A program made the translations under genes and the position numbers. From assembly GCA_025370845.1 (NCBI GenBank), contig JAMXFF010000007.1, positions 88,777-152,776 of the forward strand: a stretch of DNA of 64,000 bases. Reading direction: 5' to 3'. A model generated the notes under the pieces. The model had not been told where the DNA came from. It was given only the letters and a program-made list of their open reading frames with translations, and ran no database searches. Of this stretch, positions 1-64,000 are shown piece by piece. Origin of the DNA: Laspinema palackyanum D2a (GTDB lineage: Bacteria; Cyanobacteriota; Cyanobacteriia; Cyanobacteriales; Laspinemataceae). Every line of letters starts with the position of its first letter. Positions within the stretch are counted from its first letter, which is position 1.

Positions 1-822
1 TTCAACGGGAGAAACCACATCGGCAGGGACAGGTGAGTTTATCGGCGGATTCTGAGGGGGTGATGATGGCAGGGGTGGTTGAGAATGCGGCCAAAAATTA
101 TCTCGTGCGATCGCCTGGGGAGAGATATTTTTGATGAGGGCTAAATACTCTTGAGTAATTGTATCCTGAATGATAGCATCCCCTGCATTTTCCCCGGTTC
201 CTGCAAAAATATTTAACTCATCAAAGGTCAGTCCCCCCAGCAGTGCAATTAAGTCTTGACCCGGGGTAAAATCCATAATCCAGTCTGCATCATCCAGGGT
301 CGGTCCTCCGGTACTGAGAAATCCGGGAACATCAAAACGCCTGCCGATTTTAAAGCGATTTTGTCCTTCACCTCCCCAGAGGGTATCGCTGCCTAAATCG
401 CCAAATAGGACATCATTTCCACGATTGCCAGACAAGCGATCGCTATCTTTACCGCCATACAGGGTATCGTCTCCGTCACCGCCATAAAGGGTGTCATCCG
501 CTTGATTTCCAAAGATTAAATCCTCTCCCGGTCCCCCTACTAAAAAGTCCTGTCCTTCCCAGTCTTCGACACTCAGATGACCCGTTCCTCCAAACAGGGT
601 GTTATTTCCGGTCCCCCCATAAATGGTATCGTTGCCGATATCACCCATTAATAGGTCATCCTCGGGACTTCCCCATAGTAAATCGTTGCTTGAGTCACCG
701 GCGATCGCATCCTCGGTTTCCACTGTGACTGGGGTATTGTTCCCTACGAGCGATCGCCGGATATCTGCTTCAGACAGTCCCGCTAGAATTTCATCAATTG
801 ATGAGTCGATACTCCATACCAT
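1..822 (-). CDS. RTX (haemolysin-type Ca2+-binding repeat) protein, 5' part
   Basis: The minus frame is open from an ATG at 822 to the window edge (274 codons), so the C-terminal end lies outside. A strong AAGGAG ribosome site sits 9 bases before the ATG. Between about residues 45 and 150 there are serial glycine/aspartate nonapeptides of the GGxGxDxLx type (for example YGGDGDDTL), which form a parallel beta-roll that binds calcium in the RTX family. The following 60 residues look like the domain that caps such repeats (LDDADWIMDFTPGQDLI). No signal peptide is visible; such proteins usually leave by type I secretion, which is family knowledge. The function of the missing C-terminus is unknown. 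Confidence 0.8.
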   Translation of the reverse strand, partial: MVWSIDSSIDEILAGLSEADIRRSLVGNNTPVTVETEDAIAGDSSNDLLWGSPEDDLLMGDIGNDTIYGGTGNNTLFGGTGHLSVEDWEGQDFLVGGPGEDLIFGNQADDTLYGGDGDDTLYGGKDSDRLSGNRGNDVLFGDLGSDTLWGGEGQNRFKIGRRFDVPGFLSTGGPTLDDADWIMDFTPGQDLIALLGGLTFDELNIFAGTGENAGDAIIQDTITQEYLALIKNISPQAIARDNFWPHSQPPLPSSPPQNPPINSPVPADVVSPVE

Positions 823-1551
823 ACGGATTTGCTCCTTGATGTTTAAGAAGGTTCGGTGAAAAAAGAACTTTAAATTTATGGCAAAAACCCCTGAATCGGG
901 GTAAAGTATTTTTTTGAATAAGGTCTAAATAGGTCAACCGGATAGACTGTCTTTAGTGAGATGGAAATTAAATCTCCTTGGGGGTCACTCAGAAATCTAT
1001 TGCTTTATATCTACCCTTTGCTGGGTGGAAAGTCTATCTATCTATCGAATGATTGTAAGAAATAACCTCAAACCCCTTCTCTTAAAATCTGTAGGAAGTA
1101 GACTGGCGCACCCGAAAAGAAAGAGTGCTATCACTCACACGAATCGGCCTTTAAGTCAGTATCAAACTTTTTAAAAAGTTATATAAACTTTAGGTAAAGA
1201 TGTAGATTAATTCTTTAAATTTTTCGTAAATGAAGTAAAATTAGTCCCTGTAGTGGGGAACAATATTTTTTTTTTCTACAGAGTTTAAAAGAAAGGCGAC
1301 AGTCCCAAACAAGGGAACACAGAGAGGAGGTCCGAGGAAGAAACCGGGAAATTCGCGGTTCAGGGCCGATCGCCCGCCTTACTTATCCTCACAAAGCGGA
1401 GTAAGGCATCTATCCAAAGGAGTAAATTTTTAATAAAGTGAGACGATATCCGAGGGGTCATAAACCAGAAAGCGTCACCCTCGGATATCGCTCTCCGGTT
1501 TTTGCGTCCATAATAGGGAGTCAAGATTGAGAAAAATTATAACATCCAGCA
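823..1551. other. Divergent intergenic region with hairpins
   Basis: About 730 bases without a convincing gene lie between the divergent RTX and rhomboid genes. The part to about 1270 is AT-rich and should hold both promoters. From about 1300 it becomes GC-richer and foldable: arms 1376-1383 and 1400-1407 pair over 8 bp, and arms 1444-1456 and 1478-1490 pair over 13 bp with a 21-base loop. The short ORF at 956-1174 has no coding character. Confidence 0.5.
1444..1490 (+). other. Perfect 13-bp hairpin before the rhomboid-like gene
   Basis: CGATATCCGAGGG at 1444-1456 is exactly complementary to 1478-1490. No T-run follows at once, so it is a poor intrinsic terminator. It could be the end of a small RNA or part of the leader of the gene starting at 1552. 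The strand is a guess from the downstream gene. Confidence 0.4.
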
Positions 1552-2280
1552 ATGATACCTATTGATGATAATCTCCCCAATCGCTATCCCCCCTTCGCAA
1601 CATACGCCCTGATTGGGTTCAATGTGGCCCTGTTTGTGATGGAACTCAAATTAGAGGCAACGGGCCAACTCGGGGCCTTTTTGCAAAGCTGGGGCGTTGT
1701 CAGCGATCGCATGACTTCGGTTGTCACCGATGCGATCCGCAATCCCAGTCCTGCCGCCTGGGTTGCCTTAATGGTCATGTCTGCCGGTCCCTTACTGTTT
1801 TCGATGTTTCTCCACAGCAGTTTTAGTCAAATTGTGGGGAATATGCTGTTTTTATGGGTGTTTGGCAAGCGAATTGAAGAGATTCTCGGACATGGCCGGT
1901 TTTTCCTGTTTTACCTAGTTTGTGGCATCCTCACCGCGATCGCTCAGGTGGCGATCGCCCCCAATTTAGCAGTCCCCATCGTCGGGGCCAATGGCGCAGT
2001 TTCTGCCATTCTGGGCGCTTATTTCCTGAACTTTCCTAAAGCTAAAATCGAAACCCTCTTACCCTTACTCATCCTGTTTATTCCCATCGAAGTGCCCGCT
2101 TTATTTTATCTAATGTGGTGGTTTATTCAACAGGCATTTTATGGAATTGGTCAACTCACCGTCCTGAAAATGGTCAACCCCACTAGCTTAGGTTATTGGG
2201 CAAATGGAGTCGGATTATTCATCGGGGCCGGATTAGTTTCTCTGTTGGTTAAATATAAACCCAAGACCGCTATTTATTAA
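1552..2280 (+). CDS. Rhomboid-family membrane protein, catalytic residues lost
   Basis: This is a 242-residue polytopic protein. It has the rhomboid layout: an N-terminal membrane segment after PPFATYAL, the FLHSSFSQIVGNMLFLWVFG segment (about 86-105) with its conserved H and GN, then the RFFLFYLVCG helix. Active rhomboids have GxSG in TM4 and a His in TM6. Here TM4 reads GANGAVSAILGAY, with Asn at about 147 in place of the nucleophilic Ser, and the TM6 motif reads WANGVG, with Asn at about 218 instead of His. It is therefore probably an inactive rhomboid pseudoprotease that may bind or chaperone membrane proteins. The fold is well supported; the role is inferred. Confidence 0.85.
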   Translation: MIPIDDNLPNRYPPFATYALIGFNVALFVMELKLEATGQLGAFLQSWGVVSDRMTSVVTDAIRNPSPAAWVALMVMSAGPLLFSMFLHSSFSQIVGNMLFLWVFGKRIEEILGHGRFFLFYLVCGILTAIAQVAIAPNLAVPIVGANGAVSAILGAYFLNFPKAKIETLLPLLILFIPIEVPALFYLMWWFIQQAFYGIGQLTVLKMVNPTSLGYWANGVGLFIGAGLVSLLVKYKPKTAIY

Positions 2281-2401
2281 AAAAAACCGCACATAAGCCG
2301 GGTTGGGCTATACAGAAGAACCCCGCCTGCGCGGTCTAAGATAGAGCAAGGAATTGTAGGGTGGGCAATGTCCCCCCTACTTTTTTAAGAGATAAAACCC
2401 T

Positions 2402-2695
2402 TTAAAAATTTGAAAGTTTATGGCTTTTTAAAGCTTGCTGATTAACAGGTTTCATCTGAAGATTTAACCGGAAATCCGGGCAACCTTCCGCATTTGGACC
2501 CTGGGGATGTACGGCACAGAGTAAGTGGGGATCTCCGGAGTAAAAGTGACAGCGATCGCACTCGCCGAGGTTCCCTGATAAATCCCCTTGTTGGAACTGC
2601 CAAAACTTACCCCGATAGGTTCCGGAAATTTTCCCCGGTGGTGTTTTCACGGGAGGAGTTAAATCATAGCTGACACCACGATAATAAAGTTTCAT
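2402..2695 (-). CDS. DUF4278 domain protein
   Basis: This is a 97-residue protein starting MKLYYRGVSYDLTPP, the N-terminal signature of the cyanobacterial DUF4278 family (LxYRGxxY, then KYRGxxW-like spacing, here TYRGKFWQF). The ATG at 2695 is preferred over an in-frame GTG at 2704 because AGGTGAG lies 5 bases before it. The second half has four cysteines (CDRCHF, LLCAVHP, GCPDF) and could bind a metal. The function of the family is unknown. The gene stands alone on the minus strand. Confidence 0.75.
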   Translation of the reverse strand: MKLYYRGVSYDLTPPVKTPPGKISGTYRGKFWQFQQGDLSGNLGECDRCHFYSGDPHLLCAVHPQGPNAEGCPDFRLNLQMKPVNQQALKSHKLSNF

Positions 2696-2918
2696 TAATC
2701 TCACCTGTTAGCGATCGAGCATTTCATGAGTTCCTAGGCCAATGATTCTTCACCCCAACTCTACCCAATGGTAGATGTCAAAAAAGTGGAATTAAGGTAG
2801 AGTGCCTAAATCTGCAACTCATTTCTTCACCTACTTGATCCTGACATCAGGAAAGCGGCGATCGCACCAATCCTCAGTATGAATTCCAGTCAACTTTTGG
2901 GAAAATTTGCCACCGACT

Positions 2919-2942
2919 CCCCGGATTTCTGAGCATCCGGGG
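2919..2942 (-). terminator. Hairpin downstream of the thioredoxin gene
   Basis: CCCCGGAT at 2919-2926 pairs with ATCCGGGG at 2935-2942 around an 8-base loop, about 60 bases past the stop of the minus-strand gene ending at 3001. There is no clear T-run, so termination is only suggested by position. The rest of 2696-3000 shows nothing else recognisable. Confidence 0.35.
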
Positions 2943-3000
2943 TGCGATCGGTCCGTCTGTGCATTCTCAACCCTGCACACCCCGAATCAACGACTCTCCC

Positions 3001-3822
3001 TCAAAATAGAACCGTCATTAAATTCCGTCGATAAACCGTTGTCAGAGGATGGTCATTTCCTAGTAAGTCAAAAATAGACAGCATTGCTTTTCTTCCCCCA
3101 TCCTGTTTATAACTGCGATCGCTTTCCACAATCGTGAGGAAAATTTGCAATGCCTCCTCATAGTTCCCCGCCACCGTCAAACAAGATGCCTTAGAAAACA
3201 TCTGGTCCAATTCACCCTCTCCTGAAGGATGATTGCATTCCCTCTTAAACTGAAGTAACGCCTTCACTGCTTGCGCTTCTGCGAAAAATTGAGGTTCATC
3301 GGCTTGAATGACCGCTAAAAGTTCCTCAACTTTTCCCAACTCATCCTCACTGATATAGAACTTGGCTGCTTCTAACCGCAACCGTCTATTCTCTGGATAG
3401 TTGGTTAACAAGGATGCAAACATCGCCCCCGCTTTTTTACGATCTTCCCCTAAAAGTACCTGACGAATCGCCTCCAACCCTTCCTCTAAACCCGACTTAA
3501 TATCACAATTTGCCAAAAATTCTCGCAATTGGGGTTCCGGTAATACCCCCACAAACCCATCCAACACTTCCCCATTCCGGATAATTTTCACATCGGGAAC
3601 CCCTTCCACCCGAAATGCTTGTGCTAAATATTGATTTTCATCAATATTCACCTTCGCTACCACACAATCATATTCTTGGGCGACCTTTTCCAACATCGGC
3701 TTTAACATCTGACAAGGACCACACCAAACCGCATAAAAGTCCACGATCGCCGGAATTTCGTAAGACTTTTCTAAGACTTCTTGCTCAAAGTTGTGGTCAT
3801 AGACCTCAATCGAATATCCCAT
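3001..3822 (-). CDS. CnoX/YbbN-like thioredoxin with C-terminal TPR-like domain
   Basis: The 273-residue protein begins MGYSIEVYDHNF and carries a thioredoxin fold with an intact WCGPC active site (Cys34, Cys37). The cis-proline loop GVPDVKII and the FVG segment follow. Residues from about 120 to the end form a helical, TPR-like domain typical of the YbbN/CnoX co-chaperone family. E. coli CnoX lacks the CxxC pair, so this protein may be redox-active as well as holding unfolded proteins; that is inference. The frame extends upstream to 3909, but those 29 residues look non-coding and the ATG at 3822 fits the domain start. Confidence 0.85.
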   Translation of the reverse strand: MGYSIEVYDHNFEQEVLEKSYEIPAIVDFYAVWCGPCQMLKPMLEKVAQEYDCVVAKVNIDENQYLAQAFRVEGVPDVKIIRNGEVLDGFVGVLPEPQLREFLANCDIKSGLEEGLEAIRQVLLGEDRKKAGAMFASLLTNYPENRRLRLEAAKFYISEDELGKVEELLAVIQADEPQFFAEAQAVKALLQFKRECNHPSGEGELDQMFSKASCLTVAGNYEEALQIFLTIVESDRSYKQDGGRKAMLSIFDLLGNDHPLTTVYRRNLMTVLF

Positions 3823-3933
3823 CGTTTCTTCTGAGTTACTAAACTGCCAATCCTCCCATTGTAATAAAACCGGGGAACGCAGCAAAGCTACTCGCAAGCG
3901 TAGGCACAAGCCCTAACATTGAGCCAAACAAAA

Positions 3934-4005
3934 AGCGGGCGATGGGACTCGAACCCACGACGTTCAGCTTGGGAAGCTGACATTCTACCACTGAATTACG
4001 CCCGC
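3934..4005 (-). tRNA. tRNA-Gly (anticodon CCC)
   Basis: On the minus strand the sequence folds as a cloverleaf: a 7-bp acceptor GCGGGCG/CGCCCGC, the T-loop GTTCGAGTC, and an anticodon stem TCAGC/GCTGA around the loop TTCCCAA, giving anticodon CCC. The discriminator base is U, as usual for tRNA-Gly. CCA is not encoded. Confidence 0.95.
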
Positions 4006-4994
4006 ATCTAGTCCTCAGTTACAACCCGTTGCCCCTGGGCACTGAAGTTATAACTTTAGACTAGAGAACCATTATATAGCCATTGCCCCCAGGTTTGTCA
4101 AGGGGTCAGTTAAATTTTCCCTCCCAAACACAGCCCAGTCCAGCCAGAGGCCCCCCAAAGTTCGGAGTAACCACTTCAGCCGTTATCTTTTCTGAGTTCG
4201 TAGTAACGACTTCAGTCGTTATCTTGTCTGAGTTCAACGTCCCGACTTCAGTCGTTATCTTGTCTGAGTTCAACGTCCCGACTTCAGTCGTTATCTTGTC
4301 TTAAGTTCAACGTCCCGAATTCAGTCGTTCTCCCTCTAAAATCAAGGGTAATCGGGATATTTTTTCTAATCCCGTTCAGGATGAAGATCTACCGCTTCAG
4401 ATGCCTCCCCTCTTGGCCCCTAAATATAGAAAATCACCCAATTTATCCCGGTTAAATTCCCATTCAGGAAGGGCAAAAAATCCCCCATCCCTATCCTTAT
4501 CCTGGGGGATTCATCCACTCCCTAATTAATCAACTCTAAAAGCGTAAAATTAGGAAATTTCTCCTTTGGGAATGCTCCGCATCAGCGGTATGCGCGCACT
4601 TGATCCCGGTCGATCGCCGCCATGAAGGAAGGGACATGACCGCCCACTTTGGGGAATTCCCCAGGAACGGCATCCCTTTCCCGGGATCCCCCATCCCCTC
4701 AATTGTGGCATCTCCACCCCCCTTTATGATCCCCCGAATCCGTCCTTTTTTGATTAAAAAGGGAGATGAAGGTGGGTGAGGATTGGCCATCCCCATCCCT
4801 AAATGAGGTAGAAACTTTTATTCAAAAAAATGCGAATCCCTCCCTAAAATTAAATAGCCTAATCCGTTTTTTGAGCGAATCCTTCCTTTGGTAGAGGTAA
4901 AAATTCCTAAAAAAATGTACACCAAAGATGAGCAGATAAACGATGATTAGCAAGTGAGCGAATCTGAACACCCAAACAACCAGGACCTCGGTAG
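4006..4994. other. Intergenic region rich in repeats
   Basis: Nearly 1 kb separates tRNA-Gly from the kinase gene at 4995. A tandem array with the AACGACTTCAGTCGTT core lies at about 4166-4335. From 4670 to 4790 there are C/G-rich palindrome fragments. The ORFs that cross these parts translate repeats and are not genes. Confidence 0.6.
4166..4335 (+). repeat. Tandem array of about 36-bp units with palindromic core
   Basis: Five units follow each other with ACTTCAG cores near 4173, 4209, 4245, 4281 and 4318, a period of 36-37 bases. Each holds a variant of ACTTCAGTCGTTATC followed by TTGTCTGAGTTC. The complete core AACGACTTCAGTCGTT is a 7-bp inverted repeat around TC. The same core recurs at 55.5-55.8, 62.4-62.6 and 63.2-63.8 kb. 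Confidence 0.85.
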
Positions 4995-7900
4995 ATGATG
5001 GAACAGCAGCCAGCCAAGCGGAAGACAAGGAGAGAACAATTGGGATGGACAGATATCGCTGATCTGGACCGACTAAACAAGGTTCGTGACTGGTCCAGCA
5101 CCGCCCTGGGAGCAATGGAAACTTGGCATCCCAGTTGGCGGACAGCGGTGAGTTTGGGTCTATCGTCCCAATTTCCGACCCTGCTCTGGTGGGGTCCCGA
5201 GCGACGGCTCATCTACAACAAAGCGGCCCTGGGGTGGGTGGGGGACGCCAATCATCCCGATTTCCTGGGTCAACCGGGACGAGAGGTCTTTCCTCGGTCA
5301 ACCTGGGACCTGCTCTGTCCGATATTAGAACAAGTGTTCAACAGTGGAGAAGGCACAGGAACAGAGAGTTGCCGTTTGGTGTTCGATCGCCCGGGGTCGG
5401 AGGTGGTGGGGTGGTTCAATCTGTCTCACAGTCCGGTCTATACGGAAGACAATCAAGTTTGTGGGGTCTTGACGACAGCGATCGCCCTGCCTACCCCCAG
5501 CAATGAACCCACTCAGAACGAGGAAAACCGCCCCGAATCATTAGAGGGACGGCAGAAGGAAGCTGCACCCTCTGCCCGGATCTTGCTGGTGGATGATAAC
5601 TCGGTTCGCCGAGACTATGTAGAGTCCCAATTGGTCCGTCAAGGATATCAAGTCAAAACCGCAGGCGATCGCACAACGGCCCTGGATGCCGCCCGGGAGT
5701 TCTTTCCATCGGCGATTCTCACGGATGCGATCGCCCCGGAAACCTTAGATTGGCTACAGGAACTAGGGACCGGAGTCAATGGAAAACAGATCCCCGTGAT
5801 CCAGTTTCCCCTAGGAGTGATGGAAAGGGAACCGATGGAGTCTACCGCCCAAATCGAGCGGGGGCCCGAGTTTCTTAACGGTTCAGGGTGTATCCATGAA
5901 TTGCTGACTCAGGTCAACACTCACTTAAGCGACCCTAACCCTGGCCCAAATCCAGAACTCCGGGACCGGACTCAACGGGACTTGACCCCAGGACGGAAGG
6001 AAGACCCCCTAACCTTCCTGGACAGCATCACCGATGGGTTTGCCTGTTTTGACCGAGAGGGACACTATACTTATATTAATCCAGCCGGGGCGAAACTGGT
6101 GAATCACCGGGCAGAAAACCTGGTGGGACAGTATGTGTGGGAGGTCTTTCCCGAAAGCCTCGGGAATTCCTTTTATCGAGGGTTTCATCGAGCCTTAGCA
6201 GAGGGCAGAACCATCGAACTGGAAGAGGATTATCCCCCGTTCCAAAAGCGGTTTGAAGTGCGGTTTTATCCTCACGCCGAAGGGCTTTGTGCGTATTTCC
6301 GAGACAAGGGTCAGGGCGCAGAATCAGCCAGAATGGAACTGCACCAAGAACGGGATTTTTTGGCGGCGGTGGTGAATGCGATTCCTAATTTAGTGGTGAT
6401 TCTCGATCGCCAAGGTCGGATTGTGGGTTTTAACCAAGCTTGCGAAACCACCACGGGTTATACTTTTGCTGAAGTGCAAGGGCTGTATGTTTGGGAGCGA
6501 TTGGTGGTTCCCGAGGAAATCGAGTCCATCAAAGGGGTGATCGAGAACCTGCGATCAACGGCGGCGCCCCAGGAGTATATCAATGACTGGGTAACCAAAG
6601 AGGGGGACCGACGAGCGATCGCCTGGTCCAATGCGGTCCTGCGCGATGCCCAAGGAGAGATGGAGTATATCATCGGCACCGGCCTTGATATCAGCGATCG
6701 CTACGCGGCTGAAGCGGCCTTGCGCCAATCCACGGAACGGTTTCGGATTGCCGCAGAAAACACCAGCGATCTGATCTATGAATGGGAGATTGCCAGGGGA
6801 CGAGTGGAATGGTTTGGGAACATTGACGAACAACTCGGATATGAGGAGGGAGCATTTGCTCGCACTCGCCAAGCTTGGCTCGAACGCCTCCATCCGAGCG
6901 ATCGCGAGCGAGTCGAAAATGCCATCGACCGGCATTTACAGACCCGAGAACCCTTTGATGAAGAGTATCAAATTCAAAGGGCCGATGGGATTTATCTCTA
7001 TTGGAGCGATCGGGGAACGGCCCTGTGGGATGACCAGGGACAACCCTATAAATGGATCGGAGCCACAACCGATATCACCTTGCGTCAGTGGGCGCAGAGC
7101 GAAATTCTCAAGCTGAATCGCACCCTGAAGCGCCGGGTTAAAGAGTTACAAACCCTCGTCAAGTTTATCCCCATTGGCATTGCCATTTCCGAAGATCCCC
7201 ACTGTGAACAGATCCAGTTTAACTCAGTTTTGGCTCACAATTTGGGAATTTCCTCCCCGATTCTTCCCTATTATCACCCCCAACCTGAAGCAACCGCACA
7301 TGGATTTAAGCTCTACCACAACGGCCAGGAACTGGCTCCTGAAGAGTTTCCCATGCGCTATGCGGCCACACATCAGGTCGAAGTGCTAGAGTTTGAAGTA
7401 GATGCTATCCATGAAGATGGGAGAGTGATCGAGTTCCTGACTTATGCCGCCCCGATCCTGGATGAAGAGGGGCAAACGCGAGGCGCAGTGGGAGCTTTTG
7501 TGGATATTACCCACCGGAAACAGATCGAAGAAGCCCTCCGCAACAGCGAAGAACTATATCGATCGCTGGCGGAAGCTCTCCCCCAAATGATATTTTTGTT
7601 TACGCTGCAAGGCAAACTGGAATATTGCAATCCCAGTGGGGTGAGTTATATTGGGCTGAGTTTAGAACAAATTCTGCAACGATCAGCCCTAGAATGGATT
7701 CATCCGAGCGATCGCTCAGAAGCTCTCGCCCATTGGCGCAAGGCGAGCAACTCGGCAACCGCCTACGAAATAGAAGTGCGCTTGCGGAGGTTGGATGGAG
7801 TTTACCGTTGGCACACTCTGCGCTTGAATCCGATTACCGGAGTGGGCGATCGCCTCCTCAAGTGGTTAGGAACAGCCACGGATATTGATGATCGCAAGCG

Positions 7901-9602
7901 ATCGCAGCAGCAAGAGCGGTTTTTAGCCACGGCGAGCAGCGTTCTAGCCAATTCCCTGGACTACCAAACGACCTTGGATAGTGTGGCTCATCTCACCGTC
8001 CCTACTCTGGCGGACTGGTGTGCGATCGATGTGGTGGAAAAAGATGGCACGATTGATCGGCTGGCGGTAGCTCACATCGACCCAGCTAAAGAACAACTCG
8101 CCCAAGAACTATTTCGCCGCTACCCCCCGAAAAAAGACATGACAACGGGGCAACTTAACGTCCTTCGCACGGGAGAATCGGAACTGTATCCGCATATTCC
8201 CGACTCTCTGTTAATTGAGGCGGCATTGGATGCAGAACATTTGCGAATTTTGCGCGAGTTGCGCCTCCATAGCGGAATGTGTGTACCGCTCAAAGCCCGA
8301 GGAAAAACCCTGGGGACAATCACGTTTGTGTCAGAGGCAGGCAGTCGTTCTTATGATCGCACAGACCTGATCATGGCAGAAAAACTGGCTCATCGGGCGG
8401 CGATCGCCTTAGATAATGCCCGTCTCTATCGGGAAGCTCAAGAGGCCAACCGGCTCAAAGATGAGTTTCTGGCGACTCTCTCACACGAGTTGCGAACTCC
8501 CCTCAACTCCATTTTGGGATGGGCGCAAATTTTACGCCATCGCAGACTGTCTGAGGAAAAAATGGGATTAGCCCTGGAAACCCTGGAACGCAACGCCCGA
8601 TTACAGTTTCAATTGATCGAGGACCTGCTGGATGTATCGCGGATTATTACGGGGAAATTACGTCTGAATGTAGCCTCGGTTTCCCTAAACCAAGCCATCA
8701 AAGAGGCGATCGAGTCGGTTCGTCCCGCTGCGGAGGCTAAACATATTCAACTGAAAATTCAACTGGATCGTCATGCCGGTCCCGTTTCGGGCGATCGCGA
8801 TCGCTTGCAGCAAATTGTCTGGAACTTACTCTCCAATGCCATTAAATTTACCCCCCCGGAGGGCTGCGTCACGGCTATTTTGGAGCAGTTCCAGAACTCT
8901 ATACAAATCCGGATTGTGGATACAGGGCAAGGGATTAAACCGGAATTTCTGCCCTATGTTTTTGATCGCTTCCGGCAGGCGGATAGTTCTAGCACTCGCG
9001 CCTATAATGGACTCGGGCTCGGACTGGCGATCGTGCGACACCTCACCGAACTCCACGGGGGTACAGTGTCGGCGGATAGTCCTGGATTGGGTCAAGGGGC
9101 GATGTTTACTGTGGAACTGCCTCTGATGCCTCGCTGTGAGATTTCGGAACGGACCGAATCTCAAGTTCTGAGTGTAGAGTCTCCCCCGGAGTTAAACCCG
9201 ACCCATTCTCTGGAGGGTGTGAGAGTGCTGGTCGTGGATGATGAAGCCGATGCTCGGAGTTTACTCACTCTCGTCCTGGAAGAGTGCGGTGCACAGGTCC
9301 AGGCAGCAGCCTCGGTCCGCCAAGCCCTGATTGCCATTCCCCAATTTTACCCCCAAGTGCTAATTTCGGATATTGCTATGCCGGAAGAAGATGGATATAC
9401 TCTGATTCATCAGATCAGAAGGATGGAATTATCGGAAGGGGGATATTTACCCGCAGCCGCAGTCACAGCGTATGCACGTTCAGAAGACCGCACCCGTGCT
9501 CTCAAAGCGGGATATGATATCCACCTCCCGAAACCTGTGGATACAGCGGAGTTAATCGCCGTAGTCGAACGCCTTGCGGCGCGATCGCGTTATACTCTTT
9601 AA
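4995..9602 (+). CDS. Multi-PAS/GAF hybrid sensor histidine kinase
   Basis: This is a 1535-residue cytoplasmic signalling protein with no membrane segment. In order: an N-terminal PAS-like domain (about 45-165), a receiver-like domain (ILLVDDN at about 195, acidic site in ILTDAIAP), five PAS domains between about 340 and 970 (two of the PAS_3 type with HPSDR), a GAF domain (about 975-1140), HisKA with LSHELRTPL (His at about 1163), HATPase with NLLSNAIKF, DTGQGI and GLGLGLAIV, and a C-terminal receiver (VLVVDDEADA, probable phospho-Asp in LISDIAMP at about 1457). The ligands are unknown. The start ATGATG has only a weak ribosome site. It ends 38 bases from a convergent gene. Confidence 0.9.
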   Translation: MMEQQPAKRKTRREQLGWTDIADLDRLNKVRDWSSTALGAMETWHPSWRTAVSLGLSSQFPTLLWWGPERRLIYNKAALGWVGDANHPDFLGQPGREVFPRSTWDLLCPILEQVFNSGEGTGTESCRLVFDRPGSEVVGWFNLSHSPVYTEDNQVCGVLTTAIALPTPSNEPTQNEENRPESLEGRQKEAAPSARILLVDDNSVRRDYVESQLVRQGYQVKTAGDRTTALDAAREFFPSAILTDAIAPETLDWLQELGTGVNGKQIPVIQFPLGVMEREPMESTAQIERGPEFLNGSGCIHELLTQVNTHLSDPNPGPNPELRDRTQRDLTPGRKEDPLTFLDSITDGFACFDREGHYTYINPAGAKLVNHRAENLVGQYVWEVFPESLGNSFYRGFHRALAEGRTIELEEDYPPFQKRFEVRFYPHAEGLCAYFRDKGQGAESARMELHQERDFLAAVVNAIPNLVVILDRQGRIVGFNQACETTTGYTFAEVQGLYVWERLVVPEEIESIKGVIENLRSTAAPQEYINDWVTKEGDRRAIAWSNAVLRDAQGEMEYIIGTGLDISDRYAAEAALRQSTERFRIAAENTSDLIYEWEIARGRVEWFGNIDEQLGYEEGAFARTRQAWLERLHPSDRERVENAIDRHLQTREPFDEEYQIQRADGIYLYWSDRGTALWDDQGQPYKWIGATTDITLRQWAQSEILKLNRTLKRRVKELQTLVKFIPIGIAISEDPHCEQIQFNSVLAHNLGISSPILPYYHPQPEATAHGFKLYHNGQELAPEEFPMRYAATHQVEVLEFEVDAIHEDGRVIEFLTYAAPILDEEGQTRGAVGAFVDITHRKQIEEALRNSEELYRSLAEALPQMIFLFTLQGKLEYCNPSGVSYIGLSLEQILQRSALEWIHPSDRSEALAHWRKASNSATAYEIEVRLRRLDGVYRWHTLRLNPITGVGDRLLKWLGTATDIDDRKRSQQQERFLATASSVLANSLDYQTTLDSVAHLTVPTLADWCAIDVVEKDGTIDRLAVAHIDPAKEQLAQELFRRYPPKKDMTTGQLNVLRTGESELYPHIPDSLLIEAALDAEHLRILRELRLHSGMCVPLKARGKTLGTITFVSEAGSRSYDRTDLIMAEKLAHRAAIALDNARLYREAQEANRLKDEFLATLSHELRTPLNSILGWAQILRHRRLSEEKMGLALETLERNARLQFQLIEDLLDVSRIITGKLRLNVASVSLNQAIKEAIESVRPAAEAKHIQLKIQLDRHAGPVSGDRDRLQQIVWNLLSNAIKFTPPEGCVTAILEQFQNSIQIRIVDTGQGIKPEFLPYVFDRFRQADSSSTRAYNGLGLGLAIVRHLTELHGGTVSADSPGLGQGAMFTVELPLMPRCEISERTESQVLSVESPPELNPTHSLEGVRVLVVDDEADARSLLTLVLEECGAQVQAAASVRQALIAIPQFYPQVLISDIAMPEEDGYTLIHQIRRMELSEGGYLPAAAVTAYARSEDRTRALKAGYDIHLPKPVDTAELIAVVERLAARSRYTL

Positions 9603-9640
9603 TCCCGGTTACTCCGGGAAGAGGCGATCGCTGCCAACAG

Positions 9641-11797
9641 TTACCGATAGCAGGCTAACCGCTGTTGCACTTGGTTTTGCAGGGTCGGACTTTCTAGCGA
9701 TCGCACCACCTGCATGGCTAACTCATTTTCCCCCAATTTGCCGTACCGGATGGCGATTTCTTCATACAAACTCCCTCGATCCATCGGGTCTTCTACTTCT
9801 GTATAACCAAACCAATTCCCCTCGGCATCCATCTGTCCCCCGAATTTCATGACATTTGATTCTTCCCCCGGAATGGTCCGTGCCAGATCAAAGGCTTTAT
9901 TTAAGGCTTCCTGGGCAACATCTCGCTCTCCCACCTTCAGACTCTTATCCGCTATAACGATTAAATTACTAACTTTTTCCGCCGGGGATTTCAACAACTC
10001 GATCGCCTGATAGGCTTCATCAATTTGTCCCCCTTGGATGAACGTCTCCACCAGCCGTTTAATGAATGAACTTTGAAAATATTCCTCCTTCATGGTGCGG
10101 ACTAGCTGCAAGGCAAAGTCATACCGTCCACCCTCCAAAAGCCGAGCAAATACCGTCTCCCAGATATAAGAATTTTCTTGAACCTGGTTGCTGATTAAGA
10201 GGACTTGGGTAAATAACTCTTCAGCCTTAGACTGTTGTCCCGCCTTGGCATATTCCACCGCCAGAGAGGCAAGCACTTCAAATTTTTGCTCGTTAGTTTC
10301 TAGGGATTCCACTAATTTCATCCCTCTGTTTAAAAGTTCAGTCCCTCGCTCAGTTTGGCCGAGATTTTGATAGAGAAAAGCCACTGTCACCAAGTTAATC
10401 GGCATAATTTCAGCAGCCTTCACCGCTATTTCATCATCCCCTCGGGTTGCGGCTTCAGTTGCCAAGGCTAACAAAATAGCCTGTTTTTTTTCTGAATAAG
10501 GAATTTGTTGGGCTGCTTGAATCGCCACCTCATACAGTCCCAATCGAGTATAATCTCTAACCATGTCCATCAGCAGAAATTCTTGTTCATAGGCTTCGGA
10601 AATAGTCCGGACGGTTTCTAAAGCTTGTCCCGCAATGGTGGAGGCTTGCTCCCCTTGTCCTTGGGTGGCATATTCAAGGGCAATGGCACTGAGGACTTTA
10701 GCTTTGATTTCCGGCCTTTCTAAGGGGGAAATTTCCTGCAAAGCTTTGTCTGGATGCCCAGATTCCGCATAGTGGATTAAAATAGGGGAAAGGGCGGCCA
10801 TGCGACCATTTAGATCCGAGATTAAATTGGCTTGACGCAAAGCCTCCGTAAATAAAGGAATCACGAGATCGGTTTGTCCCTGTTTGGCCGATCGCAATCC
10901 AATTTCTGCTAAAATACGCGCCTTAATTTCTGTGTCACTGACGTGATCCCAAACAATTTTATGGGCGCGTTCAATGTTACCTTGATCCGCCAAATTCTTC
11001 GCAATTTCTGCAAAAGTTTGACTGCGATAATAAGCCTCGGGAATTGTCCTAGCAAGCTCTAAGGCTTTATCCAGTTGTCCCACTTGACCATAATAAATGG
11101 CGAGGGGTTGGAAATCCCAAGCTTGACTATAGGCATCCTGATAAACAATGGATTGGGCATAATGGAGCGATCGCCCCAGGATTTGTGAGGCTTGGATGGT
11201 ATCTTCCAAGGCAATATAAGTTCGGGCAATTTCACTTAATCCCTTGGTTTTAAAAGCCGCACCTCGGATGCCTGTTTCTGCTAGAATAGCACGGGCGAGG
11301 GTTGCCCGGGCGCGATCGCGCTGTCCCGTTTGGATATACAACCGCGCAATTCCTGCCAAAGTCCGGGTTTTGCCATAGCTATATCCGGTATCCAAGCTAT
11401 TACTCACTCCCCCTGCCGCATCCAGGACAGACTCAGCCTGAGAACCCTTTCCCTGTTCCACCAGACGATTAACTAGGGTTTCTAACATCCCCTCTTGTGC
11501 CTGAGTACCATTGACGATTTCAATGAAGGATAGCACTCTCTCTCGGTTTTTACTGACCGCTTGCATCCCTTGAAATAACTCAATCATGTCCTTCGCTGCC
11601 TGATCCAGTTTGCCGGATTGGATATGATTTTGAGCGCGATCGCGTAATTCAAACAAGCGCCCGTCAGCGGCTATATTCTGTTCCTCCTGACAAGTCACCC
11701 CCTGGGCGATCGCCAAAGGTTCCAACAGCTTACAGCCACTCATGAACACCATCATCCCTAACCCCAATCCCACGGTCCCAACGACTGATTTTTTCAT
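9641..11797 (-). CDS. Lipoprotein with TPR-like helical repeats
   Basis: The 718-residue protein starts MKKSVVGTVGLGLGMM and has a lipobox (FMSGC, Cys22), so it should be lipid-anchored after export. The rest is a solenoid of repeats about 36-40 residues long, with recurring motifs such as ALELARTIPE, AEIAKNLADQG and LxxAxxYxxxGQ, in the style of degenerate TPRs common in cyanobacteria. The ATG at 11797 lies 4 bases after the stop of the helicase gene, suggesting cotranscription. The frame continues upstream into the helicase, but that part has no signal peptide. The function is unknown; a protein-binding scaffold is likely. Confidence 0.7.
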   Translation of the reverse strand: MKKSVVGTVGLGLGMMVFMSGCKLLEPLAIAQGVTCQEEQNIAADGRLFELRDRAQNHIQSGKLDQAAKDMIELFQGMQAVSKNRERVLSFIEIVNGTQAQEGMLETLVNRLVEQGKGSQAESVLDAAGGVSNSLDTGYSYGKTRTLAGIARLYIQTGQRDRARATLARAILAETGIRGAAFKTKGLSEIARTYIALEDTIQASQILGRSLHYAQSIVYQDAYSQAWDFQPLAIYYGQVGQLDKALELARTIPEAYYRSQTFAEIAKNLADQGNIERAHKIVWDHVSDTEIKARILAEIGLRSAKQGQTDLVIPLFTEALRQANLISDLNGRMAALSPILIHYAESGHPDKALQEISPLERPEIKAKVLSAIALEYATQGQGEQASTIAGQALETVRTISEAYEQEFLLMDMVRDYTRLGLYEVAIQAAQQIPYSEKKQAILLALATEAATRGDDEIAVKAAEIMPINLVTVAFLYQNLGQTERGTELLNRGMKLVESLETNEQKFEVLASLAVEYAKAGQQSKAEELFTQVLLISNQVQENSYIWETVFARLLEGGRYDFALQLVRTMKEEYFQSSFIKRLVETFIQGGQIDEAYQAIELLKSPAEKVSNLIVIADKSLKVGERDVAQEALNKAFDLARTIPGEESNVMKFGGQMDAEGNWFGYTEVEDPMDRGSLYEEIAIRYGKLGENELAMQVVRSLESPTLQNQVQQRLACYR

Positions 11798-11801
11798 AGA
11801 T

Positions 11802-13457
11802 TTATCTAGGGTAGTTATCGCTTCCTTCGTCTGATTCAGAAGTATTTTTAGGAAACTCATTCTCTGGATAGTCTTGACTTGAAACCTCTTCCGAATGTTC
11901 GGAGGATTTCCGTTGTTTCTCCCCCCATTCTGAGGCCCGTTCTGCCACTTTTTTCCGTGATGCTTTACCCACCCCATAAATCGGCGTAGGCGCGGGAATC
12001 GGCTGGGAGGAACCCGGTAGGAGTTTTAACGGCTGGGGTTTTGACCCAGGAGTTTCCGGTCCGGTTTTCGGGGTTTGTGGCGTAGTTTTCGCCAGACCCC
12101 GACGCCGTTGCGAGGTCCCTTCCTCCGCTGTATCTTCTGCCACTACTTCATACAAAATTGCTCGTTTATTTTTCTGGGTTCCTTTGCGTAAAATTCGACC
12201 TAACCGTTGAATATACTCCCTCGTTGAACCCGTTCCCGATAGCAAGATTGCCACTCTCGCATCTGGCACATCTACCCCTTCATTTAAAACATGAGATGCT
12301 ATAATCGTTTTATAAATCCCTTCTTTAAATCGAGTTAAAATTTCGTGACGTTCTTTAACTGGAGTTTGATGGGTCAAAGCCGGAATTAAAAAATCCTGGG
12401 AAATGCGATAAACCGTAGCATTATCTGCGGTAAAAATTAGGATACGTTCGGGGGAATGTTGAGCCAGTAAATCTGCAAGAATCCGCATTTTTCCATCGGT
12501 TCCCAGGGCGATCTCCTTCGCTTCCCGGTGTGCTAACATGGCCCGACGTCCCGCAGGCGATCGCGCTGAAGCTTGGACAAAGTGTTGCCACCCTTGGAGA
12601 CTGCCTAGGGAAATGTGAGACTGTTCTAAGAACTGATTGCGGGTTTTAATCAGGTGATTATAGCGATCGCGTTCTAACTTAGAGAGTTTAACTTTAATTT
12701 GAACAATTTCATGTTCTGCTAAAGCACCACCGGCTAAATCTTCCGCCGTTTTGCGATAGACTTCCGGACCGATTAACTGCGTCAAATCCGCGTGTTTCCC
12801 ATCCGATCGCTCAGGAGTTGCCGTTAATCCCAACCGATAAGGCGCAATCGAATATTCCGCGATCGCCCGATTAAAATCCGTCGGCAAGTGATGACACTCA
12901 TCAAACACAATCGACGCATAGCGATTCCCCAACGCCTCCGCATGGATCGCCGCACTGTCATACGTTGCCACCAAAATCGGACTTTTATCCCGAGAACCGC
13001 CCCCCAATAACCCCACCTCTACATCGGGAAACGCCGCTGCTAGATGCGCGTACCACTGATGCATCAAATCCAACGTCGGCACCACAATCAGGGTCGTGCG
13101 CGGGGTCGCCTGCATCGCCAACTGTGCCAAATACGTCTTCCCTGCCGCAGTCGGCAACACGACTACACCCCATCGTCCCGCCTGCTTCCATGCCGTCAGC
13201 GCCTCTTCCTGATGTTGATAAGGCGGCATTTCAAAGCTCGGGACCAACTCCAGAGGTCCAAATCCCTTCGCCTCATCAATAAATTCCGTCCCCTCCGCTT
13301 TGAGCGCCTCAATCAACGGACGATAGTCGATCGCACGCACGCGAAACTTTTCCACCCGTTCATCCCAAGCAGCAAAATCAATCCACCCTTTCCCTCGCGG
13401 TGGTGGATGCAGCAACAAAGTTCCCCGGTCAAACGTAATCGTTGGTATGCGGCCCAT
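11802..13457 (-). CDS. SF2 DNA helicase, XPB-like
   Basis: This protein of about 551 residues has the SF2 motifs: Walker A in LPTAAGKTYLA, a DECH box (IVFDECHHLP), motif III LTATPERSD, and motif VI QRLGRILRKG. The N-terminal portion before the motor (FDRGTLLLHPP to FEMPPYQHQ) resembles the XPB-type helicases of bacteria. The last 90 residues are a Pro/Ser/Lys-rich disordered tail. I prefer the ATG at 13457: the longer frame to 13550 would begin inside a perfect palindrome. Its role is probably in DNA repair (family knowledge). It precedes the lipoprotein gene by 4 bases. Confidence 0.85.
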   Translation of the reverse strand: MGRIPTITFDRGTLLLHPPPRGKGWIDFAAWDERVEKFRVRAIDYRPLIEALKAEGTEFIDEAKGFGPLELVPSFEMPPYQHQEEALTAWKQAGRWGVVVLPTAAGKTYLAQLAMQATPRTTLIVVPTLDLMHQWYAHLAAAFPDVEVGLLGGGSRDKSPILVATYDSAAIHAEALGNRYASIVFDECHHLPTDFNRAIAEYSIAPYRLGLTATPERSDGKHADLTQLIGPEVYRKTAEDLAGGALAEHEIVQIKVKLSKLERDRYNHLIKTRNQFLEQSHISLGSLQGWQHFVQASARSPAGRRAMLAHREAKEIALGTDGKMRILADLLAQHSPERILIFTADNATVYRISQDFLIPALTHQTPVKERHEILTRFKEGIYKTIIASHVLNEGVDVPDARVAILLSGTGSTREYIQRLGRILRKGTQKNKRAILYEVVAEDTAEEGTSQRRRGLAKTTPQTPKTGPETPGSKPQPLKLLPGSSQPIPAPTPIYGVGKASRKKVAERASEWGEKQRKSSEHSEEVSSQDYPENEFPKNTSESDEGSDNYPR

Positions 13458-13524
13458 CAGTTCATCAAGTGTTCTATCTCTCACCCATTGTACTACAGCG
13501 TTGATACCGGATGATGTATGCGGA

Positions 13525-13560
13525 AAATGTCGGGTTGATTCGCGAATCAACCCGACATTT
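13525..13560. terminator. Perfect 36-bp palindrome between era and the helicase gene
   Basis: The 18 bases AAATGTCGGGTTGATTCG (13525-13542) are followed directly by their exact reverse complement (13543-13560). It lies just past the end of era (13612) and could terminate its transcription; the A/T ends suit either direction. Confidence 0.6.
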
Positions 13561-13611
13561 CGTCCAGAAACTCGGTTTCTTATCCTCGGAAGCGAATGCT
13601 GTGCCGATGCT

Positions 13612-14559
13612 CTAGTCTTCTAATTTATACCCCAATTCAGCCAATTGAATGCGAGATTGTCGCCAATTGGGTTGAACTTTGACAAAAATTTCTAAATAGA
13701 CTTTACCCTCAATGAGTTTTTGCATTTGTTCTCGGGCCGCTGATCCGATCGCTTTGAGCATTTGTCCACCTTTGCCGATAATAATTCCTTTTTGAGAGGG
13801 ACGTTCTACATAAATAGTTGCTAAAATCCGGGTTAAATCCTTTGTTTCTTCCATGAGATCTAGGCTGATGGCCACCGAGTGAGGCACTTCTTCTCGGGTT
13901 AAATAAAGAATTTGCTCCCGAATCAGTTCGCCAATGATAAAGCGTTCTGGGCGATCGGTGACTAAATCTGGAGGATAGTAATAAGGGCCGGGTTCTAAAC
14001 GATCGCCCAGTAAGGTTAATAAATCCTCTAGTCCTTCTCCCGTCGTAGCTGAGAATCTGGCGACTGGCCACTTGAGATTTTCCGCGAGTTCCTGATAGCT
14101 GCGATCGATGACTTCTACATCGCGCGGACGGGATAAATTAGACCGTAAGTCTATTTTATTCAGACCTAGAATAACTGGCGTTTTTGTTTGGGTGAGCATT
14201 TCCGTAATAAAGCGATCGCCTCCCCCCGCTTCCACTGAACCATCCACCATCAACAGTAGAATGTCCACCGTAGAAATGGCCCCGATCGCATTTTTCACCA
14301 ACACCTTTCCCAGTTGGTGATGGGGTTTATGAATCCCGGGAGTATCCACAAAAATAAATTGTGCTTCCGGGGTGGTTAAAATTCCCCGTAAACGGTTTCG
14401 CGTCGTCTGCGCCACCGGGGAAGTAATCGCTATTTTTTGTCCCACCAGGTGATTCATCAGGGTAGACTTGCCCACATTGGGCCGTCCGATAATCCCGATA
14501 AACCCGGATTTAAACCCGGCAGGGGGTTCGGGAATGACAGAAAAATCTGAGGGATTCAG
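13612..14559 (-). CDS. era: GTPase Era
   Basis: About 315 residues. It has the G1 motif GRPNVGKST, G3 DTPGIHKP, G4 NKID, and a C-terminal KH domain with GKGGQMLKAIGSAAREQMQ. Era binds the 3' end of 16S rRNA and couples ribosome small-subunit assembly to growth. No ATG or GTG occurs before the G domain. A TTG at 14583 is in frame, but the only good ribosome site, AGGAGG (14567-14572), lies 7 bases before a CTG at 14559, so I take CTG as the likely start. If annotated from TTG the gene spans 13612-14583. Confidence 0.93.
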   Translation of the reverse strand: MNPSDFSVIPEPPAGFKSGFIGIIGRPNVGKSTLMNHLVGQKIAITSPVAQTTRNRLRGILTTPEAQFIFVDTPGIHKPHHQLGKVLVKNAIGAISTVDILLLMVDGSVEAGGGDRFITEMLTQTKTPVILGLNKIDLRSNLSRPRDVEVIDRSYQELAENLKWPVARFSATTGEGLEDLLTLLGDRLEPGPYYYPPDLVTDRPERFIIGELIREQILYLTREEVPHSVAISLDLMEETKDLTRILATIYVERPSQKGIIIGKGGQMLKAIGSAAREQMQKLIEGKVYLEIFVKVQPNWRQSRIQLAELGYKLED

Positions 14560-14822
14560 GGTCGTACCTCCTAAAAAAATCAAACAGTTTCTTTCTATTT
14601 TAATTCATTTTCAGAAAACCTTGACAATTTTTTTGTAGTTTATGTACATCTCAACGGTCTATCTCGCGGTTTAGTGCAGAAGCAACCCCAAGCGATCGGC
14701 CCAACGGACTTCGTTACTTTTTGCAAACGACTGTTAAGAATTTGCAATAATCCCTGACAGTCCAGAATTGAGATGCTAAAATTCCGAAATCCAAGCCAAA
14801 GCCTTACCTGACAGGAAGTATC

Positions 14823-15497
14823 ATGAATTACTTTTCAGTGCTGGTTAAACTGCTGCAAGATCGCCAATCCTTTCTCGAAGAAATCAAAAAAGGCGTAAAA
14901 CTCACCAACAAAATCGTGGCTCTGCTGATATCGAGTGCCGTCTTTTTTGGGATTTATGGGGCAATCATTGGGGCCTCTCATAGTTGGATGCAAGTCATTT
15001 CTTCGTTTTTTAAATTACCGGCCCTTTATCTGCTAACCTTGCTGATTTGCTTTCCTACGTTATACATTTTCAGTATTATTTTTGGGTCAAAACGGAGTTT
15101 TACTCAGTATTTAACCTTACTGATGACTGCGGAAGCGATTATGAGCGCCATCCTCTTTGGATTCGCCCCAATCACCCTATTTTTCCTGATTAGTACCCAA
15201 AGTTATGATTTTTTTCTGTTGTTGAATGTCGCCATTTTAGGGTTAGCTGGATTTTTGGGCATCAAATTCTTTTATGAAGGGATGCAGCTCCTCGCCGAAC
15301 CGGAAATAACCGGGCAGGATACGCGGACTAAATTGCTTCAATTTTGGTTATTGCTCTATGCTTTTGTGGGGACCCAAATGGCTTGGACCCTGAGACCCTT
15401 TTTTGGATCTGCGGGAGATTTCCAACTGTTTAGAGATTTAGAAGGCAATTTTTACGTCAATGTCTTGCAAATTGTGGGGCGCTTATTGGGTTATTAA
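14823..15497 (+). CDS. Yip1-like integral membrane protein
   Basis: This is a 224-residue protein with about five to six hydrophobic segments (beginning ALLISSAVFFGIYGAIIG) and a short cytoplasmic N-terminus. The pattern resembles the bacterial Yip1/YIP1-domain families, often annotated as hypothetical in cyanobacteria. An ACAGGAAG ribosome site lies about 5 bases before the ATG. The next gene follows within 70 bases on the same strand and is also a membrane protein, so the two may form an operon. The function is unknown. Confidence 0.65.
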   Translation: MNYFSVLVKLLQDRQSFLEEIKKGVKLTNKIVALLISSAVFFGIYGAIIGASHSWMQVISSFFKLPALYLLTLLICFPTLYIFSIIFGSKRSFTQYLTLLMTAEAIMSAILFGFAPITLFFLISTQSYDFFLLLNVAILGLAGFLGIKFFYEGMQLLAEPEITGQDTRTKLLQFWLLLYAFVGTQMAWTLRPFFGSAGDFQLFRDLEGNFYVNVLQIVGRLLGY

Positions 15498-15563
15498 AAC
15501 AAGGGTGATCGCCGGAGACAACCCTTGAGAAAATTAGGAGAAAATAGGAGGATTAAACAGTTT

Positions 15564-16274
15564 ATGCGCCCCGATTTAGAAAATGCCATCGTCACCGAAA
15601 GCGAACTAGAGACGATCGCTGGGGTGGATGTGAACGATATTGGGTTAAGTCTAGCTTTCCGCCTGTCTTTTCTCCAAAATTTGAACAAACTGCTCTCCTT
15701 TGCGATCGCCCAGTTGTTTATCTTGGTCCTCTTCTTCATTTTACTCACACCCCTGGGAATCTTAATGGTTCGCAATTCCGGACTCTCTGGACAAGAGATG
15801 GCAACAACCGTTTATTTTCTGCTATTCACCGCAGGAATCGCTGGAGTCGCGACCCTCATTCTTAACTGGTATTTATGGAGGCGATCGCAAAAATTCCAGA
15901 CCTTTTTAACCCTTCTCGATGAAATCCAAAAATATAACGAAGTCGTGCGATCGCTCGATATTTTAGATAAAATAGAAGCAGCCGGGGCCCAAATCCAACT
16001 CAGCGATCGCCAGGAAGTTCTTGAAGCCCTCAACATCACCCGCGAGAGTTTACTCGGTAGCTTGCGAACCGATAGAATCCTCCGAGAAAATCAAGACCTT
16101 ATCGACCATCGCTATGAATTATTTGCTAAAATAGAAAATAATCTAGCCACCTTAAACCACTTAAAAATCAGCGATGAAGCCACCGAATATGGGCGATTGC
16201 TCAATCAAGCCCTCAAAATCGGCGTCAGCGTCGATCGCGAAATTCGTCGCATTCAAAATCGCACCTTAAATTAA
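15564..16274 (+). CDS. Membrane protein with cytoplasmic helical tail
   Basis: The 236-residue product MRPDLENAIVTESELE has two strong membrane segments (about 50-72 and 86-110) followed by a long helical, coiled-coil-like cytoplasmic tail of about 120 residues. A TAGGAGGA ribosome site lies about 11 bases before the ATG at 15564; an upstream TTG in the same frame at 15525 is less likely. I do not recognise the family. It follows the Yip1-like gene and may work with it. Confidence 0.65.
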   Translation: MRPDLENAIVTESELETIAGVDVNDIGLSLAFRLSFLQNLNKLLSFAIAQLFILVLFFILLTPLGILMVRNSGLSGQEMATTVYFLLFTAGIAGVATLILNWYLWRRSQKFQTFLTLLDEIQKYNEVVRSLDILDKIEAAGAQIQLSDRQEVLEALNITRESLLGSLRTDRILRENQDLIDHRYELFAKIENNLATLNHLKISDEATEYGRLLNQALKIGVSVDREIRRIQNRTLN

Positions 16275-16283
16275 ATCTCTTAA

Positions 16284-16305
16284 GCCCCCCTTATTAAGGG
16301 GGGTT
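16284..16305 (+). terminator. Probable terminator after the membrane-protein pair
   Basis: CCCCCCTT (16285-16292) pairs with AAGGGGGG (16296-16303) over a 3-base loop, 10 bases after the stop at 16274. The T-run is weak. Confidence 0.5.
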
Positions 16306-16461
16306 GGGGGGATCTCCACAGTATTTTGCAAGAGGTCTATTAATCAGGCTGCGGCCCTATATTACCCCAAATTGCATCAAATCTTGTTTTTTCTCCAAAG
16401 AAAATAGGGGCAATTCATCAATCGCCCCTAAATCATATTTATTGAAATTCCATGACCCTAA

Positions 16462-17253
16462 TTATAGGGATTCTAAATCGATGCCCTTCTCTCGGAGTCG
16501 CGCTTTAAGTGCCTCCAATTCCGAAAGGGCTTCCTCAGCCCGTTGGCGTTCATCTTCAGCCCGTTGCGCTTCATCCTCAGCCCGTTGGCGTTCAATTTTA
16601 GCCAGTTCTTCAGGCAACAGTATCAAATTGCCATCGGCATCAAAAAACCTTAACCAAGTTGCTGTTTCTTGTTGCAATGTTCCCTCCCAAGTTCCCACCC
16701 AAAACCCGAGAGAATGACACCATAACCAGCCGCGATCGTCCTTGGTTAACTCCTCATACCGTGGTCCCGTTAACCGCCATCCCCGCAATGAATCTGGGGC
16801 AAAGGGGTCATAGACAAAATACTCGGGAAGTCTAAATGTCTGTTCATAAACGTCCTTTTTGTGTCCGAGGTCCTCGCGGGCTGTAGAAGGGGACAGCAAC
16901 TCTACAATCACATTAGGATACCGTCCTTCTTCTTCCCAAATGACCCAGCCTTGCCGTTCCTTTATCCCATCAACATTGAGGGCAACAAAGAAATCCGGGC
17001 CTCTAAAATCCCGATTTCGGGCTTGTTCACTATTAAAATAGATGAACATATTGCCCCCAGTAAAATAGTCTTGCCGCCCAGCAAAGGCTTCATGTACTGC
17101 GGCAATCAGCACATTCATGGCGATCCGGTGACGATTACTTTCCAAGGGTTCTCCATCATCAAAAATTAAATCCGTAGGCGGCATCGGAGGAGTCCACTCA
17201 TCCTCCACTACCATAGGAGTTTGCAGTTCAGGGGTGAGTTCAGCTTTAGTCAT
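16462..17253 (-). CDS. Uma2-family (PD-(D/E)XK) putative endonuclease
   Basis: The 263-residue protein has the Uma2/DUF820 core: an N-terminal helix (HRIAMNVLIAAVHEAF), the nuclease acids in GPDFFVAL and VIVELLSPST, and a downstream Lys (HKKDVYE). A C-terminal coiled coil made of repeated RAEDExQ units follows, as often seen in cyanobacterial members. This family is greatly expanded in cyanobacteria and its biological role is unsettled. I chose the ATG at 17253 (MTKAELTPE); the preceding GGTGGGG may be the ribosome site. A TTG at 17268 is the alternative. Confidence 0.85.
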   Translation of the reverse strand: MTKAELTPELQTPMVVEDEWTPPMPPTDLIFDDGEPLESNRHRIAMNVLIAAVHEAFAGRQDYFTGGNMFIYFNSEQARNRDFRGPDFFVALNVDGIKERQGWVIWEEEGRYPNVIVELLSPSTAREDLGHKKDVYEQTFRLPEYFVYDPFAPDSLRGWRLTGPRYEELTKDDRGWLWCHSLGFWVGTWEGTLQQETATWLRFFDADGNLILLPEELAKIERQRAEDEAQRAEDERQRAEEALSELEALKARLREKGIDLESL

Positions 17254-17446
17254 AAAATTCCCCACCAATTCCTAAATTATGATGTTTTTCACTGACCCGA
17301 GGGACAGGGTAGAGACAAGGCAGTACCCTATCTTCCCCCCTCCTCCCCCGGCTCAATCCATTGTACCAGATATCGCTCCAGGATTCACCCTAAAAATCAG
17401 CAATTTTAGCTTTTAAAAAGCCCCCATAAAATCAGGGTTGAATCTT

Positions 17447-17785
17447 TCAAATGATGGTCCTTAAATCAGAAATAGAATTATCCAAATCGTCTTGCCATCT
17501 TAAAACGGCTTCTTTGAACTCCGGGAGAGAAATTGTTTCGATGGGTTCTGCCTCCACCAAGAGATTCTCTATTGTCACGGTGTGGGGTGAAAAAATCAAA
17601 TAGTAGGCATTTCCCGATCGCGTCCATTCCCCAATCTTTCCCGTCTCCAGTCCTGCTATTTTGTCTAACAACTGATTAACCCATTCTTGGCTATTTTGAA
17701 TATCCAGGGTCAGAAACTCTAAAACCCGACGATGAGCACTACTTTGGTCAAACCAGTCCGTTTCGTTACAGGGTTGTTCGGTCAT
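17447..17785 (-). CDS. Small acidic protein, candidate immunity factor (UPF0231/YacL-like)
   Basis: This is a 112-residue acidic protein with no signal peptide. It begins 8 bases after the stop of the EndoU-like gene. Its middle, EWTRSGNAYYLIFSPHTVTIEN, and the later SLPEFKEAVLRWQ resemble the short UPF0231/YacL fold. The order of exported nuclease then small cytosolic protein is that of a toxin and its immunity gene, so protection from the neighbouring nuclease is the favoured inference. Similarity is weak by eye. Confidence 0.55.
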   Translation of the reverse strand: MTEQPCNETDWFDQSSAHRRVLEFLTLDIQNSQEWVNQLLDKIAGLETGKIGEWTRSGNAYYLIFSPHTVTIENLLVEAEPIETISLPEFKEAVLRWQDDLDNSISDLRTII

Positions 17786-17793
17786 AATCTTGA

Positions 17794-18411
17794 TTACCTT
17801 AAGGGAAAGCCCGTATTAATTTTACCATCTCGATGGGTTGCCCCAGCAATCCGATAGGAACTGCCATTATTCGCCGTACAAAACCGGGTTTGCTGGTTGC
17901 TGTCTGTCGGCGCATTTAATCCGCACCAGGCCCAATGGGGTGCGCCGTTCGGACATTGCACCGGATTGGCTTCGGCATAAGCAATGGAATTGATCACTTG
18001 TTCTGGAGTACAGCGATCGGGAAACATTGTGGAAAACTTACTGCCGCCTCCGGAGGTATGACTCCATTCTCCCCCGTAAATTCCCTGATTATTCGCGGAT
18101 TGGGTGACTCTAAATTGTCGGATGGTAGAGGGGTTTTGTCCCCGGGGTCGCGCATGAAATCCCACCAAACGCCCCTCTCGATTCACCTCTCCACAAAATA
18201 TGTGAGCGTGATTCACCTGCTGATTATTATAAGCACTTACCCAATGGGATGAACTCCCACAATTGATGCCTTGGCCTTGTGCTATACCCTGCAACAAAGC
18301 CACTAACAAACAGGCGACAGCGCCTATGCCGATTTTACGGATGGTTCTCCCGTTCAACAGTTGCCCAAATCTGCGGTTCATTTGTGCGTTTACCCTCCGG
18401 ATTTTACCCAT
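17794..18411 (-). CDS. Secreted EndoU-like ribonuclease (putative toxin)
   Basis: The 205-residue product has a basic N-terminus, a hydrophobic segment (about 29-45) and a likely cleavage near AQG, so it is exported. The mature part matches the bacterial EndoU pattern: HIFCGEV (His70), GFHARP (His86), a conserved SKFSTMFP with Lys125, then a PEQVINSI helix and a final YRIAGAT...INTGFP strand pair. EndoU nucleases use two His and a Lys to cut RNA at uridines. Six cysteines in the mature part suggest disulphides. Translation may begin at the second Met (18381), which has GGAGGG about 12 bases before it. The immunity candidate follows 8 bases later. Confidence 0.75.
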   Translation of the reverse strand: MGKIRRVNAQMNRRFGQLLNGRTIRKIGIGAVACLLVALLQGIAQGQGINCGSSSHWVSAYNNQQVNHAHIFCGEVNREGRLVGFHARPRGQNPSTIRQFRVTQSANNQGIYGGEWSHTSGGGSKFSTMFPDRCTPEQVINSIAYAEANPVQCPNGAPHWAWCGLNAPTDSNQQTRFCTANNGSSYRIAGATHRDGKINTGFPLR

Positions 18412-18663
18412 AACCTGAAATTGGATCTCACCGTATCATACCGGAACTCTCAAGGCCATCCGCAAATTTGCTAGAGATGAAGGGGCAAAAGACTGATGAA
18501 AAGTGAGGTTTGTGAATTGAAGTGAGGTAAAGCCCAAGTTTTAATTGACGATCGCCCGATCGCCATCCCTTCCAGCTTACCGTCCCCGGATTTGATAGAA
18601 TGAATCTTAAAGGCTTATGCTATCCTCTGTGTCGAATACCTGCACCGACTTCATCAATTCCCT

Positions 18664-19998
18664 ATGCTAAAAACTCCCCGTTTGACTGCTGCTGTATTGG
18701 TCACCTTATCTGCACTCATGACTGCTTGCAATCCTTCAGAAGCCCCCCAAACTGAAGTCCCCTCAGCAGAAGCCTCGATCGCAGAAACTCCCACTCCCGA
18801 ACCCCCAAAAATTCCGACGATCGCCCCCTTAGATAACCCCGACCCCACGGTTACCGCTGCGATCGCCCAATATATCAACAGCCTCTCCTCCCAAGGATTT
18901 GCCTCAGAAAAGCAAGGGATCTGGATGCAACGGGGGGAGACTCTCCTGGCGCAACATCAAGGCACCACCCCCCTCCCTGCTGCCTCTCTCACTAAAATCG
19001 CCACCTCCTTGGTTGCCTTGCAAACCTTCGGTCCCGATCGCGAATTCGTCACCCAAATTGGCGCAACTGGACCCATCCAAAATGGCGAATTACAGGGAGA
19101 TTTAGTCATCCAAGGAGAAGGCGACCCCCTGTTTGTCTGGGAAGAAGCAATGGCGATCGGCAACCGCCTCAATGAAATGGGAATTCAACGGGTGACAGGG
19201 AATCTGGTGATTCTGGACAAATTTTATATGAACTTCGAGACTGACTCGACGATCGCCGGGAACCTCTTCCTCGAAGGCATCAATGGGCAAATTTGGCCCG
19301 GGGAAGCAGAAACCCAATATCAAACCTTACCCCCCGGTACTCCCAGACCCCAAGTGGCGATCGCCGGTACAGTCCGAGTTGCCACTACACCCCCCAGTCA
19401 AGTCCAACCCCTTGTGCGTCATTATTCCCTTCCCGTGGTGGAACTCGTCAAACGCATGAATCAGTACAGCAACAACCCAATGGCGGAAATGTTAGCTGAC
19501 GCCGTGGGAGGTCCTCAAGTCGTCGCCCAAAAAGCGGCTGCTGCTGCTGGTGTTCCCCCCCAAGAAATCCAACTGATCAACGGGTCCGGATTAGCCGAAG
19601 AAAATATCATGTCCCCTCGCGCCGCCTGTGGTTTATTTCTGGCATTAGAACGGGAATTACAACCCCATAACCTGACCATTGGAGATGCGATCGCCATTGT
19701 CGGACAAGATGAAGGCATCCTCAACCAACGGCAAATTCCCCGCTTCTCCGTCGTCAAATCCGGCAGTCTCAACGATGTGAGTGCCTTAGCTGGTGCATTA
19801 CCCACCCAAACCCAGGGTTCCGTCTGGTTTGTGATTATGAATGGCGGCAGTAACTTAGAGGGATTCCGCCTTGAACAAGAAGCCCTACTCACTCAGTTTA
19901 TCACTCAATGGGGAGCCGTCACCGCACTCCCTCCGGAATTAAGTCCAAATCCCCTGCGAAAAACTAAAACTTCCCGCAGTGAAATCGTTAAACAATAG
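18664..19998 (+). CDS. D-alanyl-D-alanine carboxypeptidase, PBP4/DacB type (S13)
   Basis: The 444-residue lipoprotein starts MLKTPRLTAAVLVTLSALM and has a TAC lipobox (Cys22). Penicillin-binding motifs are present in order: SLTK (SxxK nucleophile), SNN (SxN) in MNQYSNNPMAEM, and KSG in VVKSGSLNDVSALAG. The GDLVIQGEGDP segment is typical of S13 enzymes. It removes or cleaves terminal D-Ala in peptidoglycan in the periplasm. The family insert between SxxK and SxN is shorter than in E. coli PBP4, a feature of many cyanobacterial homologues. It stands alone. Confidence 0.88.
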   Translation: MLKTPRLTAAVLVTLSALMTACNPSEAPQTEVPSAEASIAETPTPEPPKIPTIAPLDNPDPTVTAAIAQYINSLSSQGFASEKQGIWMQRGETLLAQHQGTTPLPAASLTKIATSLVALQTFGPDREFVTQIGATGPIQNGELQGDLVIQGEGDPLFVWEEAMAIGNRLNEMGIQRVTGNLVILDKFYMNFETDSTIAGNLFLEGINGQIWPGEAETQYQTLPPGTPRPQVAIAGTVRVATTPPSQVQPLVRHYSLPVVELVKRMNQYSNNPMAEMLADAVGGPQVVAQKAAAAAGVPPQEIQLINGSGLAEENIMSPRAACGLFLALERELQPHNLTIGDAIAIVGQDEGILNQRQIPRFSVVKSGSLNDVSALAGALPTQTQGSVWFVIMNGGSNLEGFRLEQEALLTQFITQWGAVTALPPELSPNPLRKTKTSRSEIVKQ

Positions 19999-20535
19999 GG
20001 GAACTCTCACGGTTTTAAGTCAAACAAGTAACCGGGTTTCTGAGCGGAATCGATGGCGAATCAGCAATCATTATGGCAACCCACCTGGATTCTAACTCCT
20101 GCCGATCATAAATCCGGTTTTCAAAAATCTGTTTTCTATCTTAGCCCGCCTTCGCGGGCTTTGTCTGTATCGCCCGACTCTGGATTGTGCGGATTTTGGC
20201 CCGGAGAAGTTGGGTTAAGTGGGATGAGTTTTATTAAAAATACCCCCCCATTGGCTCTGGGTAACCGCTTCAGCATCCTGACTCAAATATAAGTGATTAG
20301 AACCCATTCAGGCTGGGTCAAATACCCCTGACTTTTTGTAACTTTCCTGGGAAAAATGCGACAATTGACTGATGTTTCAATCCAGTCAACCCTTTACAAT
20401 AAAGTCTGGAGCCAAGGTAACCACTTGGGTCAAGTTTGGGGCGATTCACACAAGATACCGCTCCATTTAGCAGGAATGCAATCATCCCTCTATACTCTCG
20501 TCTGACTTATTTCTAGTGATACTTCACCTCGAACT
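19999..20535. other. Intergenic region before the second kinase
   Basis: About 540 bases. The recognisable item is a repeat hairpin at 20143-20171. A short ORF crossing 20053-20292 reads through it and is not a gene. The promoter of the downstream kinase must lie in the last 200 bases, but no clear box is seen. Confidence 0.5.
20143..20171 (+). repeat. Interspersed hairpin repeat ending TTTGTCTGTAT
   Basis: AGCCCGC at 20143-20149 pairs with GCGGGCT at 20154-20160, followed by TTGTCTGTAT. The same form, with a changed loop, occurs at 47138-47165. It could double as a terminator for the carboxypeptidase gene, 145 bases upstream. Confidence 0.6.
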
Positions 20536-23500
20536 ATGACTTACCGGATCTCTCAGGTTGCCACTGCATTCGTCATCCTCATGGGGGCCATCCATTTGCT
20601 GGGTTGGCATTTTCATCCGGAATGGTTCATCAACGGTTTGGTTGAGAACCCCCACCAGATGAAACCGAATACGGCTTTGTGCTTTGTGTTTTCCGGCACT
20701 GCCCTGGGATTGTTACAACGCCCAAGACTCCCGCGCTGGTGGCAATTTGGGGTCCGGGGATTGGCTGGGGTGGTCATGGCGATCGCCGTTCTCACCCTAG
20801 TCCAGTATATTTTTCCCTGGAACTTCGGCATCGATGAACTACTGCTTCCTCATCCGATCGCCTCCTCGATCACGCCCTATCCCAACCGGATGGGAGAAAG
20901 CGTTGCCTTGAACTTTCTCTTCATTGCTACATCCCTATTGCTGTTGGCACAGCAGAGCCCTCGCCATGATCAACTCGCTCAGATCTTGAGTTTGGTGGTG
21001 GCATCGATCGCATTGGTGCCTCTCGTGGGGCACCTGTTTGGTTCTGCGTTGTTGTATGAGTTATTCGTCTCTACCACGAGCACAGCTTTGAATAGTGCAG
21101 TCACGTTTCTCTTCCTGTCAGTGGGGATCTTATTCACCCGTCCAGAACAGGGACTGATGCGGACGATCTACAGTCCTCTGGTGGGGGGAATGATGGCACA
21201 GCGACTGTTGCCTTGGGCAGTCGCCTTGCCTTTGGCCCTGAGTTGGTTGATCTTTCAGGGTTATCAAAAAGAGTGGTATGATCCACAAACCGCTTATGCT
21301 TGTCTGATTCTCAGCGAGATTTTTCTCTACTCCATCGGAATTTATCTCCTGGCACAAGTGATCAATCGCATCGAGGGCGATCGCCAGGAGTCACAGCGAT
21401 GGTTCCAATCTGCCATTATGAATTCCCCAGTCCCCATCATGCTGCACGGCGAAGATGGAGAAGTGCTGCAATTGAATACCGCTTGGTCCCGGATGAGTGG
21501 ATATCAGCTTGCGGATATTCCCACCCTCCACCACTGGACAGAAAAAGCCTATCCAGAAACAACTAAAACCCTCAGAAAACCGCTCCAGAACATTGACACC
21601 TTAGCACCAGGCCAGGTCCAGGAAAAAGAGCAACCCATTCGCACCAAAACCGGCGAAAACCGCGTTTGGTACTGCTATGCGGTAACTTTAGGAAAAACCG
21701 GCGATGGGAGAAGAATTACCCTGAATACCGCCGTTGATATCACCGATCGCAAACAAGCCGAGCAAGTCCTTCGGGAATTCAATCAAACCTTAGAAAATCG
21801 CATTGCCGACCGAACGGTGGAACTCGAACAAGAATTGCACCAGCGACAGCAAATTGAGGGAAACCTGCGAGAGAGTCAAGCGCTGTTAAAGAGTTTGATA
21901 GAAGGTACCCCCGACATCATTACCGCACTGGATACTGACTTCACCTGTCTCGTGGCGAATGAGACGGCTAAAAGCGAATTTAGAAAACTGTTTGGCTGCC
22001 GCTTAGAAGTGGGAGATAACCTCATTGAATCTTTATCCCATTTCCCCAGCGAACAGGCCACTATTAGAAACCTTTGGAATCGCGCATTTCGCGGAGAAAA
22101 TTTTAGCATTACCCTAGAATTTGGAGCGCTAACTCCAGAGCGTCGCTATTATGAACTGAACTACAGTTCAATGCGAGATTCCCAGGGAAAAATCTGGGGT
22201 GCATCTCTGATTTGTCGAGATGTGAATGAGCGGATTAAAGCCGATCAAGCTTTGCGCGCAAGCGAAGCCAGATTTCAGGCATTTATGAACTACAGTCCGG
22301 CCCTCACCTGGATTACCGATCGCGATGGCAAAATCGTTTACTGCAATCATAACCTGGCGAGTTTATTCGGTCAGTCTGTGGATGAGTTGCGAGATAAAAC
22401 ACCCTTCGACCTCCACCCCGGGGATTTAGCCGAACAGCACATTGCCAACACTCGCTTAGTGGCTGATGGCGGTGAAGTCGTCGAGGCGATCGAATCAGCA
22501 TTTCGCCCCGATGGTTCCCTCCGTGAGTTTTTAGTGTATAAATTCCCCATAGAAATTGATGGAAGAGAGCATTTAGTGGGAGGAGTTGGCCTCGACATTA
22601 CTAAGCAAATTCACGCCGAGAAAGCGTTGCGAGAAAGTGAAGCGAAGCTAAAAGCCATTTTAGATAATGCTCCAGCGGGAATTTATTTGCAAGACCTGGA
22701 AGGCAAATTTTTATTAGTCAATCAGTATTTCCTGGATTTATTACAGGTTTCAGAACAGCAGTGTCTCGGTAAAACCTTTGCCGAATTCTTCCCCGGAGAG
22801 TTTGCCGAACAAGTTGAGGCCAATGAACGAAACCTGGTCGAAAAGGGAGGGCCTTATTATTTTGAAGAAGATATCCCCCTGCCCGATGGCATTCATCCTT
22901 TTTATACGGTCAAGTTAATCCTCCAGGATTTGAGCTCTCAACCCTACGCTTTATGTGGAATTTCCACGGATATCAGCGATCGCAAGCGGGCTGAAACGGC
23001 CTTATGGGAAGCGAAAGAAGTGGCGGAAGCAGCCAACATGACTAAAAGCGCCTTTCTCGCCAATATGAGCCATGAACTGCGAACTCCTCTGAATGCGATT
23101 CTGGGTTTTACCCAAATTTTGGCTAAGGATTCCTCTTTAAGTCGCCAACAACAGGAACAAATTACCATTATCAATAGTAGTGGTGAGCATCTGCTGAATT
23201 TGATTAATGATGTCCTGGAAATCTCCAAAATCGAAGCGGGGCGATCGGCCCTTCATCTCAGCACTTTTGACTTTTATGCTCTGCTAGCCGCCTTAGAATC
23301 CATGTTCCAACTCAAAGCCGCTTCTAAAGGGTTACAGATAATTTTTGCCCCAGATAGGGTCCCCCAATATATCACCACCGATGAAAGCAAATTGCGCCAA
23401 GTTTTGACCAATTTGGTGGGAAATGCCATCAAATTTACCCGGGAAGGTGGGGTCTCCCTGCGAGTCAAAGCAACTGCCCTCGAAGCGGCCAATTTAGAAC

Positions 23501-24459
23501 CCGCCTCTCGGTTCTGTTTCTACTTTGAAATCGAAGATACAGGCATGGGAATCGCTGAGGAAGAGTTGCCGGGATTATTTACCCCCTTTCATCAAACCAC
23601 CAGCGGCCAAACTGCCTCAGAAGGAACGGGTTTAGGATTGAGCATTAGCCGGAAATTCGTCCAAATGATGGGCGGTGATATTGAGGTGAGCAGTCGCCTC
23701 AATGTGGGGACCTTGGTTAAATTTACCATTCAAGTCTCCGTTGCTCAAGCGAGTGACCTCAAAACCGCCAGTCAGGTTCAGCGCATTATCGGATTAGAAC
23801 CGGATCAGCCCCCCTATCGGATTCTGGTAGCGGATGATCGCCCTGAAAGTCGCCGCTTAATTCGCTGCTACCTCGAACCCCTGGGATTTGAGGTCCGGGA
23901 AGCCGAAAATGGCCAACAAGCCTTAGAAATATGGGAAAATTGGGAACCCCATCTCATCGTGATGGATATGCAAATGCCCGTGATGAATGGTTACGAAGCC
24001 ACTCGGCAGATTAGGTCTCATGTCAAGGGTCAGGCGACGGTGGTGATTGCCTTAACCGCCAGTGTTTTTGAGGAAAATCGCAACTTAATTTTATCCGCCG
24101 GTTGCAATAAGTTCCTGCGAAAGCCCTGCCGACAAGAGGTCCTCTTGGAAACCTTGGCTCAACACTTAGGGGTGCGCTATCGATACGAAGATCCGGAGTC
24201 GGGAATAAAAGGTAACGGGGATTCAACCGATGGCGCGTTTATGCTAGACTCTGGGACATTACAAGGGATGCCAGTCCCCTGGATGAGGAGACTGCACAAT
24301 GCTGCTCTGGCTGCGGATAGTGAAGCCATTGAGGAACTCATTCAGGAAATTGCCGAGGGTTCGGCAGCGATCGCTCACGGTCTCCAGGACTGGACCGACA
24401 ATTTTCGATTTGACAAAATTAGCGGATTGACCCAGGAGGTTCTTGATGGATATCAATAG
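20536..24459 (+). CDS. Membrane-bound PAS hybrid histidine kinase
   Basis: This is a 1307-residue protein. The first 280 residues contain about eight hydrophobic segments forming a membrane sensor. PAS domains follow (about 290-405, 455-565, 575-690 and 700-820), then HisKA with ANMSHELRTPL (His at about 845), HATPase (NLVGNAIKF, DTGMGI, GTGLGLSI), and a receiver (RILVADDRPES, phospho-Asp in LIVMDMQMP at about 1142). A tail of 100 residues after the receiver has no clear Hpt histidine. Its stop overlaps the start of the next kinase gene by 14 bases, so both are translated from one message and probably act in one pathway. Confidence 0.9.
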   Translation: MTYRISQVATAFVILMGAIHLLGWHFHPEWFINGLVENPHQMKPNTALCFVFSGTALGLLQRPRLPRWWQFGVRGLAGVVMAIAVLTLVQYIFPWNFGIDELLLPHPIASSITPYPNRMGESVALNFLFIATSLLLLAQQSPRHDQLAQILSLVVASIALVPLVGHLFGSALLYELFVSTTSTALNSAVTFLFLSVGILFTRPEQGLMRTIYSPLVGGMMAQRLLPWAVALPLALSWLIFQGYQKEWYDPQTAYACLILSEIFLYSIGIYLLAQVINRIEGDRQESQRWFQSAIMNSPVPIMLHGEDGEVLQLNTAWSRMSGYQLADIPTLHHWTEKAYPETTKTLRKPLQNIDTLAPGQVQEKEQPIRTKTGENRVWYCYAVTLGKTGDGRRITLNTAVDITDRKQAEQVLREFNQTLENRIADRTVELEQELHQRQQIEGNLRESQALLKSLIEGTPDIITALDTDFTCLVANETAKSEFRKLFGCRLEVGDNLIESLSHFPSEQATIRNLWNRAFRGENFSITLEFGALTPERRYYELNYSSMRDSQGKIWGASLICRDVNERIKADQALRASEARFQAFMNYSPALTWITDRDGKIVYCNHNLASLFGQSVDELRDKTPFDLHPGDLAEQHIANTRLVADGGEVVEAIESAFRPDGSLREFLVYKFPIEIDGREHLVGGVGLDITKQIHAEKALRESEAKLKAILDNAPAGIYLQDLEGKFLLVNQYFLDLLQVSEQQCLGKTFAEFFPGEFAEQVEANERNLVEKGGPYYFEEDIPLPDGIHPFYTVKLILQDLSSQPYALCGISTDISDRKRAETALWEAKEVAEAANMTKSAFLANMSHELRTPLNAILGFTQILAKDSSLSRQQQEQITIINSSGEHLLNLINDVLEISKIEAGRSALHLSTFDFYALLAALESMFQLKAASKGLQIIFAPDRVPQYITTDESKLRQVLTNLVGNAIKFTREGGVSLRVKATALEAANLEPASRFCFYFEIEDTGMGIAEEELPGLFTPFHQTTSGQTASEGTGLGLSISRKFVQMMGGDIEVSSRLNVGTLVKFTIQVSVAQASDLKTASQVQRIIGLEPDQPPYRILVADDRPESRRLIRCYLEPLGFEVREAENGQQALEIWENWEPHLIVMDMQMPVMNGYEATRQIRSHVKGQATVVIALTASVFEENRNLILSAGCNKFLRKPCRQEVLLETLAQHLGVRYRYEDPESGIKGNGDSTDGAFMLDSGTLQGMPVPWMRRLHNAALAADSEAIEELIQEIAEGSAAIAHGLQDWTDNFRFDKISGLTQEVLDGYQ

Positions 24460-25732
24460 AACTCAACCCCTCGGGATTTTAGCCGATATTTTAATTGTGG
24501 ACGATGAACCCAATAATTTGCGGGTGTTGTCGAATTTGCTAAAACAACAAGGCTATAAAGTCCGGGCCGTTCTCTCGGGAGAAATGGCTTTATCTGCTGC
24601 AAAACTAACGCCACCGGATTTAATTTTGCTCGATATCATGATGCCGGATATGGATGGGTATCAAGTTTGTCATCAGCTCAAAAATGACTCGGATACTTGT
24701 CAAATTCCGGTGATTTTTGTGAGTGCCAAAGACCAAGGAATTGACAAGGTAAAGGCTTTTGCCGTTGGCGGAGTAGACTATATTACCAAACCCTTTCAAG
24801 TCGAAGAAGTGTTTGCCCGCATGGAATGTCATCTAAAACTGAATTACTTGCAAATGAAGCTAGAGGAACAAAACTATCACTTGCAAGCGGAAATTTGTCA
24901 GCGCAACGCTGCTGAAAAAGCCCTAAAGGAGCAGAATGAACAACTAAGGCAAGAAATTGAACGACGGCAACTCACAGAAATAGCCCTGCAAAAAACGAAC
25001 CAAGAACTCGCTCGGTCTAATGCAGATTTAGAACAATTTTCCGCAATTGCCTCTCACGACTTACGCTCACCTTTAGCCACCATCAATGGCTATGCCCAAC
25101 TCTTGCAGCTGTGTGGGAAAGAACAACTGGATGATAAATGTAACAATTTTGTGGAGCAAATTTTAAAGCTCTGCGATCGCACCGATTTATTAATTGGAGA
25201 GTTACTCTCCTATGCTCATTTAAATCAGGCTCAGGATCCGTTTCAACTCCTATCGTGCGATCGGCTTGTCCAGCAAGCTCTGGAAAATCTAGGGACGGAG
25301 ATTTATCAAAATCAAGCTCAGGTGACTTATGACCCGTTACCGGAAATCATCGGCACTGAATCTCAATTTGTCCAACTCTTCCAAAATTTAATCGGAAATG
25401 CCATTAAATACCGTCGGGAAGACTCGCCCAGAATTCATCTGAGTGCGGTACTCCAAGACAATCACTATTTATTTTCGATTCAAGATAACGGCATTGGAAT
25501 TGAAGAAAAATATTCCGAGCATATTTTTCAGATTTTTAAACGCTTACACAGCCAAGACTATCCCGGGACCGGCATCGGATTAGCCACTTGCCGCAAAATT
25601 GTCGAACGACATGGCGGTTCCATCTGGCTCAAATCTCAAGTCGCTCAGGGTTCGACATTTTATTTTACGGTACCCAACAAGCAGAGGGTAGTGGAGCGCC
25701 AAATGATAGCGGCGATCGCCTCTCCCAACTGA
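24446..25732 (+). CDS. Receiver-histidine kinase hybrid
   Basis: The 428-residue protein has an N-terminal receiver (ILIVDDEPNN, phospho-Asp63 in LLDIMMP, Lys115 in ITKPF), a long coiled coil (about 130-195), HisKA (ASHDLRSPL, His204) and HATPase (NLIGNAIKY, DNGIGI, GTGIGLAT). A receiver placed before the kinase suggests it takes a phosphate from another kinase, most simply the upstream one with which it overlaps. AGGAGG lies 6 bases before the ATG at 24446, inside the end of the upstream gene. The HisKA form SHDLRSP is that of phytochrome-type kinases. Confidence 0.9.
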   Translation: MDINRTQPLGILADILIVDDEPNNLRVLSNLLKQQGYKVRAVLSGEMALSAAKLTPPDLILLDIMMPDMDGYQVCHQLKNDSDTCQIPVIFVSAKDQGIDKVKAFAVGGVDYITKPFQVEEVFARMECHLKLNYLQMKLEEQNYHLQAEICQRNAAEKALKEQNEQLRQEIERRQLTEIALQKTNQELARSNADLEQFSAIASHDLRSPLATINGYAQLLQLCGKEQLDDKCNNFVEQILKLCDRTDLLIGELLSYAHLNQAQDPFQLLSCDRLVQQALENLGTEIYQNQAQVTYDPLPEIIGTESQFVQLFQNLIGNAIKYRREDSPRIHLSAVLQDNHYLFSIQDNGIGIEEKYSEHIFQIFKRLHSQDYPGTGIGLATCRKIVERHGGSIWLKSQVAQGSTFYFTVPNKQRVVERQMIAAIASPN

Positions 25733-25742
25733 ACCATTCCCT

Positions 25743-25774
25743 CAAAAAAAAATAAGCCCACCGCTGTGGACTTA
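25743..25774 (-). terminator. Intrinsic terminator of the rplJ-rplL operon
   Basis: On the minus strand AAGTCCAC and GTGGGCTT pair (25754-25773), followed by a run of nine T. A second hairpin (about 25783-25816) built on GAGTGGCA/TGCCACTC precedes it, after the rplL stop at 25842. Confidence 0.85.
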
Positions 25775-25841
25775 TCCGGTAGAGTGGCAAAATAAAATCT
25801 GATATTCTGCCACTCCTGTATTGATTTCCCAAAGGAAAATC

Positions 25842-26231
25842 TTACTTGATGCTGACTTTTCCGCCTGCTTCTTCCAGTTGCTTCTTAGCATCTTCCGCTG
25901 CATCTTTGGCGATGCCTTCTTTAATCGGTTTCGGTGCAGATTCCACCATATCTTTGGCTTCTTTCAGACCTAATCCGGTTAAAGCACGGACAACTTTGAG
26001 AACAGCAATTTTCTTGTCTGCGGGAACTTCTTCGAGAATGACATCAAATTCAGTCTTCTCTTCGACTTCTTCAGCAGGAGCAGCCGCGCCAGCAGCCATC
26101 ATCATCATGCCGCCAGCAGGTGCAGCAGCACTCACGCCAAAGGCTTCTTCAATTTGTTTGACCAGTTCAGAAGCTTCCAACAAGGTCAAGGATTTTAGCT
26201 TTTCGAGAATTTCATCAGTTGCTGCAGACAT
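25842..26231 (-). CDS. rplL: 50S ribosomal protein L7/L12
   Basis: 129 residues, the usual length. An N-terminal dimerisation helix pair ([22 protein letters not shown]) is followed by the Ala/Met/Gly-rich hinge and the C-terminal factor-binding domain ([29 protein letters not shown]). It forms the stalk that recruits translation factors. It lies 145 bases after rplJ, as in other bacteria. Confidence 0.98.
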
Positions 26232-26375
26232 GGATTGACTCCTATCAAATATATAAATGGAATAGTCAGGGGTTCAGGGTCACTAGACAAATGACATAAG
26301 ACAGTGAAGATCCTTAATCCTTTATCCGAGGACAAATGACACAGGATAAATGCCAGAGGGATCAACAACCAGCAC

Positions 26376-26927
26376 TTACGCGGCTTGGTCTTCGTCGCTG
26401 GTGGTGCCGTCTTTGTCGGCGTAGGCTTGGAGACCTCGGGCCAGACCCGAAGGAACTTCTTTGATCCCCACAGCAATCTTCGTTACCACGCCATTGAGAG
26501 CGCCGGCAATTTGAGCCATGAGTTGTTCCTTGGATGGCAGGTCGCCGATCGCCTTAACTTGCTCGAAAGTCAGCGCTTTTCCTTCTAATACACCACCGCG
26601 AAGTTCACTCTTCTTGGTCGCTTTTTGGAAGTCTTGATACGCCTTAATCGGACCATTCAGGTCATCTTTCAGGAACAAAAAGGCAGAGGAATCTTTAAGG
26701 AATTCCCCTAAAGATTGCCAGTTTTCATCGCCATCAACAGCCCGTCGCATCAGGGTGTTTTTAGCGACTGCACAGGTTGCACCGCTTTCGCGTAGACGCC
26801 GACGTAAATCGGTAATCTCCGCCACGGTTAACCCTTTGTAATCAATCACAAGCGTCATCTGGGACTGGCTCAACTCTTGTTTGAGCTCCGTCACCATCGC
26901 TTGTTTATCTTCTAGCGTTTTACCCAC
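26376..26927 (-). CDS. rplJ: 50S ribosomal protein L10
   Basis: 183 residues. It has the L10 N-terminal rRNA-binding domain (MVIDYKGL-type segment reads LVIDYKGLTVAEITDLRRRLRESGA, then KNTLMRRA) and a C-terminal helix for L7/L12 binding. L10 carries the stalk dimers. An AGGAGG-like site (GGAGGTGAAAACG) precedes the ATG. The 330-base leader upstream holds an attenuator-like hairpin. Confidence 0.97.
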   Translation of the reverse strand: MGKTLEDKQAMVTELKQELSQSQMTLVIDYKGLTVAEITDLRRRLRESGATCAVAKNTLMRRAVDGDENWQSLGEFLKDSSAFLFLKDDLNGPIKAYQDFQKATKKSELRGGVLEGKALTFEQVKAIGDLPSKEQLMAQIAGALNGVVTKIAVGIKEVPSGLARGLQAYADKDGTTSDEDQAA

Positions 26928-27053
26928 TCGTTTTCACCTCCTGATTGGGATGAAGATTAAGAAATTAGAGACATTTGGGAGCCGGAGCATTCATCCCCTG
27001 GGAATATGAGTGGAATCTATGACTCTCACTGCTCCCCTATCCCCGACCCAATC

Positions 27054-27084
27054 AAAAACCCCAGCAGGGTAGCCGGGGTTTTGT
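27054..27084 (-). promoter_or_regulatory. Attenuator-like hairpin in the rplJ leader
   Basis: On the minus strand CCCCGGC and GCTGGGG pair (27059-27078) around a 6-base loop and are followed by TTTTT. It sits about 130 bases before rplJ, in the rplA-rplJ gap. Autoregulation by the L10-L12 complex through this leader is well known in other bacteria. It could also simply terminate the rplA transcript. Confidence 0.75.
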
Positions 27085-27260
27085 CAGTTTCCGATGGCAA
27101 TCTTGTCAACTCATGACAAGACAGCACAAGGGGAACGATAACGCAAACCTAGGTAGGAAATTAAGCCCTGTTGGACACCTACTGTCTCCGGCTACTGTGC
27201 TATTTAATTTTGGGGTTTGAAGGGATGAATTTTGAGTTTCCTCAAAATTTTAACCGGCTT

Positions 27261-27977
27261 TTAGGCGGTTTCTGTTAGCTTGAGATCTCGCAAGGCGCTG
27301 ATATCAACTTCAATGGAGGGTCCCATCGTCGAAGTGACATACACACTGCGCCAGTAGCGGCCTTTAGCACCAGAAGGACGGTTGCGGTCAATGCTTTCTT
27401 GCAACGCCTTGAGGTTAACGAGAAGATCTTCAGTTGGGAAAGCTGCTTTCCCAAACATGACATGGACGATGCCCGTGCGATCGGCCCGAAATTCTAGTTT
27501 ACCGGCTTTGAACTCGTTAATTGCTTGACCGAGGTCAAAGGTTACCGTACCACCTTTTGGCGAAGGCATCAACCCCCGGGGACCAAGAAGTTTACCTAAT
27601 TTGGCAACTTGGGGCATCATATCCGGGGTGGCAATCAGTTTATCGAAGTCCATGCGGCCTTGTTGGATTTCGGCGATCAGATCTTCCGATCCTGCCAAAT
27701 CTGCACCGGCATTGGTAGCTTCGGTCACTTTTTCCCCCCGAGCAATGACCGCCACGCGGACGGTTTGACCCGTTCCTTTGGGGAGGGCCACGGTGGTCCG
27801 GAGCTGTTGGTCGGTGTACTTGGGATCGATGCCTAAGCGAATATGAGCTTCGGCGGATTCAGGAAATTTTGCTGTAGCGGTCTCTTTTAAAAGGGTGAGC
27901 GCCTCTAAGGGTTGATAAGGCCGCTCTTCAACCTTTTTATTGAGTTCTTGTAATCTACGCGAGATTTTTTTGGCCAT
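27261..27977 (-). CDS. rplA: 50S ribosomal protein L1
   Basis: 238 residues from the ATG at 27977 ([13 protein letters not shown]), with GGAGAG about 4 bases upstream. L1 signatures are [15 protein letters not shown] and [15 protein letters not shown]. The frame extends 18 residues upstream without homology. L1 binds 23S rRNA in the E site region and in many bacteria represses its own operon with rplK. Confidence 0.97.
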
Positions 27978-28183
27978 TTTTCTCTCCTGGGGTCGTAGCG
28001 AGGCGATGCCTCTGCCCCTTGTAAGGGTCACTCGGTTGAGATTATCAGGAGAAGGAGCGCACGAGATATGCGATCGCTCACTCTTGGAAATCTCATTTAG
28101 ATCAATCCAGAGATTTCAAACCCCAGTTCCTAGAATTTTAAGAGAATTCTAAAAATCTAAACTCTAAAATCTCTAATCGGTTC

Positions 28184-28609
28184 CTAATCGCCGACGGTCA
28201 CACCCATATTGCGGGCGGTCCCTTCGACAATCTTCATGGCTGCTTCAATGTCATTGGCATTGAGGTCAGGCATTTTGGTTTGGGCAATATCTCGGAGTTG
28301 AGCCCGGGAGATTTCTGCCACTTTCTTGCGATTGGGTTCCCCTGAACCTCTTTCAATCCCTGCTGCCTTGCGAATCAAGACAGAGGCGGGAGGGGTTTTC
28401 AGAATGAAGGTGAAACTGCGGTCTTCAAAGACGGAGATTTCTACCGGCACCACGAGACCCGCTTGATCGGCAGTTCTGGCGTTGTATTCTTTACAGAACA
28501 TCATGATGTTCACGCCATGCTGACCGAGGGCAGGCCCGATCGGGGGTGCGGGGTTGGCTTTTCCGGCATTAATCGCCAACTTAATCACCGCAACTACTTT
28601 TTTTGCCAT
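28184..28609 (-). CDS. rplK: 50S ribosomal protein L11
   Basis: 141 residues, standard length. It has [28 protein letters not shown] and the C-terminal rRNA-binding domain ([21 protein letters not shown]). It forms the base of the stalk and the GTPase-associated region. It starts 17 bases after the nusG stop. Confidence 0.98.
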
Positions 28610-28626
28610 TTGCTGTGTTAGCTGCT

Positions 28627-29271
28627 TTAACTCAATTTGCGGACTTGATTAAACTCCAGTTCGACGGGCGTATCTCGTCCGAAGATAGACAGGAGTGCTT
28701 TGAGCTTACTGCGCTCTGGGCTCACTTCTATGACTTCCCCATCAAAATCTTTAAAGGGTCCAGAGACCACTTCAATTTTTTCTCCTGGAGTCAGATAAGT
28801 TTTGACTACTGGCTCTGCTTCATCCCGTTGCCTGAATATTCGTTGAACTTCCGAATAACTCAGGGGCATGGGTTTGACGTGACCGCGTCCGCGTCCGTAA
28901 CGGCGTTTTTGTTCGGCCCCCACAAAGTTAATCACATGGGGGGTGTTTTTGACAACCTGCCAGCTTTCATCGTCCATGTCCATTTGGACGAGGACGTAAC
29001 CGGGGAAGATTTTTTCATCCGTTTGCTGTCTGCTTCCATCCTTGCGGATTTTAAAGGCAGCAGCTTGGGGAATCTCGACTTGAAAAATCCGCTCACCCAT
29101 ATCCAGGGTTTGAATCCGCTGTTCTAGGGTCGCTTTAACCCGTTTTTCACAGCCGGAAGCCACCTGGACGGCATACCAGCGCTTTTGCACTGATGATGTG
29201 GATTCTTCCGTTTCGTCGGTTTCTGACGGTTGAGTGGAATATTGAGAGTCGTCGTCCGATGCAAACATCAT
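28627..29271 (-). CDS. nusG: Transcription antitermination factor NusG
   Basis: 214 residues from the ATG at 29271, which overlaps the secE stop as ATGA. An acidic N-terminal tail ([19 protein letters not shown]) is followed by the NGN domain ([15 protein letters not shown] to HVINFVG) and a KOW domain ([20 protein letters not shown]). NusG binds RNA polymerase and links it to Rho or the ribosome. A longer frame reaches 29295 but the overlap makes 29271 the better start. Confidence 0.96.
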
Positions 29272-29489
29272 CCGAACACCTGTGTAGCTGCCCAACCAAA
29301 AAATTTATCGATGAAATAGATTAAGCTGGCAATTAAGGCGACCATCGAGAGGACGGCCAAGGATTCACTAATTACCTGCTGCCGAGATGGCCAAACTACC
29401 TTAGCTAGTTCTTCTTTTGTTTCCTGGAAAAACTCGGCGGGATTGAAACCGCTTGCTGTTTCTTGGTTTGCTTCGTTATTCTTTGCCAC
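29268..29489 (-). CDS. secE: Preprotein translocase subunit SecE
   Basis: 73 residues from a GTG at 29489 (VAKNNEANQETASG). It has the SecE amphipathic helix with KVVWPSRQQ and a single membrane segment (VLSMVALIASLIYFIDKFFGW). SecE clamps SecY in the translocon. Length and domain position favour the GTG; an ATG at 29552 in the same frame would add 21 residues and the frame is open to 29654. AGAAG about 9 bases before the GTG is a modest ribosome site. Confidence 0.9.
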   Translation of the reverse strand: MAKNNEANQETASGFNPAEFFQETKEELAKVVWPSRQQVISESLAVLSMVALIASLIYFIDKFFGWAATQVFG

Positions 29490-29747
29490 AATTGCTTTTC
29501 TTCTCCCACTGAACGCAACAACAGGTAGTTCTTTCTTGGCAACAGCTTTCATGCTCCAAGCCAGTGAATCACGCCACACCCAATTGGGTGGCTGCACAAG
29601 TCGCCGTTCTAGCTTAAACTTTTTCTTGTTCTTCCAATACTTGGTACGAACCACCCAGATAATAATTCTACCCGAAAGTTTTTAGGTTGTTTGCTGTTTT
29701 TGCAGCAGACATACTTTCGGGCAGATATCTTTCGGAAGATGGTTCAG

Positions 29748-29820
29748 CGCGCCCTGGAGGACTTGAACCCCCGACATCAGGTTTTGGAGACCTGCGTTCT
29801 ACCAACTGAACTAAGAGCGC
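29748..29820 (-). tRNA. tRNA-Trp (anticodon CCA)
   Basis: A minus-strand cloverleaf with acceptor GCGCTCT/AGGGCGC, T-loop GTTCAAGTC, and anticodon stem CAGGT/ACCTG around CTCCAAA gives anticodon CCA. The discriminator base is G, as in tRNA-Trp. CCA is not encoded. tRNA-Trp next to secE is a conserved bacterial arrangement. Confidence 0.95.
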
Positions 29821-29921
29821 ACGGGTTGAATCTGCTGGTTAGAGCGATTCACCCATTTCCTATCCTATACCCAAACTGGCGATCGCGTCAACCCACCCGG
29901 GGCAATTTTTTTGGATTGGTT

Positions 29922-30284
29922 CTACATCGGGCGGTCAAACCGTTGTTTGATGCGGGTAGCTTTACCCACGCGATCGCGCAGATAGTACAGTTTCGCCCGT
30001 CGTGCTTTACCCCGACGCAATATTTTGATGCTCTCAATCCGGGGCGAGTGCAGTAAAAAGACTCGTTCCACCCCGACCCCTTGGAAAACACGTCGCACGG
30101 TAATGGTTTCATTAATTCCACCATTACGCATGGCAATCACCACGCCCTCGTAAGGCTGGGTTCTTTCTTTGCCCGCTTCTCTAATTCTGACGCCCACTCT
30201 TACGCTGTCACCAACGTAAATTTGCGGGAGGTCCGTTTTTAACTGTTCCGCTTCAATGCTACGGATAATCTGTTCAGCCTTCAT
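29922..30284 (-). CDS. rplS: 50S ribosomal protein L19
   Basis: 120 residues from the ATG at 30284 ([14 protein letters not shown]). It has the L19 signatures [39 protein letters not shown] and the C-terminal [15 protein letters not shown]19 sits at the subunit interface. It is the first gene of the cluster rplS to rplL. The frame continues 21 residues upstream without homology. Confidence 0.97.
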
Positions 30285-30432
30285 AGTTATGGTTTTTAAC
30301 TCACAATCTCCCATCATACTGCTCAATCGGCATTTCAGTCTAGCCAATCTCTAAGAGTTTTTTTCCCCCGTCTTTAGCGCGGGTTGTGTCCGAAAATTCT
30401 ACCCTGAGAAACCGGACCCAGCACCATCACGC

Positions 30433-30730
30433 CACCTCCGGTCCCCTCCCCTTGGCAAGGGGAGGGTTAGGGTGGGGTCCTCTTGAAGGGCGATTCCCTA
30501 CGGGATAGCTCCGCTTACCGCGCTTCACTGAAGAAAGAGGTTGGACCAGCCTCCATACAGGTGCTTAAACCTCCTTTGAGTGCGTGAGGTGGCGATCGGC
30601 CAATGAAGAACCTCACCCTAGCCCTCCCCTGTGTCTTGGGGAGGGGACCGGAAGTGGCTCATAGGTGGCGATCGCCTAAGAAGAACCCCACCCTAGCCCT
30701 CCCCTTGCTAAGGGGAGGGGACCGGAGGTG
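30433..30730. mobile_element. MITE-like element with long terminal inverted repeats (copy 1)
   Basis: The left end CACCTCCGGTCCCC followed by CTCCCCTTGGCAAGGGGAG and TTAGGGTGGGGT is mirrored at the right end by ACCCCACCCTAG, CTCCCCTTGCTAAGGGGAG and GGGGACCGGAGGTG. Each end is itself a hairpin. A third, internal copy of the end sequence lies at about 30603-30650. There is no coding capacity. A related element is at 50508-50885 and shares the interior word ATTCCCTAC with TAGCTCCGC. Confidence 0.75.
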
Positions 30731-31119
30731 CAGTTAAGGGTAACCAACCCTTGTAAGTCCCTGCCATTGTCCGCATTTCGGCCCTTCCCATCTGCTCTGA
30801 CTGGAGTCCTACTTCTCCCGAGAGAGCTTTAAGGCTCTGAAAAGCCGAAAAAATGCAAAAAAAGGAGATAACCCAGTGTTATCTAACCCTAAAGGCAGAA
30901 ATTAGCTAAAAAAACTCAATTTCCAGATTTCAGCCCTGGAATTTTAATGCTAGAGTAGAGTGAAAATGTTGTCTTCTCAAGAGAGGTTGCATAACAACGT
31001 TGAAACTCTTTGCTCTAACTGGCTACCCTTGGCGTGGCCTCTGGTATCTGGATATGCAGTTGAAGCGTAAACGGCATTGCGACCCTGCGCTGTCCTGGAC
31101 TGATCGATGTGAAGCGCCT

Positions 31120-31500
31120 AGTATGGTCCGATCGGCCTGTTAGATAAGGTTTGCGCTCGGTACTGCTGAAGCTTCTTGTAAGCTGCTGTTAAGACCCTAA
31201 GTCTTGAGGGGTCCGCAAACTAGGTCGATCGGGGTTATAGACCCACAAAATTTTGACAAGGAGACGGCGTTCCGATAACCGTCTCTAAACAAGCTGGATT
31301 TCTCCGGCCCTAGCTCTATCAAAAAGGGAGTGGATTCCTGACAGAGAAACTCGCATCAGATGAACGAAACATCTGTCAGGTCCACTCATTAAGCATCATG
31401 CTTGCGGGATAGAGCGTCCGGTTGAGATCTCCAGCTACTGCCTAGGGATGAGGTGGGTTCCCCAGAACCTGACTCAATCCTTCACCTCCGGCAGCGATGT
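31120..31500 (+). ncRNA. Candidate structured RNA, leader of the deoxyhypusine-synthase-like gene
   Basis: Four helical domains can be drawn by eye. (1) CCGATCG 31128-31134 with CGATCGG 31226-31232, inside it GTTTGCG 31149-31155 with CGCAAAC 31214-31220, and inside that two hairpins (AGCTT/AAGCT 31170-31184; GACCC/GGGTC 31193-31213). (2) GAGACGG/CCGTCTC 31261-31285. (3) CTGGA 31294 with TCCAG 31430, CTCTATC 31314-31320 with GATAGAG 31408-31414, and a 16-bp helix 31328-31387 with one 2-base bulge. (4) CTGCC 31438 with GGCAG 31490-31494, then GAGGTG/CACCTC and GGTTC/GAACC. It ends about 100 bases before the gene at 31602. It lacks RNase P, tmRNA and SRP RNA signature words. It may be an independent RNA or a cis-regulatory leader. 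Confidence 0.55.
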
Positions 31501-31601
31501 CAATTAACTTGAATATTCATGATTGAACATAGTCAATCGCCTTAGTTGCTTAGTCTGCTAAGGCCACTATGCCCTGTATTTCAACCGTTTGGAGTGGAAA
31601 A

Positions 31602-32789
31602 ATGTCTCAAATGATAGATCGCAAAATTGCCCCCGCCCCCATGACCGAGAACGTGAGCGTCGTGGACTTAATTGATGGTTACTTCACCGCTTATAATTCC
31701 GCTCGGTTGCGGGAAGTCTGTCACCTGCTGACGAAAAAGGTGATGCGGGACGGGGTGACTGTGGGACTGAGCCTATCTGGGGCCATGACTCCGGCGGGAT
31801 TCGGGGTATCAGCTTTAGCACCGCTGATCCGTAACGGCTTTATTGATTACATCATCAGTACCGGCGCAAATCTGTATCATGATATCCATTACGGACTGGG
31901 ATTAAACCTCTATGCGGGAAATCCGTTCGTGGATGATATCAAACTGCGGGAAGAAGGCCATATCCGCATCTATGACATCATTTTTGATTACGATGTGTTG
32001 TTGGAAACTGATGCGTTTATTCGGACCATTTTGCGCGCAGAACCCTTTCAGAAGCGGATGGGAACGGCAGAATTTCATTATCTGCTGGGCAAATATGTCC
32101 GGGAAATTGAGAAGCAACGCGGAGTAGAGCATTCCTGCTTGCTGGCAACGGCGTATGAGTGCGGAGTGCCGATTTATACCTCGTCCCCGGGAGATAGCTC
32201 GATCGGGATGAATGTGGCGGCGCTTGCGTTAGAAGGGTCGGAATTAATCATTGATCCGGCGATCGATGTCAACGAAACAGCAGCGATCGCTTATGCTGCC
32301 CGGGACCCCAACAAAGACTTCCCCGGAGAAAGTGCCGCCTTCATTCTCGGTGGTGGTTCTCCGAAAAACTTCCTCCTGCAAACCCAACCCCAAATTCACG
32401 AGGTCCTGGGTTTGGAAGAACGGGGACATGACTATTTCATCCAAATTACCGATGCCCGTCCCGATACCGGCGGTTTATCTGGGGCCACCCCCGCTGAAGC
32501 GGTAAGCTGGGGCAAAGTCGATCCCAATGAACTGCCCAATACCGTGGTTTGCTACACCGACAGCACGATCGCCCTGCCGATTCTCACCGCTTATGTGATG
32601 AATCAGTGTCCCCCACGTTCCCTCAAGCGACTGTACGATCGCCGCCAGGAAATGCTGACCAAACTGCAATTAGACTACCAATTGGCGCAAGCGAAAAAAT
32701 CCGAACGCACCGCCCCCCCCGTTTCTGAAAGACCCGAACCTGTTGCCACTTATCCCTGTGGTACGCCCATCCGGAACGGGCGTGGTTAG
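31602..32789 (+). CDS. Deoxyhypusine-synthase-like protein
   Basis: 395 residues from the ATG at 31602 ([13 protein letters not shown]), which has GGAG 7 bases upstream. It has the NAD-binding DHS features [14 protein letters not shown] and [16 protein letters not shown], a middle [30 protein letters not shown], and [21 protein letters not shown]. Eukaryotic DHS moves the aminobutyl group of spermidine to a Lys of eIF5A; bacteria lack that target, and bacterial relatives include homospermidine synthases. A polyamine role is therefore likely but the substrate is uncertain. The long folded region upstream may regulate it. Confidence 0.88.
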
Positions 32790-32816
32790 CGACTAAATTA
32801 GTCTTCCCCTAATTTG

Positions 32817-32850
32817 AACCCTCCGAGTTACTAAACCTCGGGGGGTTTTG
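32817..32850 (+). terminator. Intrinsic terminator
   Basis: AACCCTCCGAG (32817-32827) pairs with CTCGGGGGGTT and is followed by TTTT, 27 bases after the stop at 32789. Confidence 0.85.
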
Positions 32851-32895
32851 TATTGCCCGGTTTTATTTTCATCAACATCCAGGGTAGATTTTGAC

Positions 32896-33043
32896 GGCAA
32901 ATACAACAGTCTGCTTACGGTTTGCCCCCCTGATTGGAACCCGAGATTTTCCTATCCTAGAGTCATGGTCAAACCGGCAGGAAGATTTAAAACTTTTCGC
33001 CCATCGGCGGCAAATACAACAGTCTTCTTACGGTTTACCCCCT
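32896..33043. repeat. Two direct repeats of about 35 bp upstream of hsp20
   Basis: Copies at 32896-32930 and 33009-33043 share GGCAAATACAACAGTCT, one variable base, CTTACGGTTT and a C-run. Starts are 113 bases apart. In the first copy GGCAAA and TTTGCC form a short inverted repeat. They lie within the 465-base gap before hsp20; the remainder of that gap shows no gene. Confidence 0.75.
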
Positions 33044-33255
33044 GGTTAATAGAGTGTTAGTTAACCTACATTAGAGAGAAGTAACCCCCTCGAAATCTGC
33101 AACATAATTGCACCAAAAGTAGGGACGAAACGCTTTAGTTTCCGAAGGGTATATAAAATTTTATCGGTGTTTTAATCGCCTACGGGTTCGATAAAACCCG
33201 ATTCTGCCCACTCTACCGATTTCAGAATTCACTCTTATTTTGGAGAGGAAACCCG

Positions 33256-33828
33256 ATGAGAACATCAATGAATTTGGACCTGTTACGCGAGGTCGATGCC
33301 TGGGGACGTCAATTTGAACAACTCTTAACTGAACAACCCCCGTGCCAACGTCCCGAAATGGGTAGAGTGTGGCAACCGGCGATCGAACTGGAAGAAACGG
33401 AGAATAGCTTTGTATTGCGGGTAGAAGTACCCGGTTTAAGCGGACCCGAGATTGATGTGCAAGCGAGTCGCTTTCAAGTGGCGATCGCCGCCCACCGTCA
33501 GGCACCCCAGAACGTGAGTCAGAACAGCGGTTACCTGCGTTCTGAACTCCGTTACGGCAAGTTGCGTCGGGTCGTCCCCTTGACGAAACCCATTGTGGCG
33601 GACCGCATTGAAGCCCAGTTAAACGATGGCATTCTCACCTTAACTTTGCCGAAATTTTCCGCCCAACAACCCCAAGTGGTCAAGGTGCGGTTGGACGAGT
33701 TCAAATCTGAGGTTAACCCCGTGATGCCGGTAGCGCAGAAACCGGATCTAACCGCCCAGAAAACTGAGGAGAAAATCGCTTCCAGTGAAGGGGAACTGTT
33801 AAACGACTTATGGGCAAGCCAAGGGTAA
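33256..33828 (+). CDS. Small heat shock protein, Hsp20/alpha-crystallin family
   Basis: 190 residues. An N-terminal arm is followed by the alpha-crystallin domain (WQPAIELEETENSFVLRVEVPGL to RIEAQLNDGILTLTLPK). The usual end of the family is soon after this domain; here a 40-residue Lys/Glu/Ala tail is added. sHsps hold unfolding proteins for DnaK, which is encoded 340 bases downstream on the same strand. GGAGAGG precedes the ATG by about 7 bases. A half match to the CIRCE operator (GAGTGTTAG at about 33052) is present but no full operator is seen. Confidence 0.93.
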   Translation: MRTSMNLDLLREVDAWGRQFEQLLTEQPPCQRPEMGRVWQPAIELEETENSFVLRVEVPGLSGPEIDVQASRFQVAIAAHRQAPQNVSQNSGYLRSELRYGKLRRVVPLTKPIVADRIEAQLNDGILTLTLPKFSAQQPQVVKVRLDEFKSEVNPVMPVAQKPDLTAQKTEEKIASSEGELLNDLWASQG

Positions 33829-33884
33829 ATCTGCTCACCCCAAATCCGGAGATTCACTGGATTCAGGGACAAGGGTGGGAAGAG

Positions 33885-33937
33885 GGGCCGATCGCCATCC
33901 TGATGGGATAGACCCCAAAATCACCGGCGATCGGCCC
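33885..33937 (+). terminator. 12-bp stem between hsp20 and dnaK
   Basis: GGGCCGATCGCC (33885-33896) is exactly complementary to GGCGATCGGCCC (33926-33937). It follows the hsp20 stop by 57 bases and probably ends its transcript, though only ATAAAAAC follows. The dnaK promoter would lie between here and 34165. Confidence 0.5.
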
Positions 33938-34164
33938 ATAAAAACACCCTCTAAGTCTGCTTTCTCGGTAAACCGTCCCTAATGAGGTTCGGTAACCTCC
34001 CCTTCAATAGAAGCCCAACCGCCCACACCATATAGATTGGTAGGCTTAAAAAATATTGAATCTGGAAAAACTGCTCTCGTGCAGTTGTGCCGATCGCCCA
34101 AATAAACTGGGCTAAATCAGCCCAAACCCTTTGTTAGTAGTAAATTAGGAGTAAAACATCCATA

Positions 34165-36078
34165 ATGGGTAAAGTAGTTGGAATTGACTTAGGAACCACG
34201 AACTCTTGCGTTGCCGTGATGGAAGGCGGTAAACCCACCGTGATCGCCAACGCAGAAGGCTTCCGCACCACGCCTTCGGTGGTGGCTTACACGAAAAACA
34301 GCGATCGCCTCGTCGGTCAAATCGCCAAGCGTCAAGCGGTGATGAACCCGGAAAACACCTTCTATTCCGTCAAGCGGTTCATCGGACGCAAACATACGGA
34401 AGTCACTCACGAAACCACCGAAGTTTCCTATAAAGTCCTCAATATCAATGGCAACGTTAAACTCGATTGCCCTGCCTTAAGCAAGCAATATGCGCCGGAA
34501 GAAATTTCCGCCCAAGTGCTGCGGAAACTGGTGGATGATGCCAGCACCTACCTCGGTGAAAAAGTGACCCAAGCCGTGATTACGGTTCCCGCCTATTTCA
34601 ACGATTCTCAGCGTCAAGCGACGAAAGACGCCGGGAAAATTGCCGGGATTGAAGTCTTGCGGATCATCAACGAACCCACTGCCGCATCTCTGGCTTATGG
34701 GTTAGACAAGAAGAGTAATGAAACCATTCTGGTGTTTGACTTAGGGGGTGGGACCTTCGACGTTTCCATCTTAGAAGTCGGCGACGGCGTGTTTGAAGTG
34801 CTCGCCACCTCTGGAGATACCCACTTGGGTGGGGATGACTTCGATAAGAAAATTGTGGACTTCTTAGCTGAAGAATTCCGCAAAGCCGAAGGAATCGACC
34901 TGCGGAAGGATAAGCAAGCCCTGCAACGGTTGACTGAAGCGGCTGAAAAGGCCAAAATTGAGCTCTCTAGCGTGACTCAAACGGAAATCAACCTGCCCTT
35001 TATCACCGCAACTCAAGAAGGTCCGAAGCACTTAGATACGACCTTGACTCGGGCTAAGTTTGAGGAATTGACGGCAGATTTGATTGACCGTTGCGGCATT
35101 CCTGTAGAAAATGCAGTTCGCGATGCCAAGTTGGATAAGAGTGCGATCGATGAGGTGGTCCTCGTCGGGGGTTCTACCCGGATTCCGGCAGTGAAAGAAC
35201 TGGTGAAAAAGGTTCTGGGTAAAGAACCGAACCAAACCGTGAACCCCGATGAAGTGGTAGCTGTGGGTGCTGCGATTCAAGCGGGTGTGCTCGCCGGTGA
35301 AGTTAAAGACATTCTGCTGCTTGACGTGACTCCCCTCTCCCTGGGTGTGGAAACCCTGGGTGGCGTGATGACCAAGATTATTCCTCGCAACACCACGATT
35401 CCTACGAAGAAGTCGGAAGTGTTCTCCACCGCAGTGGATGGTCAAACGAATGTGGAAATCCACATTCTGCAAGGGGAACGCGAGATGGCGAACGATAACA
35501 AGAGTTTGGGAACGTTCCGCTTAGATGGAATTCCCCCGGCACAACGTGGGATTCCTCAAATTGAAGTAACCTTCGATATTGACGCGAACGGGATCCTGAA
35601 TGTCCATGCAAAGGATAAGGGGACTGGGAAGGAACAGTCGATCAGCATCACGGGTGCGAGTACCTTGCCTGGAGATGAAGTGGAACGGATGGTCCGGGAA
35701 GCGGAATCGAATGCCACAGCAGATAAGGAACGTCGCGAGAAGATTGATCTGAAGAACCAAGCGGATTCGTTGACTTATCAAGCTGAGAAGCAGATGAGTG
35801 AGTTGGGAGATAAGGTCCCGGCGGATGAGAAGACGAAGGTGACTGATTTGATTCAGGCGCTGAAGGATGCGATCGCCAAGGATGACTTTGACCTGATGAA
35901 GTCGCAAATGACTGAGTTGCAACAAGCTCTGTATGCGATCGGTAGCAAGATCTACGAACAATCCGGCGGTGATGCAGGTGCCCCCCCGAATGATAATGGT
36001 GGTGGCAGTGCGGGCACTCCTCCCTCTGGCGGTTCTGATGAAGATGTCATCGACGCTGAGTTCTCCGAAACAAAGTAG
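34165..36078 (+). CDS. dnaK: Chaperone DnaK (Hsp70)
   Basis: 637 residues, standard length. All Hsp70 signatures are present: [13 protein letters not shown] at the N-terminus, [14 protein letters not shown], and [16 protein letters not shown] in the ATPase domain, then the substrate domain ([14 protein letters not shown]) and a Gly/Pro-rich tail ending EDVIDAEF. It refolds proteins with DnaJ and GrpE. Cyanobacteria carry several DnaK copies; this one looks like the DnaK2 (main, heat-inducible) type, which is inference. No dnaJ is adjacent. Confidence 0.97.
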
Positions 36079-36133
36079 GTCAGCATTAGCCTGTATAGGA
36101 AGAGAGGTGGGGTTAATCCTGCCTCTTCCTGAC

Positions 36134-36160
36134 AGCCCGTTTAGGCGGGCTATTTTTTTT
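36134..36160 (+). terminator. Terminator of dnaK
   Basis: AGCCCG...CGGGCT followed by ATTTTTTTT, 56 bases after the dnaK stop. A short GGGTT tandem run follows at 36161-36178. Confidence 0.9.
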
Positions 36161-36260
36161 GGGTTGGGTTGGGTTGGGCGATCAACCCTAGATACTATGT
36201 GAGCAAAATAGAGAAAATTAAAACAGGGGCAATTGATGAATTACCCCTGACGATCGCTGT

Positions 36261-37235
36261 TTAATTGCGCGATCGAATATCAGCGGCGATCGCTGCCTCA
36301 ACTAAATCCGATAAAATGGCTCGAATCATCACCAACTCAATCGGTGGATTTTCCAAAAATTCTGGACTACTCGCCGCAATAAAGGCATTATATGCATTAG
36401 TCGCAGCCCATAACCGTCTCGGATCAACCTTCCCATCTTTGAGCAGTCCGAGTAAGCTTCTCACTAATTGTTCGGCTACCTCCCGGGATGGCGCACCTAG
36501 TATTTGTAGCAACCCTTGAACCAAGGTGTTCAAGTTGGCACTGTCAATCGAAGACCCGGTTAATAAGGTTGTTAAAGCGGTGGAGATCGCGGTTCCTCCT
36601 CCTCCCCCACCTAAGTCTCCTGCAGTGATGCCTCCCTCTCCAGTGAGTGAGGAGGATTGCTGGATGATGTCTACCGCTGTCTGATTGACTGCATCCGTCA
36701 CTGGCGCAGAGAATACAAATTCAACATTGGGAGAGCCTATCGGGGGATTTATGGAAGGTCCCGAGGTACTTTGTCCCCCATCTTCAGGAGTTTCCTCCGT
36801 TGTTGTGGGTGTAGCTTCCTGGCCGGTTTCTCCCGGGATTTCTACGGCTGTTTCCCCTTCAGTTTCTGCCGTGGTTTCCAGTAAGTTGGGTTGACTAATA
36901 TCGGGACTGGCTTCGATCGTGGGGGTAGGGTTTACCGGGTTAGGTGTTATTTCTCCTGGAGATTCTACCGGAGTTTCTGCCGGTGTATCATTATTCGGCT
37001 GCTGGCCGTTTTCTGGTGGGCTGATATTTGCTGGGGGTACAATTGGTGTTTCAGTTTCCTCCTCTGGGTCCTTATTTTCAGTTTCTGGTGTTGGGGTTGG
37101 CTCATCGCTTATAACCGAGTCGGGGGGGACTTCATCACTAAAAGCATGAACGGAACCGGGCATGAAGCCTAAAATTAGAACCGCCCCCATGAACAAGCAA
37201 ATATTGTGACGCAATGAAAAGATTTTAATACTCAT
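36261..37235 (-). CDS. Exported proline/threonine-rich protein
   Basis: 324 residues with a signal peptide (FMGAVLILGFMPGSVHAFS). A low-complexity stretch rich in Pro, Glu and Thr (about 34-170) has many EETP/PETP units, as in cell-wall spacers. After it comes a mixed helical region with a Gly run (DLGGGGGG), then a helical domain to the end (LVRSLLGLLKDGKVDPRRLWAATNAYNAFI). I do not recognise the family. Its start lies 22 bases after the stop of the barrel gene on the same strand, so they are probably cotranscribed. Confidence 0.65.
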   Translation of the reverse strand: MSIKIFSLRHNICLFMGAVLILGFMPGSVHAFSDEVPPDSVISDEPTPTPETENKDPEEETETPIVPPANISPPENGQQPNNDTPAETPVESPGEITPNPVNPTPTIEASPDISQPNLLETTAETEGETAVEIPGETGQEATPTTTEETPEDGGQSTSGPSINPPIGSPNVEFVFSAPVTDAVNQTAVDIIQQSSSLTGEGGITAGDLGGGGGGTAISTALTTLLTGSSIDSANLNTLVQGLLQILGAPSREVAEQLVRSLLGLLKDGKVDPRRLWAATNAYNAFIAASSPEFLENPPIELVMIRAILSDLVEAAIAADIRSRN

Positions 37236-37257
37236 AAATTTAAGGAATTACTCTGAC

Positions 37258-38448
37258 TTAAAAGCTAAAAAAGTGACTATACCCAACGCCCAATCGGAAT
37301 CGAGCACCATCCCCCGCACTTCCGGTAATATCGGCAATGGCGGGAGTGAGGACGAGGGGAATATTTTTGAAAGGAACAATCGAAGCGGCTAGGGTTAAAT
37401 CTTGACCACTCCAGTCGGCGATCGCAGAGACTTGTGGGTGAACTCGCACCCCCACACTTCCAAAGACATTCACGGTATTTACATCATTATTGAAGTCATC
37501 TTCAAAGCGAAACCGACCATTCCCCAAGCCGAGAGAAACTGTTACTCGGCTAAAAGGTTCTTCTGTACTCTCACGGGGGCTAAATGTCTTACTCACGACC
37601 CCATAAGTGCTGGTTCCCGCATCGGTAAATCCCCAAACGATGGCATTTTCAACTCCCACTGCGACTGCAAAGTTATTGGGCAGTAAGCGATGGAGTTTGA
37701 AACTGATGCTCCCTCGTTTCATAAAGCCATCATCGTTGTTTCTATTGGACATTAAATCTAAAACCGTGACAGTGGTTTGCAGTCCCACAGTTCGGCGGGG
37801 ATTTCCTAGTCCAAATCCTGTAGAAATCGTGCCATCGGCGGAGTCGGTAAATCGGGTTCTATGTTGAAAACCAGCCCCCCAGAAAAATTGTCCAAATCCA
37901 GGACCAAAGGCAGTGGGGGAAATTGAACTGGAACCCGGTGCAACCTGACTCGTACCTCCCCGTCTGATGGTAGTTGCTGGGGGTTCGATGGGAACGAAGG
38001 TTGTCGGAGGTAAAGGCAATTGCCATTGTTGTCGCAAGTCTTCTATTTCGTCGGGACTTTCAGTGGTTCCCGGTGAGGTGGGTTCAGTTAAAGGAGGGTC
38101 TTGGGCGATGAACTGTTGAGTTTCAGCGAATAAAGCGGGGTTAAATTGGTTATCAATTTGCGGTGTTTCCCAGACTGAATTCTCCGCTAAGGGAATCATC
38201 GGTAAAGCAGGGCGAGTTGTGATGATTTTGGGGGGATTTTCCTCGGAGTTGACATCTGAATTCCTTTCTAAAATCGGAGAGAAGGCGGAAGGATCTTCCA
38301 GGGAATTGGCAAGGAGGGGGGGATGATGGAGTAAGGTAGTGCTGAATAGAAACAAGGCGATCGCCATGCTACATTTCGGGGAAAATTGGCAGGTAGGCGA
38401 AATGATACTTATAGGGGCTTTAATCGCTTTCAATGGTTCATTCCTCAC
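37258..38448 (-). CDS. Exported protein, probable outer-membrane beta-barrel
   Basis: 396 residues. An N-terminal hydrophobic export segment (MAIALFLFSTTLLHHPPLLANS; translation may begin at that Met) is followed by about 130 Pro/Glu-rich residues. Then comes a domain of about 220 residues with alternating strands (GLQTTVTVLDLM, GSISFKLHRLL, FAVAVGVENAIV, RFRLGVGYSHFFSF) ending in an aromatic residue, which is the outer-membrane sorting pattern. The Pro-rich part could span the peptidoglycan. The specific function is unknown. It is first in a pair with the Pro/Thr-rich exported protein. Confidence 0.6.
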   Translation of the reverse strand: MRNEPLKAIKAPISIISPTCQFSPKCSMAIALFLFSTTLLHHPPLLANSLEDPSAFSPILERNSDVNSEENPPKIITTRPALPMIPLAENSVWETPQIDNQFNPALFAETQQFIAQDPPLTEPTSPGTTESPDEIEDLRQQWQLPLPPTTFVPIEPPATTIRRGGTSQVAPGSSSISPTAFGPGFGQFFWGAGFQHRTRFTDSADGTISTGFGLGNPRRTVGLQTTVTVLDLMSNRNNDDGFMKRGSISFKLHRLLPNNFAVAVGVENAIVWGFTDAGTSTYGVVSKTFSPRESTEEPFSRVTVSLGLGNGRFRFEDDFNNDVNTVNVFGSVGVRVHPQVSAIADWSGQDLTLAASIVPFKNIPLVLTPAIADITGSAGDGARFRLGVGYSHFFSF

Positions 38449-38637
38449 AACTTGTTGGCAATAATAAGTAGAGTATTTTCCACAATATGGCGCTCCTTTT
38501 GTTACCCAGAGGGGTGGGATAAGGTACCCTCAAAGCCGCTCACACATTTACGGGATAGGGTACAAAAAATAAAGAAAAATTAAGGCAAGGAGACAGTAAC
38601 TATAGCGCAGCTAAATAAACACTGGACAATCCTTCAA

Positions 38638-38694
38638 GGGAGTGGGAGCATCCTGCTCCCATGTTGTAGTAGGGAGCAAGATGCTCCCACTCCC
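38638..38694. repeat. Near-perfect 23-bp inverted repeat
   Basis: The arm 38638-38660 (GGGAGTGGGAGCATCCTGCT plus CCC) matches the reverse complement of 38672-38694 with one mismatch; the loop is 11 bases. It stands alone in the 400-base gap between the barrel gene and the protease gene and looks like a REP-type element. The rest of 38449-38845 shows nothing. Confidence 0.75.
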
Positions 38695-38845
38695 GAATTT
38701 TGTTGTCAGAAGGATTTAGACTCACTATATAAAGCTGGGAAACCGGGTATCTTTACAAACTCTCTCCTGAGTCGCCATAAATTAAAGGGAGAAACCCGGA
38801 TTTTGGTGTTTTATATCTCTACCTAACTCCTATTTCAGGAGTTAG

Positions 38846-40735
38846 TTAAGGATTGTTATTTAAGTCAGATATGGCATCGCGAACTTGCTGGAGGTAGGTG
38901 TTATTGGGGTCAAGTTGGTGGGCTTGTGTAAAAGCATCGGCTGCTTCCTCATAGCGGTTTTCCATCAATAAAGTCATCCCTTTCGCGGTCCAAGCGGCGG
39001 CATCTTCAGGATTACTAACGATCGCCTCCTCAAAAGCTGCGATCGCATCCTGATGATTTTGCAAACTTAACTGTCCCCACCCTCGCCGATGCCATGCATC
39101 AGGTTCATCCGGCTGAATTGCCAGGGCTCGATCCAACGCCGATGGGTCGTCTGGATTTTGCTGCAAAAATTCATTAATGAGAGTCGCCCGACTCATCCAC
39201 GCTTGATAGGTATTGGGCTGAATTTGAATGCCTCGATTGTAAGCTTGAATCGCCCCTTCCAAATTATTCATCCCCCCTAAAGCGAGACCTCGATGAATCC
39301 AGGCATGGGAATATTCATCGGGATTAATCAGCAAGGCACGATCAAAGGATTCCAAGGCGGCCTCATTGTCACCCATAGCTAATAAAGACATCCCTCGCAA
39401 ATCCCAGGAAATGTAATCAAAATCCTGAATTTCATTGACTTTATCAAAAGCTTGAACTGCTTCTTCGTGACGTTGGAGCTTAGATAGAATTATTCCTTTG
39501 TAGCGCCATAAAGTGGCATAAAATCCCAACTCACCATTGAGGGCATTTAATAGTTGTTGTTCTTCGGCGTTAGTCGGCTGACCCAAGGTTTGGAGTTCTT
39601 GCTGTTTTTCCTCATAAGGGAAAATTTCAATGGCGCGACTGTAAGAACTGAGTGCATCATTAAACTCTCCCAATTCAAACAACAGATTACCCCGACCATA
39701 CCAGGCTTGATAAAAACTTGGGCTAAGTTCAACGGCTTTATTATAAGCCTGGAATGCGCGCTGTTTCAGTTGCTCGGCTTGGGAATCTCCGTAATATTGA
39801 TACAGATTAGCTAATCGCCAGAGTTTATTCCCATGATTGACCCATTCCCGGGAATCCGAGAGTCCTGCCTTGGGCATAAATAACGATTCGAGGGAACCTA
39901 CATCTTGTTGTTCGAGGGGAGTTGGGGCTGTGGATTCTACGGTCAGTTGCGATCGCTGGATGCCGACTTCATCTGCAAAATCCAGAAAGACTGAAATCGG
40001 AATTCCTTGGCTAAACCCGGCTTTTACCCGAAAGTCACTGCTTCCGGATTCTTGTTCAGCGAGTGTTTCCCCTTCCGATCTCCCATGAACGCCAATCACT
40101 CGTCCATTGGAATCTAAAACCGGCCCCCCGCTCATCCCGGGATAGGTATCACTGGTATAAAACAGTTGATACCCTTCTTCAATGGATTGTTTAGCTAATC
40201 CCGAGGCCATATCTAAGGGCATTCTCAGCCCAGGACTCAACAAGCGATCGCCCTCAACAGCAGCTTGTTCCACTTCCTGTCCCTCACCGGGAGTACCGGA
40301 AACAAACACCAAATCAGTTCTACCCGCGAGGACATTTTCCCCTCTTTGCAAATCATAATTCCCTAATCGGGCGGTTTGATAATCGCGATCGCTCGTAAAC
40401 TGCAAAACCGCTAAATCTTTCTCATAAATTTTCTGAACCTTCGTGGTATAGTCTTCCACCACTAACGTATGTCTCTCTCCATCAGCGGTAACAATTTGAT
40501 ATTCATCATTTTGTTTGACAACGTGCCATGCCGTCAGCACATAGTAAGTATTCCCTTCCCGAGCAATAATAAACCCTGAACCGGGAGGTGCACCAGACTC
40601 AATTCTCACCGTAATCTGTTGGGCGATCGTCTGGACCTCTTGGCTAGTTAAAGCTTGGGCTATGGGCGGCTGCATGATTACCAGTGCAGCAGTAGTCCCG
40701 AACAAGGCGGCCTGAAGTGCATATTCAAATCTCAT
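38846..40735 (-). CDS. Exported trypsin-like protease with TPR repeats
   Basis: 629 residues with a signal peptide (ALQAALFGTTAALVIMQPPIAQA). The S1 protease domain (about 30-260) has the catalytic triad in LTAWHVV (His), KDLAVLQF (Asp) and PGMSGGPV (Ser). From about 300 to the end there are some eight TPRs (for example FYQAWYGRGNLLFELGEFND, AWTAKGMTLLMENRYEEAAD). The combination suggests a periplasmic protease whose partners are held by the TPRs. It is on the same strand as the second protease at 40898, 160 bases away, and shares its domain style. Confidence 0.9.
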   Translation of the reverse strand: MRFEYALQAALFGTTAALVIMQPPIAQALTSQEVQTIAQQITVRIESGAPPGSGFIIAREGNTYYVLTAWHVVKQNDEYQIVTADGERHTLVVEDYTTKVQKIYEKDLAVLQFTSDRDYQTARLGNYDLQRGENVLAGRTDLVFVSGTPGEGQEVEQAAVEGDRLLSPGLRMPLDMASGLAKQSIEEGYQLFYTSDTYPGMSGGPVLDSNGRVIGVHGRSEGETLAEQESGSSDFRVKAGFSQGIPISVFLDFADEVGIQRSQLTVESTAPTPLEQQDVGSLESLFMPKAGLSDSREWVNHGNKLWRLANLYQYYGDSQAEQLKQRAFQAYNKAVELSPSFYQAWYGRGNLLFELGEFNDALSSYSRAIEIFPYEEKQQELQTLGQPTNAEEQQLLNALNGELGFYATLWRYKGIILSKLQRHEEAVQAFDKVNEIQDFDYISWDLRGMSLLAMGDNEAALESFDRALLINPDEYSHAWIHRGLALGGMNNLEGAIQAYNRGIQIQPNTYQAWMSRATLINEFLQQNPDDPSALDRALAIQPDEPDAWHRRGWGQLSLQNHQDAIAAFEEAIVSNPEDAAAWTAKGMTLLMENRYEEAADAFTQAHQLDPNNTYLQQVRDAISDLNNNP

Positions 40736-40897
40736 GGTTACACCTATTCACTACACCACATCAACTGTACTTTTCTGTAGGAGGTATGCAGTCATCCTCT
40801 GATGCTTGCGGATTTTTGACTCCCGAATTTCTCACACTTTTTCAAGTGTGCCATCCCAATGACTGCAAAACCTAAAATCAACCCTCCTACAGAGGCT

Positions 40898-42022
40898 TTA
40901 CCAGAGTCTTCCGGGCGGGGAATTTCCCTCAATTGGTGCTAAATCCGATTGTTCTAATGTCGGGGAAATTGGGTGAGATGGGAATGACTCAGACTCGTGG
41001 AAAGGCATCTGCGATCGCCCCGGATTTCCGCTTTCCCCGTTGTCCAAAGGAACCAATTCACCAAACTCAGTAGACCACCGAGAACCGGGGGTGACAGGGG
41101 CAGCAGGCAGATTTTCCTCATGGAAATTGTCCAAGGGGACCAAATCTCCCATACCAGAGCTTTCCTGGGAAGAATCTAACTCCAAAGGAGGCAAAAATGG
41201 GTTAAGTTTAGCGGTTTGGGTTTCTAGGGGGAATGACAATCCCATCGCCCCTTGTGTAAAGGTTTCAATGGGAATCGCCAAACTCGATCGCGTCATGATT
41301 TCGCGGATAGCTGAATCGGGTCTGGTTCCATCCAGAAAGACATAAGGATCGCCCCAAAGGGGATAGGCGTGCATTCCATTGATGGCCACCACCTGACCTT
41401 GCCGATTTAAAACCGGACCGCCACTCATGCCTTTTTGAACATCATTGGTATATCCAATCTGATATCCACCATTGACCGCGCGATCGCTTAACAAGGTGAT
41501 TTGTCCCTGAGTGAAGACAAAACCCAGGCGGCGATCGGGATTGGCCCCAAAGGGAAATCCTGCCGCAAACACATCATCTCCCACATTTAAACTGGAAGCG
41601 TTGGCCAGGGATGCTACGGTATAATTCGCATCCGCACTAAATTGCAACACCGCCAAATCTTGACCATTGAAATGAAATCCTCGGGCAACAGTCGCCTCAT
41701 GAAAGCGACCATCTGGCGTTTGGATGCGGTAGGGAGCGCCCAGGGTTAAAACGTGTTCATTGGTGACCACGCTATACTGTTGTCCTTGCCGTTGAATGAC
41801 AATCCCCGAACCATTATTGCGATCGCCCGAGAAGATTTTGACGGTAATCGATTGGGCCAACTGTTGTAGTTGTTCCGTGGAAAGTCTATTGGAAACAGAT
41901 TCCGATAATACGCTGGGGGTGAGATCTAATCTCACAGTTCCCTCAGAAAATGCCGGTACTGGCAGTAAGGTAAACAAACTGCCAATACAAGCACTCAGCG
42001 TCACTAAACGCCAATCATTCAT
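40898..42022 (-). CDS. Exported trypsin-like serine protease
   Basis: 374 residues from the ATG at 42022 (MNDWRLVTLSACIG) with a signal peptide ending near VPAFS. The S1 triad is visible: His in VVTNEHVLTL, Asp in GQDLAVLQF, Ser in KGMSGGPVLN. After about residue 260 a disordered tail holds two near-identical motifs (GDLVPLDNF and GELVPLDNG) and a third, DLAPIEG. It begins 5 bases after the stop of the COP23-like gene, so they are cotranscribed. Targets are unknown. Confidence 0.88.
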   Translation of the reverse strand: MNDWRLVTLSACIGSLFTLLPVPAFSEGTVRLDLTPSVLSESVSNRLSTEQLQQLAQSITVKIFSGDRNNGSGIVIQRQGQQYSVVTNEHVLTLGAPYRIQTPDGRFHEATVARGFHFNGQDLAVLQFSADANYTVASLANASSLNVGDDVFAAGFPFGANPDRRLGFVFTQGQITLLSDRAVNGGYQIGYTNDVQKGMSGGPVLNRQGQVVAINGMHAYPLWGDPYVFLDGTRPDSAIREIMTRSSLAIPIETFTQGAMGLSFPLETQTAKLNPFLPPLELDSSQESSGMGDLVPLDNFHEENLPAAPVTPGSRWSTEFGELVPLDNGESGNPGRSQMPFHESESFPSHPISPTLEQSDLAPIEGNSPPGRLW

Positions 42023-42027
42023 CAGAT

Positions 42028-42660
42028 TTACCAAGCCATCCCGCCACTAGGTTGGGTTGTTGCCGGTTGAGTGGCTCCGGGCGAGCTAGTAGGGCCACTA
42101 CTTCCCGTTCCGAGATCCAAATCACTCGGGGCAACAGAGGGTGCTTCACTCAGGAAGCGGTTCATATCCAGGTAGGGACGAGACTCGGACTCATAGAGCG
42201 GTCCAGCCCCGGCACGACCCATTTGGATGTCAAACAGTTGTTGCAACGTTTGACTGGCATTAGCACCGGGTTTCAGGGTGTAGAGAATATCGCTACAAGG
42301 TCCCCCCGACGCACTGGACGTACAAATCACGGGTTGACCATTCCTCATGCCAGTGGTGACGAAATTGAGCCCTCCACTCACATAAGCGGATTGGAACCGC
42401 CCCGAGACTTCCTGACACCGGCGTTCCGGAGTATAGCCCGAAGCATCGAAATAATCAGAAACCCAGTTAATCACCGGAATGGCACGACCCGTTTGGTCAT
42501 TGACCGCTGCCGTAACAGGTCTGCCAGAAAGGGGACCGTTAATGTAACGCGCACAAACAAACCTGGTACTCGCTTGAGCAGGCTGCTGGAGGGTGAAAGT
42601 TGCCGCGATCGCAACTGCCGCAGCCGTCAACATTGACGTAATGGCGAATTTTGCTTTCAT
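42028..42660 (-). CDS. COP23-domain exported protein
   Basis: 210 residues from the ATG at 42660 (MKAKFAITSMLTAAAVAIA) with a signal peptide ending at QASTRF. The core RFVCARYINGPLSGRPVTAAV, VINWVSDYFDASGYTPERRCQEVSGRFQ and ICTSSASGGPCSDILYTLKPG fits the cyanobacterial COP23 family, named after a circadian-oscillating membrane protein. Four cysteines suggest disulphides. A Pro/Ser/Thr tail ends the protein. It is often found beside trypsin-like proteases, as here, so it may be a partner or substrate (inference). Confidence 0.82.
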   Translation of the reverse strand: MKAKFAITSMLTAAAVAIAATFTLQQPAQASTRFVCARYINGPLSGRPVTAAVNDQTGRAIPVINWVSDYFDASGYTPERRCQEVSGRFQSAYVSGGLNFVTTGMRNGQPVICTSSASGGPCSDILYTLKPGANASQTLQQLFDIQMGRAGAGPLYESESRPYLDMNRFLSEAPSVAPSDLDLGTGSSGPTSSPGATQPATTQPSGGMAW

Positions 42661-42722
42661 AATGTATGATGAGATACGGATCAGTGGAATCAAGAGCTTG
42701 CATCTCTTATTTCACGCCTAGG

Positions 42723-42770
42723 AATATCCTGGCTTTTTTATATTAACAGAAAAAGCCAGGATATTTTTTA
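42723..42770. terminator. 16-bp stem with T-run
   Basis: AATATCCTGGCTTTTT (42723-42738) is exactly complementary to 42750-42765 and is followed by TTTTTA. It works as a terminator in either direction by sequence. It lies 60 bases upstream of the COP23 start, so it may shield that operon from read-through from parB. The rest of 42771-43216 is AT-rich, with another hairpin (CCCCCT/AGGGGG, about 42998-43025). Confidence 0.7.
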
Positions 42771-43216
42771 TCTTCACAAAACTTAATATCTTTAATTCAT
42801 GAAATTGAAAGCAGTCTATTTAATCATAAAAAAACAAAAATTTGCTTTATAAATTTTAGAGTAAAATGTATTTTAAACTACATTAAATTAAATTTATTTC
42901 CATTAATTTTTTTCTAAAAACCCGATCTTTTCAGATGCTGCAAGCCTGACCTTCTATCAATTCCAGCCAAAATCCTGATTTGCTCTAGGAAAATGTTCCC
43001 CCTCTCATTCACGGTTGAAAGGGGGAGTTTAGAATAAAGTAGAAAAATTCGTTTCAACTAGCTAATCCAGTTAAAAACCCATGAAACCATCTAATTTTCT
43101 AGTCTAATTGTTGGAAAAATTTGCAAAGGAATGATGGAGGAAATGATCGCTCATCTGACCCCGCGAATTAAGATAAAGGATTAACCAAAACAGTTTGACT
43201 GTAACCCGCCAATTGT

Positions 43217-44098
43217 TCAATCCTGTTCTGTGATAAGTTGTTTGAGTTCAGTGAGCAAAGACTCCATTTTATAGCGCTTATCTGGGTTCTCCCATGCCTT
43301 AAACTGGGTAAATTTTTGCAGAAGTCCTTCCACTTCGCGTTGTTGCTGCGCTGAGTCTCTGGGTGTTTTTTTCTCCCGGACGATTTGTTGAATTTGTCGC
43401 AAACTTAGAGACTGAGCGATCGCCCGGTCTAAAAGTGCCAACCGCTCAGACTCCGACTCTAACTTGGCAATTTCCTTCGCCTTGGTCCACTTAATCCGTC
43501 CATAGCGAAGCGCTTCAAACAGTTCGGGAGGCAGTTTTAGCAACGGCAGGCGATGAACTCGGAACGATTCGGGAGTGATCCTCCTGCCGATGGTAGCAAA
43601 TACCTCTTGAATCAACTGTTGTTCTCGATTACGGACAGCGCTGTCCGTACGTCCTCGCTTGCCATTCGCGATATAGTTGAGCAGGGAGATAATCCAGTCC
43701 CGGTCCTTTTGCAGGCGCATTTCCAGCAGTTGTAAAATCCCTTCGGTTTCTTCAACGGGATTCAAATCCTCCCGTTGTAAGTTTTCGACCAAGGCGTACT
43801 GTAGCACTTCCGGATCGCTCATTTCCCTGACTGTTACCGGCACTACCTTTAATCCCAGGGCCTGAGCGGCTTTATAGCGACGTTCTCCAGCGACTAACTC
43901 ATACTGATTGCCGGCGATCGGGCGCACGAGTAGGGGTTGCAGGATACCATGTTCTTTGATACTAGCGGCGAGTTCCTCCATTGCCACTTCGTTAAAGTAG
44001 TTTCGGGGTTGAAACTGAGACGGGCAAATTTGCTCAAGTCGCAGGGTCCTTGACGAGAGGAACGTGGGGATAAGATCTGGAGTATTTTGGCTGTCCAT
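43217..44098 (-). CDS. parB: ParB/Spo0J-family partition protein
   Basis: 293 residues. The ParB N-terminal domain is clear: QICPSQFQPRNYF, ELAASIKEHGILQPLLVRP, the nucleotide-binding box GERRYKAAQALG, and YALVENLQREDLNPVEE. A helix-turn-helix region and C-terminal helices follow. ParB binds parS and loads SMC/ParA in chromosome segregation. The central HTH portion is less typical, and no parA is adjacent, so an orphan ParB-like regulator is possible. Confidence 0.85.
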   Translation of the reverse strand: MDSQNTPDLIPTFLSSRTLRLEQICPSQFQPRNYFNEVAMEELAASIKEHGILQPLLVRPIAGNQYELVAGERRYKAAQALGLKVVPVTVREMSDPEVLQYALVENLQREDLNPVEETEGILQLLEMRLQKDRDWIISLLNYIANGKRGRTDSAVRNREQQLIQEVFATIGRRITPESFRVHRLPLLKLPPELFEALRYGRIKWTKAKEIAKLESESERLALLDRAIAQSLSLRQIQQIVREKKTPRDSAQQQREVEGLLQKFTQFKAWENPDKRYKMESLLTELKQLITEQD

Positions 44099-44747
44099 CT
44101 GCTTTTTAAGGGTTGAGTGGGAAGCGATTAAAGAAGGCGATCGCCGTGGCGCGATCGGGCTGGGTACATCGGGTCAGGACTAAAAGCAGGGTGGACTCGA
44201 TGAAAAAATGCTTCCCTGAACAGGGGGGGGATAAATTCTCCTGGGAGTTGTAAGTACATGAGCAAAATATCTTAATAGGATTCTATATCTATCTCTAGGG
44301 AGAGATTCGAGTTTTTATGCGTTTTTTTGGCTTATTTATGAAAATTTCATAGAATTGATGCTCAGGGGCCACCGGAACCCCGCAGATTTTTTATAAAATT
44401 TGAACCCGCTTTTCAAGTCGCATCCCTTTAAAATCAATGGTTTTCCAGGAAGAGTTGGGCTAACCCACAGGAGGAGAGAAGCGTTTTTTGACCGGGAAAT
44501 TTTTATGGCGAGTCTCGTTGCTGAGAGTCCCGAGTCACTCATCAGACAGAAGCGCTCATCCTCAGCGCATTGAAAATTCTGGCAGCGCTTCGCCCTAAAT
44601 TTTCATTGCTCGCTTTTTGCAATAGCAACCAAGATGTCAGTGCACCCCGCACAGGCTGTTGCGTTCCTCACTCCGAAAATGTATGTCGTCACCGTGGGAA
44701 CCGCTATATTCTGTTTTTTATACTTCTAGGCGATCGGGCATAGTATC

Positions 44748-44888
44748 ATGGAAATCCTCGCCGCAGGGGTTGCCAAACGCCAAGGATATAATCGGGGTCT
44801 GTGGTTACTTTGGGGACTCATGGGCGGGAACGTCGCTGTTGTCACCGCTCCAGGTTCTACCGATTCAACGCTAGGAAAGTCGCCCTAA
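44748..44888 (+). pseudogene. Decayed paralogue of the small membrane protein at 46942
   Basis: This reads MEILAAGVAKRQGYNRGLW and continues LLWGLMGGNVAVVTAP, closely matching IMGLLAAWVAQRKGYPRGFW...IWGLIGGTVAFVTAS of the gene at 46942. The matching DNA also extends upstream (about 44706-44747) but there a TAG breaks the frame (ILLFFILL then stop), removing the first membrane segment. It looks like a duplicated copy that has lost its N-terminus. A 46-codon remnant could still be translated. Confidence 0.7.
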
Positions 44889-44965
44889 TCAGGCTTATGA
44901 TTAATGCTCTCCATCAAAACGGAGCAAGTTGCGCCAAACCGCCATAAAATCGATTAGCTTTCCTT

Positions 44966-45298
44966 TTATAATTTTTCGAGAATTTGTAAAATATTGTGCT
45001 TGAAGTCAGGTAAATTGCGCTCGATGACATCCCAGACTTCATCTAAATCGATTTGCAAATAGTCGTGAATCACAACATCTCTAAACCCTGCAATTTTCCG
45101 CCAGGGAATTGCTGGATAAGTCTATCTCAAAAAACGAGAAAGCCGCTTTACCCCTTCTCGGATTAATTCAAAGTTACGAATTACCGGGCCTTGAATTAAT
45201 CGAGACTCAAGAAATTCTGATTTCCCGGCTTGAGTATAAATCTCGATTTGGCCGATGCGATCGCAGATGTCTTTTAAGAAAAATAAATCTTCGTTCAC
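44966..45298 (-). pseudogene. hepT: HepT-like (HEPN) toxin gene with in-frame stop
   Basis: The frame starts at a GTG (45298) overlapping the mntA stop as GTGA and reads NEDLFFLKDICDRIGQIEIY, then IQGPVIRNFELIREGVKRLSRFLR. A TAG follows at 45124-45122, then the same frame continues TYPAIPWRKIAGFRDVVIHDY and IDLDEVWDVIERNLPDFKHN to a TAA at 44966. The toxin motif RxxxxHxY (RDVVIHDY) lies after the TAG. One nonsense codon thus separates the toxin's active site from its N-terminal half. The rest is intact, so the change looks recent. Confidence 0.85.
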
Positions 45299-45591
45299 AA
45301 CGGCACCGCTTCCTTGAGAATACCCTCTCGACAAAAATCTCGCAAAACTTTAACCGTAGCAACATCTACTTTTCGGCCTAACAGGTCTTCTAAATCTTGC
45401 ATTAAGCCAATCCGATTTAAAAGATTGCGATCGTTTTCCATATCTACGAGAAAATCTACGTCACTATCCTGACGTTCCTCTCCCCGCGCTACGGATCCAA
45501 AAATTCGTAAATTATACGCTCCATGCTTAGTCGCCATCTTCAGAATTTCCTCGCGGTTTTCTTGAAGTAACTCTTTGAGACGGGTCGTCAT
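45295..45591 (-). CDS. mntA: MntA-like nucleotidyltransferase antitoxin
   Basis: 98 residues. It has the minimal nucleotidyltransferase motif GSVARGEERQDSDVDFLVD (GSxxRG, DxD). In the MNT/HEPN systems, MntA inactivates HepT by adding AMP to the Tyr of RxxxxHxY. It overlaps hepT by 4 bases, the usual arrangement. The antitoxin is intact while the toxin carries a nonsense codon. Confidence 0.9.
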   Translation of the reverse strand: MTTRLKELLQENREEILKMATKHGAYNLRIFGSVARGEERQDSDVDFLVDMENDRNLLNRIGLMQDLEDLLGRKVDVATVKVLRDFCREGILKEAVPL

Positions 45592-46212
45592 AAATCTTCT
45601 GATGAGGTTTTTGGTTTTGGAACCATTATACTAATCATGATAAAAGTCTGCAATAGTTCTAAACAATATCGGTTCGCTTCACCCTCGCGGCAATTTCCCG
45701 ACAGGGTTGAGCCTCCAGTTTTAACTCTTCTTCGGTATAGGCGATCGCCGAAAAGTCAGGTTCACTCAGAAGTCCATAAAATTCGAGCCGGTTACCGCTT
45801 ACAATTTGGGGACCAAGCCCTGATGAGAGTTTCCCTTCTGAGTACAAGTGACCCAGAGTATAAATTGTTATTTTCCGAGCAATGGAGTCATAACGTCAGA
45901 ACGACCCTATCATTTTAATCCCAGGGAGGGAGCGTCGGCCTGAAACGTTGGAGATATTTTAAAAAATATAACAAAAATGGAACAGTGAACAATAAATATG
46001 AGAAAATAAGGATAGAAAAACTCAACAATTGTTGCTGACAATGAGAGGGATGATCCGGTTGAATTTAGCTTAAATTTTGCCACGTCTCTCCTGGAACTCA
46101 TTCGTTGGGTTTCTCGCGATCGCCCTCAAATTAGGACCCAAAAACCTTCTAATTGTTCAGCAGCGTCGCGAGTCTTTCAGAACAACATCCCTAACCGTTT
46201 CTGCTTAAAACT
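45592..46212. other. Intergenic region with possible gene remnant
   Basis: About 620 bases. A minus-strand open stretch (about 45659-45880) reads ITIYTLGHLYSEGKLSSGLG and then LEFYGLLSEPDFSAIAYTEE without a start codon or known family; it may be a gene fragment. The rest shows no gene. Confidence 0.4.
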
Positions 46213-46707
46213 ATGGTTCAGTACACGATCGCCCAATCTCCCGAAATTATCTTGACCGTTTCGGGCAAAGATTCATCTAAAGCCCGTGACAAAGCAATGG
46301 ATCAACTCCTGGAAATGATGGATGAGGGAAAACTGCCTACTAAACTCTCCAACAAACTCTCTGAGGGTTTTAGTCCCGATGAATTTATTGAAGTGAAAGA
46401 ACCCGACAGCTTAGATGAAAGCAGCGATGATGCCCTCACCGAAGCGGTGCAAATTCTCAGCAGTTTGGTCACCCTTAAGGAAAAAGTGGATAGATCCCAT
46501 TCCGAAGCGCTGAAGGTGCGTGAGCAAATTGATATTCTCTTTCAAGATCGCCCGGTTACGGAAGAGGAAATTGCTAATCTCAAGGAAGGGTTTAAAACTC
46601 TAAAAACCTTTGCCCAAGCCAATCAGCGCTATCAAGCGGCTAGAGAGCAAGCGGAAGAAGCGCGGGCTATTCTCGATCGCGTCTTGAAATCCACTACTGC
46701 CGAGTAA
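46213..46707 (+). CDS. Conserved cyanobacterial-type hypothetical protein
   Basis: 164 acidic residues without signal or membrane segment. The N-terminus (MVQYTIAQSPEIILTVSGKD) is beta-like, followed by KARDKAMDQLLEMMDEGKLP and a C-terminal coiled coil (about 75-160, rich in Glu, Ala and Lys). The family is not recognised. Codon use is like the neighbours, so it is a real gene. Confidence 0.75.
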   Translation: MVQYTIAQSPEIILTVSGKDSSKARDKAMDQLLEMMDEGKLPTKLSNKLSEGFSPDEFIEVKEPDSLDESSDDALTEAVQILSSLVTLKEKVDRSHSEALKVREQIDILFQDRPVTEEEIANLKEGFKTLKTFAQANQRYQAAREQAEEARAILDRVLKSTTAE

Positions 46708-46941
46708 CCTCAGATGCAATGGCGGCGACTACACCGAATCTCGTCGGCAGTCGCCTCCAGAATTCTGCGGCTAACCAGGGTTTAAATGGGGAAATGCCGA
46801 TTGCGTGGAGGGGAGAAAGTTGATAGGATGAACGACACAGATGCTTAAGGATTAAATCGCCATCGGTGCAAACCGGACGGGCATGAAATCCGAAGTTATC
46901 CCTAAACTCCATTTGTCGTCAAGCATGAGAGGGCGATCGCC

Positions 46942-47139
46942 TTGTTGCAGACTATCCAAGCCAACTTACCGATTTTATACTTCTTAGCAGTCGCCCATTG
47001 TATCATGGGACTCCTCGCCGCCTGGGTTGCCCAACGTAAAGGATATCCTCGGGGTTTCTGGCTAATTTGGGGACTGATTGGCGGCACCGTCGCCTTTGTC
47101 ACCGCTTCCCGATTAAAACCGAAAACTGATATATTCTAG
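46942..47139 (+). CDS. Small two-segment membrane protein
   Basis: 65 residues from a TTG at 46942. It has two hydrophobic segments (ILYFLAVAHCIMGLLAAWVA and GFWLIWGLIGGTVAFVTAS) joined by a basic loop QRKGYPRG, a pattern common in small cyanobacterial proteins of unknown function. A broken copy is at 44748. A hairpin repeat starts at its stop codon. The TTG start is uncertain. Confidence 0.6.
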   Translation: MLQTIQANLPILYFLAVAHCIMGLLAAWVAQRKGYPRGFWLIWGLIGGTVAFVTASRLKPKTDIF

Positions 47140-47165
47140 CCCGCGCAAACGGGCTTTGTCTGTAT
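47138..47165 (+). repeat. Interspersed hairpin repeat ending TTTGTCTGTAT
   Basis: AGCCCG (47138-47143) pairs with CGGGCT (47150-47155), followed by TTGTCTGTAT. This is the same element as at 20143. It begins over the stop codon of the small membrane protein gene and may serve as its terminator. Confidence 0.65.
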
Positions 47166-47200
47166 AATCGCACCCTTCAGGGTGTAGGATTAAACTCCAT

Positions 47201-47224
47201 AAAAATAGCCCGCCGAAGCGGGCA
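47201..47224 (-). terminator. Intrinsic terminator of cysE
   Basis: On the minus strand GCCCGC-TTCG-GCGGGC is followed by TATTTTTA. The UUCG tetraloop and T-run make it a strong terminator, about 55 bases after the cysE stop. Confidence 0.85.
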
Positions 47225-47276
47225 TTTATGAGTCATAGCGTAATCTTGAATCAGTTTTGAAAGGATTTACAGTGGG

Positions 47277-48029
47277 TCAAATGCCTGACCCATCCAGAAA
47301 CTCCTGAATCGCTTTATTATTAAGGTTACAATTCGGCGGGAGTTGCTCTAAAGAAAACGCTTCAGAACGGGCACCGACGAACACATAAGAAGGTTTCTGG
47401 GGTTTCATATCTTGAACTTGTTGTTCGAGAGCTTCAATGCGATCGAGTAAACTGCGAATCGCTGATGCTTCTGAATCAGGCAATTGACCATGTTCCAAGG
47501 GGTTGACTCGCACCCCGGAACGATAGAGAATTCGACCGGGAACGCCGACTACTGTACAATCCGAGGGAACATCCCGCAGCACCACAGAACCGGCCCCAAT
47601 GCGGACATTATTGCCAATCAGGATATTGCCCAGTACCTTGGCACCGGCACCCACGACAACATTTTCCCCGAGGGTGGGGTGACGCTTGCCGGATTCTTTC
47701 CCGGTACCACCGAGGGTGACCCCTTGATAAATCAAGCTATAATCGCCGACGATCGCAGTTTCGCCAATCACCACTCCCATGCCATGATCGATGAAAACTC
47801 CCCTGCCGATCGCCGCGCCGGGGTGAATTTCAATCCCGGTGAAAAAGCGACCCAGATGAGAAATCAGGCGAGGAATGAAGGGAATGCCGACTTGGTTTAA
47901 CCAGTGGGCGACACGGTGAAACAGCAGCGCTTGCAAACCTGGATAGCAAAACAAAACTTCTAGCCAGTTGCGTGCGGCTGGGTCACGCTCAAAAATAATT
48001 TGGAAGTCAGCTACAAGGGTATTTAGCAC
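47277..48029 (-). CDS. cysE: Serine O-acetyltransferase
   Basis: 250 residues from a GTG at 48029. The N-terminal helical part is followed by left-handed beta-helix hexapeptides ([58 protein letters not shown]) with the catalytic His/Asp of the SAT family, and a C-terminal helical tail. It makes O-acetylserine for cysteine synthesis. The tail of about 70 residues after the beta-helix is typical of cyanobacterial forms. Confidence 0.95.
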
Positions 48030-48117
48030 GCTTCGTTAGCACTCTCGGCAAATAGACCATTTATTATTGTACCGTGCTTGGACAAATCCGACTGAGCCAG
48101 CCTGGATCCGAACAAGC

Positions 48118-48352
48118 AACAACCGGCGGGGGATAAATCCCCCGCCTAACAGCTCAAGTCGGTTGAAACCGACTGAAAACACCACGGGATAAGACTTGCA
48201 GTCGTCTTTAGACGACTTTAGCTGTTAGGCGGGGGATTTATCCCCCGCCGGTTGTTGCAACGGGTGCAAGATCTCAGATTTATCCCACTTTAGCTATGAG
48301 GCCGCCAATCGATTGATCCCCCGCCGGTGTTGAGAATGGTGCAAGATCTCAG
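48118..48352. repeat. Composite palindromic repeat (copy A)
   Basis: It consists of the hairpin CGGCGGGGG...CCCCCGCC, then AAGTCGGTTGAAACCGACT, ACACCACGGGATAAGACTTG, GGCCGCCAATCG, another CCCCCGCCGGTG, and GGTGCAAGATCTCAG at the end. The same blocks occur in the same order but reverse-complemented at 59091-59296. There is no coding capacity. Confidence 0.8.
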
Positions 48353-48364
48353 TATGGGCGCCCT

Positions 48365-48850
48365 TTATTCGCTAACAGAAAGGCGATAGCGGCGGCGAAC
48401 TCCCATTTCTTTGGTCCCTACCCAAATCTGATAAGTCCCTTGGGGCCAGTCCGTATCTGTGACTCGGGCATCCCGACTTAACTCGGTATTATCTCCACAG
48501 CGAAAAGTATTATCAGGACCTCGGATAATTAAGGTGGTATCCAGCCCTCGACTGTTTAATTCTACGGTTAATCGGGGAAAATCAGTGCGTAATTCCATGA
48601 TATGATCCGGAGTCGGATCTCCGAATCCGAGACAGAGTTGGTTCTGGCGATCGCGCACGGTGGTGACCGCAGGAAGCGAAATCAAACCCCCTGTAAAACC
48701 CGAGACGACTCCACTACTGGGTTGAAATCCCCGGGATAAAATTAACGGTTCAAAATTGGCTGAGTTGGCGAAAGCGGGAAGGACATGGAACGCCAAGGTT
48801 AAGGCGATCGCGCCGGTACATTTCCAGGGATTGATGCCATTTGTTAACAT
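48365..48850 (-). CDS. Exported protein of unknown function
   Basis: 161 residues from the ATG at 48850 with a signal peptide (CTGAIALTLAFHVLPAFANS). The mature part is beta-rich (LCLGFGDPTPDHIMELRTDF, TTLIIRGPDNTFRCGDN, GTYQIWVGTKEMGVRRRYRL) and resembles the pre-peptidase C-terminal type of beta-sandwich (inference). Two cysteines may form a disulphide. GAGG about 11 bases upstream is a plausible ribosome site. Confidence 0.65.
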   Translation of the reverse strand: MLTNGINPWKCTGAIALTLAFHVLPAFANSANFEPLILSRGFQPSSGVVSGFTGGLISLPAVTTVRDRQNQLCLGFGDPTPDHIMELRTDFPRLTVELNSRGLDTTLIIRGPDNTFRCGDNTELSRDARVTDTDWPQGTYQIWVGTKEMGVRRRYRLSVSE

Positions 48851-49135
48851 AGTTTTAGGAGCCTCTTGCCTCATTGAGGAATTCAGATTGCTGTTCTCTA
48901 GGGCTTCTGCGTAGGGATTAGAGAGATTAGGACAAGAACCGGGGTTTCTGTACCTTTCTTTGTGACAAAGCAGACGAAGATGGGGTCAAGAAACCCGGTT
49001 TCTAACCCCTACTGTACCGACGACGCCCTAAGTCTTCAATGTGCCAATAATTATGTGAATCGATATTGCTGATTTCTATGTTAACGACTGCCCAAATCCG
49101 ATAGCCCTCTCGATTATTTCCCTTAAATTGTCATT

Positions 49136-49294
49136 ATGTCTGTAATTGTCATGTTGGTAGTCAGTTACCTGGCTTGGTTGCTGACTTCATTGTTAGTGAG
49201 TATCCCCATCCTTTTGGTAGGGTCGATCCGGCTACCTTTACAGGTGGGGTTATTTGTCATTTTTCTGCTAATTTTATGGGCAGTGGATGATTGA
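49136..49294 (+). CDS. Small hydrophobic membrane ORF (52 aa)
   Basis: ATG at 49136 to TGA at 49292-49294. The product begins MSVIVMLVVSYLAWLL and has two membrane segments separated by SIRLPLQ, ending AVDD. There is no clear ribosome site. Position (same strand, 130 bases before the permease) and an unbroken hydrophobic pattern suggest a real small protein, but no family is recognised. Confidence 0.45.
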   Translation: MSVIVMLVVSYLAWLLTSLLVSIPILLVGSIRLPLQVGLFVIFLLILWAVDD

Positions 49295-49421
49295 GGGGGA
49301 CAACAGATCTCGCCACTGTTGAGGATGATAGGGAAGCAATAGAGGCCCCGATCGCCTATGCTGATGCTCCCTGATGTCGATTATTTGCGATGCTTTAAAC
49401 CGTAAGAACCTAAGAAATAGT

Positions 49422-50492
49422 ATGAACTGGTGGAAAAAGTTAAAAAAGAATCCCTTGGCTCGGTTAGGAGCTATTTTGTTATTGGTATTTTACTTAACGG
49501 CGATCGCAGCGGAATTTGTCGCCCCTTATGATGCCTATATTTCCCAGGCGAATGGGGCGCTATTGCCCCCGACGCAGATTTACTGGCGGAATCAAACCAC
49601 CGGGGCCTTTATTGGGCCCCATGTTTATCCCACCACCCAAGGGGCGATCGATTTAGAGACAGGCGATCGCGAATTACTCGTTGATTTTGAGCAACCTTCC
49701 CGCCTCGGACTCTTTGTCAAAGGACCCGCCTATAAACTCTTTGGATTAATTCCCGGAGACATTCATCTGTTGGGCACCACGGGACCTGCACCCTTAAACC
49801 TCCTCGGGACCGACGATCAAGCGCGGGATCAATTCAGTCGCCTGGTCCTGGGGGCGAGAATCAGCTTATTTATTGGCTTAGTCGGAATTTCAATTTCCTT
49901 TCCCCTGGGGCTGATTGTGGGGGGAATTTCGGGGTATTTTGGGGGCGCATTGGATAGTATCTTAATGCGCCTCGTCGAAGTTTTGATGACCATTCCCAGC
50001 ATCTATCTCTTGGTCACCCTCACCCTAATTTTACCGGCAGGCATCAGCAGCGCCCAACGGTTTATCTTAATTGTGGTGATTACCTCCTTCGTCAGTTGGT
50101 CCGGACTGGCGCGGGTGATTCGAGGTCAAGTTTTGTCCATTAAAGAGCGCGAATTTGTCCAATCTGCTAAAGCAATGGGAGCCAAACCGCTCTATATTAT
50201 TCTCCGCCACGTCATCCCCCAGACGGCTACCTATACGATTATTGCGGCAACCCTGTCGATTCCTGGGTTTATTGTGGCTGAATCGGTGTTGAGTCTGATT
50301 GGATTAGGAATTCAGCAGCCGGATCCTTCCTGGGGGAATATGCTCTCCCTGTCTACCAATGCCTCAATTTTGGTGTTGCAACCTTGGTTAGTTTGGCCCC
50401 CGGCGCTGTTAATTATTTTGACCGTATTGGCGTTTAATCTCCTGGGGGATGGGTTACGCGATGCCCTTGACCCTCGGAGTGTGCAACGGTAA
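49422..50492 (+). CDS. ABC transporter permease, DppC/OppC type
   Basis: 356 residues from the ATG at 49422 (MNWWKKLKKNPLARLGA). It has the N-terminal membrane segment of the family, a long periplasmic insert (about 40-135), the binding-protein-dependent permease domain with five segments, and the EAA loop REFVQSAKAMGAKPLYIILRHVIPQ. It would carry peptides or nickel-like substrates with a DppB-type partner and ATPases, none of which are here. The frame also has an ATG at 49374. A MITE-like element begins 16 bases after the stop. Confidence 0.9.
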   Translation: MNWWKKLKKNPLARLGAILLLVFYLTAIAAEFVAPYDAYISQANGALLPPTQIYWRNQTTGAFIGPHVYPTTQGAIDLETGDRELLVDFEQPSRLGLFVKGPAYKLFGLIPGDIHLLGTTGPAPLNLLGTDDQARDQFSRLVLGARISLFIGLVGISISFPLGLIVGGISGYFGGALDSILMRLVEVLMTIPSIYLLVTLTLILPAGISSAQRFILIVVITSFVSWSGLARVIRGQVLSIKEREFVQSAKAMGAKPLYIILRHVIPQTATYTIIAATLSIPGFIVAESVLSLIGLGIQQPDPSWGNMLSLSTNASILVLQPWLVWPPALLIILTVLAFNLLGDGLRDALDPRSVQR

Positions 50493-50507
50493 TGGGAGTT
50501 ACAGAGG

Positions 50508-50885
50508 CTTACAACAGTAGGGTTTTTACGTTTCCGGTCCCCTCCCCTTGCCAAGGGGAGGGTTAGGGTGGGGTCCTCTTCGATAGTAGGTTTTTTACGT
50601 TTCCGGTCCCCTCCCCTTGCCAAGGGGAGGGTTAGGGTGGGGTCCTCTTCGATGCGCGATTCCCTACTGAATAGCTCCGCCACCGATGCACACTCTTGAC
50701 GGTTTAAGCGCCTGTATGAAGCCGGTGCCAACGTTTTTCTTCATGAGGCGCGATCGCATGAACTCACCACTCCACTCATTCCTGTTGAGGTGCGATCGCC
50801 CAAGAAGAACCCCACCCTAACCCTCCCCTTGCCAAGGGGAGGGGACAAGAGGTACAGTTAAACGTAAAAACCCTACTGTTGTAAG
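50508..50885. mobile_element. MITE-like element with long terminal inverted repeats (copy 2)
   Basis: CTTACAACAGTAGGG at 50508 is the exact inverse of CCCTACTGTTGTAAG ending at 50885; the ends continue inward with TTTTTACGTTT and the CTCCCCTTGCCAAGGGGAG hairpin and TTAGGGTGGGGT. The left arm is duplicated in tandem (second copy about 50580-50650, period about 70). The interior (50660-50790) shares blocks with the element at 30433-30730, one of them (GCGCCTGTATGAAGCC) in reverse orientation. There is no coding capacity. Confidence 0.8.
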
Positions 50886-50903
50886 AGTTACAGAGGGGGT
50901 GAA

Positions 50904-52058
50904 TCATCGGAGGCGATCGCCCCCAGAAATCCCAGTTTCTGCCGGTAACGCTTGCGGGGGTTTCTGACTGAGGATATTGTTGAAGAAACTCCCAGTTTGC
51001 GGGGGTAGAGTAGGGTCGATCGCAATTTCTACAATACTTTTAATCACCCCAGTCAGAGGAATTGCCAAGATTATCCCTAAAAATCCCCCAACTTTTGCGC
51101 CTAACAGCAGGGAGGTAAAAATAATTACCGGGGATAATCCGGTGAGACTGCCCATAATCCGAGGTGCCATAATATTATCCTTGACCTGTTGCAAGGCGAT
51201 CGCCACGGCTAAAACTTGCAGGGCCAACCACCAATCAATAAAGGCCACAATCAGGCACACTGCCCCAATTCCCAGGGTCGCCCCTACAAAGGGAATAATT
51301 TCCATGATGCCGATAAATACGGCAAATAAGAGGAAAAACGGCACCCGTAATGCCCAAAATGCTGGAGTTAGGGTTACTGCCATAAATAAACCTAGCAGCA
51401 ATTGTCCTGAGACAAATTTTTGAAGATTTCGCTGCAACGATGAGGTGAGTTGCTCTCGAATATTCGGGGCGAAAATCCAGGTGAGGGTCCGCCACAAACG
51501 GTCCCCATCCACGAGCATATAAAACGAGATGACCAGAATCAGGACGCCATCTAAGAACCAGCTTACGGTTCCCAAAACTAATCCAAACCCTCGGGAGGCG
51601 ATCGCCTGCACCTGTCCCTGCATCCGTTCCCCGATCTGTTGTTCCACCAACCCCACATCAAAGGGCAAATTGCGTTGCTCACTCCAAGTTTGAAATCCTG
51701 CGAGTTGGTCCTGTGCCGACTTGACCAAGTTAGGAAAATTTTCAATTAATTGCCGACCCTGATTAAACACAGGGGGCACCACCGTCAACCCCACCACCAG
51801 CACGAGTAAACCCGCCAGCAAATAGACCCCAACCGCTGCAATCCCACGGGGTAGAAAGTTTTGCAATCGACTCACGGCATAGTTGAGCAAAAAGGCAATC
51901 AACCCAGCCGTAATCAGAATCCCGATTGCTTCCCCGACATAACTCAGTGCACTCAGGGTAGCCCAACCCACCGCTAACATGAGCAGCCAAGTCAGTAAAA
52001 ACTGTTGGAACGGTGAAAAGACTTGTTTCATCAATCGATAGGGGCTTTCACTAGACAT
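50904..52058 (-). CDS. AI-2E family (YdiK/PerM-like) transporter
   Basis: 384 residues with about seven membrane segments: one hairpin near the N-terminus (about 15-95), a soluble part (about 100-160), then five segments. Family motifs include FPNLVKSAQ, ISFYMLVDGDRLWR, GIMEIIPFVGATLG and LQQVKDNIMAPRIMG. The family includes TqsA (AI-2 export) and ion-motive transporters; the substrate here is unknown. Its start is 150 bases from the HD protein gene on the same strand. Confidence 0.9.
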   Translation of the reverse strand: MSSESPYRLMKQVFSPFQQFLLTWLLMLAVGWATLSALSYVGEAIGILITAGLIAFLLNYAVSRLQNFLPRGIAAVGVYLLAGLLVLVVGLTVVPPVFNQGRQLIENFPNLVKSAQDQLAGFQTWSEQRNLPFDVGLVEQQIGERMQGQVQAIASRGFGLVLGTVSWFLDGVLILVISFYMLVDGDRLWRTLTWIFAPNIREQLTSSLQRNLQKFVSGQLLLGLFMAVTLTPAFWALRVPFFLLFAVFIGIMEIIPFVGATLGIGAVCLIVAFIDWWLALQVLAVAIALQQVKDNIMAPRIMGSLTGLSPVIIFTSLLLGAKVGGFLGIILAIPLTGVIKSIVEIAIDPTLPPQTGSFFNNILSQKPPQALPAETGISGGDRLR

Positions 52059-52145
52059 CTTGCCTCATTATTTTAAGGGGATGAGGCGAAACCTCGTGGA
52101 GAATCCACCTCATTCCATCGCGCGATCGCCCCCTTATCCAAGCTC

Positions 52146-52186
52146 AACCCCTCGGCAACTGCAATGCTTGTCCGAGGGGTTGTTTT
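52146..52186 (+). terminator. 10-bp stem with T-run
   Basis: AACCCCTCGG (52146-52155) pairs with CCGAGGGGTT (52172-52181), then GTTTTG. It lies between the HD protein stop (52211) and the AI-2E gene. The T-run faces the plus strand, although both neighbours are on the minus strand. Confidence 0.6.
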
Positions 52187-52210
52187 GTCCCAATTTCCCC
52201 TAATTAACCT

Positions 52211-53056
52211 TTACTCTGGCTGCTCTTGGGCACTCTCATGTTCGACCACAAAAACATTAGAGTAGAGATTGGCAACCACCTGTTTTCCTTGCTGGGTGAG
52301 CGTCAGATATTCTAAAGCATCTTTGACGTAGGGAAAAACCCCATTCCAATAAAACTTGGGATAGTTCTTCCGTAAATCTCCAGGATGCTTATAGCCAAGC
52401 ACTGCATTGGTGCCAGTTTCTTCAAATTCATAGAACAAAGCGCCGATTTTCTTCAAATAGCGCGGATCGCTCAATTGCCCGATTAAATCTGCCGCCCGCA
52501 CCATCCCGGGATAGTTAATCGTATCTTGATGATCCTCGGCTTTCGGGACGGGAAACCGGGTGAGTTCGATATTGTACTTGATTTCTTCGGCATCAATCAG
52601 TTTATGACCGCCAAAGCGTTCGTCAATAAAGAGTTTGGCGCGATCGACGTGATACGGCGTCAGTCCCGCATCGCTGGACCCCGGTTTGAGCTGAATCATT
52701 TCCCCATTTTGTCCCGTGGCATACCATCCATTGTTGTCCTGTCGGCACACGCCCTTGACATAGCCAATATCATGACAGACCAGGGAGATAATGAAATGAA
52801 GCCACCCTTCACAAGACACACCCCCTTCCCGGATGTGCTTGCCTCTCATGATCTCCTGCCCCACCAAGGTCACTAAAATGGTGTGTTCGACATTGTGGTA
52901 CAGGGCGTCACTGTTGGCAATATTTTCGAGCGCCATGCTCCCCGCCCAGGCAATAATATCCTCGTAGTCCGGTTTATATCCTCCGTAGGTTCGGTGGTAG
53001 CCTTCCCTCAGCTTTTGCACAAAGTTGTCGATCAGTATTTCAGTGGTATTGAGCAT
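52211..53056 (-). CDS. HD-domain metal-dependent phosphohydrolase-like protein
   Basis: 281 residues. HD signature residues appear as YHNVEHT, then LVCHDIGYVKG (His-Asp), with a later Asp in RAADLIGQLSD. HD proteins hydrolyse phosphoesters or nucleotides using two metals. The layout matches a cyanobacterial HD family of unknown substrate (Npun_R2479-like). There is no signal peptide. Confidence 0.85.
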   Translation of the reverse strand: MLNTTEILIDNFVQKLREGYHRTYGGYKPDYEDIIAWAGSMALENIANSDALYHNVEHTILVTLVGQEIMRGKHIREGGVSCEGWLHFIISLVCHDIGYVKGVCRQDNNGWYATGQNGEMIQLKPGSSDAGLTPYHVDRAKLFIDERFGGHKLIDAEEIKYNIELTRFPVPKAEDHQDTINYPGMVRAADLIGQLSDPRYLKKIGALFYEFEETGTNAVLGYKHPGDLRKNYPKFYWNGVFPYVKDALEYLTLTQQGKQVVANLYSNVFVVEHESAQEQPE

Positions 53057-53590
53057 AGTTGGTACTCGCGCTTTGCAGAGTTCTATTTTCCCGGGTTTGC
53101 AGGAGTTACAGATGGTTCTTCTTTTTATTTACCCCATCTTTATCTATCTTGTCATCAAACGTTACCTGGGTTTTGGCCGTGTGTTGAGTTCCAGGCATCT
53201 GACTCGGCCCAATCTCGGCCCGGGAGGATTGGGATCCACTCTGGCTGAAATGAGGCTTCTCTCAATCCCTTTGTGCCCTAGGTTTTTCGGCCCGGTTCCA
53301 AGTAGGTCTATGATTGAAGGTCCAACGGATGATCATCCGACCCCGGGGTTTAAATCTCTAACCTCCTTATCATGGGTTGAATACGAAATTGCTTCTGAAT
53401 TCTGCCCGGTTTTACTCTATTTAAAATTACGGATAGATAATCTGCAATAGGGTGGGAAAGAAAATAGAGAGTTGGCGTCAAAATGACTTCCCTAAAGAGA
53501 ACAAATTCTATTAAAATTTAAGAAACGAAACAAATTGCAATGTTTCTTTGCAAACGCTTAAAATTATTACGCTAAAGACTTGGGGGGAAA
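53057..53590. other. Intergenic region, nothing recognised
   Basis: About 530 bases separate the divergent HD protein and RND adaptor genes. Open frames here lack coding character. The last 100 bases are AT-rich and should hold the promoter of the efflux genes. Confidence 0.5.
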
Positions 53591-55456
53591 ATGAGGAAAG
53601 GGGCTTTCTCACAAGCGGAGACTGAGGACACAATGGAAAACCCAGATATTCAAGACTCACGGAGGCGGCCACAAGAGTTGGGTCTTAAATTGGAGACGGT
53701 AGAGGATTCGGAGGATTCAGAGGAGTCCGGCCCTGGCACAACTCGCCTTGCTACCCCCCCAAGAACGAGCGACTGGAAAAAACTGATGGTGGGGATAGGG
53801 ATTGGGGCGGCGATCGCCGTCGGTGGAATGCAGCTATTGAATAATAGACCCCAGGAGGAAACGGCGGCGAATTCTTCGGGAGTGGCGGCAGAAGCGCCCA
53901 ATGCCCAACCCGTTGCGAATCAAACCGTCACCGTGGCGATCGCAGAAAGCGCCCGAGTAGAAAGGTCCTTAGACGCCACCGGGACCGTCCAAGCCTACGA
54001 CCTTTTGCCCGTCCTGCCCCAAGCATCTGGCTTGCAAATTAAACAAGTCTTAGTGGATGAGGGAGATGTGGTGGAGGCAGGGCAGGTTTTGGCAATTCTC
54101 GATGATGCCGTAGAGCGATCGCAAATCACCGAAGCCGAAGCTCAAATCGACTCAGCCCGATCTACGGTAGCGGACCGACAAGCGGCGATCGCCATCGCCG
54201 AAGCTGCCGTCTCCCAAGCCCTCGCCACCCAATCGGAAGCCGAAGCCGCTGTTGCCACAGCCGAAGCCGCCAAAGCCGAAGTGGAAGCCGGGGCAGGACA
54301 GGTCACGGCGGGCATAGACGAAGCCCAATCCGAGGTGGACCAGGCAGTCGCTGCCAAAGCTGAAGCTGAAGCGGCACTCGAACAAACCCGCGCTAGTCTT
54401 GCCCAAGCCCAAGCCGAACTCGCCCAAGCGGAACGAGAACGCGATCGCTATCAACAATTAGCCGAAGCCGGGGCCGTTTCCACCCAAGAACTGGAAACTC
54501 GCAGCACTGCGGCTGAAAACGCCCGAGAACGGGTGCGCGTGGCCGAAGCCAATATTAGAAGTGCCCAAGCCCGGATTACCAGCAGTGAGGCGAATATTGC
54601 CAGTATGAGGTCCCGAGTGGTCAGCGCCAACTCCAACAGAGAGATTGCCAACGCGCGGGTCAAAAGTGCTGAATCCAACGTTAGCAGCGCTCAAGCCCGA
54701 CTGCAAAGCGCGATCGCCAATGTCCAGATCGCGCGATCGCAACTTGACAGCGCCCGCGCTAATGCCAACAGTTCCGCTGCCAGCCTCCGCAGTACCCAAG
54801 CCCGGGCGCAACAGGTAGAAACCCAACAAGAACGCACCGTAGTCCGCGCACCAAAAGCGGGGATTATCGCCGAAAGAGTGGCCCGAGTTGGGGATGTGAC
54901 CAGTAATACGAAACAACTGTTTTCGATTATTGCCAATGGTCAACTCGAACTCCAAGTCAAAATTCCCGAAACTCAATTATCCCAGATTAAAATTGGTGCA
55001 CCTGTTGAGGTAACCTCCGATGCGGATAGCCGGATTAAGGTAGCGGGGACTGTCCGAGAAATTGCTCCCTTGGTCGATGAAGAAAGCCGTCAGGCAACGG
55101 TTAAAGTCAGTTTGCCCTCGGATTCAATTTTGAGACCCGGGATGTTTTTAAGGGCTGGGATTACCACCAGTGCAGCTCAAGCGATTACGATTCCTGGGAA
55201 AGCCGTCTTGCCGCAAGCCAATGGTTCGGCGATCGTTTATCGATTAGTTGGGGAAGATATGGTGCAGGCACAGCCAGTAGAAATGGGTGAGGTGGCTTCC
55301 GGTTCCCCTTCGGACCTGAGTAGCACCCGAGTGGAAATTAAAAGTGGTCTATCCCTAGGCGATCGCGTGGTAGTGGAGGGTGCTGCGTATCTGAAAGATG
55401 GCGATCGGATTCGCATTGGTGAGGACTTCACTCCGACTCCCCAGGTTGAGCTTTAG
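53591..55456 (+). CDS. RND efflux periplasmic adaptor (HlyD/MFP family)
   Basis: 621 residues, well above the usual 350-450. A cytoplasmic acidic N-terminus is followed by a membrane anchor (KKLMVGIGIGAAIAVGGMQLL), a lipoyl half (GLQIKQVLVDEGDVVEAGQVLAILDD), a very long Ala/Glu/Gln/Ser coiled coil (about 175-415), the second lipoyl half (APKAGIIAERVARVGDV) and the beta-barrel and membrane-proximal domains. The long hairpin suggests it can span a wide periplasm. It works with the RND pump encoded downstream. A start at the second Met (53633) is possible. Confidence 0.92.
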   Translation: MRKGAFSQAETEDTMENPDIQDSRRRPQELGLKLETVEDSEDSEESGPGTTRLATPPRTSDWKKLMVGIGIGAAIAVGGMQLLNNRPQEETAANSSGVAAEAPNAQPVANQTVTVAIAESARVERSLDATGTVQAYDLLPVLPQASGLQIKQVLVDEGDVVEAGQVLAILDDAVERSQITEAEAQIDSARSTVADRQAAIAIAEAAVSQALATQSEAEAAVATAEAAKAEVEAGAGQVTAGIDEAQSEVDQAVAAKAEAEAALEQTRASLAQAQAELAQAERERDRYQQLAEAGAVSTQELETRSTAAENARERVRVAEANIRSAQARITSSEANIASMRSRVVSANSNREIANARVKSAESNVSSAQARLQSAIANVQIARSQLDSARANANSSAASLRSTQARAQQVETQQERTVVRAPKAGIIAERVARVGDVTSNTKQLFSIIANGQLELQVKIPETQLSQIKIGAPVEVTSDADSRIKVAGTVREIAPLVDEESRQATVKVSLPSDSILRPGMFLRAGITTSAAQAITIPGKAVLPQANGSAIVYRLVGEDMVQAQPVEMGEVASGSPSDLSSTRVEIKSGLSLGDRVVVEGAAYLKDGDRIRIGEDFTPTPQVEL

Positions 55457-55567
55457 ATCGGTCATTTGTCATTTGTCCTGGGTTGATGGGGAGTGCTCGG
55501 GTTCATGTTCGTAGTAACGACTTCAGTCGTTATCCCCGGGACTGGGCACAGCCGAGTCATGCCCTAA

Positions 55568-55758
55568 TTGCTCATGTTCGTAGTAACGACTTCAGTCGTG
55601 TCTGCGTGAAGAAGGCGATCGCCTTCTTCACGCCCCCATATCAGGCTTAAACTCCAGTTGCCAAGCAGCCAGCGGGTCGAACCTGGGATTGCTCCTGTGA
55701 TGGCACCAGCCATCACAGGAGTGTAACGACTGAAGTCGTTACTACGAACATGAGCAAT
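55568..55758. mobile_element. Palindromic mini-element between the RND genes
   Basis: The 32 bases at 55568-55599, which begin TTGCTCATGTTCGTAGTAAC, are exactly inverted at 55727-55758. Inside is a perfect 30-bp palindrome centred on GCGATCGC (55604-55633) and a second hairpin (TCCTGTGATGG/CCATCACAGGA, about 55694-55720). The ends contain the AACGACTTCAGTCGT core. A further core copy is at 55506-55532. The element lies within the adaptor-pump gap; a C/T-rich TCCTCCCCA run follows to 55815. Confidence 0.8.
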
Positions 55759-55847
55759 CTCCCCCATCCTCCCCATTCTCCCCATCCTCCCCATCCTCCC
55801 CATCCTCCCCATCTCCCCCATCCTTCAACTACACCCTGAATCCGCTC

Positions 55848-58800
55848 ATGTCTTTTCACATCTCCACTTGGTCTATCAAAAGCCCCGTTCCCACCTTAGT
55901 CATGTTTCTCATTTTGACAGTGGTGGGTTGGATGAGCTTTGGTCAGTTGGGTATTGATGAAAATCCCAACATTGATATTCCCATCGTGAGTATTACCGTC
56001 ACCCAAACCGGTGCAGGACCGACGGAACTCGAAACCCAGGTGACCCGAAAGGTTGAAGATGCGGTTGCGGGGTTAGGGAATATTGATGAACTGAACTCCA
56101 CCGTCACCGATGGGATATCCACAACCATCATTAACTTCATCTTGGGAACCGATAGCGATCGCGCCACCAACGATGTTAGAAATGCCATCTCCCAAATTCG
56201 CCAAGACTTACCCGCAGATATTAACGACCCGATCGTGAGCCGCCTCGACTTTGCCGGGGGACCCATTCTCACCTACGCCCTGCGGTCCGATCGCCGCAAT
56301 GTGGAAGAATTAAGCGATTTAGTCGATCGCCCCATTGCGCGCGCTATCCTTGCCGTTCCCGGAGTGGCTCAAATCAATCGAATTGGGGGCGTGGACCGCG
56401 AAATCCTCATCGAACTCGACCCCGTTCGCATCAAAGCTTTGGGGATTACCGCCACCCAAATCAATGACCAAATTCGCAGTTTAAATATCAACCTTCCCGG
56501 GGGTCGTTCCCAAGTCGGCGGCAGTGAAAACACCATTCGCACCCTCGGTTCAGCTCAAACCGTCGAAGCGTTGCGACAAAACCGCATTGTTCTCCCTTCC
56601 GGGGAAGCGGTTCCCCTAGAAAGTGTCGCTAACGTCATTGATGGATTCGCCGAACCCCAACAAAGCGCCCGATTTTTGTCTGGACAAGAGAGTGCCAGTT
56701 CCCAACCCGCAGCCACCAACTCAGGAGAAATTGCCACCCCCGTGGTTGCCTTTTCCGTGTTGCGGAGTACCGGCAGTACCCTGGTTACCGTCGAGGAAGG
56801 AGTCCGCCAAAGCATTGAGGAACTGCAAAAAACCCTACCGGATGATATCGAGTTTGAACTGATTTTTACCCGCGCTAATGAGATTCGTGAGTCCTACCAA
56901 GCCTCAATTGATGCCTTGGTGATGGGCTGTTTGCTAACCGTTGGTGTGGTGGGTTTATTCTTATGGGATTGGCGGGCCACGTTGATTACTGCGGCTGCGT
57001 TACCCCTGTCTATTATTCCCACCTTTATGGTTATGGGGATGCTGGATTACACCCTGAATGGAATGACGTTGCTGGCACTATCTCTGGCAGTGGGAAATTT
57101 AGTCGATGATGCAATCTGTATGATTGAAAATATCGACCAACATTTAAAAATGGGGAAAAAACCCTATCAAGCTGCAATGGATGCGGCTCAAGAAATTGGG
57201 TTGGCGGTGTTAGCAACCACTGCAACCATTGTGGCGGTCTTTTTGCCCGTGGCATTTATGGGAGGAATTCCCGGTCAGTTTTTCCAACCCTTTGGGGTGA
57301 CGGTTTCGGTTTCCACTATGTTCTCAACCTTGGTGGCTACCACAATAACGCCGATGTTAAGCGCCTATTTGCTCAAAGATAAGCACTCTTCAAGCCAAAA
57401 ACGCAGAAGTAAGAAACATCCAATGGGAATGGCATCAGAGGAAATGCCCAACTCCCCCCGTCGAAAAATTACACCCTATCGCACCGCTCTCACTTGGGCA
57501 CTAAAGCATCGGGTGATTACGTTGATAATGGCGTTTGCTTTCTTTATCGGCAGTTTGCAGTTAGTGCCGTATATTCCCACAGGCTTGTTTAATAGTGGGG
57601 ATACGGGGTTGAGTACGGTAAATGTAGAACTTCCTCCCGGTTCTACTCTGCGGGAGACCGATCGCACAGCCCAGCGCACAATTGCCCTGTTACAAGAACA
57701 TCCTGCGGTGGCAAGTGTTTTAGCAACCGTGGGCAGTGGTGGTGCATCCCGCGACTTGAATACAGCAACATTGTATGTCAATTTGTTGCCTAAGGAGGAA
57801 CGAGAGGTTTCTCAACAAGTTTTTGAGAAACAAATGCGCGAAGAATTTACGAAAGTTCCTGGTGCAAGGATTAGTTTCCAGTCTGCTGGTGCGGGGGGAA
57901 GTAACAAGGATTTATCAATCGTGCTAAAAAGTGAGAATCCGGCTGCTTTGCAAGAGGCGGCGGATAGGTTAGAACGAGAAATGCGTGAGCTCCCGGGATT
58001 GGTAGAGGTGTCCTCCAGTGCATCGGTGGTGAAACCGGAGATTTTGATTAAACCGGACCCCCAACGGGCAGCGGATTTGGGGGTATCCGTCCAGGCGATC
58101 GCCCGGACTGCATCCCTGGCAACCCTGGGGGATAATGAGGCAAATTTGGCGAAATTTGACCTCAGCGATCGCCAAATTCCCATCCGAGTCTGGTTATCGG
58201 AAAGCTATCGCAATGACCTCAAGGCGATCGGTAATCTGGAAATTCCCAGTCAATCCGGGCGCTTAGTTCCCTTATCGGCGGTTGCTGATATCGTTCTTGG
58301 TAGTGGTCCCGCCCAAATTGATCGCTTCGATCGCGCCCGTCAAGTCTCCATTGAAGCCAATTTACAAGGGGTTTCCCTTGGCGATGCTCTCGCACAAGTG
58401 GAAGCGCTACCCGGGATGACACTCCCTCCCGGGGTTGAACAACAATCCTCGGGAGATGCCAAAATTATGCAAGAAATTTTCGGGCGATTCATAGGGGCAT
58501 TAGGACTAGCGGTCCTCTCGATTTTTGCAATTTTAGTGCTGTTGTATAACAATTTTTTACATCCTGTCACGATTATGGCTGCCCTCCCCCTCTCGATTGG
58601 GGGTGCACTTCTCGGACTGATGGTGACCCAAAAAGAATTAGGACTCTTTGCCCTAATTGGGATTGTCATGCTGATGGGATTAGTCACCAAAAACGCCATC
58701 CTCTTAGTCGATTGTACCCTCGCCAACCAACAAAATGGAATGCGACAAGTTCCCGCAATTATAGAAGCGGGAGTGTCTCGATTACGCCCAATTTTCATGA

Positions 58801-59069
58801 CTGCCCTTTCCACCATCGCCGGAATGATGCCGATCGCCCTAGAAATTGGTGCAGGCGGCGAAGTCCGTTCTCCAATGGCGATCGCGGTCATTGGCGGATT
58901 TTCCACTTCTACCCTCTTAACTTTAATCGTCGTCCCCGTCTTATTTACCTACGTTGATGGATTCCAAAGTTTCCTCAAAAACCTCATGAACGGCAAATCT
59001 CGTCACCGTCGCAAGTTAAAAGCCCTCCAAGGCAAAAAGGATAAAATCAAGGTTCTCGGCTTAAAATAA
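55848..59069 (+). CDS. RND multidrug efflux permease
   Basis: 1073 residues, normal for the HAE1 group. Twelve membrane segments appear in two sets of six with large periplasmic loops. Proton-relay Asp pair in TM4 (GNLVDDAICMIEN) is present. The N-terminal SPVPTLVMFLILTVVGWMSF and GIVMLMGLVTKNAILLVD are characteristic. It exports hydrophobic compounds using the proton gradient together with the adaptor upstream; an outer-membrane TolC is not encoded here. The adaptor and pump are separated by 390 bases of repeats, so they may have separate messages. Confidence 0.95.
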   Translation: MSFHISTWSIKSPVPTLVMFLILTVVGWMSFGQLGIDENPNIDIPIVSITVTQTGAGPTELETQVTRKVEDAVAGLGNIDELNSTVTDGISTTIINFILGTDSDRATNDVRNAISQIRQDLPADINDPIVSRLDFAGGPILTYALRSDRRNVEELSDLVDRPIARAILAVPGVAQINRIGGVDREILIELDPVRIKALGITATQINDQIRSLNINLPGGRSQVGGSENTIRTLGSAQTVEALRQNRIVLPSGEAVPLESVANVIDGFAEPQQSARFLSGQESASSQPAATNSGEIATPVVAFSVLRSTGSTLVTVEEGVRQSIEELQKTLPDDIEFELIFTRANEIRESYQASIDALVMGCLLTVGVVGLFLWDWRATLITAAALPLSIIPTFMVMGMLDYTLNGMTLLALSLAVGNLVDDAICMIENIDQHLKMGKKPYQAAMDAAQEIGLAVLATTATIVAVFLPVAFMGGIPGQFFQPFGVTVSVSTMFSTLVATTITPMLSAYLLKDKHSSSQKRRSKKHPMGMASEEMPNSPRRKITPYRTALTWALKHRVITLIMAFAFFIGSLQLVPYIPTGLFNSGDTGLSTVNVELPPGSTLRETDRTAQRTIALLQEHPAVASVLATVGSGGASRDLNTATLYVNLLPKEEREVSQQVFEKQMREEFTKVPGARISFQSAGAGGSNKDLSIVLKSENPAALQEAADRLEREMRELPGLVEVSSSASVVKPEILIKPDPQRAADLGVSVQAIARTASLATLGDNEANLAKFDLSDRQIPIRVWLSESYRNDLKAIGNLEIPSQSGRLVPLSAVADIVLGSGPAQIDRFDRARQVSIEANLQGVSLGDALAQVEALPGMTLPPGVEQQSSGDAKIMQEIFGRFIGALGLAVLSIFAILVLLYNNFLHPVTIMAALPLSIGGALLGLMVTQKELGLFALIGIVMLMGLVTKNAILLVDCTLANQQNGMRQVPAIIEAGVSRLRPIFMTALSTIAGMMPIALEIGAGGEVRSPMAIAVIGGFSTSTLLTLIVVPVLFTYVDGFQSFLKNLMNGKSRHRRKLKALQGKKDKIKVLGLK

Positions 59070-59090
59070 CAGCCTATTCAGGACAAGTGG

Positions 59091-59296
59091 CAACACCCGA
59101 CGGGGGTTGTAACCTTAAATCGGTTGAAACTGAGATCTTGCACCATTCTCAACACCGGCGGGGGTTTAAACGATTGGCGGCCTCATAGCTAAAGTCGGTT
59201 AAAAACCGACTGCAAGTCTTATCCCGTGGTGTTTTCAGTCGGTTTCAACCGACTTTAGCTGTTAGGCGGGGGTTTTAACCCCCGCCGGGTATTGCC
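59091..59296. repeat. Composite palindromic repeat (copy B, inverted)
   Basis: This is the reverse-complement counterpart of 48118-48352: CTGAGATCTTGCACC, CACCGGCGGGGG, CGATTGGCGGCC, CAAGTCTTATCCCGTGGTGT, AGTCGGTTTCAACCGACTTT and a final CGGGGG/CCCCCG hairpin. It lies right after the RND pump gene. Confidence 0.8.
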
Positions 59297-59345
59297 ACTT
59301 TCCCAAACTTTCCCAAACTTTCCCAAACTTTCCCGAACTTTCCCG
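59297..59345. repeat. Short tandem repeat, 10-bp unit CTTTCCCAAA
   Basis: About five units run in tandem just before anmK. The open frame reaching into it from anmK encodes repeat sequence only. Confidence 0.8.
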
Positions 59346-59423
59346 ATCGCATTCCCAAAGAATCTCTCTAAGCACGATCGCATTAGTTGTAAAATCAACA
59401 CCATTGGCAAACTCAGCGAACTC

Positions 59424-60602
59424 ATGACCCGAGTAATTGGCTTAATTAGTGGCACTTCCGTCGATGGTATTGATGCGGCGATGGTGGACATCACCGGAAC
59501 TGAATCGGATCTCCAGGTGGAGTGGATAGCAGGCACAACCTATCCCTATCCCGAACCCCTGCGACAAAAAATTTTAGCGGTTTGTGCTGGAAATTCCCTA
59601 TCAATGGCGGAATTTGCCGAACTCGATGATGCGATCGCCCAAACTTTTGCTGATGCTGCCTTAACTCTGCAAGGAGACAACCCGGTAGAGTTAATCGGTT
59701 CTCATGGACAAACCGTTTACCATCGTCCCCCTCAAACTCCACAACTCGGGTACAGTCTGCAATTAGGACGAGGTGCCGTGATTGCTCAACTCACAGGAAT
59801 TCCTACGATTACCAATTTTAGGGCAGGGGATATCGCCGCAGGAGGACAAGGTGCGCCTCTGGTACCTAAAGTGGACCTCTACCTTCTGGGCGATCGCCAC
59901 CATTATCAATGTGTTCAAAATATTGGCGGCATCGGCAATGTCGCATTTATTCCCCCGCAACAGAATTCCCCCTCTATGGGTTCTAATTCTTCCCAGATGC
60001 TGGGATGGGATACGGGTCCCGGGAATAGCCTAATCGATTTAGCCGTTGAATACCTCACCAATGGGGAAGCAACCTACGACGGAGATGGGGCTTGGGCTGC
60101 CCAGGGATTGCCCTGTCAAGCTTTGCTGGATCATTGGCTTCAACATCCATTTTTCCACGAACCGCCCCCGAAGTCTACGGGACGAGAATTATTTGGCTGG
60201 GACTACTTTCGGCGTTGTTTATCCGATGCAGAACCTTACTCCCTCAGTCCCGAGGATTTGCTGGCAACCCTGACGGAACTCACCGTTGAGGCGATCGCCA
60301 TCAACTATCGCTCTTTTTTACCCGTCCCCCCGAGTCGGGTCCTGTTATGTGGCGGCGGCAGTCGCAACAGTTATTTAAAACAACGGTTACAGAAGCGCTT
60401 ACAGGAAATCTATGGTCAATCTGTGGCGCTGTTAACTACTGATGACATGGGGGTGAATGCCGATTTTAAAGAGGCGATCGCCTTTGCCGTGTTAGCCTAT
60501 TGGCGTCAACAAGGCATTCCCGGCAATCTCCCGGAATGTACCGGCGCGAAAGTCCCCGCCCTTTTGGGAGAAATTCACAATCCTATTTTAGGAAAATTTT
60601 GA
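59424..60602 (+). CDS. anmK: Anhydro-N-acetylmuramic acid kinase
   Basis: 392 residues from the ATG at 59424 ([20 protein letters not shown]), which matches the family start. Kinase motifs: GTSVDGID phosphate loop, [39 protein letters not shown], and GGGSRNSYL. It phosphorylates anhydro-MurNAc during recycling of the cell wall. Length is normal. The longer frame back to 59292 is made of tandem repeats and is rejected. No clear ribosome site. Confidence 0.95.
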
Positions 60603-60895
60603 AACAAAATAATCTGTTATTGATAGGCTTTGATGGGGAAAATGCCCATCCTAAATCAATCCTAAATTCATCCAATATTAGTGAAGTGAGTAGAGAAAAT
60701 TTATAGGGCTTATACTCAAAAACGAGCCACTTATAAAATCAACCATTCAAAATCCTTATTTATATCCGGTCTTTTTCTCGTTGTCTGCTAAAAATTCCCA
60801 AAATTTTTCTGGCTCATAAAAACTACGCCCCATAAAACCTGGTAGCATATAAAGGCTATAGGGGCAGACTGCAATTCAAGCAAGGATATGGTGCC
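60603..60895. other. Intergenic region, nothing recognised
   Basis: About 290 AT-rich bases between anmK and the next gene. No terminator or repeat is evident. Confidence 0.4.
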
Positions 60896-61345
60896 GTGAA
60901 TCATATATTTTTACTGCAACCGGGTCGCTGGACCCTTGAAGGCACTTGGTTAGAACGGAATGTTCCAACCAGTCCCGTCATCGGGAAAATTTTAGTGGCA
61001 TGGACTCGGGAAGATTGGTTTAACATGGTGACCAAGCTGACCTTTCCCGACAGCGATCGCCCAGAAATTACCCTGCAATATCGGGGACATTTTGACGCGG
61101 GGGACCGCCAATACACCTTTGTTCTTCAACATAGCGAACTCGGACGAGTGGAGGGAGAAGGATGGATCGCGCCGGAAACGATTATCCAGCGCTATTGGGT
61201 ACTTGGGGATGAAAAAAAGCGACGCAGTGGGTTTGAAACCTTGCATCGCCTTAATCACAATACCTACTACCACTCAAGCGGGATTTTAGCAGGGCACTAC
61301 TTAACCAGTGCAATGGAAGCTACACTGACTCGGCTAGGGGAGTAA
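60896..61345 (+). CDS. Conserved hypothetical protein, beta-rich
   Basis: 149 residues from a GTG at 60896; AAGGA lies 11 bases upstream, and the ATG at 60888 is out of frame. Alternating strands (RWTLEGTWLERN, GKILVAWTRED, ITLQYRGHFD, YTFVLQHSELGRVEGEGWI, QRYWVLGDEKKRRSGFETL) suggest a small lipocalin-like barrel. No export signal. It converges with the USP gene with a gap of 19 bases. Confidence 0.7.
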   Translation: MNHIFLLQPGRWTLEGTWLERNVPTSPVIGKILVAWTREDWFNMVTKLTFPDSDRPEITLQYRGHFDAGDRQYTFVLQHSELGRVEGEGWIAPETIIQRYWVLGDEKKRRSGFETLHRLNHNTYYHSSGILAGHYLTSAMEATLTRLGE

Positions 61346-61364
61346 ACGGAGTCACGAACGGCTA

Positions 61365-62240
61365 TTACCGTCGGGAGGGGAAAAAGATGACAGGTTCACA
61401 ACTGCGCCGCAGGACTTCTGCCGCAAAGCTGGGGAACCAATCCAAAATTTTACCTAAGCTATTGGAAGCCAGTGCCACTGCACAGATATCGGACATCTGT
61501 GCTAAATCTAAAATATCCAGCACTGGCTCACCTAAGCGAACTTCCACATCCACTTGCAAGCCGATCGCTTCTAACTCGGCTTTCAGCGGGGCTAATTTCT
61601 CATGGGCTTCCTTGAGTTTGTAGTCCTTCGGCACATTTCGCAGGACACCGGCATCAATTACCCAGGCTAACATACAGCGTTCTAATGAATTAGGGGGACG
61701 CTTCTGGGCGTAGCGCTTAAACTCTTCGAGTAATACCCCCGATGCTTGGGTATCCGCATAAGGAAGCAGAATGTAGCGGAATAGATGCCGACAGCGCAGA
61801 TCCAACTCCTCAGCGGTTAAGGGAGATAGCAGCGCAGTCGGAATGGTCATCATGGGAATATTGGTTCGTCCCGATAACTCCAGGGTCGTACTGCCAAAGA
61901 GTTTTTCACTGAGTAAATTGCGGTGGGACGCCCCTAAAATCATCACCTCGCTTTTGTACCGTTCCGCTGCCTTGAGAATGTTCTCCGTCGGATTACCGGA
62001 GAGCACCTCAACTTCAACCTGCAACCCATCCGGGACCTGAGTCAAAATGCCATTGAGGCGATCGCGTGCCAGACTGATTTTTTCCGTATCTTCCCGAGGA
62101 ATTTGCCCTTTCGTCCACAGGGGAACGCTATGGACAAATACAATATGCTCCATCCCTCCGGCAGCTAAACTGGGTAAGAATTTTCCCAAGCGCAGTAAGC
62201 CATCCGACAAATCCGTACTAATTAAAACACGCTTAAACAT
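61365..62240 (-). CDS. Tandem universal stress protein
   Basis: 291 residues made of two USP domains. The first (MFKRVLISTDLSDG to MMTIP) has the ATP-binding-type GASHRNLLSEKLFGSTTLEL. The second (about 155-290) begins RYILLPYADTQ and ends VALASNSLGKILDWF...EPVIFFP, with a degenerate G-2x-G loop, so ATP is likely bound only by the first half. USPs assist survival under stress. It is first on the minus strand and no partner is adjacent. Confidence 0.88.
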   Translation of the reverse strand: MFKRVLISTDLSDGLLRLGKFLPSLAAGGMEHIVFVHSVPLWTKGQIPREDTEKISLARDRLNGILTQVPDGLQVEVEVLSGNPTENILKAAERYKSEVMILGASHRNLLSEKLFGSTTLELSGRTNIPMMTIPTALLSPLTAEELDLRCRHLFRYILLPYADTQASGVLLEEFKRYAQKRPPNSLERCMLAWVIDAGVLRNVPKDYKLKEAHEKLAPLKAELEAIGLQVDVEVRLGEPVLDILDLAQMSDICAVALASNSLGKILDWFPSFAAEVLRRSCEPVIFFPSRR

Positions 62241-62378
62241 TTAAACAAATTATTCGGGTATCATTGACCGCCCAAAAACTGGGAAATTCGGCGGCTGGCT
62301 CAGGTTTTGGACTCTTTGCCATCGGCGCGATCGTTCCCCCAATTTTTTTCATGCTCAAATTTTAGCAGTTTGCCGCCC

Positions 62379-62573
62379 ACTTGGTTACGATAAGTCCCAC
62401 CTCCCGATGTTCACTGTCACCCTGTCAGTTGTCATCCGATGCTCACCGTCACCATGTCAGTCCCCATCCCCTGTTTGTAGTAACGACTTCAGTCGTTATC
62501 CAAGGCTCACCGTCACCATGTCAGTCGTCATCCCCTGTTTGTAGTAACGACTTCAGTCGTTATCTAAAGTCGG
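62379..62573 (+). repeat. Repeat cluster with AACGACTTCAGTCGTT core
   Basis: Two complete cores occur at about 62482 and 62546, each preceded by TGTTTGTAGT and set in a 64-base unit containing CTCACCGTCACCATGTCAG. The units lie in the 600-base gap between the USP and glbN genes; no gene is seen in that gap. The glbN promoter is probably in the AT-rich part after 62690. Confidence 0.8.
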
Positions 62574-62840
62574 AAGTGTTCTTCCACCCACGAAGATTAT
62601 GCTCGGCAATGTCCACCTGAAAAGTTTGGGCGACAATTTGGGGCGGGTATTTAACGGAAATTAATGAGTAAATCTACTCAAATTCAGTTGCCATTTTTTA
62701 TCCTATACTAAAGTAGTTGATAAAAATCCGACAGATCATCCAGAGCTAGATTTAATTTTTAGGCTTCTGATCGCCCGGTTAAGCAATTTATCAAAGTGGT
62801 TGCTTTCTTAACCACATAGCTGAATTTGAAGAGGAAAAAC

Positions 62841-63215
62841 ATGACGACTTTATTTGACAAACTAGGTGGCAAAGCCGCCGTTGACCTGGCAGTAGATAAG
62901 TTTTATGAACGGGTTCTCAATGACGATCGCATCAAGCATTTTTTTGCCAATACTGATATGGCTAAACAGCGAATGCACCAAAAAGCATTTCTGACTTATG
63001 CCTTTGGTGGCAGCACTCACTATGATGGCCGCTATATGCGAGAAGCGCATAAAGCGTTGGTAGAAGAACAAGGTCTAGGCAGTGAACATTTTGATGCGGT
63101 GGCAGAAGACTTGATGGAAACTCTCAAAGAAATGGGGGTTTCTGATGATTTATTGGCAGAAGTAGCGGCGATCGCTGCGGCTCCGCAACACAAAAAAGAT
63201 GTATTAAACCAATAA
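62841..63215 (+). CDS. glbN: Group 1 truncated haemoglobin GlbN
   Basis: 124 residues from the ATG at 62841 with GAGG 8 bases upstream. It closely resembles Synechocystis GlbN: YERVLNDDRIKHFF, RMHQKAFLTYAFGG, GRYMREAHKALVEEQGL. His70 is the proximal haem ligand, His46 the distal ligand of the bis-His form, and His117 (APQHKKDVLNQ) the residue that in Synechocystis forms a covalent bond to haem. Role: NO/reactive nitrogen protection (family knowledge). It is followed at once by repeat arrays. Confidence 0.95.
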   Translation: MTTLFDKLGGKAAVDLAVDKFYERVLNDDRIKHFFANTDMAKQRMHQKAFLTYAFGGSTHYDGRYMREAHKALVEEQGLGSEHFDAVAEDLMETLKEMGVSDDLLAEVAAIAAAPQHKKDVLNQ

Positions 63216-63230
63216 TCAGCCACTCCAACC

Positions 63231-63508
63231 TACTGCCATCCCCTGTTTGTAGTAACGACTTCAGTCGTTATCCCCAGTTCAACGTCACGACTTCAGTCGT
63301 TATCCCCCGTTTGTAGTAACGACTTCAGTCGTTTCCAATCTACTGCCATCCCCTGTTTGTAGTAACGACTTCAGTCGTTATCCCCAGTTCAACGTCACGA
63401 CTTCAGTCGTTATCCCCCGTTTGTAGTAACGACTTCAGTCGTTTCCAATCTACTGCCATCCCCTGTTTGTAGTAACGACTTCAGTCGTTATCCCCAGTTC
63501 GTACTTGC
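63231..63508 (+). repeat. Tandem array, 110-bp higher-order unit (forward orientation)
   Basis: Seven ACTTCAG cores of the form ACGACTTCAGTCGTT occur. They are organised in a 110-base higher-order unit, marked by TACTGCCATC at 63231, 63341 and 63451. Units contain TTTGTAGTAACGACTTC and CAACGTCACGACTTC in turn. Confidence 0.9.
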
Positions 63509-63580
63509 AATACCACCCACTACCTCCTCGGGTTTACTCAGAAGGGTGCAAGATTTAATTGACTCCGAACTGAAGAGAAG

Positions 63581-63800
63581 AACGACTGAAGTCGTTACTA
63601 CGAACTGAAGAGAAGAACGACTGAAGTCGTTACTACGAACGTAAGAGAAGAACGACTGAAGTCGTTACTACGAACTAAGAGGGATAACGACTGAAGTCGT
63701 TACTACGAACAGAAGAGAAGAACGACTGAAGTCGTTACTACGAACTAAGAGGGATAACGACTGAAGTCGTTACTACGAACTGAAGAGAAGAACGACTGAT
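63581..63800 (-). repeat. Tandem array, 35-bp unit (reverse orientation)
   Basis: Six complete units start at 63581, 63616, 63651, 63686, 63721 and 63756, with a partial one at 63791. Each begins AACGACTGAAGTCGTTACTA plus CGAAC, then 10 bases that vary among a few forms (TGAAGAGAAG, GTAAGAGAAG, TAAGAGGGAT, AGAAGAGAAG). The core is the inverse of that in the array at 63231. Confidence 0.93.
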
Positions 63801-63822
63801 AAGATTAGTATGCATAAAACTT

Positions 63823-63846
63823 GTGCCTGAGCAGTTGCTCAGGCAC
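63823..63846. other. 11-bp hairpin at window end
   Basis: GTGCCTGAGCA (63823-63833) and TGCTCAGGCAC (63836-63846) are perfect complements with a 2-base loop. It could belong to a feature beyond the window; no gene is seen in 63801-64000. Confidence 0.4.
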
Positions 63847-64000
63847 GAGTTGAAGGACAATAGTTTTGAGTAAGATTTGAACTACAGCAAGGGTTTGTGC
63901 TGTCCTTTTTTGGACAAAACACGATAAATTTCATGAACGAACTTTACTAAGGGTTTATCTAATCAAATTGGGTTAGAGAATATCTGAGGAGATAGTCTCT

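Follow-up and report, generated by a model that had tools for sequence, protein, structure and literature searches.

Control of a polyamine gene by a short reading frame in its own messenger has been described in Salmonella, where speF is preceded by orf34, a leader of 34 codons with an AUG start whose start site lies 516 nt before speF, and where formation of a 'downstream of stop' hairpin is governed by whether a ribosome occupies the stop codon (PMC6386406, in excerpt). Its product, SpeFL, is described as an L-ornithine-sensing arrest peptide that inhibits release by RF1, and the same source presents TnaC-type leaders, in which a short peptide responds to a small molecule within the exit tunnel and brings about stalling at its own stop codon (PMC8429421, in excerpt). 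For cyanobacteria, the excerpted part of a 2016 survey states that there were no reliable data on attenuation (PMC4833913). Our search of the open-licence literature – in which subscription journals are largely absent – returned no leader peptide before a cyanobacterial deoxyhypusine synthase (DHS) or speD gene. In eukaryotes, which have scanning ribosomes, conserved short peptides encoded by upstream open reading frames (uORFs) are linked to polyamine genes, as for AdoMetDC and antizyme.

Here, we describe a leader of this kind in Laspinema palackyanum D2a, within a window – the whole stretch of DNA that was analysed – of 64,000 nucleotides. On balance, we consider it probable that positions 31000–31500 form the 5′ leader of a DHS/homospermidine-synthesis mRNA and exert cis-acting control of polyamine synthesis through a peptide and a hairpin; the anatomy itself, a leader peptide with a hairpin (H1) at its stop codon, is close to certain. 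Its likeness to orf34/SpeFL is one of layout. Both have a short reading frame with Arg codons in the long 5′ leader of a polyamine-biosynthesis gene on the same strand (here before DHS homologues at 136 of 140 loci) and a hairpin at or behind the stop codon (here H1, which our model did not find at 20 of the 140 loci). The Salmonella leader starts with AUG and has 34 codons, whereas ours has a TTG start and 47 codons and belongs to another gene in another phylum; moreover, Rho and RNase G take part in the Salmonella system, whereas no protein of the window's genome scores over the cut-off for Rho. TnaC-type leaders differ in peptide, ligand and gene, and stalling at the present leader is hypothetical. 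The polyamine-responsive uORFs of eukaryotes likewise join a conserved short peptide to a polyamine gene, and we know of no stop-codon hairpin of the H1 type in them.

The original prediction for this locus was of a large structured RNA of nested helical domains at 31120–31500, free of coding frames, lying before a deoxyhypusine-synthase-like gene and acting either as a polyamine-sensing leader or as an independent RNA; comparison with Rfam and a covariation analysis were proposed as checks. The region is indeed structured, its + strand folding far beyond chance (-148.8 kcal/mol, z -5.84, a level that none of 100 dinucleotide shuffles attains); for the reverse complement z is -3.09, again unequalled in 100 shuffles. 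The gene was also correctly recognised, as a DHS homologue begins at 31602, about 100 bases 3′ of the region. No Rfam family reaches its gathering score within 31120–31500, which rules out a known Rfam RNA; with E values up to 10, only two unrelated eukaryotic families appear near the region (E 3.7 and 6.9). Across the whole window, Rfam 15 at gathering scores recovers only two tRNAs and a ribosomal protein L10 leader, all outside 31120–31500, the last at 27044–27209 on the - strand (49.1 bits, gathering score 44). The supposed absence of a coding frame did not hold: the first 24 bases (31120–31143) are the 3′ end of a conserved reading frame at 31000–31143, and the best-conserved part of the locus starts about 120 bases 5′ of the predicted region. 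A DNA search with 30900–31600 hit 15 of 59 genomes, counting that of the window; the whole query is covered within the genus, and outside it only about 30980–31154, a strip lying 5′ of, and overlapping, the start of 31120–31500. When translated, this strip has a single open frame in relatives, within which synonymous changes occur.

The leader reading frame (31000–31143, + strand) comprises 47 codons from a TTG start to a UAG stop at 31141–31143 and encodes MKLFALTGYPWRGLWYLDMQLKRKRHCDPALSWTDRCEAPSMVRSAC, with TTG written as M; in-frame ATG codons also occur at 31054 and 31123. The frame is kept in 65 distinct loci encoding 58 distinct peptides, a set obtained from 81 loci by dropping 15 with identical leader DNA and then L038, a degenerate copy; L039 and L040 (E 0.003 and 0.007, with no DHS or speD by tblastn) had been excluded before the 81-locus set was formed. 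The degenerate copy, in a genome (G008) of the window's own family, lies before a DHS gene and is perhaps a decaying leader. Over a core of 27 codons, W.L...L.R.R..DPALSW.DRCE(A/G)PS, the 65 loci have mean pS 0.74 and mean pN 0.16; for the 734 of 2080 pairs whose pS is under 0.7, dN/dS has a median of 0.075. The three codon positions have entropies of 0.52/0.39/1.26, and the other two frames are interrupted by stops in 56 and 60 of the 65 loci. The leader frame is under selection at the protein level. Its start is presumptive, being assigned by position, with extra in-frame starts upstream in some loci and an internal ATG in many; the codon at that position is mostly a weak start, since 157 distinct loci have TTG in 132 cases, GTG in 16, ATG in seven and none of these in two, and the 65-locus set has TTG in 59 and GTG in four. 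Among the peptides scanned, none matches a family of Pfam, NCBIfam or PHROG, and neither viral contigs nor phages nor PHROGs yielded a relative of the peptide. The leader is carried by four named plasmid records, which list no gene under the peptide, in a PLSDB gene table that is incomplete. Of 140 loci, 139 encode the Pro-Ser pair (31117–31122 in the window) as CCN-AGT, despite there being six Ser codons. An alternative pairing of this near-invariant CCN-AGU with ACUNGG in the 3′ arm of H1 is unsupported, with 51 of 85 able to pair, so the codon choice stays unexplained.

The hairpin H1 (31129–31231, + strand) has a lower helix of 31129–31138 with 31222–31231 and an upper helix of 31148–31155 with 31214–31221. 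The stop codon of most lineages is a UGA that opens the lower helix as its first triplet; the window's lineage reads through this arm of the lower helix (codons CGA UCG GCC UGU), and its UAG lies in a 9-nt bulge at 31139–31147. Across lineages the bulge is mostly 9–11 nt long and conserved in sequence. In an alignment of 41 loci (A5), 10 of the 17 pairs are changed on both sides versus 5.3 in shuffles, and 98.1% of cells are paired versus 90.9%, neither value being attained in any of 500 shuffles; slid controls reach at most 44% paired and four pairs, a comparison that favours H1 because its structure was derived from A5 itself, with sequence ends chosen by complementarity. Counted over 58 loci with 49 distinct arm pairs, the nine pairs of the lower helix are 99.5% canonical in registers picked for complementarity, as against 8–52% in slid registers and 92% (maximum 94%) when 3′ arms are swapped between loci, swapped arms still pairing so well because the arms are conserved. 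Seven loci were left out of this count, L031, L032, L033, L034 and L041 having another hairpin and L011 and L012 a short one; a different or shorter hairpin at the stop is found in some lineages. A search for a helix at the stop gave a score of at least 20 in 134 of 140 loci, versus 49 of 420 shuffles. H1 is thus a covarying RNA helix at the stop codon of the peptide. A covariance model (R1) matches the window at 31120–31235 with E 2.4e-17, the window sequence being one of the model's own rows.

Peptide and hairpin occur together. Among 378 genomes of the class, presumably Cyanobacteriia, the peptide profile (A6, limit E 0.001) has 140 matches in 138 genomes and in 65 of 157 genera, the weakest accepted match having E 2.1e-11. 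In 378 genomes of that class the H1 covariance model has 120 strong matches (E at most 6.8e-9), separated by a gap from 11 weak ones elsewhere (E 0.0035 to 0.099). All 120 strong matches adjoin a peptide match, with an offset of at most 8 bases; because the model was trained on peptide-selected loci and includes a few coding bases, this figure is partly built in, and its informative part is that these genomes hold no strong H1 match elsewhere. At the remaining 20 of the 140 peptide matches, H1 is not matched strongly. Such a distribution speaks against a riboswitch in which the H1 bulge (UGUAACUUA type) would bind polyamine directly and the reading frame would be secondary, a very remote prospect despite the bulge's length of mostly 9–11 nt and conserved sequence, since H1 is nowhere strongly matched away from the frame, the frame does occur without a strong H1 match, and in the window's lineage the ribosome would cover the bulge that holds its stop codon. 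Two genomes carry two leaders each, and in one of them (G217) each leader precedes a different class of DHS. A further scan of contigs confirmed 44 loci, whose record titles are without exception cyanobacterial. In a sample of 386 genomes of the phylum, all 21 with the peptide (E up to 1e-4) have a DHS gene, compared with 84 of the 386 overall. DHS can do without the leader peptide, as seen in one family (f33), where the peptide is absent at E 1e-4 from 36 of 38 DHS-bearing genomes. Genomes with DHS of class A have the peptide in none of six outside the window's class and in all seven inside it.

The gene preceded by the leader in the window (31602–32789, + strand) encodes a DHS homologue of the homospermidine-biosynthesis type, matching Pfam DS (E 3.5e-70) and NCBIfam NF001980, homospermidine biosynthesis protein (579 bits, cut-off 450). 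Behind this gene lies a 35-nt direct repeat, 94% identical, at 32895–32929 and 33008–33042. The gene after the 140 peptide matches is a DHS of class B, the window's class, in 91 cases and of class A in 45, always on the same strand. Three of the remaining four (L165, L177, L231) are at contig ends, where the sequence stops 260–555 nt from the leader, and one (L248) lies before unrelated sequence, a sulfoacetaldehyde-acetyltransferase-like gene on the opposite strand in a contig that is perhaps chimeric. The constant same-strand place before DHS disfavours the independent RNA of the original prediction, and we rejected an independent non-coding or mobile RNA on this ground and because a search of the window's genome with 30880–31600 finds just one match. 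The polyamine-sensing leader put forward as the other option fared better in one respect, the leader being tied to polyamine genes, though not as an RNA without coding. Estimated spacing between leader and DHS ranges from 60 to 931 nt, with medians of 308 nt for class A and 411 nt for class B.

The two classes of DHS are 31–35% identical where aligned. The class-A protein of Nostoc edaphicum, the one member of its class that we scanned, matches NF002699, 1,9-bis(guanidino)-5-aza-nonane synthase (590.8 bits, cut-off 500). We take this enzyme to be of the agmatine-coupling type that a 2024 report, in excerpt, links to homospermidine synthesis in Thermus (PMC10981699). With NF001980 naming class B and the agmatine-coupling type NF002699 naming class A, the NCBIfam names point to homospermidine-type products for both classes. 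At one extra locus (L017, also numbered L085, Oscillatoria sp. SIO1A7), the only one of its type found, the leader is followed by speD (TIGR03330, 142.8 bits, cut-off 75.65) and then speE (NF002010, 266.1 bits, cut-off 260). Four Nostocales plasmids have the order rocD or (ornithine) aminotransferase gene, leader, DHS. On plasmid A of the laboratory cyanobacterium Trichormus (Anabaena) variabilis ATCC 29413 (NC_007410.1) the first gene of this order is rocD, the peptide match lies at 185720–185854, and the hairpin at the stop differs in type from H1. At L032 (G368) the leader is followed, at the place expected for DHS, by a gene that is transposase-like by translation (1869–3089), and the upstream ornithine aminotransferase gene (22–1408) is split over two frames in the assembly. 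The window's genome has no match to speD, and its DHS homologue may therefore be its triamine route. Homospermidine synthesis is reportedly essential for normal diazotrophic growth of Anabaena, according to the title of Burnat et al. 2018, and the DHS homologue of Anabaena presumably makes homospermidine.

Immediately behind H1, on the + strand, is a small hairpin followed by a U-tract (31232–31254), with GGGUUAUAGACCC at 31232–31244, then ACAAAAUUUU, the U-tract itself occupying 31251–31254. Of 132 distinct loci, 67% have a run of four T in the 30 nt that directly follow H1, and 17–36% have one in the next seven bins of 30 nt; weighted by 20 peptide clusters, the values are 0.67 versus 0.19–0.29. 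Support for the small hairpin is weak (mean z -0.63, se 0.26, 20 clusters; -0.29 for the next segment). A small hairpin of the UUCUC..GAGAA kind follows H1 in 49 of 134 loci by a loose pattern, and the window has another kind. Canonical terminator-like hairpins follow H1 in 54 of 134 loci versus 25% of shuffles. A scan of 30700–31620 for sigma-70 promoters and terminators found no promoter and no terminator on the + strand; its single terminator-like site, on the - strand, does not exceed background. A GC-rich palindromic repeat (CCCTCCCCTTGGCAAGGGGAGGG type), REP-like and intergenic, occurs three times between an rplS-like gene and the leader (30424–30739), with one copy in inverted order relative to the others. 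The best candidates for Rho in the window's genome, the one genome searched for it, score 24.1 and 22.7 bits, where the cut-off is 509.45. A ribosome standing on the stop codon, or some 20 codons before it, might have exposed or hidden the DHS ribosome-binding site; sequestration of this kind was rejected as a candidate output, as no systematic effect appears over 134 loci: with the ribosome's footprint blocked at the stop, predicted openness of the site at DHS starts picked by our own Shine-Dalgarno rule shifts by more than 0.1 in 17 loci, eight up and nine down.

The remainder of the region (31250–31500, + strand) holds further stable domains, comprising a hairpin at about 31260–31286, a long arm at about 31292–31436 and a hairpin at about 31438–31494, and folded alone it has z -6.22. 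Among the 59 genomes it has no match outside the genus, BLAST matches there covering only the reading frame and the start of H1. In an alignment of eight sequences from the genus, the whole structure of 123 pairs has two changed on both sides versus 2.1 in shuffles, both in the long 3′ arm; its mean column identity of 95% leaves the covariation test with little power. Of the nested domains originally proposed, then, the first (31129–31231) has covariation across families, and the others have none above shuffles; the covariation check accordingly came out in favour of H1 and, at low power, not of the 3′ domains. Matches confined to the genus, together with covariation no greater than in shuffles in these eight sequences of little power, led us to reject 31250–31500 as a conserved RNA. 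The counterpart stretch in other lineages has mild structure at most, with z between 0.08 and -2.87 in 19 of 22 representatives; the window's copy has -4.72, and two were too short. We treat 31250–31500 as a lineage-specific extension of the leader.

We have good confidence that the leader controls DHS in cis. A ribosome finishing the peptide would cover the stop codon and melt the lower helix of H1, and H1 would form when the ribosome does not reach the stop or has already gone. The nascent peptide, or its Arg/Lys run, could tie the ribosome's dwell time to the supply of polyamine, ornithine, agmatine or arginine, and completion or retention of the DHS message would depend on H1 and the U-tract behind it, the formation of H1 altering termination or decay near the U-tract. 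As to whether the ribosome senses a polyamine or a precursor in this way, we hold the balance to be even. The most likely output step would be intrinsic termination, or cleavage by an RNase, close to the U-tract: termination or cleavage is favoured by the presence of this tract behind H1, and either is preferred over Rho because no Rho was recognised in the window's genome.

A classical amino-acid attenuator would also employ the ribosome on the leader: a shortage of charged tRNA-Arg would make the ribosome pause at LKRKR, the Arg/Lys run, and DHS would thereby track arginine, the source of agmatine and putrescine. Arg is found at one site of the core in 63 of 65 loci and at another in 53, and at these two sites CGG makes up 44% of Arg codons versus 27% in the DHS genes of the same loci, and CGA 13% versus 8% (203 and 2616 codons, with kinship of the loci ignored). 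The Salmonella speF leader, too, has two consecutive Arg codons (PMC6386406, in excerpt). Yet many residues other than Arg (W, L, DP, S, D, CE, PS) are conserved as strongly as Arg, unlike those of codon-run leaders, and no more than two or three Arg codons are clustered, which makes an attenuator of this type unlikely.

The reading frame might instead encode a small protein acting in trans, for example as a DHS subunit or regulator, with H1 merely a stabilising hairpin near its stop. Low dN/dS across the whole core and an almost constant gene neighbourhood would suit such a protein. We nevertheless judge it improbable: the same peptide precedes two classes of DHS that share only about a third of their residues and, once, speD, which does not belong to DHS; the start is TTG or GTG in 148 of 157 loci; a covarying hairpin is linked with the stop codon; and the spacing to DHS exceeds the need of a plain operon. 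Control in cis by peptide and hairpin is the reading that we retain.

The element is real and widespread and probably acts in cis, is described in no family library that we used, and constitutes a new family of leader peptides that has a stop-codon hairpin of its own. Its kind is known – a leader peptide before a polyamine gene – and what is new, as far as searched, is the family, the phylum, the genes and the probable Rho-free output. More tentatively, and somewhat short of an even chance, a single family of arrest peptides with a stop-codon hairpin may gate triamine synthesis without Rho, the ribosome itself being the polyamine sensor, before three kinds of gene (two DHS-type classes and speD-speE); it may date to early Cyanobacteria, since the leader is common to lineages that have only one or the other class of DHS. 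Such a leader would offer a widespread example in which peptide, RNA hairpin and metabolic target are all defined, and the adjustment of homospermidine in cyanobacteria would become directly testable. If the origin in early Cyanobacteria is true, the leader would be among the oldest arrest-peptide switches known.
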